A DNA stretch of 64,000 nt, taken from Neelides folsomi (Eukaryota > Arthropoda > Collembola > Neelipleona > Neelidae). Both the position numbers and the translations under genes were made by a program. Below the pieces are notes generated by a model that saw only the letters and a program-made list of their open reading frames with translations, was not told where the DNA came from and did no database searches. Shown piece by piece: positions 1 to 64,000 of this stretch (position 1 is its first letter; every line of letters begins with the position of its first letter). The stretch covers positions 1-64,000 of the forward strand of contig JAQGBZ010000308.1 of the NCBI GenBank assembly GCA_034687125.1, given 5' to 3'.

Positions 1-507
1 GCATATTTTTAATTCTATGGTGGTTAAATAATATGGTGGTTAATTTACTTATTATGGTGTTTAAAATATATTAACCCTAAAAATATTGTTTGTCGTTCCA
101 TTGTATTCATTATTTTTATATATACATACCATCCATTGGTATTCTACCGTAATTGAAAATTAAAATGTAACATAAGTATTACTTATTATGTAAAAACATA
201 CTTTTTTATGGGTTTATAATGGCCTAAGTAAGTTGCATCGTATTTTGTAATACAAGAGCAGTCCCAGAAAACAGCAACAACAATAATTATTATTTTTTTA
301 TTATTATATTATCGGAGTACTTTCATGAAATCGTGAATGTTCTAAATATCCTACTCGGGTATATTGAAAAATTACAATAAAATAATAGAGAAAATCCCAT
401 TTTTAACAATTCATATAACCCATTCGAATTCTAATAAAAAATATAAATAAAATTGTATCTCTTCAATATGTTAGTTTGTGTGCAAACTTAATTTATCGTT
501 TACACAG
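1..507 (+). other. intron of the isochorismatase-domain gene (upstream exon outside window)
   Basis: AT-rich sequence with no recognisable coding stretch. It ends in a splice acceptor (tacacag at 501-507) directly before the first recognisable exon of the isochorismatase-domain gene, so it is read as intron. The missing N-terminal exon or exons, expected to carry the first catalytic Asp, must lie left of the window. Confidence 0.6.
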
Positions 508-2516
508 GTTGAATTTGGACGTATTGTGGGGATTCCACTTGTTGTAACCGAGCAATATCCTCGAGGACTTGGCCCAACTGTTTCCGATCTTGATGTGAGT
601 CATGCCGTTGCTGTGATTCCAAAGACAAAGTTCAGCATGGTTGTCCCCGATGTGGAAAGACAACTTCAAAGGCTCTGCGATGGAGTTTTGGAGAGCGTCG
701 TTCTCTTCGGGATCGAGGTCAGCCAAAATTTTGACCCAATTCTTCTTCACCGTTCCCAATGGGCATTGTAAAAACAGAAGCACTACAATTGCTTCCATGC
801 ATAAATATGAAAATCTAATCAACGTTCCTAATAAAAGAAAACCTTTAAAGTCAAACATCACTTTACCAAATAAAGGAAAAATCGAAATTGGACATTTTCA
901 CTCCCACAAAATTATTTTATTATTCAAAATGGCGACATTTGTAAACACAAAACACACAATATTAGCAAAATAATACATTTTCCTAAAATAGTAAAATATG
1001 TTAAATTAGCACTAAATAACATACAAATACTTTTCATACATATTTATAATTATATATTGGTAGTTTAGTATAAAAATATAAAATATGGAATATGAAGAAA
1101 TTTAATTTAATGAAGACATTAACGCCTTCAAAATATTAGGTCAAAGGAAGAAGGAAGAATTCCAAGTTTTTTGAATTCTTGGAGAATTTTGAAAGAATTC
1201 TCCTACAAGTTGAATCAAAGCCAAATTTAACGGGAACTTCTTGAGAATTTCCTTCAATTTTATTACCTTACACTTTTAACTTCCAAGAGCAATTTTCACT
1301 CTTTCTGGTCTTTCTACTTTCTTCCTCTCTCAAGGAAATTGTCTTTTACCTTTTTTTAAAGTTAAATGTATTTATTTAGTTCTGAAAAAGCAAAAGTTTC
1401 TCTTTTGCTTTCTTCCTACTAACTTTTCATTTCATGCTAAAGATGAAAGTTATTTTCAATACCTTACTTTCAGCAAGGTAAAAAGTGGTCGCAATCTGTG
1501 TTTAATGTCAAAGTTTTCATTTTTTAGAAGCCTATATACCGAAACTCGAATAATAACCATTTTATATAAAATAATGATTACTATCGGTAAGGTATGCATG
1601 AGTAAGTATAATCTACATGCTTTTTATATCCAGTATTATAGATATTGTCCTTATGTTGAACAAATTAAACGATTTGAACATTTATGTTTTACCTACATCT
1701 GTTACACTTTATATTGTTTATACCGTGTTATACCTTATAATAAGATACCATACCGGTACTTATCGTAATCAAGGATAGTAGAAGAGTAGAATAGGATATG
1801 GAGGTATGTTGGTATTATTAAGGTGCTCATATACCTATCATAGTAAATATATTAAGTATACCAATCAGACAATAAGCATAAATTGTATGGTAAAATGATA
1901 AAACGCCATTATAGTATAAACAGATGGTTTTATTTTAATGATTGTAATTTTTGAATTTTTTGGGGATAAATTGCAGACTCACATTTGTGTTGAGCAGACG
2001 GCCATTGAGCTTCTTGCAAAAAACATCAAGGTATTTAATAATTTATATCGATACGATTTTCTTCAAACAATCCAATAAACCGATTCATGTAATGTAAAGG
2101 ATTTTTGGGAGTTTGTATGATTGGATAGAATGTACGTGTATGATTGTGTTGTAACTTATATGATTGTAGGTTCATATTATTGCGGATGCTTGTACTTCAA
2201 GGAGTCCAGTCGACCGTCTCTTCGCTCTTGATGTGAGTTCACGGATTATTTCGATTCACAGACTCTCAACCCCGGAATCCAATTTTCATTTATAGTCAAA
2301 TTACTTTCCCGGATTTAATCACAATTTTATGTTGATGGGGCCATTTCACTTTATTTCCAGAGACTTAGGCAAATCGGATGCTTCGTGACGACGAGCGAAA
2401 CGGTCATCTTCAAGATCCTGAGAGACAAAGAGAATCCGAAATTCATGGAAATTCGGCATCTAATCAAAGAGCCTTCTCCTCAAACTGGCCTTGCTCTTTC
2501 TAATTCAAAGATGTGA
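508..2516 (+). CDS. isochorismatase domain-containing protein, ISOC1/ISOC2 family (5' partial)
   Basis: Four exons seen: 508-717, 1977-2030, 2170-2232 and 2361-2516 (TGA), all phase 0, giving 160 residues. The sequence follows animal ISOC1/ISOC2 along its length: [63 protein letters not shown]. In the cysteine-hydrolase fold of this family the catalytic triad is Asp-Lys-Cys. The Lys (in PKTKF) and the nucleophile Cys (in THICVEQ) are present; the Asp would be in the N-terminal exon outside the window. ISOC2 is about 205 residues in human, so some 45 residues are missing. The natural substrate of the animal proteins is not settled. The first intron is 1.26 kb and the others are about 130 bp. 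The gene converges with the dUTPase gene. The family call is firm; ISOC1 versus ISOC2 is not decided. Confidence 0.92.
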
Positions 2517-3359
2517 AATAATTGTAATAGTTTATGGTTTATTATATAAACAAGAATGACCATCATCAAAATGACAACAGCTATTATTATTATGTATAAT
2601 ATGCATTTATGAACCAATTAAACCCCACGACTTTTCTCATGTATTAGCGATACTTATAATTAATAATTGTTACGAACTGATCTAACTAATGTGTGTAGTA
2701 AGTACTTGTAATTCGATAATTGTACATAGAAAATATTAGTTAAGACTTTAACTAACTTACTTGTTAGTGCTTTAAAACATTATTTTAATTTTTTTAAGAA
2801 GATTCATTTACAAACTTTAGAGATATTACATAAAACATTAGTGCAGGTTTCGTTGGAATACTTCGTAATAAAATACCATAATGTATATTATGTTATTAAA
2901 TCAAATCTTATCAGTATTTCTGTTTGATGTTTCTTTGAATATCAGATAAATAATACATTACAAGGTATGTGGTTGTAAATGCGCGTTTCAACTATTCCTA
3001 AAAGTGAAAAATGTTAGTGCTCATGAAATGCATTTACATTACTTGAAACAATGTAACAAAAAGCAATACGAATTGAAACTGTTTAAGATTTACTAGGCAC
3101 TTTTAAGCAATAAATAAATGTATTACATAATCTATAAATTAATCAATCAATTACTAAATATTGATATGTAATTGTGTTAAATTAGAATTATTGTAAATCT
3201 ATTTGTGAATTACTCAAAGTCTAGATGAGATATAGAAAATGGTGAGATAAGTGATATAATGGCAATATTTGAATAAATACAAAGATCTCTTAATTAACTT
3301 AATCAATGTTAAACATGTTTCTGCATCTTCACACGGTTTCGGATCACCGAGTAGATAAT
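2517..3359. other. convergent intergenic region (ISOC 3' end / dUTPase 3' end)
   Basis: 843 bp of AT-rich sequence between two stop codons that face each other. It should hold both 3' UTRs. An AATAAA lies near 2867 on the + strand. No coding-like stretch was seen on either strand. Confidence 0.7.
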
Positions 3360-4174
3360 TTAAGAGCCGACTCCGGTTGAACCAAATCCGTTATCTCCAC
3401 GTTCACTCTCATCCAAAGACTAAAATAACAAATACAGTAATTGAAGGCTTTTATTTATGATTTATTATTGATTTAACTAATATACAAATATAATAATCAT
3501 ATCGAATTTTGTAATTTTTGAAAATCATAAGATGAATCAACTCACAGTCTTTTCCTCAATTTCGGGGTATTCGATCTTTTCACAAATGAGCTGGGCCACT
3601 CGGTCACCTGGAGCCACTTTGAAATCTTCGTCGGAAAGGTTGAAAAGGATCACACCAACATTTCCACGATAATCTTCATCAATGACACCAGCTGAAATAA
3701 AAAATAATAAATATTAGAATCAAATATACAGATGTATGCGAGATGATTTTATTGACAAGTAAATGATTTTACCTCCAACGTCGATCTTGTTCTTTAAAGC
3801 CAACCCCGAACGAGGGGCAACTCTTCCATAAGTCCCCCTGGGGAGTTGGATCTGAATGTCAGTCTTGACCAAGCAGGAATCTCGTGCAGGTACAATGTAA
3901 TCATAAGCACTAAATGAATAAAAAAAATTCTAATTTATTTACTTGTATTTTTTTAATTACGAGTAATTTTAATAAAATTTTGAGTGGTTTTAGCATACCT
4001 CTTGAGATCATAACCAGCAGCAAACTTGGAGCCCTTTGTTGGTGGATGAGCCTTATCCGAAAGCTTGACAAAGAATAGCATCGGGGTCGCAATGACATTC
4101 ATATCCAATTTCGGTTTTTTGGGAGAGATGGATTCGATCCTGTTTGTAATATCAGTGACACCGAGGTTCTCCAT
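3360..4174 (-). CDS. DUT: deoxyuridine 5'-triphosphate nucleotidohydrolase (dUTPase)
   Basis: Exons on the minus strand: 4174-3999, 3909-3773, 3691-3546 and 3419-3360, 172 residues, usual for a trimeric dUTPase. The enzyme hydrolyses dUTP to dUMP and PPi, keeping uracil out of DNA and supplying dUMP for dTTP synthesis. All five family motifs are readable in order: AAGYDLKSAYDY (1), PRSGLALKN (2), [13 protein letters not shown] (3, with the catalytic Asp), [12 protein letters not shown] (4) and the C-terminal P-loop-like [10 protein letters not shown] (5). The start chosen is the Met before ENLGVTDI. The frame stays open upstream to another Met at 4333, adding 53 residues with no Asp or Glu and several Arg/Lys, which resembles a mitochondrial presequence. 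Nuclear and mitochondrial isoforms are known in this family. The gene diverges from KTI12. Confidence 0.96.
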
Positions 4175-4546
4175 TTTGTTCAAATGCTTGGTTGACGAGG
4201 AGAGATTGACCGAGTTGACTATTAGCCTTGAGACGCCGAAGAGGACTGAGCGACAATGAAGGTGAGGATTTGTGTGGGAGAGAAGAAAGAAGGTTGGAGG
4301 GAAAAATCTTGATAAAGAAAGATGAGCGGGCATTTCTCACCATGTTATTTTCCTATTCAACTTTCAATGACCATTTCAGTCTTGTGCCGACTTTCCCGCA
4401 CTCAAACATTTGAATTTAGTGCCCACATGGAAAATGTGGAGTTGAGAAAGTTAAAGTTAATTCTTTTATTTCCTATGTTTGACCATCTTTAATTTTAATT
4501 ATTATAAGGATATTAATTGAATTGAATTTAATAATTATCAGTAATT
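4175..4546. promoter_or_regulatory. shared divergent promoter region of dUTPase and KTI12
   Basis: Only 372 bp separate the downstream dUTPase start codon (minus strand) from the KTI12 start codon (plus strand), so both 5' UTRs and core promoters must lie here. The dUTPase frame is open to 4333, so part of the stretch may code for an alternative N-terminus. The most GC-rich patch, 4376-4440, contains an E2F-type octamer. No convincing TATA box was seen. Confidence 0.6.
4392..4399. promoter_or_regulatory. candidate E2F binding site
   Basis: TTTCCCGC is an exact match to the E2F consensus TTTSSCGC. It lies 59 bp upstream of the outer dUTPase ATG and about 150 bp upstream of the KTI12 ATG. dUTPase genes are known S-phase/E2F targets in animals, so placement and target agree. 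A single octamer can occur by chance, so binding is an inference. Confidence 0.45.
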
Positions 4547-6538
4547 ATGCCGTTAGTTGTAATGTGCGGTTATCCGTCAAGTGGAAAATCAACTTGGGCC
4601 AAGAAGCTTGCAGAATATTTTACTACGGAGCATGGGAAAGAAGTGATAATTGTCAGAGAGGAGGATCGATTTCGGGGTGAAAAAAACGACATTCTTGATG
4701 GTATTTAAATTAAAAGTTAAATGCTTAGTTTTCACTGTAAAATTTTTATGTAATAAATGAATATTTTTATGTAGACTCTCGAAGAGAAAAAGAGCTGCGA
4801 GCAAAAGTAAAATCAGATGCTCAAAGGTGAACATTAAAATAAATAATAATTTAATAATTTAAATATGTATTAAAGTTTAATCTGATAGCTTTTTGATTAT
4901 AGTTAAATGCAATTTAATTTATGAACCAATTTCATTAATTTAAAGGTTTATTTTGATTAACTCTATCAAATATTTATGTTTCAGAAATTTGAGCAAAGAG
5001 AATGTTGTAATTGTTGATGCTTTAAATTATATTAAAGGTAATATTTAAAGATTTGTTATATAAACTTATAATCTTGGAGTTTAAAGTAAATATCAGTAGG
5101 GTTAATAAATAAAGTTAATGTCTGTACGTAAATTGATTCAAAATTTGAATATATTTAAGGGTACAGATATGAGTTGTTTTGTATGTCAAAATGCCTTCCA
5201 ACCCGACAAGTCACGGTTCAATGTGACCTCACAGAACATGAATGTTGGGATTGGAATTTGACCAGGACTCCAGAAGAACAATACAAAAAGTAATCTCGCC
5301 ACGCACTCGCCAAAATAATTCATAAACTATATTAATACAACAATACAAATTATAAACCAATGAATTCCATTATACTATTTATATTTATGAATTTTATGAA
5401 TACTTTATAAAATCAAGGGAAGTATTCGACCACATTATTCAAAGATTTGAGAACCCTGACCCGCAGAACAGATGGGACAGTCCCTTCTTTTCGGTATTGC
5501 ACGGCGAAGAGCTGGACATGTTGGCTATTTACAATTCGCTTTTCTTGAACAAACCACCAAAGCAAAATCAATCAACTCAAAATGTGAGAAAGTTAATTTT
5601 TTATTTCAATATTCTGTATAATCATTATAAAGTAGGTATAAAAATAAATGTTAATATTTACTCAGGCACATGATTCGCTTTCGATATTTATAAATTAAAA
5701 TTGTAGCTTTGAAAGTAAAAAAAATATTGTCATGATTTGTTACAATGAATGTGCTTTTTACACTAACTCTAAAGCTCCGTAAAAAATATATTGTGATTAG
5801 TGATTACTCCAGTCTTAAATTCGAGTGCGACTGACTTAAAAATTAACATCATTATTATATATAAACATTAAAGGAAATTCATGCTATTCAAAATATAAAA
5901 TAAAATACTATATTTATATATTATTAACATTTAGCCAGCCTCAGCCATTTTTAATAGACTATAAAATATAAAAAACATTCAGCTATATGACTTGTATAAA
6001 AATTGTACTAGCTATTCTGAATTTTTTTAGTATATATAAATATTTGATTTAAACCATACTAAATGTTTAAAAGCTATTATTAACTCTAATAAATCTGAAA
6101 TCCATGATTGAGTATTCTTGTTAACAGAAGCCGGTGTCAGGAGCAAATTTTCTTTCATCCCTGGAAAAAATAACATCAGACATTATAGAAGTAATATTTT
6201 AAATGCATACCTATTATTATTATTATTTACAATTAGTTAGGTTAGGTTACTACAATTAAGAATTTTATGAGTAACAATTGAAATTTTAATTGTAGGCTAT
6301 CTTGGAAGCCAAAAAGAATTCAAGCGACTCGGAATGTGAACAATTGCGGGTTCCCCATTCAGAAGCCGAATTAAACATCAATTATTCAGAAGTTAATTTG
6401 ATAGCTCTCACCAAATTAAAAAGACAATTTATCAGTTTAACTAAAAATCCCACGTCTAAATCTAGCAGTAAAATTGAAAGTGGGGATTTGTTTGTTCAAT
6501 TCCTAAATTCCCAATTTGCACATTCTATAGATAATTAA
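4547..6538 (+). CDS. KTI12: KTI12 homolog, Elongator-associated P-loop protein
   Basis: Seven exons: 4547-4700, 4775-4826, 4985-5037, 5160-5289, 5418-5583, 6128-6190 and 6296-6538 (TAA), all phases compatible, 286 residues. The N-terminus carries a P-loop, GYPSSGKSTWAKKLAE. Later come VIVDALNYIKGYRYELFC and RFENPDPQNRWDSPFFSV, both diagnostic of the KTI12/PSTK-like ATPase family, and the C-terminal family signature LKRQFISLTK. Yeast Kti12 works with the Elongator complex in modifying wobble uridine 34 of tRNAs and binds tRNA itself. Yeast has 313 and human 354 residues, so this copy is somewhat short, mainly in the variable middle linker. The penultimate intron (5584-6127) is 544 bp. The gene shares its promoter with dUTPase and ends tail-to-tail with nanos. 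Confidence 0.92.
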
Positions 6539-6666
6539 TTTTAACATTTAATTTTTATACTAAACTTTCAAATATTAAATTTTTATTATAATTAAACTAT
6601 ATAAATTATAATGATGAATAATTAAACTATAATGATTAAATTTTTAATTAAAATATTTACCAAAAA
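6539..6666. terminator. overlapping 3' ends of KTI12 (+) and nanos (-)
   Basis: The two stop codons are only 128 bp apart. ATTAAA at 6574-6579 (+) can serve KTI12, and AATAAA on the minus strand (tttatt at 6582-6587) can serve nanos about 80 bp after its stop. If both are used, the 3' UTRs are very short or the transcripts overlap antisense. Confidence 0.5.
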
Positions 6667-8273
6667 TTATTTCTTTCTAAACTTTCTTCCCTTTGTAGTG
6701 GATGATCTTGTAGGTCTCACACTTTTCCCTCGTTTGGATGTCTTAGTTCCGATGATGAATCCCTTTTTATACTTCGAATTGGCCCGTTTTCTCTCAGCAT
6801 TCATTTCTTGTTCCATCGTACTGTTAAAATCAAGACGTCGAACAACTGGAAGTTTGTGTCCCGACCCTGACACAAAGAGTCTTGGTGGAATTTGAGAATG
6901 AGCGTGACAAGAAATTGCGAATCTTTCAAAATTCCGATTATAATGAGAATTCTTCTCATACATTGATGTAAAGAAAACTGGCTTGATCCTTGGAGGTTCA
7001 CTCATTGTCATAAGTCTCTGATCCTGGTCCATAAGCTCTCCTCGAGCTTTGGCCTTATCAGCGAAAAATCCTCTCTTGTTGAACGGACAATATTTGATCG
7101 TGTGAGCTTTGTCCCCTGTGGCCTTGCAAATCATGCAAGTTTTGTTCCTGAGAGTTGGGCAAATGATGACATTGTTGATCCTTAATGGATGGGAATGGGT
7201 CATTTCTTCAGTCTCGTTGTTCCCTTTGCAAAATACACATTCGTACATTGGCTTTACGATTTCTTGAGTTATTTTGGGTTCTATAATTGGCAGCTTTGGT
7301 AGAGCATCTCTGAATTTCAAATAACGTCCTTCACCAACTGGGCCAAAGTTCATTTTATTTGGGGGTTCATTGTAAGGCTCTGAAGTCCAGCAGTGCCAAC
7401 ATAACGGATCATCTTCTGAGGCTGAGCAAGGGATGTTTGGGTCAGGAGTTCCGAATCTGAGTCCCATGCGGATTCGGTTCTTGTTAATGCAACCGGTGAC
7501 TTTTAGAGATTTGCTCCAATATTTGAGTGAAGTGAGAGTTTCTTCTTCAACGGGATTGAGCCTTGTCTGTTGATACTGTGGAAATGTCATCGACATCATT
7601 GTCATTGATGGTTGGTGTTGGTAGTATTGATTGGGGGCGGAGTAAGGGTAAGAATTGATGTTGAGAGATCCAATAACGCTAGTCGTACTTCCCGGTGTTG
7701 ATTCCATTGGCTAAAGATTTAAATAAAATTCAAACTTTAATTTAAGATAAAATAATATAAAGATTAGCATTTGACGTTAATTAACACTCATTACATATAA
7801 ACTCTATTTTAAAAATTCGAGATAAAAGATTTGCTTCGTGCAAGATGAGACGTTCAATGCAAGCTTTTAAAAGCGTTAAGCATACAATTAGTGTTACTAC
7901 ATTTATTAGTGTTTAGTGTGACTGGAAAGACTGGTTGCAATTTTCAACTTAAAGAAATTAAAGACAAAGCTAATTCTTAGAATGGAATTTCGCAAATATT
8001 TTAATATACTTACGTATTAAATTATTTATATAAATGATCAAGTTCAAGGTACAATGCAAAGAATGAAATTATTCAATTTGTTACTTTTATTCTTTACGAA
8101 GTTTACTTTTTCCTCATTGCGCATTGAATTAAAGGTTATGAATTTTTATAAAATTTCAAAATTGTTAAACTTAAATACAAATAAGTTAAAACTTATCGTA
8201 ATAGAGTAATAGTTATTTCAAAATTGAAACTTACTTGGATCCAAATTGTTTTTGGATCTTTATAAATATTCAT
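6667..8273 (-). CDS. nos: Nanos RNA-binding translational repressor
   Basis: Main exon 7710-6667 plus a proposed 13-codon first exon 8273-8235. The joined protein is 360 residues; 346 if translation starts at the Met at 7707. The tandem zinc knuckle of Nanos is clear: first knuckle from YECVFCK to VIICPTL, second CMICKATGDKAHTIKYCPF (C-x2-C-x7-H-x4-C). Nanos proteins act with Pumilio to repress maternal mRNAs and keep germ cells. About 165 residues precede the fingers; the tail is long and very basic near its end (KRGKSVRPTRS). The start was moved upstream because an acceptor (CTTTAG) lies directly before CCAATG and the 8273 ATG, with an in-frame stop 18 nt upstream, runs in phase 0 into a good donor (GTAAGT). 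The first knuckle has 9 rather than 10 residues between His and the last Cys. Confidence 0.9.
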
Positions 8274-9774
8274 GATGATTTCTTTTATTTAAAGGTGATT
8301 AAAGGCGATTAAAAAGTTAATGACGAAGCGAAAATGATTTTGGTGCCACACCGTCTGGTGCTTTTGGTTTGTCTACAATCCCAACGGGGTCGATGAGCTT
8401 TAAGGAGAGAAAGACAAGGTCATTCACCCACAGTTGGCCGGTGGAGTTTAAAATTTGATCAAAATACAAAATTAATTTGAGTTCATTTTCAATTTTTTTA
8501 CAATTTAAGAAGTAAAACTAAACTTTCTATAGTAGCAACGTTAACTAACGTTTCCTTATAGTGGTTTTTCAGTGTGGATTAATTGAAATTATAAAAAAAA
8601 TAATTACATAATTACATAATTTATAATTACAAACCTTAAACATATATTCATGGTTTAAACGTTTGTAAAATAGCGTGTAGTCTCATGAAAACTTTCTGCG
8701 CTTTATTTTTAATCAACTACTAAAATTTTAATTGTGCATTAAGTTTAAATGAAATTCTATTAAATTGAAATCTACATGAATGCTTATCATAATGTCATTT
8801 ATCCCTGTCAAAATTATTAAAAATTATAAAAATTAAAAAATGTTATTGACACATGATGATTGAAATAATTTACTATTTTAATGTTTTTCTCTTACAATAT
8901 TTTATTTTTCAGATCTTGTATACACAATTTTTCAATTCAGTTTTCATCGACTCTCGTTCATCGCACATTACAAAGTGATTAAATAGGGATTTTTATAAAG
9001 ATTATCGTATATAAGTAGATCTTAATAAATACGCGTCATCTTCTCTATCTTCTAAATCTCTACTTAAATTATGAATCTAAATGTAAGTAAAAGTAATACA
9101 TTTAAATATATTACATTCAGAATTTTAAAATGCAATTACGTTTGAACATTTAAGAAGTTTAGTTGTATTTATATACATATGTACATCTAGTGTCAATAAA
9201 TCACTTAAATGTATGCATACATAAATATGCTAACTAAAACATATTAAAAACAGATCAAACTCTTAAAAAATATAAATGTTTTACATGATAATAAACTCTT
9301 CTACATATTTGCACACATTTAGATCATAATATAATCATGTAATAGATAATACAAATACAATAATGCCCTACAGATTTACATAATTCACAAACATGCATTT
9401 AAAATTTTTGAGACAAGAAATTAATTTTTTTAAATATTCTTAAACTTTGAACATCGTTTCTACTTATTTAACCAACTATGGTATATTTGGTATGACTCAA
9501 TGACTCGCGTTTTCAATTAAACTCAGGTAAAAATAAACGTACACAATGGTATGGTTCGCAGTAATACAATTGACAATTTACATATTACTGAAGAGGTAAT
9601 ATAATTATGAATCTAAATTATATAATTCTAAAGTTAATTAATGTTAAGTAAGTTTCCGAGTTCAAACCTTACTCTAATGTCCAACAATTGTCTAAACCTA
9701 TTCCGATCACCTCTTCAGTAATATGCTCATCGTGAGTATATAATAGTTAAGCATTCGGGTAAAAAAGCCTTGAT
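8274..9774. other. intergenic: nanos 5' region and SV2-like 3' UTR
   Basis: 8274-8460 is richer in GC than its surroundings and is the probable nanos 5' UTR and promoter. The remaining AT-rich part should include the 3' UTR of the SV2-like gene, which ends at 9775. No coding-like stretch, RNA gene or clear repeat was seen. Confidence 0.5.
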
Positions 9775-12700
9775 TTAAAATTGCCCTCGAATTGCTAGAA
9801 AAGATGCGAGTGTAAAAAATATTGATGAGAAAATGGGAACCCATTGGCCCCTCAGTGTCGTCCCAAATAAACCAACTCCAAAAAAGGAACCAATTCTTCC
9901 ACCGGCACAGCAAAACCCCAGAGCTCCACTCCTATTTAAAAAAATATTTATAATTAAAAAATATTATGTATCTTACTCAATTGATAGGCGAACTTGAAGT
10001 GTGAATATTGATAAAATCGAAATGTAATTTTAGTAATTACCTTGTCCATGAAGGATATTTGTCAACGGAAGAAACCAAAATGCTCCAAAGGGCAGCTTGC
10101 AAGATGTTAACAATGCAGTGACCTACAAGGGCCCAAATTGGATCGATTTTCCATATTGTGAGACCAATGCTGATGAGAGCTGAAAGGAGCAAAAGAACCG
10201 AACAAAGTTTGCTCCTTGAAAGAGAAAAAATCCCGATGAAGATAACAGCCAATATGGATCCGATGAAAATGCCAATTACTGGAAGACCCGAGTCAATCAT
10301 GTCGTTTGTTAAATTCATACTAAAATCCGGAATCAATGGACATGCTGGGTCAAGGCCTGAAAGTAGAGAGATTGCAACTGTATTATACTCTATAAAGATT
10401 AAATATTTTTTATTAATCTTCAATAAACATACCGGCGTAAGTTATGCTTTGTAAACTGCAATCTTCAAAATTGGATCTTCCCAAATCCGTGTCAACAAAG
10501 AAGCAGTCTGTGAGATCGGAATGTATGAAAAGAACATAGGAAGCTTTGACATTTGTGAAATTCACATGTTGAAAAGTGCAATTTTCAAATTTAACGTGGT
10601 TCATCATCTGAAATAAAAAAAACTCTCATTGTAATAAAAATTCTTCTTTATCTTACAATTAATTACAAATAGAACATAAATAATATAATTACTATAATAT
10701 GGCTATACGTCGGTTTACAGATAATTATTTGTTAATTGTAATGTAATGGTAATGACGTAAAGAGATACTTACCACATTTTGAATAGAAACGTCTTCAAAA
10801 AAACTCTCGCGATATCGAACATTAATAATATTATTGCTTATATTTGAATGATTCATTTGGACATTCTCGTACATTGTCGCGTTCTTATCAAATTTCCAAT
10901 CTCGAAGCGTTGCTTGTTGAGCAATGACCCATGAGGAGAGCGAGCCATGACTAAACATGAAAACATTATTTATTTAATTTATATCTTATGCCATTAATTA
11001 AAGATAATAATGAATTATATTAATGAATTAATATTGTTAGTGTAATTATTTATGTGATAAATTGATTACCCTAAAGCTGTCATTAGCCAGATGAAAGATA
11101 AAGTTAAAGTGAGTCTTCTTCGGCTTTCAGTCCATAATACAAGGAAGTACGCCCAAAACTAAAGGAAGGATAAAATGTAATAAATTCATAACAAAGGATC
11201 TTCAATGCATGTCTTTGTATTTCATAGCAAACTCTTTTAATTACATATTTATTACAAAAGTTTATATTTATGATATTGCGTATAATGATATTTATATTAT
11301 ATAAAAAAAACCAACCGATTCCAGGGCCTTTCTTAAATCTCCAACAACACTCTTTGGACTATTCAAGGGCGTTCCAAGATGAGCAGTTGGAATCTCAATT
11401 TCGGTTAGAACAAACGGCGTTTGTGAACCGCGATTAGATTTTTGAATTTTCTGTTCAAATAAAAAAATCGATTTATTTTAGCCCATCTTTTTATATTATA
11501 TGTAAATACGATACAAAATAGAGATTTGGCCATTTTTAAAACTTTAAATAAAAACGACTTCTTTTTAAAGAGTATCATCTAAAAAATATAACAAAGAACT
11601 TTCTTCCTCAATTTAAAGTCAAGTTTTTAGGGGCTCAAGTTGAGCTAAGCGGCTGAGCTCAGGTTGAGCGTGATGAGAAAAGTTTGAAAGGCTTTTAGGT
11701 GAATTAAAATGTTTGATATCAAGCCTATGAGGGTCGTTGGGAAGTTGATGTAAATTGGATTGAGGAAGGGTCTTTGGAGGAAAAGAGATGAAGGATTAAA
11801 TTAAGGATGAGCAGGGCGACCTACTTACTTTGTACACCTCCAGGGACTCTGCGTCCCGCCCGTTTAACATGAGATTCAACGGAGCTTCGGGCATGAAGAT
11901 TAAGGTGACAAGCCCGATGAGACTTGGTGCAGCCGCAGCGAGCAAAAGCCTTCTCCAAGCACTGAAATGCTCCTTTAGTTCTTCGCTCAAATGAAAACCT
12001 GCAAAGCAGAAAATCAGATTCATTTATCTCTCCGTCTTCAAGACAAACATTTCATTTAGATTAAATTGGCATTTAAAATTATCTTTGCTTCAATTCTACA
12101 AGTACAATTTTTTCAAGTTGTCTCACAAAAACTATTCGATTTAAATTATACACTTTTTATTTAAATGAATATTAAAAATAAATTCTGCCATTAAGAGTAT
12201 TAGGAATGAGAGGGATAAATTAAATTACCAGTTGATGGTAAGATGAACCATGAAATCAAGATCACATAACCCGCTCCAATTGGCCAAAAGAGAAAGAGGA
12301 GAGAAACGAATAATCGTCGTCGTTTCTCTTGCACGAACTCGGCAAAATAAGTTGGAGCGAGTGGGAAGCATCCGCCGAGTCTGAAACCAAGTCATGGATT
12401 ACCAACTTAATTAATTATTACTTTCACTCTCCCGTTATTCATTACCCCAAAGCGAGAATATTATTAATTAGAGAATTATACAAAATGATTTCATTAGTCG
12501 GAATTGATCTAATGACTTCAATTAATCTAATGAGTAAATGGAGTAATAAAATGGAAATGATGGACCAACCCAATGCCACTGAAGAGTCTTGCCGTGAGGA
12601 AAGTTCCTTCAGTGGGCATGATGACGCTGGCCCCGCTGAAGATTGACCCAACACCCAAGCAATAGATCAGGGCCCTTCGTCGACCAACCCGGTCACCCAA

Positions 12701-15700
12701 GCTACCCCAGAAGATTGACCCGAAACCCATTCCAAGAAGAGTCGCCCCAACTAAAATTAAAATTAAAACCATTTCTTGACATTTAAATCCTCAAAGGCTT
12801 CATACATTTCCTTATAAAACTTCTAACTTTTATTATATAGATTTTATAGTTTAGGCATATGGTATTTACATAATATTAGTGATTCTATAGTTCATATATA
12901 ATAGTTCAAATGCAAGTGCAATATTCAATTTCTATTTTATTACATGTTTGCTATGAAATTGGAAAATTGCATATAGATGCACAAGTTGAATAAACGCATT
13001 AAATTCATGGTTAATCTTAATTTAGGATACTATATGTATATCAAGTGAATGTCGCCCTTAAGTCAAATGACATTCTCCAGTGATGTTATACTATTATTAG
13101 TTACATCCTTAGCTATTTTCATACATACATAAAGTTCATTTGTCTCCGTAAATATGAAAATGAAGGTAAATGTCACTGATAATGTCGCGAAGCTCAGTTA
13201 ACAAAGACAAATGATAATGGAGAGGATAATGGGGCCATTGGGTCTATGCTGATTCCTCGTTTTCCACACAACTATTTTTTTAAAAAGGTTTCAAATTTTC
13301 CTTTTTATAAGTATAGTAAGTCGACATGTCGTGGAAAGAGGTTGCAATTAATTATTTTATAAAACTTATACCTAATACTTATGTACACCTACTCTTAAAT
13401 CTTATAAAAAGTAAGTATCCATTTATACTTTGATTATATTAAGATTATTGAAATTCTTTGTCAGCCTTTAAAGGCGTCAAGTTCATTGTAAATTTTGAAT
13501 CTTAACGGTTAATTTAGTTATTGTGTGAAAGTGGGATATAAAAAGTACAATAATGTGGTGAATTTGGCACATCTTAAAAAACACGTGTGTTTTATCTTCT
13601 TTGAAACACTTTTAATCTATCTTTAAAACTAAACAAACTTGTTGTTTTTCCTTGAGAGTTTTCTAAAAATGAAAGCAATTAATAACCGAAGTGTTAACAT
13701 ATGAATTTCTTCTCACATCAAGGGATGTTCATCTTTACAATTTAAGCTTAATCCAGATGTTTCCAATTAACATTTTCCCGTAAGTGAAAATATTTATTTA
13801 AGACCGAAGTGAGTGAAACTGAAATTAAACTATGTATATAATATGAGTTTTATAAGTACTAAAGTGCACATGAGTAATTTAATTACGATTAAGAACGATC
13901 TCATCCATGTGGAAAATAAGCAAATATTGATGAGTTTGCTACTGTGACAAGTGAAGCTATATGGGTTCTTGGAATGATAAATACGCCAAATACAACATAA
14001 TACAAGAGAATCTTACCCAACCAACTCTTTTGCGTCTCATCCACACAAAATTCGAATTGAGCACTTTTGACTGACATGATGAGGGCCATGAGTTCTGACA
14101 AGTCGGCTGCCAATACGAGGCCCGATACGAGGAAGAGAATCAATTGCATCCGCCCATGGCCGACCTGAAATTAAAACTCGTGTTGATCATTTTTACTCCC
14201 ACATTCTTTTACCGATCTCATCCTCTACTAAATATAACCAGCTATAAATTATATTATCCAAACACAAGGAGATATTTAAAGGAAGAAAATAAACCTTCGA
14301 ATTGTTCACCCAAAACTTCATGATCGTTTCCTCAAATTCTTCCAAATTCCTCTCTAGCTATTTTCACAGAACTTGTAGTTATTTAGAAAGAAGGAAACGA
14401 ACCATTGGCTTTTAACTCGGATATTTGAGTGAGTGAAGAAGCGAAGCTTCATCATTCAACAATTTCACTTTAGGCCCTTTGGTCCATTAGCATACATCCA
14501 TGCAAATTGCAAAGTATTGGGAGTATTTAAATCCCATTATTATCCCACGACGCATTCAGGTATTATGCAGTTGCCCATTACCTCTGTCTGTGAGAACCCA
14601 AAGAAGAAAAAACTTTCCATAAATAAATGGCCTTTACATAATTTTACGCTTATCTTTGAGACCTTATTTGGAAAAAGCATTATTCCAATTTTACATTCTT
14701 CACACGCACATTTTAATCCGGGAATATTTTACAAAATGGATTTGTTCTGCTCATTTAATATCACTATTTTCTTAAATTGTATTCTGTCCAGATATTTTAT
14801 GACTTTAATCTCCAAATTGAATTTTTCCATCCAAAACAGACTTTTTAGTAAAAAATTTTACTACATGCGTATTTTGATGCAAATCACATTTTACATTTAT
14901 TTTCTTGGTCAAAGATGAGTCAATGTTATAAAAAATTCATGCTTTGTAAATGTGAATGCGGGCTTGCTGGTTTTACCCAAGAACTGGAAGAAGAAAAGAT
15001 CAAAAGGAATATTCATAAACGAATGGTGTCATTTACTACATTTATATTCCTGTCTGGGGGTTCAATGGGATGAACAATTATCTAATAGCATTTATTATAC
15101 AAATATTACTTTTGTTTTGTATTTGCATATTGAACAAAAGGGACAATGCGGAGTGTGCCAAACTTCCTTTCTTTATCGCCTTCTTTGTTTTTTCCATCAA
15201 TTATTCATTTCCTATCTTTGTTTTGGAAAATAAGGGACATTTAAAAAGACTTTTATTATGAAAGATTCAACACATTGTGCCTTGTTAGTGCACCCTGTGA
15301 GCCATTTACAATATAGACGAGTTGTTAAAGTGTTGTAAATTCCGTAGGTTTAAATATAAATAAAGGGGAGTGAGAGAGAGATGAAAAATGTAAATTGTCC
15401 TTTTCAATTTGCGTTTTCTTCTCACACTCCACGAAGCCTTTGGCCGTTTCCGTTTCATCTTTCCATGCAGTCAAAATGAGTTGGCAAGCAAATGCCCGAA
15501 TTCTTCCTCAACAAAGAATCCTTTTATTTTCGAGTATCCAATTTATTGTTGTTCTATTGCTCTGTGTTGTGTTCCATCAAAGTAGTCGTTAGTATAGTCA
15601 GTCAATCGTGTATTTTAATCAACTATAAAACAAAATCCTCTGAATCATCCAACCGAACTATCAAGACTATGAACACTGAGAGTTCCAAAAACAGAGTCCT

Positions 15701-16443
15701 GTAAATCATTCCAATTCCAACATGAAACTTCTCCTTAATTAACGTATATAGTCTTTTGGATAAAATCGTCCAGCGACTAAAGTTAGAACATTATGAAACT
15801 TTACCCATTAAAAGTGATCTCTTATTTTTAATTAACAAGTTCAAAAACGAGCTATAGATAATAAAAATTTCTTGGTATGCTCTACGTTATATAAATACTA
15901 ACTATTTCATGATGCATTTTATAAGAATTGTAAACTCTTTCTTTAATTTCCACTCATCGTGAGTGGGATAGGTATATATTCATTATAAAGGTAAATTCTT
16001 ATAAAGTTATGGGTACCTTGTTAAAATATGCTTTAATAATATTAGCTTTATAACTAAATAATAGCGTTCATAAAATTTCAAAGTTTGGTAATTAAGACTT
16101 GACTGAATAATAAGTTCACTGTGTATGCTCCCAGTCTAAAGAGGTTCGAGATGTTTTCAGGAATCCTCCAAATCCTTAGCTTTCCCATGCAGACATGCAG
16201 AGCTTACTTTTATGATTTGGAAAATTATATTGGGGTTGGGTTTACCTGGTGCAGTGCTTGTTCATGAAATCTCTCCACAAGTGAGAAGTCCAATTTGTCC
16301 CGTTCCACTTTCTCTGGAGAGAGATCCGAAGAGGCGTCTTGTTCAGGGTCAATTTCATTTTTCCGGAGGATCGACGATCGTCCGTCTTCACTAAAATCCA
16401 TGCTCGAAGGTCGGTCCTTGATCACCAATGGTTCATTCTCCAT
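9775..16443 (-). CDS. SV2-like synaptic vesicle glycoprotein (major facilitator superfamily)
   Basis: Eleven minus-strand exons: 16443-16246, 14164-14017, 12750-12570, 12380-12229, 11998-11829, 11450-11316, 11158-11070, 10950-10773, 10607-10433, 10356-10041 and 9931-9775; 632 residues, phases consistent. Residues 1-66 are an acidic cytosolic tail. HGRMQLILFLVSGLVLAADL opens TM1, and GSLGDRVGRRRAL (residues 132-144) is the MFS loop signature. After TM6 comes a long cytosolic loop, then TM7 (FWAYFLVLWTESRRR). Residues about 360-475 form a luminal domain of pentapeptide-like repeats (FENCTFQHVNFTNV, SNFEDCSLQ), the beta-helix that separates SV2 from SVOP. SV2 proteins sit on synaptic vesicles and bind synaptotagmin; transport substrates are unproven. 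An acceptor (CATATTTACAG) directly precedes the start codon, so the 5' UTR is spliced. Introns 1 and 2 are 2.1 and 1.3 kb. I did not assign a specific paralogue. Confidence 0.92.
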
Positions 16444-18774
16444 AGCTGTAAATATGTTTTTATTCCTTCCATTATCTATGTATAAATATTATTGTCTTGT
16501 GCATGAGCACTGCGCGATGGCACTTTGCTTACAGTTATGAGTGCTGCGATTAATAAATGTCTCTTTTAAAAGCACATTGAAGTGCATCCTACTTCACTAA
16601 TATTAAGATTTGTGATTTGTGAGTTTTGGTATTAATACAAATACGTGTAACAAACATACTGTGATAAATACGAAATATTGTACAATACTCTTAAAGTCAG
16701 TATAAATTCTATATGTATTTATTGAATACTTTTGTGATTATTTTATATTAGACTTTATATATTATATAGATCTCACCAATGAAGATGATTTACAGACCAT
16801 TTTTGTCGTAATATTTGGTCGCTGGAAGGGAAATGAAGTTAATATGGACATTATCGATTTCTATGTTATTTGGTTTAAGGGCCAGACAAGAGAGATTGAG
16901 GAGCTGAGTGAGGAAGATGCTCGTGGTCTCAATTCTCTATTTACTCTGCCTATTCATTGACAGACCTTGCGTTCAGTTTTCGAGTCTGGCACGAAAGGGT
17001 TCAATTCCAAAATAGAATACAAAGCTACATATATTTCCATATAGCTTTTATTACTATAAGTAACTTAACCCTTCCATTTGGACCTTTACATACTTGTACA
17101 TTACTTGTGGAACTATTTATGCATTCAATATCCAATGAGGTGTTTTTATGACTCTCTTCAGTGTGTCACCATGCTGGATCCTGCAGCTGGGGCTAAATGC
17201 AGTTGGGAAGTTGATATTCATACATATTATACTTTATGACTTATCTTTTTTATCGCAACAGAATAATCGGCTTATTGAGGTTGGATGGTCTTAACTTTAT
17301 CTAAATCACAGCTGTAGGTTTATGTGTAACTTAAATATCATAATTTTAATAGTTCTGAGTCAACGCAGAACTTTTAATAGCAATTTGATTTAATAATAAG
17401 ATATGGAGTGTTTTTAGAAAAAAGGCCAAGGAACTCTTAATGAGTCATTAAAAGTAAAGTAAAATGTATTGAAGTAATTGGTTCCTTCCTGATTATTTGT
17501 TTCGCCAGGGAATAACCTAACAACTTTAAAATGAGAGAGCTTGAGAGTTTTAATTAAGTTTAAAAACACTTACGTTGATTAAACTATTTTTTTCAAAGTT
17601 CTTGTGAAGTTTTCTTGCCATTTTTGAAGATTTATCTCAGAAAGAAGCTCTTGAGAGGACTTGAATTTTTTTCACCTTGTATTATTTTGACCAAATGAAG
17701 TTCATCAGGGAAGCTATTAATTGGATTTTAGCTTAAGTTTTCAATTTAATCATCAATTATGGCCAAGTTAAGATGGCATTAAGAGAAGATTAAGGAATAT
17801 TAGAATTATGTAGCATGTAATGAAAAATTGTAAATTGGGTACAAATAGGCGTTGAACAAAATCTCACAATCTCATTCAGATTCATTCAGGTAGTTTCACA
17901 CAAAGTTTTTAGGCCTTGCAATAAGAGCTTATAACTAAATGCAAAAGTTGGTTGAAGCTAAAATGTTAAACGAAAAATAAACTCCTCTATTAAACATCGA
18001 TTAACGTCATTTGATTCAAACAGTTTTTTATCTTATTTTATATTTTGTATCAATGAGTATTATGATACTTCCATACTTCCCATAAGCATTTATTGAAAGC
18101 AGATTTATAGCCTTCATAAGCACAATGAGCATTTGAAATATGAGGTTTATATTATTCAGTATTGGAATTACAAGGAACGAAATTATTTCAGTTCATAATA
18201 TCGCTAACAAATAACATATCAAATTCCTATCTATTATTTGTCGTATTATTTTAACAGCATTTTTTGAAAAATTAGAATAAATGATCATTTAAAATAGCTC
18301 TACAATTATTAGATAGGATAAGGATTATTGTAAAATGAAAATTCAAATATTTATATATTTAATACAAGTGCCTGATTAATTGATTTTATAATATACAATA
18401 TTTATATTTAATCTGCTCTGTATGTAATCAATAGATTTAAATGACATTTGTATTGCGAATATCTGTTTTATTTTTATTTTCGCAATTAAGAAAAATAGGT
18501 TTATAATATTGAAGCGATATACCTAATATAGAATTATTAACTTTTAATCAAATACTTATGGCATGCTAATGAACAAGTATTAAATTATGCAATTGATAAC
18601 GAGGAATGATAAATAAATAAATAAAACAAAATCTAATTAATAAACAATTGTAAAATATTGAAGCACTGTTAACTACATTCAGGTGATTTATTTGAAGTTC
18701 AAAATAAATACTTTTATATTTCAAACACATATCACACAACAATACAGTGAGTATTTAATATCAAAAGTCTTTAC
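16444..18774 (-). other. probable 5'-UTR intron of the SV2-like gene
   Basis: The SV2-like coding exon begins with a splice acceptor 2 nt before its ATG, and a minus-strand donor (AAATAG|GTAAAG) lies at 18774. The 2.3 kb between are AT-rich. An unexplained 60-codon open stretch at 16781-16960 (+) was seen, without recognisable family. Confidence 0.4.
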
Positions 18775-19030
18775 CTATTTAGTGAGTTGACAAGAGAGAG
18801 CGAATTTGCTTATCAAATTGGTGGAAGAAGTTTGGGAGAAAATGAGGAGAATTGCTGATCAGAGGGTAGAGACATCCTTGAGAGCGGAGCGAACCGACTT
18901 CCCGAGTCTCCTCTGGAAGAATGAGTCGGACCGAATCGGGTAACTCCCGCCCTACCACAATCGTGTGGAATCGATTCCAGCCTCGCATTCTCACTTATTC
19001 CCTCTCATCTTCCTACACCTGGCTCTCGCT
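18775..19030 (-). other. candidate non-coding first exon and promoter of the SV2-like gene
   Basis: This patch is markedly richer in G+C than its flanks and ends on the minus strand in a GTAAAG donor at 18774. It fits the acceptor immediately upstream of the SV2-like start codon. The outer boundary is a guess. A 71-codon minus-strand frame (18994-18779) inside it shows no family resemblance and is probably not translated. Confidence 0.35.
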
Positions 19031-20832
19031 CAATCGAGGAATTGCGTGGGAAGAACTGGGATTCGCCGGGCTTGGAGATTGAAACATTTTTCCTTTTCTC
19101 GGTGGGGTACTTTTTAGTAGACCTTTTATCATCCAACGCTTAGCTTCTTCATCTTTTGTTTATACATATATGGAATAAAATGAATAAATCATCGCGCCAC
19201 ATTCCTCCGTGCACGTTTCAATGAACAAAAACTCTTTCTTTTCATACATTTTCTCATTTTCTCCGCTTCCTGCAGCTGAACTGTGAAATGTGTTCAGTTT
19301 TCCAAACACTTCGGCATTTCCTTTTCAGATGTTTCGGGTGCCCTTCGTTCTCGACCTTCACGTTTAATTCCAAATTATGTCACGGCACGTAACCAAACAT
19401 CGGAGTAATACCAACATTTTCCAACCCCTTATACCTACTAACTAATATAAGCCCTAGTATTCTCGAGTAATTTATTTATTCTTTTAATGAAGAATAACAA
19501 TGTAATATGGGTAATATTACTAATGGTACTTATGAATACCAAAATTAAGGTATATAGCCATTCCAGATATTTAATTACATCTGTATTTATAATGGCTTTA
19601 TGCTTGGCATAAAGTAACTCATTGTATTATTTTCTAACTCATAATATTTTTCATCCAAGATATTTATTATAAGGCCTAAATAATAAAACATAATCAAAAT
19701 CTCATAAAAGCAAAAATGAAATATATTGCTAACACTAACTCATTCAGTCATTGAGAATAAAAGTGGTAAAGTCCCAGTATAGTCCTAAATGTCAAAAAGA
19801 ATGATTTATTACATAAAGACGATTTTGGAAGGAAGGATTGCCTATAATCTTTATATTCGAGTATCTTAAAATGAGGAAAACAAAAATAGGCACACTTAAA
19901 TTGTTGAATATCTACATTAAATGCGTTCTATCAGTATATCTACAAAGTTAATATTTAATATTAATTAAGTCAATATTTAATATAAAATATCTTCGAGCTT
20001 AAGTTCCCAACTTGACTACTTGTTACTCACTTGGAAAGGACCATTATCGGAGTTTGGGTATGTGTGGCACGAAGTAAAATGCTATTTTGCTATTACAAAG
20101 CACAGACATAAAAAACCATAAAACACTGAAGATAATGTAAAATAAATAAATACCAAATAGCTTGTGAAAGCTTGCTTGTGCTTGTGCTATGAAATAAACT
20201 TGTCAACTATCAATATGGTAAAGAAAGATAAAGATGTTTCATCCTCATGTTTTTACTTATTTTTCCAAAATTTGGTGCATTGCAGGAATTGGGTGATAGG
20301 GATAGTTTGATGATGAAGATGACCTTGTGAATCCTCTTCACTATTTATACCCCAAATCTCCTTTATACTTCTCATATTTCATTCATGAGATTACAACCAA
20401 GAACGAGATGAAGTCTCACAAGGTAAAACTTGATCACCAATACTTTCCTTTTATGCATCGCACATTTTCCCAGAAAAAAATAATCACATTCAAATATTCA
20501 AAACTAACCGTTTCTTCATAAATGTATATTTTATACATTATACTTAAATTGTAATCCTTCTTTTTCAAGCATCATTTAACCTATTAAACTATTAAATTAC
20601 CTTAATACCCTAAACCCCTATTGTCAATTCATATTTCTCATATTGAATATAAAATTTTTATTGCTATTTCCTTTCTATATATTTAATAAAAGTTTTGTAA
20701 AATCATCACATTAATTATTAATTGCCACCAAGGATAATTTTTACTATACAAAATTAAATGTAATTATTCCTGATTAAAGAAAGTTAAAATGAAAGAAAGC
20801 GGTGTTGAAAGCGAAAGTATCGTTTTCTCTGT
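19031..20832. other. intergenic region, no gene seen
   Basis: 1.8 kb between the presumed SV2-like promoter and the STT3B upstream region. The first 350 bp are relatively GC-rich and may be promoter; the rest is AT-rich and featureless to my eye. Confidence 0.5.
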
Positions 20833-20895
20833 TAAAGGATTGAAAATATCTCGCTAGGTGTGAGCGACACCTAGCGAGATATTTTCAATCCTTTA
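20833..20895. repeat. perfect 29-bp inverted repeat with 5-bp loop
   Basis: The left arm 20833-20861 begins TAAAGGATTGAAAATATC and ends CGCTAGGTGT. The right arm 20867-20895 is its exact reverse complement; the spacer is GAGCG. It lies 310 bp upstream of the STT3B start codon. No mismatch is present, which suggests recent origin, selection, or an artefact. Confidence 0.95.
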
Positions 20896-21205
20896 TTTGT
20901 ATATCGCGGTGCAGTGTCTATTCGGGCTATGTGCTGCGGTCTGCGTACGTGTACGTGGATGTTAAAAACTTCTCCACCTCATCCTCCCGTCAAATTCTGG
21001 TCCTTCGACATTTGACACCGGGGTCTCTTCTTGACATCACACCCTTCCCGTCCCTGCTCTCACGCCACAAGTCAAAGGGTAAGTCTGCAATTTTCCACTA
21101 TTAAAAACCATGCAATGTCTTCGACCGGCATCCAATGTCCAACCAACCATACAATTCTTCCATACCGACAATTGTCAATTTCAGAGTTAACCAAACGGCG
21201 ACGCG

Positions 21206-24200
21206 ATGAGAAATTCGCAAGCTGTCCAGAAGAAGTCCAAAGAGAACAATGACGTGAAGAGCCCTGACCTGAAGAAGGAGGGAGAGAAAACGAAGTATCT
21301 TGGATCCTTAAGCCTCATCACTTTCGCTGTTCTCACAATCGCATGGCTTACCGGCTTCCTTTCTCGTCTCTTTTCCGTCATCCGTTTCGAAAGTATTATT
21401 CATGAATTTGATCCTTGGTAAGATCCTCCAATTTTAATATCAGTTTAACCATCATTTTATTTTGATTGTTTGGGAATTAACCATTTTGGGGATTTTTTAG
21501 GTTCAATTATCGAGCGACAGCTTATATGGTGGAACATGATTTCTATAAGTTCCTAAATTGGTTCGATGACCGAGCATGGTATCCACTGGGAAGAATCGTT
21601 GGTGGAACGGTGAGTTGAAAACATTTATTAATTAGAAATATTGTAAATTATTGATTATTGAATTGGATCTTAAATGTTATTTAAAACTGTAGGTTTATCC
21701 TGGGCTTATGATAACCTCAGGAACAATTCATTATATCCTCTCATTGCTCAACATTACCGTTCATATTCGTGACATATGTGTATTCCTTGCACCTGTGTTC
21801 AGGTAAATTTATTTTAATGAGATTCAAAATTGAGAAAGCTGGAAGCTGCCATTGAAAGGGATTATTTATTTATGATGTTCGAATTTCTAGTGGACTGACA
21901 GCAATAGCAACTTATTTCCTGACCAAGGAGATTTGGTCACCCGGAGCAGGGCTTTTTGCTGCTGGGTTTATTGCCATTGTACCTGGTTATATCAGTCGTT
22001 CTGTAGCCGGGTCTTATGACAATGAAGGAATTGCCATCTTTGCCCTTCAACTCACGTATTATTTCTGGGTTCGAGCTGTGAAGTCAGGATCCATCTTTTG
22101 GGCCAGTGCAACTGCTCTATCATATTTTTATATGGTAAAAATTATAAATTAACATTAATTAATTTGAGTTAAAATTCATTATAAGTGTCTATCGTTAATT
22201 GACATTAATTGAAATTGATAAGAATTTATGAAATTGGTTGTGATTTAGGTGTCTGCATGGGGTGGTTATGTGTTCATTATCAACCTTATTCCACTGCACG
22301 TTTTTGCCCTCCTTCTCATGGGTCGATTTTCCCACCGGATTTACACATCTTACACAACGTTCTTTGTTCTGGGGCTCATCCTGAGCATGCAAATTCCCTT
22401 TGTTGGCTTTCAACCTGTCAGAACAAGCGAACACATGGCATCTGCAGGTTTACATAAATAAATAAATTTTAAACAATTAATTCAATTTTTCAGAAACTTT
22501 TTAATATAACACATTTTTTTTAAATTTAGGAGTCTTTGCGCTTCTCAATGCCGTTGCCTTCATTAAATATGTTCAAAGATTTTTGAGCAAGTCGGAATTC
22601 CGTCATTTTTTCTTTTTGGCAAGTGCGGCTTCTGCTGGACTTGTGTTCTTTGCCGTCGTTGGACTCACTTATGCCGGATACATTGCTCCATGGAGTGGAC
22701 GGTTCTATTCGTTATGGGATACTGGTTATGCAAAGATTCACATTCCAATTATCGCCTCCGTATCAGAACATCAGCCCACAACTTGGTTTTCACTTTTCTT
22801 TGATCTCCACATCCTTGTGACCACTTTCCCGGTTGGAATTTGGTATTGCATCAAGCACATCAACGATGAACGAGTTTTCAGTAAGATTATTTATTATGCT
22901 TAAATTCACCCATAAGATAAATTCAAATTCACTAATTTATTTATTATTGTTAATTTTAACTTTGATTTTCAGTTGTGCTTTATGCTTTGTTTGCCGCTTA
23001 CTTTGCTGGAGTGATGGTTCGACTCATCTTGACTCTGACACCGGTTGTGTGCATTTTGGCAGCTATTGCATTCTCTTCCTTATTCGAACTTTATCTGAAA
23101 GATGAGGAAAACCCACAAACGGAAAAGAGAGACGACAACCTCTACGATGAGGTACATTTTTACATTTGTTTTATTAGATTGATTTTATAAATAATCTCTT
23201 CAAATTAGTTTTAAAAATGTTTAAAATTATTAAATGCTAATCCAATTTTATAAATTTTAGGCTGGGAAAGTTAGAAAAATGCCCCATGAACAACAAAAAG
23301 AAGAAACGACTATTGGAACCAATCTACGAATTATCGTTCTCATTGCTGTACTCTTCATTCTTTTACTCTTTGCAGTTCATTGCACATGGGTTACTTCAAA
23401 TGCTTATTCAAGTCCAAGTGTAGTTTTAGCGACCTATGATCAAAGTGGAAGGTATGTTTTCAATGACCCTTAAAAATATTGGCATCAAATGTAATTGTAA
23501 TCATTAACTAAAATGTCATTTTTGTGATCCATTTAGACAAATATTAGATGATTTCCGTGAGGCTTATTTCTGGCTTTGGCAAAACACCCATGAGGATGCT
23601 CGTATTATGTCATGGTGGGATTATGGATATCAGATAGCGGGAATGGGGAATCGAACAACACTAGTGGACAACAATACTTGGAACAACAGTCACATTGCAT
23701 TGGTAAGTAAAAGAAATTGTTATTTAATTGCTCGACTAACTGCAATAATAACATTCGTTTAATTTTATGAATAGGTTGGGAAAGCTATGTCTAGCACGGA
23801 GCCTGAAGCATACAAAATAATGACAAACCTCGGAGTGGATTATGTGCTGGTTATTTTTGGAGGCTTAATTGGTTATTCTGGAGACGACATTAACAAATTC
23901 CTTTGGATGGTCAGAATCGCCGAGGGGGAACATCCACAAGACATTAGAGTAAGTGCCTTTTATTCTTAACATGCCCATATTCATTATTCATTATTAACCC
24001 AATTAGACCACTATGAATCTAAATAATATAAACCTCGAATTTTTTGTTTATGTAGGAAACGGATTACTTTACGGCCAAAGGTGAATACCGTGTTGACGAA
24101 GAAGCTTCCCCTACAATGTTGAATTGCTTGATGTATAAACTTTCTTACTATCGATTCGGCGACGTTAGGGTATTAACAACACGCATTTAATTAAAATACT

Positions 24201-24646
24201 TATTTTAATTATCAAATGATATTAATTTCACAACACGTTAAAATTAAAAAAAAATATTAAATAAATTTTGGTTATTAGATTGGGGGACATACTGGATTTG
24301 ATAGAACAAGGAATTCGGTAATTGGTAACAAGAACATTGATTTGACTTATTTGGAAGAAGCATACACTTCGGAGCATTGGCTCGTTCGAATATACAGAGT
24401 GAAGAAGCCAGATGAATTTAACCGCCCAAGAATACCCCGCTCTGAGCGGCAAGTCAAGACGAAAGCTAGTCTCACAAAAAAGGTATTAGATAAATTCCTA
24501 ATCAAGTAATCAATATTGATTTCTAATTCTTTACATTTTTCAAGTTAATTTATATGTAATTAAAATTCCAGACGAGCAAAAAACGAAAGGGATCATTGAA
24601 GAATAGGCCAACAATTGTGAAGGGGACGCGGTCCGCTTCAGCTTAA
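21206..24646 (+). CDS. STT3B: oligosaccharyltransferase catalytic subunit STT3B
   Basis: Thirteen exons: 21206-21417, 21501-21609, 21693-21802, 21891-22134, 22249-22447, 22530-22880, 22973-23151, 23261-23451, 23537-23702, 23775-23948, 24056-24169, 24279-24482 and 24572-24646 (TAA); 775 residues, every phase fits. STT3 transfers the preassembled glycan from dolichol pyrophosphate to Asn of N-x-S/T in the ER lumen. Catalytic landmarks are intact: EFDPWFNYR in the first luminal loop, SVSEHQP (residues 368-374, with the catalytic Glu) and WWDYG (about 558-562). Many transmembrane helices precede a luminal C-terminal domain. Wording such as [20 protein letters not shown] and [19 protein letters not shown] matches the STT3B rather than the STT3A paralogue. 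The C-terminus is basic ([13 protein letters not shown]). Introns are all about 70-115 bp. The start codon is the first Met in the conserved frame. Confidence 0.97.
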
Positions 24647-27009
24647 CCACTTAATTTAACTCTTCACAAATTCAATCAAACGGACAAGGTACAGAAAGAT
24701 GAAAGACCAATGGGTGTAATTGTGAAGAATTTGAGATTGTTAAAAAAACATCACTAATAATTGTGTACTGAAATAATGTATTTTAAGTTGACACCTTCAA
24801 TTTTGAAACAGAAAATTATGAAAATGTGATGATTAGGTAATACGTTATTGTTCGTTAATAGGACGTGGCAAATTAATTGTGTAGGGTAATTTCCTTCATT
24901 TATACACTATATAATATTTTACTCTTCCTTCTTATGTATAAATTATTCAGGTGGATTTATAAATTTTATATATTTAATTAGATTTCAATAATGTTTGACG
25001 TACAAAATTATTTAATTCCCGTATGTATAATTTTACAATCGTTGAATAAGCAATTACACATTCTTATACATTTACTATTTTACTTAAATGTTATACGTTA
25101 TTTATTGTTAAAATGTTAGAGTTGTATATTTATTGTTCTTGAAGGTGCACGTAGTAAATAAATCTCGACTACATTATGTGAACTTATAATCACAAATTGA
25201 CTACATTATGTATGAATATTTATGACTTTATTAGATTTATTATTTATAAATATTAGTTACTTAATTTTGAATGTGAATGTAAAAGATATTGATGATTTTA
25301 CATTCATATTCATATAAAGTTTTTAATTCTCAAAATTCAAATTTTGAAGGTTTGTTTCACACGTACTTCATTTGGAAAACCAACAACACTGCAAATATAA
25401 TTACTGTGATCCGATGTGAAACCAAAACAAAATATTTTATTTCAGTTATATTCATATACGAATTTTCAATGATATATATATTAGCAAGGAATATGTAGTA
25501 AATATTTAAGATTAGGCGTAGTGGTATTCGTAATTTAGTATTTTGTTTGAAAAGGACTTTATAATTTGGCCATACAATTAAAAAGTGTACATAATATAGT
25601 TGACTGTTTAAATAATGTCACTGGAAGTTTGTTTGTGCTATTTCCAATTCTTTAAATTTTGATAATTAAGACGAATGTTTAGGATTGGGCGTGTTTATTG
25701 CAAAAATGATGAATATACCAATAAATACATTGATAGCTTTAAGTGTTGGGATACATGAATGTGACATTTATATAAAAAATACATAAATAAATGATGTGTA
25801 TTTCATTATAAATATAAAAAATATAAATGAATAAAGAAACCTGCGATTAAAATTCTTATTTCACATCACCTATTCATTTTATAATCTAAAATTCAATGTA
25901 AATAAATATTTTAAGGCTAATTTCCGACGATGTAATGTTAAAGAAAAGTAACTCTTTGAGGCATTTACAATAAACTAATCAAAAAACTTCATCTACATTT
26001 TTTCTTCGTTTACTCGTCCTTTAACACATTTCCGAATAATTTTTACTTAAATGTTGCTTAATTGATCAGTAAGGACTTACAAACTGCGAGAATGAGCTTG
26101 TCTTTAGGTATCTTTTTCTAGTGATTTAAGGAATTATTTATATAGAGTTTATATACTCATTAAATAGGAAATTAACTATTGAAAAACATTTCCGAGATTA
26201 AAGATTGATTTAACTCACTGTTAATTATATATTGGAATAATTAACAAAATTGAGTCAATAATGGAGTCTTTAATTATTGTGTTATTCCATTTCACGTGTC
26301 CAAGGATCCATAGTGAATTATTAATTATTAAAGATGTTTAAAAATGCTCTTGAAGGGAAATTGTCAATTTATGTTCATTTTAATATTAAACCACATGAGC
26401 ATTTTAGAATATTTGTTAATAATTCGACTGGCATATGAACAGTTGATTGAAAAAGACAATACTACCAACCATTCCCCTTAATATTGTAGTTTGATTGGTG
26501 AAACTGCGAAACAAATAGAAATAATTTTTATAAATAGATATTTATCTAAAGGTACTTTAATTTAAATGAACGTTAAATATAAATAAAAGTATTTTGATGC
26601 ATTAACACATTCTATGGTTAATCTGATTAGTCAAAAATGTCTTAACTCGATGGCACAATTGACCTTGGAATGGTTTGACTATAAGTTTAATAAAAATGGA
26701 TTAACGTGGAGGGAGCGAAAGTAGGAGATTGAGATAAAATCTTCCAGCCATAGGGAAACTTTCGTTACGTACATTTTTCACCATTGGTCTATTTGAGCAA
26801 TTTTAATAGTTAATGCCCTATATGGGCCACAATAGTCAAGAAACCTTTCTTCCTTGCATGTTGGTGTGTTGTGTATATTAAAATTATTCCCATTCTTTCC
26901 CCTTCCTTACCATGAAATTATAAAGAAAGGATAATTATGGTATTTGAAAAGTATGCTCATTAAAAACCACGTAATAAGGGCGGCGTACCTGTATTATAAT
27001 AAACTAGTC
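24647..27009. other. STT3B 3' UTR and AT-rich intergenic region
   Basis: No gene was found. The first kilobase probably holds the STT3B 3' UTR (AATAAA near 25155). A 13-bp direct repeat, GACTACATTATGT, occurs at about 25168 and 25199. The rest is AT-rich without visible coding, RNA or transposon structure. Confidence 0.5.
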
Positions 27010-27234
27010 GATTGGGCAAGATTGTAAGGTTTAAACTCCATTATGTATGGTTCCCTATTAAAAAGAACGTTGGACTTTAAATGGGTCTCTGCACGTATTG
27101 TTTGCTCCAAAGTGGGGAACGGAGAGAGCGCATGGAGAAGGGGAGAGAAAATTTCCCGATCTACCCGCTTCATCCATCAGTTCCAGGATAGGCATCCGCA
27201 CGCCAGGAAAGGAATTCAAGGCTCTCGTTCTCAG
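27010..27234 (+). other. candidate untranslated first exon
   Basis: A GC-richer patch in an AT-rich desert that ends in a near-consensus donor (TCTCAG|GTAGGT, boundary 27234). The next gene on this strand is the EF-hand gene 11 kb downstream, which has possible acceptors (for example TTTCTTTCAG near 38563) shortly upstream of its ATG. The link is an inference; the left boundary is unknown. Confidence 0.25.
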
Positions 27235-29901
27235 GTAGGTCATTTTCAATATATTATCAACACACGTATTCATATATCTAGAGATGCTTACCTTAAATGA
27301 AATAAGTATAGTATAAATATAATATAGGATTTATTTGGTTTAATCTGGAGTGAGGTTTTATGCATAATGCCTTTAGCTTAATTCCCTTACTTTTAGTTAA
27401 CTTTTCGGATTAATTTATCGAAGATTAAAAAAGGAATTTAATTAATGATTTTGTGGACTGATTCTAAAGAAGATAATTTAAATTCAGAAGGGACGAAGGA
27501 GGAAATTCTTGGGCTATTTCCTCTTTTATGATTATTGGACTCTGTTTGATGGATGTGCATTGAGGGGTTGCATTTGGCCAAAGGACTGGTGAAAAGTTGT
27601 AAAAAGGGACTTGGTTCGAAATGTATTAGAAAGGAACTGCTTTTGCATTCAATCTCAACTTGGTGATGACTACAAATCTCGGGCATGGTTTGGACTTCCT
27701 TTACATCAACATTGGCACATTTGAGGTTTCGGCTGCAGAATGTTAGCATATTATGAAAATTGGGAAATAGGGAGAAGTTTGGAAAAACTTTTACATTTCT
27801 TAACATCCTTTATGCATCTTATTCTTAAGTTTGGAGTTAATTCTATATAGATTTAGAGTGGAAAGTTGAGCTTGTTTGAGAATTTGTCCCATACAAAAAA
27901 ATAATCAATGTGACCAGCACGCATTCAACTAATATTTTAATTAATTTTTATTTTATTAATTAGTTTATTTAAAAATATAAGTTGGGTTCATCCCGAACCT
28001 TTGTATTGTATTGTTAATTAAAAATGAAATGAAGACTTTAGATTTTTTCATTTTAGTGTTCACTTTCATACTCTTTGAATAACTATTTATTCTGAATTCT
28101 CTATAAAAAGTTCCAATAGCGAAAATTGTAATCTCAATTTCACATTGAAGATTCCAATTCTGAGGAGAAATGATGCATCAAGTGGAAGGAGTGATGTCGA
28201 AAAAGACATGATTTCCATTTCATTAACCTCAACTTTAGATCTATGAAGAAAATCTTGATCAAAAAAGCCCAATCATATGATCTAAATATGATTTTGATTA
28301 GAAGTTTATATCTTAAGGGCACAATCACAAGTCTCATACAGTCGAATTTTAGAATTTTACCTGTTTAAGGAAACCAGTATAAATGAACTTATATTCAATT
28401 CATTCAAAAAAGCATAAGAAATATGGACACTATATAAAAAAATCCAAGAAAATGACTTTAAATTAAAAATCATATTTTTGATCATTTTCCCTTCTCATTT
28501 CCGTTCAATCTCAAATAGTGTAGAATCCCCTTCAGATAAGTAACAATCAAATTGAAATTTTTTCGTGTAATATTAAACCCAATACTAATGGAAAACTTTC
28601 CGTGGTATGGGCATGGGACATCAAATCATCATATTAGGATACATTTAGTGAATAGTGTAATTTGGCATGAATTACCTTTATAAAATATAATCAATCTTTA
28701 GCAGAGTTTTACATCCGCTCAGATTTGTGTGCTTTCATTAATGTCAGTATTTAAGATTCAGAGAGTAATTTTTAAAATCTAAATGAACCAATTTTTCTTG
28801 AGATTGAAGAATCATTACATGTATAGCCATAAAAAAGAAAAAAATGGTCAACATCTGTATTTTCGAGGTTTAAGAAAAATAGAAAAATATGGGGTCTTTG
28901 TGGGTTTGGGAAAGACATAATCATAAAAGTAATTTAGCTATTTTCTTGACGGTTTCTTTTCATGCATCCTTTTACATTATTAATAATAAATTATTATCCA
29001 ATATGACTACATAAAAATGAAGTGCAACAGGAAACAATAAATAAAAATGTACAACAGAACATTCCAATATTCATATGGATAACATATGAAAAACGTCCAC
29101 GATAAAAAAGCAATAAAAAATAATCTAATATAAATATAATCGTTAAATAACAGATATTTAGTGACATCGTTGTCAAAAAATGTAAAATCAGAAAAGTTTA
29201 TTAAACCAGTTTGAACAAATTTTATGCCCCCATTCAAATGCATTAATATTTTTTATGTATGGTATTTACATAATATTTGCCAAAGAGTCGGGAAATGAAA
29301 AGGCAACTAATTGGATCTAAAGCAGAAAACATAAAGTATATTAGTTGGTATAATCCGAAAGAGTAATTAATCACTTAAATAAAAGAGGTAATAGGAGCAA
29401 GGTGATATCAAATTGAATAAGCTGATCATTACACAGTGAGGAAAGAATCCGTTGTGTAATTCTTACTAACAAGACCCGTTTGCTCCTGCCAACCGAATCA
29501 TGAGGAGAAACAAAAGCTTTTTTGACTTTCCCTTCAATGACAGCGAGAGCGGAATCGGTTTCAATCATTCTTTCGCTCAGAGCTTATGCGAATCGGCTAT
29601 TGAAAAATGTATTTGGAGTAATAAAGACACACTTTCTCTTCTTTCTCACGCTACGGGAGCCATCGGCTATTTGTCATCATTTAAACCCTCATTTATCTCT
29701 TCCTTTTCAATTTATGGCCATTTGATATGAAAAACTATTCCTTGTTAAAATCAATAAAATTCCCATTTAATACCAAGTAATATTTCATGAAATTGTTGAA
29801 TAGCAAGGCCAAGTAAAACTCGTTTAAAATGATGGGCGTTTAAAAATGGATGTTCAAAAGGTCATTTATTATATTGGTAAATACAATTAGATTCGATTTC
29901 G
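27235..29901. other. intergenic region, no gene seen
   Basis: 2.7 kb of AT-rich sequence. Several 60-120-codon open frames on both strands show no family resemblance or codon pattern and are treated as chance. No tRNA, array or transposon ends were recognised. Confidence 0.5.
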
Positions 29902-30788
29902 ATTGATGAGTTCAAAGTGCAATTCAAATCTATTGAATGTAAATTGAGTGAGGTTAAAGAAGAATTGGAAGTTGTAAAAAATCCAAATAATTATTGTGTT
30001 TCTTTGGCTCACGATTCTCAAATGGACTTAACCGAATTTCAACCGTCTACCAAATCTCAACACAAAATCCAAATCATCATCTAATTATGAACATCATAAA
30101 TGAACATAGTGAAAGACGAGCCAAGAAAAACTGTGGTATTCTCTGGAATTAAAGAAAAGGCTAATATCGAAAAACTCCTCGCTTCTCTCAGTCCAAATAT
30201 CAAAAAAGATCAAATAACTTATGGAAGAATCGGAAAAGCTCCTGCTGAAAACTCATCACATCTCAAGACCGCTCCGCATCAAATTTGCAACTCCTGAAGT
30301 TAAATCGGATGTTATAAAAAATTACGACAAAATGAGAACATCTTCATTTACTATGCGTCCCGACCTCACAAAACTTCAACAAAGGGAATGGGAAATTAAA
30401 ATGGGTTATATTTAAACTTCTTATGTTCTATTCTAAATAAATTAAAATTAATTGTATTGGATTAAATCATTAATTAAACTTAATGTACAAAAATTGTAAA
30501 ATCAACACTTAATTTGTATAATTTATAATCTTTTATTAGATAACAAATATTCTTCGTATTGAATTAATTGTCTATTTCTAAAAATTCATTTTCTACATAT
30601 TGTATTCAAATTCTTATTATAATCTTGTATTTCTTATTGTATAATTATTATATTAAAATTGTAATTTTAGGGTTCACTTAACTACCTATGCGTGATCTCT
30701 AGTTCGTCTAGCAATTGTAAGCTATAATTATTATGAAATATTTTTGAAATTTGCTTTTCTGAACAAACCCATTACATTACATTACAAT
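29902..30788 (+). mobile_element. decayed non-LTR retrotransposon (LINE), ORF1 fragment and 3' tail
   Basis: The first frame (about 29902-30067) reads as a heptad-like coiled coil (FKVQFKSIECKLSEVKEELE) ending in a stop. The next frame has an RRM-like start (KTVVFSGIKEKANIEKLLAS, then ITYGRIGK). After a frame change comes SRPLRIKFATPEVKSDVI and RPDLTKLQQREWEIK. Coiled coil, RRM and the PDLT-x-Q-x-R-E motif in this order are typical of LINE ORF1 proteins of the CR1/jockey/L1-like sort. About 350 bp further on are three ATTAC units (30771-30785), a simple-repeat tail as found in several LINE clades. No reverse transcriptase or endonuclease was seen. It is broken by at least one stop and one frameshift and is not functional. 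Confidence 0.7.
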
Positions 30789-32848
30789 TAAAAACAAATT
30801 TTAAACCACTAATCTCAGATTAAAATTTTATTAAGGCAAATTAACTAAAAATTTATTATTATATTAATCATATTTTCACAATAGAAGTGAATATGCCACA
30901 TTGGAATTAATTCATATGCACTTTGGATAATAAATGTTGTGCAATAAAACAATAATTAATGGGAAAATGCATAGAATAAAAGAGTGAGAAAGCGTCGGGT
31001 TTATCAAGAAAATAAAGTCCGGGACAAAAGTTTTTTGTAATTTATTAACCAACCCCCAGTCCGACCTTATGGTGGCAATAAACCTTCTCACTTCCACTTC
31101 CTCAAGAGCAATAAAATAAAAACTTGTTTCATCACCCTCTTGGTGAAATATAAACTTTGAACTTTGAGCTGTCTGGACTTTCTCTGTATCAAAAACACGT
31201 TTAGTTTTTTTCCTTTAGTACCCATTCGGTGCGTCTGCATGTCATGTTTTCATACAAGTTGAAAAAAGTAAAACTACCTGAGTACCTGAGTTGTACGCGT
31301 TTGAGTTCCAAACATTTTAAAATACTTTCTATTACAACATTTATAATAATGTTAGTTATTTGTAATATAGGCATGTATAAACAAAACTCTTGGAATATGG
31401 TTATGAGTAAGTATGATAAAAACATATTTATCTAAATGTAAGTAGGTAATAAAAAGAAAGGTGATGTTAATGATATTTATTATAATACATAATATACATA
31501 GAGTAATATATAGAGATATGAATATAAACATCTGTACCTACAAAAGTAATGTAATTTACTACATCAGTTATCATTTAAAAATAAGTAATAAATAATAATC
31601 TTAGAAAACTTTTGTTAAATATATTCGAATTGACAAATGTGTTTGCAACTTTTTTCCGGGAGTTTTTCAAGAATTTTTCCTCCATGTCAGTTTGGACAAT
31701 TTTGTAAGTCAAAAGTCAGGTTGTAGTGGGAAAGAAAAAGAGTCAAGTGGGGGACGAGGAAGTGAAATTCGGAGAAGCGGACTCCTAAAACTCTTTGAAA
31801 GATGTAAAACGAAAGTTAAAATAAGATTCTCTCCTAAAGGGCGAGTTGAATGGAAGGATGATGAAGCTTTTTTTCTTTTATCCCATTTTCCATTATTGAA
31901 TGTTGTTAAGAAAGGAAACGAGGCAAGAAGAGAAGTTTCTCATTTAACAAAGGGGAAAGAAACTTTATGCTCCTCTTATCATCTCCCAAATACCCGGGAC
32001 AATGAAGGAAGGGAAATCTCCTTAACATTCAAAGAACTCATATCATACTTAAGATGGATCTTCCCTTTATGTAAATTCTGAAGAATTGGAAATCTGGAAA
32101 TATACACCTAATTGGATCCTTCTTTTCAATAATTGAACTCGTCCAAAAAGATTTCCATATTTCTATCCAAAATACAATCCCAATGGTTTAACTGAGAATG
32201 ATATATCTCCAAGTGAGGTTCATATCAGCATATTTACTATGATATACGTACCTTTATGTATGTGTAAGTGAGAATAATCTCCCTCTATTTCCAATTTGAG
32301 CTCACCTATGGTGGTTGAAATATTAATGAGGGCAAATATGAAATATAGAGACCGGGGCTTGGGGCTTTGGGCCCTCCATGAAGAAAGGGGTCCGAGGGTT
32401 TGGGGAAGATTTGTTTGCTCTCCTTCAAAATTATAATTTAAAACATGGAGCGTGGAAGGTGGAAATTAATATAATGCTTCGGAGAAACTCTGGAGGTGAA
32501 ACTTGAATAATAAATACCGATCAAAGAAACCATTCATAGACCTTCACTAATTTACGCAATATGTCAAAAGCGGTGATCCTTCGCAGCGAGACAAATTAAT
32601 AAATAAAATGGGCTAAGTATATGAAAGATAAGAAAAAATTATTTTCATCTATAATTTCTTTAATATTCTTCTTGAAACTGAAAGCACTCTGAACCCTAAA
32701 GGTTTTGTGCATTATTTATAAATATTACGATACAAAGATGTGCCTTAAACAATACAGTTTTGTAAATAAATAGTTAAACTTACTATATTACTACATTCAG
32801 TACATACACTATAAAAATACTTACCTGGAATATATTACTTTGACATAC
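30789..32848. other. intergenic region, no gene seen
   Basis: AT-rich, with a more balanced, purine-rich patch at 31700-32080 that carries a 129-codon open frame without an ATG start and without family resemblance. Nothing else supported. Confidence 0.45.
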
Positions 32849-33008
32849 CTATCTTTAAAGTATGAGCCTTCGTGGTTTCGTGAATGGAAACATCAGCTCC
32901 TGTTTGGATCATTTCTTTCATATCATATTTATCATTATGGAGAACAGAAGCTAAACGACGAGCATTAGTGTCTGACGCTAGGATCATTATTTGCCCTTTG
33001 TGTGCCAA
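32849..33008 (-). pseudogene. orphan coding-like exon, possible gene fragment
   Basis: On the minus strand 53 codons read LAHKGQIMILASDTNARRL, continue through SVLHNDKYDMKEMIQTGADV and end SIHETTKAHTLKIG at a good donor (GTATGT, boundary 32849). An AG lies just before the Leu codon but lacks a pyrimidine tract. The composition is protein-like, unlike the flanking AT-rich DNA. The combination ILxxDT ... GADVxxHExT loosely resembles the metallo-beta-lactamase fold of tRNase Z/ELAC proteins (GDT ... ADVLVHEAT), but the Gly of GDT is missing and the spacing is unusual. No partner exons were found within several kilobases on either side. It may be a fragment of a duplicated gene, an exon of a distant gene, or chance. 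Confidence 0.3.
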
Positions 33009-33855
33009 CTCTTTCCCATATAATTATTTAATCATCCATTGACTCCAAACCACATAGAATATCTCTCTATATTTTGTACATTGGTGAATATTCGAGCAAA
33101 CCACATTGCATATCTGCATATACCTAAATATATAAAACACATACGTAGTATTTCTTACTTTGCAACAATGTACAAGTACAACTACAATGTAGGAAATGTG
33201 TATTTGTATATTCGGTGTCGTGAACACTCTGAACTCTGCACTTTATGTTTGTTCTTTGAATATCAGATGTATTGAAAGTGATGAATTTGGCACAATGGTC
33301 ATTATGATTAATTCAATTGGTCTTGCTTGTCAGGTTTTCAACCTGAGAAAATGAAATGGATTCAGTTCAGTGTGCCCCTATGGAATTCCGTTCATTTTGT
33401 GCGACAGAGGAACGAAGTGGGCAGGGCGGAAATCCTCGTTGACCAACTTATAAACCCTATTAAATAATATTTATTTACCAACTTTATAAAACTTCTCCTT
33501 TCTCCCTTTGTGGAATGCATAGGCAGAGAATGAGGATTTATCATTTTTCCTTTAAACTCCACTGCGGTGTTTTAATAAACCAAGGACCAGTTCAATCAAA
33601 TACACATCATGCATAGATGCGTGTCAGAGGCATTGAACTACTTTTATATTCAGTGCTGGGTATCAACTATTTATTCAATGCTCTGTAATGGAATTCTTCA
33701 AAGTACTGTGGAAATGTATGGAAGTCAATATGGCATTCTTTATTATACTTTATATTTCACTGGCATATGTCATCAATGGAACTATTTATACTGATATTAC
33801 TGATATATGACACGTAGTCATATAATATATACTTCCAAACCTAATATAAGTATTG

Positions 33856-34071
33856 TGAGGATGCGCAGTCCTCACAAGACGGTCGAAGCCTCGCCGTATA
33901 TAATTAGAGCCTCTTGCATCTCTAATTAGCTGCATCATATCCCTGATCAAAGCGGGGTGCGATAAGGAGTAGGCTCGGTTGACCAAAGGGAGTAAGTCGC
34001 GGCACCGGAAATGTCGATTGCGGGTTCGAGTCCCGTCCGACCCTTTCGCACTCTGCGTGAGGAATCCCTCA
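33856..34071 (+). mobile_element. tRNA-like, SINE-type Pol III unit
   Basis: The right half contains a near-perfect tRNA T-arm, GCGGGTTCGAGTCCCGT (34020-34036; GGTTCGA is the Pol III B box), followed by CCGACCC like a 3' acceptor strand. TAGGCTCGGTTG (from 33970) resembles an A box, about 53 bp before the B box. GGGTGCG further upstream pairs with the acceptor at 5 of 7 positions. The left half has three hairpins: 33856-33874 (TGAGGA/TCCTCA), 33879-33897 and 33901-33928 (TAATTAGAG/CTCTAATTA). Another, TGAGGAATCCCTCA, closes the right end. Read antisense, the T-arm gives the GTRTRN phrase common in mispredicted proteins from tRNA-derived repeats. This fits a SINE or pseudo-tRNA better than a working tRNA. 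No target-site duplication was established. Confidence 0.45.
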
Positions 34072-34180
34072 TAGTATCGTAGAATTACATTCAAGGTAGA
34101 AATTATTAATACTCCTATGACTGGAATATGGCTTGTATGGTATGTAGAGTGTTAATACATTAGTATTTTCAATTTACCTA

Positions 34181-34423
34181 TATAGTATTGGAATCTTCAA
34201 TAAGTCATAATCAATGCCGATTACAATTTTTATTTTTTCGAATTTGTAATATTCTATTTACATGTAAATGTATATATCCTGGTTGATTTACTTATGGTTT
34301 GAAGTAAATCATAAATCTTTTATTTCCTTATATTACCAAAGATTAATGTATTTTTATATACTCGAAAAAAATAAAAATTGTAATCGGAATTGATCATAAC
34401 TTATTGAAGATTCCATTATATTA
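34181..34423. mobile_element. inverted-repeat MITE-like element
   Basis: Two arms of about 52 bp, 34190-34241 and 34362-34414, are inverted copies of each other with about three mismatches and one indel. They begin GGAATCTTCAATAAGT and run through CCGATTACAATTTTTATT. The centre holds a smaller inverted pair, ATTTACTT ... AAGTAAAT (about 34286-34309). Length about 240 bp, no coding capacity. The outermost bases are only loosely inverted, so the exact ends and target duplication are unclear. It lies 110 bp from the tRNA-like unit. Confidence 0.7.
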
Positions 34424-37400
34424 TGAGACACGCTGTTATATGCATCATTCTAAGTTCTACTGTACTTCAGAATACTATAAACGTTTATTCATAACGGTAT
34501 AAGTCTGAATAATTGAAAATTACGATAGACAGTGACCGTTGCGTGATGATGATCCAATGCTTAAACTCTTTAAACGTATGTTATAGTTATACTAGTAGAA
34601 ATATTATTGATGAGGGCAAGCATGTTATAGCAAACTTCTGTTATGGACTATGGATATTAAAAAATGAAAAGTGCTAAATGCTAAGTATAGACAACAGGCA
34701 TTTGAAAACATCACCATACTATACATTTGAAAATATTTATAGAGTCAATGAATTTCTGATAGAGAATACGATATACGGCTCAACAGATAAGTTTGGTTAA
34801 GAAAGTATGTCAAATTGCAACAGAATCTGAGGGAGCATTGAAAGTTGAATTTGAAAACCTTCCATTTGCATTTTCCTAAATTGCAATGAAGGAAAATTAG
34901 GATAAGCCCAAGGAGGAAAATTATACACTGTCGTAGAATTGTGATGGATATTTGGGAGATACTAAAAGGTATTGGATTATTGTAGAGTTGAGTAATTTGA
35001 ATATGAATAGCTGCCCAACTTTATTTATGAATATTATACACATTGACACTTTGCCCATTGTCAGCATCGGCGCGGCAATGTGTTCATTTCCCTGCGAATC
35101 AGTTTTCAGTTTTCAATTTTCATCATTAAAGGACTAGGGATGAAAAATAATTTTTAAACGAGATGCATCTTTGTGATTAACAGTATAAATTATGAGCAGA
35201 ATGAAAATGAATGTTATTATTTATGGTTGCGGTAAGTTGAGGACAAAACAGGGAAGTTGAATAGAAAGTTTATTTGCCCAAATCCCCATTGTTTACAATT
35301 AAATCTCTATCCAAATAATAACATGATAGAAAAGTAATAGACAAGAATCTATGACAAGTTTCACCAGCTGTTTGTAATCCCCCACTCCTCCAAATTGAGA
35401 GGAAGGCAAATAGAGCGAGTGTTACATGAATAAGAATGGTAGCAGAGTATTGTTAAAGTGAATGAGGATAATCCCCTCAAAGTAAACGTCTCCAACTCTC
35501 AGAAAGTAGGTGAAGAATCGGAAGGATGAAAGGAAGATCCCTGTAAAACAAAGATCTCCTCTTTATTCAGTTTATTCAGTCCAAAAGGGTGAGGTTTTGG
35601 AAGGAAATCGTTCGATCCCTCCAGTAATAGGAAATAATAGGGAGAAGGAAATAGTGAGTAAAGTAATAGCTCCGGAAAAGTAATAGGAATGAAAGGAGTA
35701 GTTTTAAAGAACAAGGAAAATGAATTAGTTGTGAACACTTCAGCTTTTTCCAAATCCCTTTCTTTGTGTCTTTTTTTCACAATTTTCTCCCTTTTTATAT
35801 TTTATTCTCCTTTGCCCGTTCTTTTTTTCTTATATTGAACTGGGACTTTGCCCTCTTTGCACCTCACAATCAAATCAAAAATGGTTGAATTTTTACTTAG
35901 CTTTGGATCCAAGATCTTTTCAGAATTCCATGAGGCAATAATAGGCGAATATTTGTGTAGGAACAGATTCGAGATTCCATTCGGATGGAGGGCAATGTAA
36001 TAAAAAAGCCGATGTAAAATGCAGGGCCCTTTTTCATGAACCCAATTGTCCTCCATTGGCTCTCTTTGCCTCTTCTTGGCCCGAGGGAGATGAATAGAGA
36101 AAGTCCACTTCTCGTCTCTTTGTCCTCCCAGAACCGCTGAGGATTGGAGAGAAGAAAGGAAATGAAAGCATAAAACTTGGAGTGACTCAAACTTGCATTT
36201 TTCATGAAGACGTCTCGACCTCGACCGTTCCTTCCCATCACCTTCCATCACTTCTCGCTTCATCATCAACGACCTTCATAATCCAAATCCACTCCGCTCA
36301 TTTCAGTACCCACAATTAGAGAAGCCCAAATTGGAACAATGGAGGGGAGATAAATTATGGACCTTGGAGAGATTTAAATTATGGAGGGCGACTCGATAAG
36401 TTAGGGGATGTCTGGGATAAGAAAGATGGGACTCACTTTGGGGGAAATTATATTTATTTATAACGGAAGGAGTCTGAACAATTTGCAGAACAGAACACTC
36501 AGACTAAAATTAATGAATATTATTCAGTATTTGCAAAGGGCATATAATAATATGGAATCTTTTCGATATGGAAAGAGGTTAACAATAGGTCAAGTTTGGC
36601 CATTTGATGGTAAAAACCGGATTTTTTCCTTGCTATATATTTTCTTCAATAGGTCATTGTCAGTAAATCGATTCAGTGTTATAAATTCATAAATATCAAG
36701 TGTCTACATGGCTCGTTTACCTTCGGAAGCATAGTTGTTTATTAAATTAATGATTCTATTCAAGGAAATGAGCCTTTAATAATTAATCTCTCTGGCCATG
36801 GATATTTTTTATGCAAGAGAATGCATGAGCGCTTTGTCAATAAACCGCATCACATAATATGAACAACTATTATTGTTTTCTCCAATAGTTCAAGGTTTTT
36901 CATAACCAATGATCTTTTATCAAACCACCAAACATTTTTTATTAAAATTTTTAATTTTTAAAAATTCTTCTTACTAAAAGTTACAGATGATTTTTCCGTT
37001 GTAAATGTACCATATTAGGAATTTCATATTCTTAAATGAACAAAAAGCAATGTGGTGATTAAAACCGTTCGTGTGATAAATTACATTCGAATTTCCTAGA
37101 TAATTATACATTTTTGTAACCTGCAATTATCAATTTTGTGGGAGTAATTTGTAGAAATGAATTCGTACATTAAAGATATAGGAATACTTAATAATCCATT
37201 TTACTGGATCTGATATCTGAAACATTGAGAGTCATTATTCATAAATAAAGCAGAGGTGAAAAGAAAACGAAGGAGAAAATAAAGGATTTCTCCTCAGGCA
37301 AAATCCATTTTTCAGTTCTTTCATCTTTCATTTTGATATTTTGACCTTGTTCTTCTCGCCATTTCAGAATCATCTAGAAGAGCAGATTTACAAATATTAA

Positions 37401-38638
37401 GAGTTTAGAAGAAGTATTGAATTTAAATTGGCTATCATACATTCTTTATTAATAATATGACTTACACTTTGAACAACAAACCTAGGTAGGTCGAATAGTA
37501 TTTGATATATTATGTATAATACATAATATGTAGTATGTAGCATCTGTATATTTCTCGTTCGTATAACTACGAGTATGTTCTTGAATTCAGAAAAGTTACT
37601 TTTTAGAAGTTTGAAAAGACATAAGCATCTGTACTTATGTATTGTGTCCTTTCTAAATAAAATAAATTCTTCTTCAAAAGCTTGGACTTTGAGTCATTTT
37701 CTAAAATTCTTCTATGTCACTTAAACCAGAGTGGCAGGTTCCTTCAAGATAAGAATAAAAGAATGAAAAAGTCATGGATCACATTGCTATTGTAGGTACA
37801 ATAAAATTGCAGAACAAGCAAAATCACACATGCTAAAAAACAAAGAAAAATATTTTTGTCAATATAATAATATAACACGAACATGCTGCGATACTACATA
37901 AACCTAATTCTAATATATCTGGTTGAAACTTTTCTTGGATAATTTTTTCTTCTTTGTGCAATTAATCAAATGCAATCTAACAATTAATGTCAAGTTCATT
38001 TCATAGAGTGGCTAATTAACTAAAAGTCGATCTAATCGCTTATTACCCAAACGAATCTAATTAATTTCTTCACGATGGCTCAAATGGGAAATATCTTGAA
38101 TGATGGGAACACATCAAGACTGCGGTAAAAGTCATTCCGAGGAAAAAGTTTTTTTCTTGTTAGGAAAATATCCTTATGTGTGAAACACATATGTTTATGT
38201 TCTCCGCAAACTCCGCATGTTTACGAGGTTTGTAAGTTGGAATGAAATGGAAGTTGAATCATGATCGGAAAAGAAGTTAAACCTTCTGTAACCCTTGTAG
38301 TAAAAATCATTTTATTGAACAACATTTCTTTTACTTCTTTCCCTCAATGAATGGAACGAAGGTTGAGAGTTCCATACGCACGTACCAATTGAAGGTTTAT
38401 TTATCATGTCATCATCTCAGACACTCCAAGAATGACTGAGCGGTCGAAAAATACGTGCGGGTATTGTAAATACCCGTATTTGTAAAAATAGACAATAACA
38501 ACTTTGCTTTATTTTTTCATTTAGGGTTTGGAAGAAGGGCAGAATTGGAATTTCTTTCAGCGTAACTTCATTTGCTTCATTGACCGGGTGACAGCGGAGA
38601 GACAAAGCAGAAGCCTGAACTCTTCACACTAATATGTT
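34424..38638. other. intergenic region upstream of the EF-hand gene
   Basis: Mostly AT-rich. A 155-codon ATG-started frame on the minus strand (36269-35802) lies in a GC-richer patch and overlaps a 114-codon frame; neither resembles a known family. 38520-38638 has two possible acceptors and is probably 5' UTR of the EF-hand gene. No RNA gene or mobile element was recognised. Confidence 0.4.
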
Positions 38639-41600
38639 ATGTCACTCGAGCAGGCTTTGAGTCAAAAGCTGAGTTTAGATAATCACCAAGATTCCAGCGA
38701 AGCGTCAGGGCAGAGTGGAGGGCTGTCGTTGAGGAACATCGGTCGTCGTCACCAATCTCAGTCGCCTGTTCGAACTCCTGAAACGAGAGAAAATAACCAT
38801 TTGGCTACTCCTGCAAACGCCGGAAGTCCATGTCATTCCAATCGGTCGAGTAATTCGAAAAACGAAATTCCTCATCCAGGTCAAGGGGTCGAAAGAATTC
38901 CATCGGCAAAATCAACAAGAAGGATCTTTAACAATTGGCGATCCGCCTGTGGAAGGACAAAGGACAAAACGAAGGACTTTATAAGAAGGTATTTGAATCG
39001 AACTCAAACAGACATGCAGAGCCTTTAGTAATCATTTCCACTAATCAATTAACATTATTCACAAAATACTCAATCAAATCAATTCAAATAATTTAAAATA
39101 CACATACATTAGTAATATTTTAATACCAAGACGGTAAAAGACCAAAAGACAATAAAAAATCAATGTTTGTGAGCTCATTAGACTTTGGCTCAAATTGCTA
39201 TCTTAATGTGTTGTGGAACCGTCAAAGCAAACGGTTTTCCTCTGCTTAATCGAACCAACGCCTTTAAGAATTTGTCATAAATAACTCAATATTAAAACCT
39301 TACCTAACTCAATACATTTTAAAAAATACAAAGATTGAATACCTAACAAAGTTTTCCATATATCCTACTTACTATATTAAATACTGTCTTAATATGAGTC
39401 AACCATATGGACGCTTTGATACTTCAATGTGTGTATGAGAATGTGTAAGTCAAGTTTTGCCATAATCGTTGACGCAGTATGGTGCTAAAAGCTCACAGTG
39501 GCAACTTTACTGACGGCTTTGTAATCGAAACATCAATATTATTAATTGATTGAGGACGCTTAATTTAAAGTTTAAAAAATGAAGTTTGTCTGGGGAAAGA
39601 TGGAAAACTCTTCCGGAGAACCATCCTGATTTTGATCATCTCGTTTCCTCTTCGACACCGCCCCCACACGGGCACAATGGTCCCAATCACTCACCGGGCC
39701 AAGCAAAGGGGAAGTCGAAGTTTGGAAAGAAACACTCGGACCTTGAGATTAACGGCGGGCATTCAGAGGATCTTGGCTGTGGAGTTGGCGTCTCTGGCCC
39801 GGCCTCCATTAAAGAAAAATCTTCCGCAGGATGGTCGGTCCATGTTTGGGGTAAGACCTTTGTCAATATATCTTAATTTTCATTATCTCACAGTTCATGA
39901 GCACATACTTTACAATGAATAAGACATCCCAGGAGATCAAACCATAAGATATTGTCGATAATTCTCATATAAAAGTCACATTATTTTAAAGTATTCGTCG
40001 TAAGAATTTTATAGATCGTCGTGACTTTTAGTGGCCTTATTTTGAACAGTGGCAAATTAAGAGTTAAGACTTTTTATTAACATTTTAAATAATTAATTCG
40101 ATTTAATTTCCACACTTGAATTTACGAATTTTGCTATCTGGGGAGTCGACCATGCAATTGATATTCATTTGAATTAAATTATCAAAAGGTCGAAGTATCT
40201 TTCAGAATCGTAAATTGGCCAAAGACGTAAACACGTTTTTTCCCAATTGCGAGGATCGGGGAAGAGATGAGCTCGAGAATAAAGAATTTAAAAAGTATCA
40301 AGTTGCTTACTCCGAAATAAATATTAATGTTTGGGAGGAATGGGGAAAATAAGGATGCGGATCTTGTATGGGAAAACCTCCTACCCCAGAGGCTTCTTTT
40401 CTTGGCGATCTGAAATTAAAATCTCGTATAGGCAGAACGAGGCAAAACTAAATGTCCTCTATGAGCAGATGAGGATTAAAGATTAAATCCTCCATCTTTC
40501 CAAAATTCTTCATGCGTCTAAATACCTTACTTACCTTTATGTAACTTAATGCTATTTTTCCTTAACCTTTATGGACTTTACTATGTAACTCCTGTGCAAG
40601 TTTAATGAGAATACAAACACCCTCGAAATATCAATAAAATGAAACTAAAGATGGATTCAGACAGGGCGTTGGTGACGCGACGTAATTTACGTGGCCTAGT
40701 TTAAAACGTTTCAACAACCAGGCGTCAAAACATCATATTGTTCAGACAGTAGTCGCCAACTCCACGTTGCTAAACACAATAAACGTCAATAACAAAGTTG
40801 AGTTATTTTAATTTGGTTGTCTACCTGCATTTCACGTTTTTGACGAGGCGTTGGTGACGAGAGAGGTGTAGTGTGAACACTCGGGATTTCGCGTAAATTA
40901 CTCCAAGTGATTTACGGCTCCATATGTATTGCTCGAAAAATATTTTGCTCGAAACATAAATTGCTCGAAGAATAAAATGCTCGAAACAAAGTGTTCGAAG
41001 AATATAATGCTCGAAACACAATAAGCTAAATGAATGTATTGCTCGAAGCATAATAAGCTCGAAGATATAAAATATCTAAATGTCATTTGCTATAATATAC
41101 ATTAGCTCGAACATGAAAATGATCTAATATGCAAGTTGATTTTTCGGTATTCTTACAGGTAGATATTCTTAATATATTTGTAATCTTCCGTTCCTCCCAA
41201 TTCCACACATTCGGTTTCAGAGACAACTGGTTCTGTAAATATTCCGGGCAGTCGATGATTTTTTTCTAAAGATTGCTTTCTTTTTTTCTTCTAAGTTTTG
41301 AAAATTTGGTATTTTTGGAACATTTTGATTTACTTTCTTTATTGGAATTAATTGAAGAGGAATTAAAAGCTTCTTCAATTTCCTTCTGCGTGAGATCTTT
41401 GAGTTTTTTGATCCTCAAAGTGGAATTATTTCTCATTGCTTCCATTAATAATGAATTTAATCATACCTTTACAAACATCTCGTCGAATCTATTGCACATT
41501 TCTCAACATTTATTTTCCCATTTTTAATTTTATTGATTCGTAATGGCTGTGAATTATTTTCGAGCATATTCACTTTCGAGCTATAATCGTTCGAGATTTT

Positions 41601-44600
41601 TGTATTTTCGAGGACAATTTTTTCGAGATTTTGACAATCGAGCAATATAATCTTCGAGAAATTTATGTTTCGAGCATTAAATGTTTCGAGAAATTTGTTT
41701 AGAGCAGAAAAATTTCGAGCAATTTGTCTTCGAGCAATTTATGTTTAGAGCAATTAATTTTCGAGCATTCATACGGGTGCCGTGATTTACGCTTCGTAAA
41801 CAACCAGGCTTCGTTGACGCGCAATGCTGGTGTGAACACTCTCACGTAAATTATTTGAGGTGAACAACGTCCTGTCTGAACGCACCTTAAACCTCGTCCA
41901 ATTACGTCCACTTTACCATATAAAATACCTACCATTAAGAATGCTCCCTTTACAATATTCTAAAATAGTTAGTTGAATAAATAACTACTTTATTATAAAT
42001 TCATATTAAACAACATTGTTAATTTAATATTAAAAGCCTGTTGGCAATTTAGGGATAATACCCAATTAATTTTCTTTGTAGATTGTCATCAAACCTGGGC
42101 AATAATTATAGCATGGCCCTTGGTGGATTATCATAAATAAACCAATTCATTATAAATATTAATTTGTCCCTAGAAAAGCCTTAATTAAGAATCTTTAATG
42201 GAAAGTAAATACGGGAAAGTTGGGGAATATTTAAGGGAGAGAAAGTAAAGTGAAGGGAAAGGAAAATAGGGTCATTCTGTTATCTTTGTGAAATGAGACA
42301 TTGGGATTGGTCACGTGGTACTCGTCTAAAATGCATGGGATTTTCTTATAACACAAAAACGGTAGCCCGTAGGGTCCAAATGTTAATGGGATATGAAAGA
42401 TATCCAAAAAACAATTCAAAAAACTTTGATTTTGGATCCTACCTAGTGCCGTTTTTTAACTAGCTAATTGTTTTTAAATTAATGAATAGGGATGCGAAAT
42501 ATATTAACGGAACCCTGTGCGCGGATTTTAAGTTTTGGGGGAATATGCGACATTGTCGGAGTTTTTTTTATTTTACAAAGATAACAGAATGACCCAATAG
42601 CAAGGAAAAGTAAAAGTGAAAATAAATAAAGTTAAATTAATTTATCAAACTTTTTATCAATATTTTTAATGGGAAAAGGGGAAATAAAAGAGGAAATTAA
42701 GTTGACGGGTTGAGGGGTTTAATAATGAGCCGGGAGAGATATTGGGATGGAAAGGTTTTTGAAAGACCTCTTACAACTTCGTCCCTTATGATATGATTAA
42801 ACTCCTTCATGAGAAGGAACTTTGGGAATTCATCAGGAATGCAGACCCCCATTTGGATAAGGGGGAATGGCATGGATCGTTACTTCCCATGAAAGAATAA
42901 ATTTCTCTCCTCTTTAAACTTTACTCCGAAGGTTAATTACCAATTCAACTCTCAGGCTTTAGTTAATGTTTACAAAATAAAAATGATGGAGATGCTGGTT
43001 GAATTTTTACAATGAATTATATTCTTACTTAAGATTTTCAGAAAGATTTAAATTCATTATATGATGTCATTCTATTTAAAATTATAATATAATTAAATTA
43101 AATTAAGGCCCTAAAATTAGATTTAACAGTCTCTTTTCTAGAACCACGCAATAAAGATTTCTCTTTCTTTCCCTATTGCCTATTGGTTTGGATCATTTGA
43201 ATGTATGGAATTTAATAGGAGGAATTGATTTCTTATTTCTAGCCACTTATGTTCAGAGAGGAGCTGACGAGGACGAAATAACAAACGAAGAAGTTACCCT
43301 TGGACGAGATCTTCTCTCAGATTTCCAAAGGGTTAAATTGATACATTTCCTTTGCCATGTTCTGGATATGAACCATGACGGTGTGATTTCGGCTGAAGAT
43401 TTTGTCGCATTAAATCAGGTGAGAAAAGCCTTTTTTCAATTTGTTCCTTTCAATGACAAATTTCTGAACAAACGTGTGTTGAATTTTAAATCCTTTATAA
43501 TACGAAAAAACATTCATACATGAAATGATATACCTGTATTTTTAAATAAATAACATATGTTATATTGCATAAAAGGATAACAATTTGGGTAAATCAACAC
43601 GTACATTGTACTTTACAAGTATGCTATACAAGCTATACAAAAATATTATGGTATACCAAAGTTCATAAGAATATACTATACTTAACATACTCTCATCAAT
43701 TATTTATCAAATATTATTTTTAAACTCAAAACACATTTTTTTAATCATTTTAAAACCTTTTAAGCCTTTTTGTGTTTTAATTTTTATTGATCTAAATAAG
43801 TAGCATGTAAAGATGTATTTGTGAAATTTCATATTTATAAATAAAATTAAATGAGGATTGAGAATTAAGCTTTAGTTAACAATAAGCTTTCATTTCTACA
43901 TAGTATTTATTATGTAATACACCCTCATACTACCTGTAAATATACTCCAAATGCTTAAATGATAATCCTCTGGGAAGGGGGACAGAGGACAAAGGTTATT
44001 TGGAAAAATTTATAAAAATACTCATTTGTTTAATATATTTGTGGTCAATCATTAACATTTAGTTATCCCAGTAGAATAGAGCCAAATTCAAAGCATCGTC
44101 TGTCAAGAAATAATTATCATTGAATATTACAATGAATTTAATTTGTTTATTCTGTATGAAGCATTTTGGAATTAGAAGTTTGTTAGAAAAGCACATAAGA
44201 ACCCACACTAGACCCTATAACTGAGAGTATTCACTTAGTATACCTAATAGGACTTCTATATTAAAAATATTTTAAATTTTATTTTATTTTTTAAATTAAT
44301 ACTATGGAATGAAATTTAAATGCTTTTTATATGAAATCAATAGATTTTGACATTAAATATGCATTTTATTCTGACTGAAAAGAAAAACATTCTAGAAGCA
44401 TTAGATTCTTTATAAAGTATTAGTTGGTATTAAGTATGTATGTAGATGAAAGAACAGTACAATAATATAATATGACAATGATCAAAATACGTAACTTAAA
44501 AATGAATCTTCATAAAGGTGAATTCGTTGGAATATCTGGAAATAAAATGAATTACCTTACCTAAACATTCCTTATAAAAATTCTATACAAATGCAAACAC

Positions 44601-47600
44601 TGTGAATATTCTAGCAAACAGAAAGAAGATTTAAACAACCATATGAAAAGACACTCCTGAAAAAAACCAGTCTAATACAAAATTTAACGTTTGTTCGATT
44701 GTACTCGTATTAAGCTGTTATTAAGGGGGAATTCCAGTCGCCATGTCAGTATTGTCTTTTCGACCAACTGTCCATGTGCGAGTCGAATTAAAAAATATTC
44801 TAAAATGCTCATTTTGGGAGATGAAATGTATTTGAAGTTTTTTGATAACTTTAGTGTAAAAGCCTCAGTCGATTCCGTAAGATACATTTAGAGGGATAGG
44901 GCTTGTTCTAATTCAACCTTAATTGTAGTTTGGATTTATTAACATGTGATTAATAAATTCAAATCTTGAAAATAATATTTTTTTAAATTCCAACATAAAT
45001 TGTTGGACTAAAAAGTAAAGTGAAGCGAGTGAAAGTTTGAGTGTTTAATTTGATTTGAAATGGTTTTTTTTTCAATTTCTTTAGACTCATTTTTCTTTTG
45101 TTGTAATTGTTGAGTGGTTGATGTGAAGTTCCCTGGTGAGGAATCCATTTGAGAAATCCCATTTTTCCACTCCCAAGAATGGCCCCGCAGTGGGTGGGGA
45201 ATTAGAGGAAATAAATGAGACTACCTTGTCCCCACACTATTTTTCTTCCTCAAACCTCCATGTGGGTAAATGGATCAGACTCACATCCCACTTCTAAAGA
45301 AACTTTCTTAAATAGACAGGAAGTGAAAGTGTACAGATGAGGCTCCAGAGGCCACAACACTTTTACATACAAAACTATACTATCTTTTGGTCAAAGTTTT
45401 CCAAGTAATTCTCCTATCTAAATTCCAAACTTACATCTATTATAGCTACAATGTACAACTAGTGTAGTACTCTATAGTGTACGTGCAGCATGTTGAGGAT
45501 GTTTATGCTCCAAACTGATACAACAACAAATACAATAAAGTTATAAATTGAGATATGTCAAACCAAGAATTTGGCTAAAAGCAAGAAGTAAAAAGTAAAA
45601 GTATTGGAATAATTCACAAGCATGTTTTATTGTATGTTAAATATTCACAAATCTTGTATTATTGATTGTGGATTGTAAGAGATGAGAAAACAAATTGACA
45701 GATTCGCCTTCGTGGAAAGATGTTCAGAAGAAAGTGATTGAGGAATATTCCCTGGAGGGTTAAATTAGTTTCCTTCCAATTCCCTGACATTAGCAATAAA
45801 GGAGAAAGAGAAGAGAGGACGAGCACAACATTAGGAGAGGGTTTAATGAAGCCATCGGTACTTCTGGTCCAACGCCTGAAGCATTCAAGACATCGAGGTC
45901 TTTCATGTGGTCATTCCCACTTATTGGAACTTTCATGTACTGACGCAAATGAGCCATGTAATTTATTTAATTATCTCCACCGGAAATGTTGCTTTCAAAC
46001 GGATGAACTTTTACCCCAAATTCATAAATTCAATTCAATTTCCTTTCAAAATCATAATTAAGTGATGACTGTAGATAATAAATACCTATTTCTCATTTGT
46101 TTATAATTCTAAATGTGTTCATTTCCAGTTTGTTTCTATTCAATTTCCCTTTATACATATTTAAATATGATACTGTATTAAAACACGTTATGAAACTTAA
46201 GGTAATTTATTTAACATCATGATGGTAAAATTAAAATCCGGTGTAAAGTTATATCGTTACAAAAAGTGTTCCAGCTCACAGGAAGAATATAAATTTTGAA
46301 GATGGGAGTTTGGTAAATATATTTAGTTTTAAGTGAGTGTGAGGGATAGAGATTAAGAGTTGAAAAAGTGAAAGATGAAAGTAATTTGAGTAAGGTTAAT
46401 GGCTGGAGATGGTCGTAACTTCCCCACTTTCACCCTCCGTAAATCTTACAATTTTAGTTCCAATGGAGTTCCTTCCCAAGTCTCTCTTGGGTTTGGGTTG
46501 TGACAGGATGGGGGGTTTCCGGCTACACACCTCAAGACACATTGGTCCGGTTTCTTCCTCGGCTATTAAATAAACGAATGAGGGAAATGACACTCGAGGC
46601 TCAACTTGGTTCAAGAGCCATCAATTTCTCATTGCGTTTAATGTGAATTTACATGCTCTTCACGGAGCATGGAGGGAGGAACTCTGTTTGACACTCGTGA
46701 AATAGGGGAAATGTAGATCCCTCATTCATTTCCGTTACAAACCGACTACACACGGTCTTTACACAATTTCTTTTTAACCTCTTTTCATCTTCAAATGCTC
46801 AAATGACATTAAATGAGAAATGAAAAGAATTCATATAAAGGACATAAAAGAAATGTTTTCAAATATGTACTTAAGACCGTAAAAGGTAGTATTAAACATT
46901 TTTATTATGTTTTTTGAAATACCTAGTCGTGAAATATGATCAATGTTAATCAATTTCCCGAGTGGAATTTTGGAATTTTTGGAAATTCAAAATTATAAGA
47001 AAATTTTTTGGAAAATTTTGAAAGTTTATTCAGTTAATAAAAATCTGATTAGATCACTTGATAAGATAAATAAGTATGTTACATTAAGAATTCTTAGCAG
47101 GACAAGGTTTATCTGGAACATTAAAATCTTAATGTTGTAAAATTCCTGAGCTGTGATGCCTTTATGCGGATCTAAGTTTAAAAAATTTTCTTACGCCAGT
47201 GAATAAAAGATGAGATTGGAAGTTTGAATAAAAGTCTTTCATCTTTTCATATACTAGATTACTTATTATTTATTCATGTTTGGATATTACACGTGCTGTT
47301 TGTATTTGTAATCGCGTGTCCCGGAGTGAGCCACGTTGAAAGAGAACATTTTTTATCTTTTACATCTTTTGTGCTCTAAACAAATTTTTGTAACTAGTAA
47401 TTAAATATGACTATACTCTTGAATATAGTAAATAGCTAATGATTTCAATAAGATAAAACAATATTAGAATAACACGCGACAATATTTATCTTCCATTTAG
47501 ATTACATATATGACATACTGTAGTAATCTTAACTTGGTTTAGGGTAATTAAAATTTAATATAAAAGAAAGTAGAAAAAGTTTTATCTTTTATGGAATCTA

Positions 47601-50600
47601 CCCGAATCTACCTATAAATAGAGAAAGAATTTTTGAGAACTATTTGAACTCACAAAGGTTCGCCTAATGTTCTGTTCTTAATCTTACGCTCCTTTATTAT
47701 TATTAGCTCCAGACACTTTCCAGGTCTCATCAGATCCGTTTTTAATAATTTACGCTAATGAAGAAACTACTTTTCTTATCCAACTTTCCAAATGATGAGT
47801 TTTTGATTAAATTATCTTATGCTATTTTTACATGAAGAGATAAATTCAAGATGAAAAAATGTTTTAGAGTGAAATAGTAATATTTATTAAACAGGCGAAA
47901 TTTTGGCTGAGTGAGCCCTCTTGGGCCAAATTCTATTTATATAATAATGCATTATAGATAAGTTTAATATTCGAGTCTCGACCCGTTTTATTAAAAATTA
48001 AAATTGAATTAAAAATTTTCAATATTTTTGCGCATCCGCATTTCCGCGAAAAATACGCGACTGTTTTATTAACTTTTTTGATATATAATATCTTTATATG
48101 TAAATATTTATGAATATGTCATATAATAATACAGTGAATTTGCATAAGTTTTATATTTATAGCATAATATTTATACCTTAGAATGAGTATTTTTGATATT
48201 ATCTTTTAAGGTTTTCTAATCATTAAAATAAATAATAAGAAAGTTTGACACACTTTATTACAATATTTGAAAATTATCCTCTCTGGATATTGAAGATGGG
48301 GAAGAAAAGTTTGAGAGTTTTTTGGAAGCAACATCTGGATTGGTTTAATGAAGTTGTTCTTCTTTGTGTAGAGAATCCGGCATTACATCGAATGGTCGTC
48401 AGAATGTATTGAATTTCATATCTTGAAGGAAGTCCATTCAGGATTCCTGGAGTGTTTCCTCAACCAACCTCTGGATGAAACCTCATACATGTATCAATGC
48501 AATTCTGACAAAGGTCTTTTTTTTCATCTATTTATATAATATTTACTTTTTCAGTTTTTCTATTCAACTGATCTTTTACACAAGAAATGCTTACTCTATT
48601 ATTTATTGTAATAGGTTGTTTACAATATATAATGTAAATATTATATGATGTAATATGTTGGTTTATCATAATGATGACACTGTGATTTCTGACAACTTTT
48701 AAGTATTTCCCACCAGTCATATTTAATTATATAGTTAATTAATAAATTAAACGACAAGATTTAAAATGCAAATTGATTTAATTTAAGAATTGATTTTCTT
48801 TTGTAGAAACGAGGGAACATGTAACACACGATGAATGGCTTGATGTTTGGGGCACTTTGTTGAGCGAAGCTCGGTGCCTTGAAGATCTTCCTCTCTGGCT
48901 TCAATACTTTCCAAAAATTCTTTTTCAAGTTATAAACAAGTCTGGTAATTCCATTAACTCTCTCACTTTAAATTACGACACCCCAACCGCGCTTAATTTT
49001 AAGTCAATTAACCAAGTTGTAAACTCATTTAATTTATAAATACATAGTATCCCGAGTGTGAATGGAAAAACTAATTGCAGAGGAAAGGTGAAAGCACCGA
49101 AAGTTTAATCTTTCTTATGAACTAAAGTAAAGTTTAAGTTAGGGCTTCAATTTTTAGATATTTATGTTTCGTCCTTTAGTTATCACATCACCTTTAAAAA
49201 CCTTTTAAATTAAGAATTCATAAATATGACTTTATTAAATTATTCATGAAGAGTTTGATTTGACTTTCTCCCTTATTGAGTTGACACATTTTGTGAAAAA
49301 AGTTTCAATGAAAATTATTTTTCAAACTCATAAATTTTATATTATATTCGTAAAAATAAAAACTTTGTACGCAAAGATCAACTTTCCCGTGTTCATTTTC
49401 TTTGTTAAATGTATATCTCATTCTAAATGTTTATTTTCAATTTATCCTGATCAGTATCTTATGTTATGTGTATAAAATACATTCGTTTTTTCATTTTATA
49501 ATAATATTAAATATTGAACAACGAAACTGCAATACAATTAGAGTTTTGAATCGGAATATGTAAATGAATTCATAATGTACTAGGTATATACTTATAAATA
49601 ATTACTTGTAATTTAAGAAATTCTAGGAAATGTTTACAGTGCCAATGAGAATATTATAAACCTATTTCATTTTCATACTTACGTATAAGATTTCAAGATC
49701 CGATCAAATGTCAAATTAATCAAATGAGGAAAGTATGAAAAAGCAATCAAATTCAAACACAAGTCGACTTTTTCTTAAAGTTTAAGCATTTTTGGTCTTT
49801 TTCTAAAGTAATTTTCCATTGTAAGCAATTTGGTAAGAAAATGATAATGAGGTTGAGGGTTAATTGAAAAAGAGAACTTTTGTGCCTCGTCAGACTGTTG
49901 AGTGATGCGGAGATGTAAAAAGCTGGTAATGCATATGAGTGGAAGGGAAGCTGATGGAATGATCCTTTGTAGTCTCCCATTGTTCTTTTAATTTCAGGCT
50001 CTGGGACAATTTCAAAAGAAGAGCTACGTGCTTTCTACACAATGTTTCTTGGAATCGACTTTCGCGTCGTAAACGAAACCCTCGACTCAATTTATAATGC
50101 AATGACCGACGTAAGCATCGCCCCCAAGAATTTCCTTTCTTCTCATCAATTTGAATAGGACGATCATGTGATATTTGAATCATTTATCATCCCACTCACC
50201 ATTCATTAATGATTTCGAGAGTATAATTAATTCAATTACAATTTAACCATCAAAAGAACGCTCATCTAAAATGTTAACAACTTCATTTTATTCAACTTTT
50301 ACGATTCCCTTGAGGAATTCGTTTAACTGTCGTAATAAAAACATTTTATTTTGAAACACGAAGAATTTAATAAATAATTAGGAATGATTTGTATTATTAT
50401 TTATAGTTCTATCAAAACGGACTAACGTTCTATATATTTGAGCTATTATTATTGTAATTGTATACATCCTAATATCGAATAAAATTAAATATTCCCAATT
50501 TTTATAACTATGTACTTAATAACTTTGATTTTAAATTATAATCAATATAAACAAGATTCTTAAATGGATATAAGATACATACAAGAGTTAGATGATAAAT

Positions 50601-50937
50601 GAAATCAATTAATTTCGCTGAACCTATTACAAGGGAAACGATTTTTGTTAAGAAGTGTGAAAGTGTGACAGTGTTAGTTACAAATGTGGTTGTCTCTTTC
50701 CAGGATGGTGCGAGCAAGATAAGTTACAGTCTGTTCAAGCTCTGCTTCGCCAACTTCCTCTTGGCCAAATACCCTCACGGGCCTGGTCAATATTTGTTCG
50801 GGATCTGTTCGCCACAGAGTTTGAGGTGCAGCTTTCCGATCGACTACTCGGCCCTCAACACATCCAAAGATGACCTCGAACCCTACAACCCCGAGAAAGA
50901 CAAGAGCCAGTGCAATCGGAGATCCGTCATTGTCTAA
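38639..50937 (+). CDS. EF-hand calcium-binding protein (calexcitin/SCP-like) with disordered N-terminus
   Basis: Seven exons: 38639-38988, 39585-39850, 43243-43418, 48372-48513, 48807-48944, 49998-50110 and 50704-50937 (TAA); 472 residues. Phases agree at every junction, including the two N-terminal joins, which rest on phase alone. Residues 1-205 are Ser/Asn/His/Pro-rich and probably disordered. The C-terminal part is helical: one good EF-hand loop DMNHDGVISAED (247-258), then IRHYIEWSSECIEF, HDEWLDVWGTLLSEARCLED, LWLQYFPKILFQVINKSG, and a degenerate second loop NKSGSGTISKEE followed by LRAFYTMFLG. This arrangement resembles calexcitin/sarcoplasmic calcium-binding proteins; those are about 180-190 residues, so the first 200 are extra. 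Probable role: cytosolic calcium buffer or sensor. Introns reach 3.4 and 4.95 kb and hold mobile elements. The C-terminal exons are firm; exons 1-2 are moderate. Confidence 0.75.
40931..41126 (+). repeat. left subterminal array, 16-bp GCTCGAA units
   Basis: About eleven degenerate units of a 16-bp repeat, GCTCGAA followed by nine A/T-rich bases. Seven or more keep GCTCGAA exactly; others read GTTCGAA or GCTAAAT. The period is mostly exactly 16, so the CGA-containing core recurs on roughly one face every 1.5 helical turns. Orientation is opposite to the right array. Confidence 0.9.
41557..41767 (-). repeat. right subterminal array, inverted TTCGAGC units
   Basis: About thirteen degenerate units of the same repeat in reverse orientation (TTCGAGC plus A/T-rich spacer of about 9). 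Several units read TTCGAGA or TTAGAGC. Together with the left array it forms a long imperfect inverted repeat around the 41127-41556 core. Confidence 0.9.
42269..42595. mobile_element. MITE with long terminal inverted repeats
   Basis: The left end starts GGGTCATTCTGTTATCTTTG (42269 on) and the right end is its inverse (ACAAAGATAACAGAATGACC up to 42595). The first 21 bp are identical and similarity goes to about 28 bp. AATA stands immediately outside both ends (42265-42268 and 42596-42599), a possible 4-bp target duplication. The 327-bp element has no coding capacity. It lies in intron 2 of the EF-hand gene, 380 bp from the foldback element. The superfamily is not assigned. Confidence 0.75.
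44135..44660 (+). pseudogene. relic of a C2H2 zinc-finger gene
   Basis: Two zinc-finger modules on the + strand are separated by about 360 bp. The first (44135-44224) reads CLFCMKHFGIRSLLEKHIRT, then H and TRPYN before a stop; the spacing is C-x2-C-x12-H-x3-H. The second (44586-44660) reads YKCKHCEYSSKQKEDLNNHM, then KRHS and a stop, with the same spacing. Between them, LHKGEF may be the worn remains of a finger linker. The two modules are not in one open frame and no splice sites join them, so this is taken as an eroded fragment. It lies in intron 3 of the EF-hand gene, on the same strand. It is a host-type gene relic, not part of the EF-hand product. Confidence 0.55.
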
Positions 50938-52703
50938 TTTAATGGAGCTTTTTGGCCCCCGAGGCTCGCCAGATTCAAACATCTCAATCATAATCAATCT
51001 CGTGAGCTCTCATCCTCACCACAATAAACCATTATATCAAAAACTGATACTCGATGTAGAAACACAGCTTGAAAGGTGGTCCCGTTCGCACAACAAACCT
51101 CCTATATTTAGGAAAGATTATGCAGAAATAGTTCATAAATACCAGGAAATGTAAGATATTGATAAATTGATATTCTTTTCATTATGCCCATCTGTTCTGA
51201 TTCTACGTGGATGGGTCCAAACTGCGTCAGTGATCCGCATAAAGAGACTCACGTCGGAAATTGAGAACCTGAGTAAGAGATTTCGAACAAGTTAGACCAT
51301 TGAGAGCCGATCAAGCGATTGGCTCTGTGAAATTGAAAAGACAGATACATTCATATATTGATTTACCCGGAACTCGAACAAAAGTTCACTCAAATAATAA
51401 ATTGAGATCTTTACATAGAAAGGGATACAATCCGAACAATCAGAAATAGAAAGAAAGTCAATCACAAGTCGTCGCCTTCACCAATTCAATCCGCTTCAAT
51501 TCCCTTTTGTGTTGTTGGGTCCTTTGGGTTAATCAATTAATTACAAATGCCTTATTGTTATTACTTACGACGCAATCCCCTATTTTCCCCCTATTTTCAC
51601 CCTTTCAGCTTGATGGAAACGGAGGAAGATTGCAAAACACTCTTTGCCTTTCCAATCGAAGATTACAAATAATAACAATGCTATTAAATTAATTAAGAGA
51701 TAATATTTACCATTAGGCAATGTGCTACATGATATTTAGCTATAAGTATAAATTAGATTTTAGATGCGGAAAATTCGTTTAAATAAATCGACAAACTTCA
51801 GAGTACACATTTGAAAATATATAACCTTTATTAATGGTTAGCTAAATAAATAAATAACGCTATTTACCTAAAATTATTCCTTGTATTCAACTGTATTGAG
51901 AGTTATTGCAGTGTTGTTGATTGTTCCGGTTTTTCCCTGGCTGAAAATGTAAATAAAATGTCATTTCCATACACATTGTTTCATTTAATTTCACTTGTAA
52001 TTGTAATGAAATCGGTGTGTTATAACCAAATTGGATTTGTTGACTTATCATATTGGAAAAATAATCATTCATGCAAATTGTAATTTAATGAAAATTAAAT
52101 AAATAGTAAGTATGAGATGGGAATAGCAAAAGAGAACTAAAGGAAAGCTTAGCATAGAAGGAAAATGGAAAAGAAATGTGAGAACGAGAAAATTCAATAT
52201 TTGAATATGGAGCCATTTGTCACAACTTTTAGGTTCACTTTGAGAGATTAAAATCAAATATAAAGAAAATCGATTAAATTCAATTAGCAAACTTTTATTA
52301 CTCTTTAAAAAGTAGGGAGATTCGAAATTAAAAATCTGTTTCATATTAATCGAAGTTGTAGAATTCAAATAAGCTCAACTTTCTATTAACGATTTTCATT
52401 CTGGAGCGAGATTCGTCGAATTAAATGGAAAGTTTGAATGAACATGTAGAAAATAATGAGAAATTGATTATTGGTTAAAGTTTAATTAAATGTTGATTTT
52501 GTAAGGAGATATGGGGTTTTCATCATATTTTGCTAAATCGATATTTTAGATTTCGGATAAATGCTAAAATAACTTGTCCATACAAATTATTCTTATTTTA
52601 AGTGTCATTAATGCATTTAATAAAGCAAAAATTTACATACAAAACATCGAGATCATGAGTATGGTTTTTATGCGTATTTTAAATATTTTAAATAAAAAAT
52701 TAT
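50938..52703. other. EF-hand gene 3' UTR and intergenic region
   Basis: The part up to about 51690 has mixed base composition and is probably the EF-hand 3' UTR; a 94-codon frame (50870-51154) that overlaps the last exon in another frame shows no family resemblance. The rest, up to the CutC stop at 52704, is AT-rich without recognised features. Confidence 0.5.
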
Positions 52704-53646
52704 TTATGGGTTATTGGAATTAAAAATAATGGCTTTCACAATTTCCTCATCAGTCACAAAAACCGCATCATCAGATTCAATTCCCATTTTAACATCATTT
52801 TTAAAATTAGACGAAATCATTTTCTTTTTTGCGGAAGCATGTACTTCAACCACGCGAGTTTGGTTTACAATTTGGGAAACGTTTTCAGGTGTGATTCCAG
52901 CCCCGGCTAAAATCCCAATTTCCCTACCCGACTTTTCAACTAATTGTTCAATGAGTTTAGCTCCTTGTAAAGCCGTTGATTTCTGCCCACTCGTCAGTAT
53001 CCGTGAGAATCCAAGGTCAATGAGAGTTTGGAGGGCTTTGAGAGGGTCATTAGTGTGGTCGAAGGCTCGGTGGAAAGTCACGGGAAGAGGGAAAGTTTCT
53101 CTTAACAAAATTTTGCAAGATTCGGTCTCCACTTCGCCCTGCTCATCCAATATGCCGAAAACAAAGCCGTCGGAGCCGGCTTCTTTTAAATCAATTATGT
53201 CCTCCTGTTATACGATACACTTCAATTAAGATACTTCTTACTTTCAAAATAGCCTCAAAATGCATGAAATCGGAGGCTTACCTTCATTATATCAATTTCA
53301 TGCTGAGAATATGCAAAGTTTCCATTTCTTGGCCGTATCATTGAGAAAATTGGGATTTTTATTAGAGATTTCAATTTCTTTAGGAAGCCAATCTGTTACA
53401 TATATAAATGATCTAAGAATCATGTTTTCATGAATCAAGAAAAAACCCTTTATCTAAACTTGCTTTATTTTAACTAAATATATTCTTTATCTTAATTTTT
53501 TTTAAAAATGAAAATCTTACAGAAGGAGTTAATCCTCCTTCAGACAGAGCCGAACACAATTCAATTCTATTTGCTCCACCACGTTCAGCTGCTAATGCCG
53601 ATTCCACCGTGTCCACGCAGATCTCAACAATAATGTCATTTGACAT
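52704..53646 (-). CDS. CUTC: copper homeostasis protein CutC homolog
   Basis: Three minus-strand exons, all phase 0: 53646-53521, 53392-53282 and 53204-52704; 245 residues, normal for the family. The N-terminus [20 protein letters not shown] followed by [16 protein letters not shown] is the diagnostic CutC signature. Later landmarks are [65 protein letters not shown] and [13 protein letters not shown], the successive strands of the TIM barrel. CutC was named from bacterial copper tolerance; human CUTC binds Cu(I), and its exact role is still debated. The start is the first ATG in frame and needs no upstream exon. The conserved VHASAKKKM segment near the end corresponds to the family's VHxSA motif. 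Introns are 77 and 128 bp. Confidence 0.96.
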
Positions 53647-55722
53647 GATAAACAATTCAACTTTTTCAACTATTTAATATTAGGGTCTGTCACAACTTCT
53701 TTTAAATGTGAGTTAATTATTTAATTATTAAATAATTAACCAAATATAAACCAAAGAGAGAAAGGCTGAATCGTGTGAATGTATTGTGAAAGAGGCAAAG
53801 TGGAATTGTAATGGGAAAGGTGCAGAAAGGTCCACACCATCTACAAACGTCAGTTGGCTCTTTTGTGAGTCAAAAGAATCTAATTGATAGAGTAAAATAT
53901 CCATACATTAATTTAAACCACGCATTTCCCCTTCTTCATGATTTATTTCCCCGTTTAATTGGATTGCATTCATTGAGCTAACTCCTCATTAAAAACATTA
54001 ACCTTCTTGCATTGAGAATCCAACCGTGTGGATCAATCCAGTTGTATCAGGTCTATCGCGAAATTCCTCTATGGTCCTTCAACCGAATAGATAGCTCTCG
54101 AGATAGTTAAGTCTTGAACCCCCCATTGGGAATTGATAGGTAAACAAACTTTTATCTCATTTAATTTTTTAAATCGGCCCCTTGATTCAATCAACTTCAT
54201 TTGAACGGAGTGAAGAACCACTGTGAAGTCACATTTAATCAATTGATTGTTTAGACTCATTTTCAAATCCAACAACAATCGCTGGTATTGACACTCTCAA
54301 GAAAGTTAAATGAACTCTGGTTGACTCTCGGTTGCTTACAATTTAATTGTAAGATTATTACGTCAATTGTATATCAGGACAAATCACGTTAAACTACTGA
54401 TAGCGTAAAATACAAACATTAACTTTGGAATAGTTTTATTCAAATTGAATGTTGAGAGTGCAATGTGGAGTTCACGACCAGGTTAGTTGCCCCAATTAAA
54501 ATTCCTAATTACATATATATTTTATATAATATTATTCTAGACAATTATATTAATAGTGCATCGGTATTATGAATACGGATACAAGCTCAATTTAATGGAT
54601 TTTTATTATATTAATCTAGAATTTAAAATACTTTTTAATAGAATTTAAGCAATTAAAAGTTAAAATTTGAAGGACTTTATTGGAATAAATGAGCTTTTAT
54701 TAAAATGGAAATATTATAATATCTGTGTGGGAATTCTTGGTCTGAATGGATTATTGATGGATTAATTAGGTCGAACATGTCTATTTAAAATTTAAAAACT
54801 AAAATTAATTTTAATTGTACTTATAATAATTTTTGTGTATAAAATATTTCAATGTGAGCCTTGGGTCTGTAAATACTAATCTCGGTACTTTATGTTTGTG
54901 TTCATGTTCTAATTATCATTATTTTATTAAAATAGTATGACATTGAGGAGGAAGCTTCAGAGACCCCCGGTGGACATCAAATTTTAAATATGACGCATTT
55001 TGCATGACCTGTCTTCCCAAATAAGTGTCACTGACTGTTGTGCCGTCAATTAAACCACGACTATGTCCTAAATGTGATCTTAAATTATAATTCTTCGAAG
55101 GAAGCAATATTTAAAATCAGTGAGTACACGTTAATTACCTGAACTTGGAATTTCAATCCCTCGGGTATGTGTCCTACAATATAATGTTTGGAAATATTTT
55201 AATTTCATTTACGCACTAATCCCTCTACCTCTATCTTAATTAATTAAAGGCTTTTATTATTTCTACTCTCATGTAACTAAATAGCGCCGCGTAACCTCTT
55301 AACTTGACATTACAAACTAAACAATTTGCTTTACTTTACATGCAATTAGAACTATCCTCTAGCTGTACCAATAATTGTTTTTTTCGTTTTTACTGACGCT
55401 TAAAGATCTCTATTAACTTCATTAATGACTTATTGACTCTTTACTCATTGTGTCTTAATTGTCAAAAGCAGAATGGTTGCTGGTTAAAATGGTATTTGTA
55501 ATATATTATTTATTGTAATAGTGATTAACATTTCCTCCTTTATCAATTAGAAGCTGAAATGAGTATTTAAATAATACTCGGTATTTGTATTTAAATATTT
55601 AATAAAAGTAGCCTTGTAGCAATCTTAGGTGGCTTATTTAGAATCAAAAGCTTAATTTTTCCGTAATGTATTTCTAATAATAAATGAGAGATATCTCTCA
55701 CTTTCAGTTGAATAGCAAATCC
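53647..55722. other. intergenic: divergent 5' regions of CutC (-) and Medea (+)
   Basis: No coding gene recognised. Medea's first coding exon starts with an acceptor (CTTTCAG at 55701-55707), so at least one Medea 5'-UTR exon lies upstream, possibly here; a donor-like CCAG|GTTAGT occurs at 54480 but is only a candidate. The CutC promoter should lie within the first few hundred bases. Confidence 0.45.
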
Positions 55723-58955
<3,233 letters not shown>

Positions 58956-61383
58956 ATTCCAAATTAAAAATGGAATGAATATAATTTGTCAATCAGATTC
59001 ATACTTATAATATAAATATGAAAAATATTTACAAAATACATTGTTATTTAATGAATTATAAAGTTTTGACTTTTAGTGTTAGAGTCAATATAATGCATAA
59101 ATACTATGAATTAACGAGTAGTAATATACTTACATTACTTATTATACTAGAATATATTATTATGTATAAGATCAAAGGCCTGCTTCTTGATTTTTAATTT
59201 AATTGCTATTAATTTTAAGTGGAAAATGTTAGTTAGATATACTTGGTAGATTGTCTAGTATATGTATTTAGAACATCATAGGTAGTGAATAGAATCTTGA
59301 TACTTTTTTAATTACTCCTTATTTTAATTAATACTTTCACATTTACAATGGTACCTTATTAATTTTGATTGAGACACCTAATCGTAAAATTTATAAAAGT
59401 TTATTATATAAAAATCTTTACTATTTTTTTAATTTCTTGAATTTATAAATGTCATAAAATTATTGTTATTATATTCTATATTTTAAAATGAATTTACATT
59501 CATTTCAATGACATAATACATACTTATATCTAAACATTAAAAAACTACAAAATTACCTGACATTTATATAAGATCTTAACTCAAAATTATAAAAAGAAGT
59601 GGACAAAGTTTTTATACACTTATTATAAACTATGTATAACATCATTTCAAACTTTCTGGTCAAATATATTCCATGATATTTTGACTACTTACAAATCAAA
59701 AGTACTATAAAAACGATAAAGCTCTAACTTATTTGTAAAACTAATTGCCTAAATACATTTATGGATCAAAATGTAGCCTGATTAAAATAATTTTTAATGG
59801 AAATATAATATGTATTTAAGCAAATCTTAATGTTAGTGTAAAATCCAAATTTGAAGTTAACTGTTAAGATTTTTATTGAGCTTTTTAGTAAAAAATGGTG
59901 TTAAAATAAATTTTCGTATATTTGATATAAAAGTAATTTATTGTAGTAGAATGATCCGTAGTGATCCATATTACATATAAGATACAACTATGTAAAGGTA
60001 TTCGACAGTAGATATTTAATATATAAATATTATGCTATTAAGTATACAATATTACAGTTTAGAGATACACATTTAAATATATTATATAAAATAATTATCT
60101 AACTTACTATCTAAAATGATATAAAACCCTTCAATTAACTTTAAATTAGATATGTTCGAAACAACCTAAATACAGTTAATCAGTTTTATATAAAGTGTAA
60201 GCATATTTTATATTTCTCTTTTATTCACGATGTCGTCTCTAACTTATTTAATATATATATGATATAGATTAGTTTGATAAGTCCGTGAATTAAAGTATCC
60301 ATTTTATTTTCTTGTGATTTCGATTATAATAAATTAATAACACGTATGCTTTTTAAAAGTAATTGAGAATTTGATATTTAATACAGTTAATACACATGCA
60401 TTTAATTGGGAAACTATTAACTAACATGTAAAACACAATAAGGCTAGTAAGTACTTCAGTGCAGATTATTTCTCATGATGCTTAATTGTTGATGTATTAA
60501 GAATCTCTCATCTTATAAATTTTGTTAACAATAAATTTTTTATTTGATATCATTTTATTTGTATTGAAACTATCCCTAACTGATAGTTTTTTAATCGTTA
60601 AACTTTTAGAATTTAGTAGTGCGTAATTACAATACGAGCAGCTTTTAATAAAAAAAATACAAATCGACTATCATTTATTATATTCCATATCCATCCAATA
60701 TCAGTGAAAGAGAAAAAATCTTTAATTCTCCAAATGCACATGGTATTAAGTTTGCAAATCATCTTTACACCCGTTAAATTGTATGTTAGGTATACTAGTT
60801 GTATATGCTAAACCTACCTGTAATTTAATTAAATTATTAACCGCAACCATTTTACATAAATACTGATATGTGCTTTTCAATAATTTCCTTACACCTATCC
60901 TACATACATAAATACCCTGTACATTTTATGTAAACGATATACTAAAGGTGTTTTATTCAGAAACATGAATACGTATAACATGCATGTTATATGACATTAG
61001 TATATGGTATATTATATTATATTATTAAAATATTTAATATAATACTATAATGTACAGTATTATGTATGTTATGTACATACGATTATACGCATTTTGATTA
61101 ATACTATAAAATGATTAATAAAGGAAATAGTTTGGGAAAATAGGATGTTCAATACTCACTTGTTGATAGACTTGCGATGGAGGTCATTCCTGTTTATTCA
61201 ATGGAAATGTTCGACACCTTTCATCAATTCTCCCAATGATGAAATTGTTAAATTGAGTATTATTATTCTATACCTAATATCTAATGAACCAATGTTCTAC
61301 ATTGGTCTACTCTCAATCTCACTCCTCACTTTCCCAATAAATGCAGACTCCCAGACTAAAATTGAGTTCAAAAGCTTAAAGAA
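58956..61383. other. Medea 3' UTR and AT-rich intergenic region
   Basis: 2.4 kb of very AT-rich sequence with no coding-like stretch beyond an 80-codon frame (61145-61387) that overlaps the arrestin-domain start by 4 nt and shows no family resemblance. This should hold the Medea 3' UTR and the arrestin-domain gene promoter. Confidence 0.55.
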
Positions 61384-62964
61384 ATGAGTTTGCAAATAAA
61401 AATAACTTTTAAAGGCAAAGAATCTAAAACCTTTCTACCTGGAGATCTTATTCAGGGATATGTGATTGTGACGTCTATTACAAATATGAAAATTAAAGGT
61501 AGATTAATACAAAGCTGAATAATTCTTACAATCAATTTAGATTTATAAATAAAGATATTAATCATTGTTAATTTATAGGTCTTAAAGTTCATTTTGAGGG
61601 ATTAGGGAAAGTTCAGTTCTCTGAGAAAGAAGGTGAACTTCTATCTTTAAAAGGAATCTCTTCAAATCATTTGACCAATGGATATAAATCGATTGACATC
61701 AATCAAAGATCTACGATTTTGTCAAATCAAACACGAGAATATTATCGTGAAGAAAAATATCTTGAGAGTTGTATTCTCATTCTTCCAAAATGTAAACCAT
61801 ATTTTAGTAACTTCTAATTTCTAAATTTTCTAAATATTAAACTTACTTATTAAAGATCATAAACATTATCTTTTAAGGCGAACACGAAAGTGATTTTAAT
61901 TTGAAAGAAGGGCGTTGGGAATTTCCATTTGAGTTCAAACTTCCTATTGGACTTCCACCTTCATTCCAAGGAACTTGCGGATCTGTCACTTATTCAATTC
62001 GAATCCAATGTGTCTTAAACTCATTTGAAAATAAATACGAGGGCCCAAATGATTTTGAGAAAAGAGAACGGTTCTATGTTGGTGCAATGTTGGATTTAAG
62101 ATCTGGAGCATTGTTGGAAGAATCTTCTGTTTGGAGAAGCAAATCTGTAGGCTTTTGCCAGTGTTGGAACAAAGGAAACGTTGAAATGACAATTAGATTG
62201 AGCCGAAACGGCTTTATTTCCGGCGACTATTTGCCAATCATTGCGGAATTCACGAACAACACAAGATATTACTTTCAAGCTTCAATGGTTTTAAAACAGG
62301 TGAGTTCAGTGTTTAATATATCTTCGTTAATTATGTTAGTACAGGGTGAACCATAAGTAACGCATTATGCATTAAAACGGTATAGTTACTACATATGTAC
62401 TATATCCATCGTGCGTTACTTATGGTTCATTCTGTATATAACAATGTTTAAATTAACTTAAAGTATAATTATAACAAATTGAATTTGGCATAAAGGAAAC
62501 ATTATATCACGGAATTGGGAAGACGAGAAAAGAAAAGCAAATTGTAAAGGAAATTAATGGGCAGTTAATTACTCCAGGAGAAAGTGATCTTTGGGAAGGG
62601 CAATTTTTTCTCATTCCAAGTGTATCCCCAACAAATATTGGAAGGTGTAAAATCATTGAAGTAACTTACAAATTAAAGGTATGCAGTTGAATAAAAATTT
62701 AAATAGTTCCGTAACTCACGTTTATGATATACTATGGTTGTTTATGAATACTTCGTATTTAAAAATTTACACATTAGTATTTTAGAATTATGGGTAGGTA
62801 TGATTTGTACTAAAATTAATTTATCTACAATGAATATTGAAAGACAAAATTTTAATTCAAAATGCTCATTTATTTTTTGTTTATAGGCAAAAATGACAAT
62901 GGACTCAACACCAAAAAATGCAAAGTTAAAAGTATATTTGCCCATTGTGATTGGTAGCATGTAA
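61384..62964 (+). CDS. arrestin domain-containing protein (alpha-arrestin, ARRDC-like)
   Basis: Five exons: 61384-61498, 61579-61791, 61878-62299, 62496-62678 and 62887-62964 (TAA); 336 residues, phases fit. The arrestin-N domain opens with FLPGDLIQGYVIVTS and GLKVHFEGLGKV and carries the family signature WEFPFEFKLPIGLPPSFQGT and GSVTYSIRIQCVLNS. The arrestin-C domain has RLSRNGFISGDYLPIIAEF, EIVK-type strands and ends KVYLPIVIGSM, the conserved last strand. Alpha-arrestins are adaptors that bring Nedd4-type ubiquitin ligases to membrane receptors and also influence metabolism (TXNIP branch). Those usually have PPxY motifs in a tail after the arrestin-C domain; this protein stops right at the domain end, and no PPxY is visible. 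Intron 3 contains a 93-bp MITE. The gene converges with the nucleoporin gene. Confidence 0.9.
62342..62434. mobile_element. 93-bp mariner-like MITE in an ARRDC-like intron
   Basis: Terminal inverted repeats of 23 bp: left CAGGGTGAACCATAAGTAAC from 62342, right its inverse ending at 62434, 21 of 23 positions identical. TA dinucleotides flank both ends (62340-62341 and 62435-62436), the target duplication of the Tc1/mariner superfamily. It lies 42 bp inside intron 3, well away from the acceptor. There is no coding capacity. The near-identical arms indicate a young insertion. Confidence 0.85.
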
Positions 62965-63306
62965 CATTCAGTGACTTATATGTTAAGTACATTCTTGATA
63001 TATAATTTAATTGAGTTTACTAATATTATGTATTTAAATACATTACATTCAAATATAATTTTATAATTTCAACGAGAGTAATTGATTTATCCATAATTTG
63101 TATTAGGTTATATTCTACTAAAAAAATACACTCATAATTTATAATTAACAATAATTAAGAAAGTTTTAAAGGAACAATAGACTTACTAAATAATTTAACT
63201 AATAATTTAGCGCCAACTTGAGAATGAATTTCCACTAGAATAAAAATAAAAACATGTTTACTTTACTTTAATATTAATTATCTTAGATTTTAATAATTTA
63301 GAATAA
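62965..63306. other. convergent intergenic region
   Basis: 342 bp between the stop codons of the arrestin-domain gene and the nucleoporin gene; AT-rich, should contain both 3' UTRs. Nothing else seen. Confidence 0.6.
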
Positions 63307-64000
63307 TTACCCAAAAGAAGAAGGTTGAGTTTGTGCAGGTTGTCCTCCAAAAGCACTTGGTTGTTGTTGTTGCTGTTGTGGCTGGCCAAAAGAACCGAAG
63401 GTACTCTGAGGAGCTTGTTGGGAAACAGCTCCAAAAGTAGGAGCACCCTGCGTTGCACTTCCTCCAAAAATTGAACTCCCTCCTCCAAAGGTATTTTGAG
63501 TAGCTCCGGTTTGAAATGCATTTCCACCGAAGACTGAACCGCCACCAAATACTGGCGCATCTTAAGAAATTAACAACCATTGTTTAAATTGAAACAATTG
63601 AAATACTTTAGGCATAGTAAATTAAGTTTTTATTAAAATTACTAGACTGATTAGTAGCAGACTGGTCAAAGGAACCAAATGAACTTTTCTGTGCAATTGC
63701 ACCAAATGTGGCAGTTGATTGCAGAGCAGCAGAACCTCCAAAAATTGACCCACCAGTACTTCCAAATGATGATGAAGCGGGAGCGGCAAATGGGCTTCCT
63801 CCAAATACTGCAGGGGCTCCAAATCCCGAGGACACTTGAGAATTTTGCATAGTCAATTTAATTAATTAGAATTTTTGAAAACATTTTACAAATCTTTTAA
63901 GATTCCTAATAACAACGTAATTCCATACCTGGTTTGGGAGATGTCTGAAAAGACGTTTGACTCTGAAATCCTGTTGATCCACCAGGCGAACCGAAAATCC
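63307..64000 (-). CDS. FG-repeat nucleoporin, C-terminal part (Nup214-like; 5' partial)
   Basis: Minus-strand exons: up to the window edge 64000-63929, then 63834-63643 and 63560-63307 (TAA); phases agree. The translation is dense in xFG repeats: IFGSPGGSTGF, GFGAPAVFGGSPF, GSIFGGSAAL, SSFGSFDQS, APVFGGGSVFGGNAF, NTFGGGSSIFGG, PTFGAVSQQ, ending PAQTQPSSFG with a Gln run. Such FG domains line the nuclear pore and bind transport receptors. FG repeats of the SxFG/FGG type right up to the C-terminus resemble Nup214; Nup98 (GLFG) fits less well, and Nup153 or Nup62-type proteins cannot be excluded without the rest. Most of the gene lies right of the window. FG runs are low-complexity, so exon borders rest on splice sites and phase. 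Confidence 0.75.

Follow-up and report, generated by a model that had tools for sequence, protein, structure and literature searches.

Simple transposons are believed to have acquired foldback ends on several occasions, as arrays of transposase sites grew. In Aedes aegypti, the Mutator-like element Muta1 carries a 10-bp terminal motif and nine 12-bp repeats separated by 3-4-bp spacers, giving a period of 15-16 bp, and the subterminal repeat of Muta5 is 15 bp long; both elements have many non-autonomous derivatives with variable interiors (PMC5225508). Tm1, a Mutator/Foldback element of root-knot nematodes, has composite terminal inverted repeats (TIRs) containing one to nine tandem units of about 14 bp (PMC3169594). 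For Galileo, a member of the P superfamily in Drosophila, several transposase binding sites per end have been shown biochemically (PMC3688188). The PIF/Harbinger subfamily MtPH-A6-4 of Medicago generates a 3-bp TAA/TTA duplication, and some of its members carry opposed tandem repeats at both ends; the study describing it also defined the PIF/Harbinger TIR motif G(N)5GTT (PMC2213677).

The locus described here lies in an AT-rich window (about 32% GC), the window being the whole 64-kb stretch of DNA that was analyzed. Positions 40649-41887 (1,239 bp) probably represent an old DNA transposon of the foldback type, a single non-autonomous copy in an animal genome. From the outside inward, each end consists of TAA, a TIR, a GC-richer flanking domain and an array of short tandem repeats, with a middle domain of about 415 bp between the two arrays. 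GC content falls from 43-49% in the ends to about 29-30% in the arrays and core, and the arms can be aligned from their outer edge (CGGCWCCRTATG) through to their inner edge (TAGCTCGAA...). Inverted terminal arms with opposed short tandem repeats characterize the foldback-like class, and the inverted ends and opposed 16-bp arrays found here uphold the foldback-like architecture proposed in a preliminary description of this DNA; the limits given there, 40650-41886, enclose essentially the same element but are better placed as above. The architecture is a known but uncommon transposon design; elements built in this way have been described before (Foldback, Tetris, Tm1, Muta1, Galileo), so the present one does not represent a novel kind.

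The common sequence of the inverted ends, already noticed in that description, is part of an imperfect 46-nt inverted pair (40648-40693 and 41843-41888, 76% complementary) whose core, TTCAGACAGG, is present at both ends, at 40656 on the plus strand and at 41871-41880 on the minus strand, and has no further exact match in the window. Local alignment of the TIRs scored 37, whereas none of 300 first-order Markov control sequences scored above 26. The left TIR (AGATGGATTCAGACAGGGCGTTG...TAATTTACGTG) occupies 40649-40693 on the plus strand, and the right TIR, read on the minus strand as AGGTGCGTTCAGACAGGACGTTG...TAATTTACGTG, occupies 41843-41887.

The left array (40930-41136, plus strand) comprises 13 positions of a unit of about 16 bp with a consensus of about TGCTCGAARMATAAAT, and the right array (41552-41766, minus strand) 14 positions of the same unit, unit positions having been counted by hand; TRF delimits tandem repeats at 40928-41070 and 41638-41767. 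Their opposed orientation is evident from the exact GCTCGAA counts on the plus and minus strands, which are 8:0 in the left array, 0:6 in the right array and 0:0 in the core, with four further copies outside the element in the 64 kb. TCGA reaches densities of 9 and 11 per 200 bp within the element and at most 4 anywhere outside it, with phase concentrations of 0.92 for a 16-bp period in the left array and 0.95 for a 15.5-bp period in the right array. The CGA core, earlier taken to be invariant, is common but not invariant, surviving in 21 of 27 units (9/13 left, 12/14 right, all within TCGA). The four decayed left units (41025, 41073, 41089 and 41121; CTAAAT, CTATAA, ATCTAA) remain in 16-bp phase, which indicates that units have decayed mainly by substitution; spacing in the right array varies from 14 to 17 bp. 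A unit-by-unit register of the two arrays is only weakly supported, as 7% of permutations of unit order score equally well, and this counts against the transposon reading. Other unit-like BLAST matches, at 19975 and 47367, are isolated and lie outside any array.

The flanking domains, TIRs included, measure about 280 bp on the left and about 115-120 bp on the right, at 43-49% GC. They share motifs in direct orientation (GTGTGAACACTC, AACAACCAGGC, CGTAAATTA) and in inverted orientation (GTTCAGACAG, TAATTTACGTG), and the only exact matches in the window to a 10-bp motif, CGTAAATYAC, four in number, fall within the flanks of the element. The inner left domain (40871-40927, plus strand) contains GTGTGAACACTC, CGTAAATTAC (40892) and, adjoining the array, GTGATTTACGGCTCCATATG; it is repeated at the right end both directly (GTGTGAACACTC at 41830, CGTAAATTA at 41845) and, next to the array, in inverted form. 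The right flanking domain (41767-41842, minus strand) contains CGTAAATCAC (41782) and the copy of GTGTGAACACTC at 41830. The duplication previously seen on the left is present as a 13-bp direct repeat, GGCGTTGGTGACG, at 40665-40677 and 40847-40859, 182 bp apart. The block that it bounds (40665-40859, plus strand) carries end-like motifs, among them a second TTCAGACAG (40741) and AACAACCAGGC (40713), and this suggests that the extra length on the left represents a duplicated and rearranged end.

Arm shuffling and nesting had both been offered as explanations for this duplication, and it is the rearranged arm that fits the repeat-bounded block. On a nested reading of the whole locus, a foldback element at 40883-41829 would have inserted into an outer short-TIR element with TTCAGACAGG ends, GTGTGAACACTC being the target duplication. 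This sequence does form an exact 12-bp direct repeat (40871 and 41830) surrounding the arrays, but direct similarity runs beyond it on both sides (GGC...GTTG..GACG upstream, CGTAAATTA and GTGA downstream), so that it belongs to a more extensive end module that has been duplicated, which is unlike a clean target duplication. Its 12 bp would also be long next to known target duplications, and the supposed inner ends, GGGATTTCGCG and CAGCATTGCGCG, match poorly. Nested insertion was accordingly rejected as less likely, and we regard it as the most improbable of the readings entertained here.

The middle domain (41137-41551, 30% GC) corresponds to the core expected between the arrays, at about 415 bp where 430 bp had been estimated. 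No Pfam family, transposases included, scored above cutoff in the middle-domain open reading frames and frames scanned, no PDB relative was found for its 64-aa open reading frame, and its longest stop-free run (85 aa) is not unusual against a simulated mean of 65 (P 0.12); this copy is thus non-autonomous or decayed. On the minus strand, 41156-41460 reads like a pair of lysine-rich coding pieces that adjoin but differ in frame. It is possibly a decayed or captured gene fragment; Pfam and PDB searches returned no relative and nothing supporting gene status.

With boundaries scanned from 14 bp outside the TIR core to 5 bp inside it, the single exact flanking match of at least 3 bp at symmetric offsets is TAA, at 40646-40648 and 41888-41890. 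A 3-bp TAA/TTA duplication is typical of PIF/Harbinger elements, and this symmetric TAA agrees with it but is weak evidence. Over 15 symmetric offsets, chance alone yields a TAA/TTA (TWA) match in about 4% of pairs of random sites and a match of any 3 bp in 29%, and at these rates the TAA is no more than suggestive of a target-site duplication. With this duplication, the right TIR would start AGGTGCGTTCAGACAGG and, reading AGGTGCGTT, has GTT at positions 7-9; it agrees in part with the plant-defined motif G(N)5GTT, but the first base is A instead of G and positions 7-9 of the left TIR are ATT (PMC2213677). Over the same range of boundaries, no direct repeat of 8-10 bp was found, even with one mismatch allowed; a wider scan yielded one 8-mer, asymmetric and more than 35 bp outside. 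Elements of the P superfamily duplicate 7 bp of target, and no exact 7-bp flanking match occurs at the boundaries scanned.

On the TAA duplication and the GTT at TIR positions 7-9, a PIF/Harbinger-type transposase is tentatively favored as the single most likely mover, at rather less than even probability. MtPH-A6-4 resembles the present element in having TAA flanks and, in some members, opposed subterminal arrays, and differs in its plant host and 60-bp units (triplicated AAACNNCTTATT), as against an animal host and 16-bp units (PMC2213677). That an animal PIF/Harbinger lineage independently evolved foldback ends, with some 13-14 inverted 16-bp transposase sites per end and a second subterminal motif, is a more speculative proposition, which we hold to be unlikely as it stands; if true, elements using another transposase would have converged on the foldback ends of the Mutator type.

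The next likeliest mover is a transposase of the Mutator/Phantom type, for which we see only a minor chance. The element would then be a foldback MULE like Muta1, Tm1 or Tetris, whose 8-9-bp target duplication has decayed or whose true boundaries lie elsewhere, an explanation that we likewise consider doubtful. Mutator foldback elements offer the best match in unit period (15-16 bp), in the number of units per end (nine in Muta1, up to nine in Tm1) and in their distribution among arthropods. Subterminal tandem repeats of 9-15 bp occur in 10 of 12 long-TIR MULE families of Aedes aegypti (PMC5225508), and most foldback elements are thought to belong to the Mutator superfamily (PMC4079207). In Muta1 and Muta5, as in the present element, short subterminal repeats form inverted arrays on the inner side of a terminal motif, a likeness of architecture; their arrays are almost terminal, within TIRs of 145-151 bp, whereas here a flanking domain of about 115-280 bp comes first, and the 8-9-bp target duplications that they generate have no counterpart here (PMC5225508). 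Tm1 is similar in its opposed units, in the unequal unit numbers of its two ends and, in many copies, in its coding-free interior, but neither its unit (CGATTCAGTATCCGC), its asymmetric 7-bp outer motifs nor its 9-bp target duplication was seen (PMC3169594). Tetris, a foldback element of Drosophila virilis, has the same succession of flanking, tandem-repeat and ORF-less middle domains and no known autonomous partner; unlike the present element, it has repeat units of about 220 bp, possesses an inner domain and duplicates 8-10 bp of target (PMC4079207). Against a MULE origin stands the lack of any 8-9-bp duplication at this copy over the boundaries scanned.

Whichever superfamily supplied it, a transposase encoded elsewhere in the genome would act in trans and cut at the AGRTGSRTTCAGACAGG termini, while its DNA-binding domain would dock on the subterminal GCTCGAA sites, repeated every 16 bp or so, and on the CGTAAATYAC sites. 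Docking on repeated sites would promote end-specific synapsis. Because 16 bp corresponds to about 1.5 helical turns, each site would face the opposite side of the DNA from the one before it. That the arrays are putative multi-site transposase-binding ends is a reasonable inference from the precedent of Galileo (PMC3688188). Galileo likewise has internally repetitive terminal arms, and binding at the present element is proposed by analogy only; its TIRs exceed 1 kb, their repeats being long and their THAP sites few, in contrast to the short units at 16-bp spacing found here (PMC3688188). Slippage, unequal exchange between copies of the repeat or gap repair that was abortive could subsequently alter unit number and flanking domains, as described for other transposons that carry repeats (PMC3169594; PMC2213677); the rearrangement of the left arm and the difference in unit number between the ends would fit such processes.

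Both the repeat unit and the termini are unlike the sequences quoted for Tm1 and for MtPH-A6-4. A text search of papers for the end sequences returned none on such elements, as judged by title and abstract, and by that search and published descriptions we could not match the ends and repeat units to any described family. An Rfam scan of the window gave no match. In viral contigs the TIR pattern had one match, in a GC-rich sequence with none of the array features, and the array pattern also had one, a 54%-GC repeat; both are unrelated, and a search of the same contigs for an AT-rich unit pair found none. The 118 stretches of prokaryote genomes matching the array pattern, mostly 8-bp or GC-rich tandem repeats, are unrelated as well, and the sole plasmid match, of 29 bp, is due to chance.

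This one copy was examined, and no second copy of the element occurs within the 64-kb window. That would suit a non-transposon origin, either as an intergenic minisatellite with a local inverted duplication or as a regulatory cluster for a TCGA-binding factor; arrays of short sites can also grow by slippage, and bacterial genomes contain many unrelated GCTCGAA arrays. Such an origin leaves the separate TIRs, the TAA flanks, the step in base composition and the end-confined second motif unexplained, and is given little credence. Taken as a foldback-type transposon, a single decayed copy has mainly annotation value. A family with such clean, evenly spaced 16-bp units would be well suited to testing whether arrays act as multi-site binding platforms and, should the TAA duplication hold across copies, would add one more superfamily with foldback ends.

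The element is bordered on one side by a region of open reading frames without assigned identity (about 38.6-39.9 kb) and on the other by a likely EF-hand exon (43155-43520), its surroundings having been scanned against Pfam as single open reading frames. One interrupted open reading frame in the window is Smad4 (MH2 domain, E 1e-42; best PDB matches SMAD4), and others encode a Nanos zinc finger, CutC and arrestin; such gene content indicates an animal, probably an arthropod. Some 380 bp downstream of the element lies a MITE-like element of about 330 bp (42266-42598) with near-perfect inverted ends of about 29 nt (GGGTCATTCTGTTATCTTTGT) and a possible flanking 4-bp repeat, AATA; a search of viral contigs for its TIR gave no match. 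A palindromic MITE-like sequence of about 230 bp at 34186-34418 has 53-nt arms that are 92% complementary and is possibly TA-flanked. The hairpin at 20833-20895 (TAAAGGATTGAAAATATCTCGCTAGGTGT...), whose 29-bp stem encloses a loop of 5 nt, is unusual in being perfect and is a candidate minimal MITE or hairpin RNA source. The inverted repeat of about 97 bp at 62340-62436, starting TACAGGGTGAACCATAAGTAACGCA, is one that we take to resemble a mariner-type MITE with TA flanks. Finally, a diverged repeat is present as two inverted copies (25957-26463 and 44748-44867), each made up of two blocks, with 86% identity and a differing distance between the blocks.
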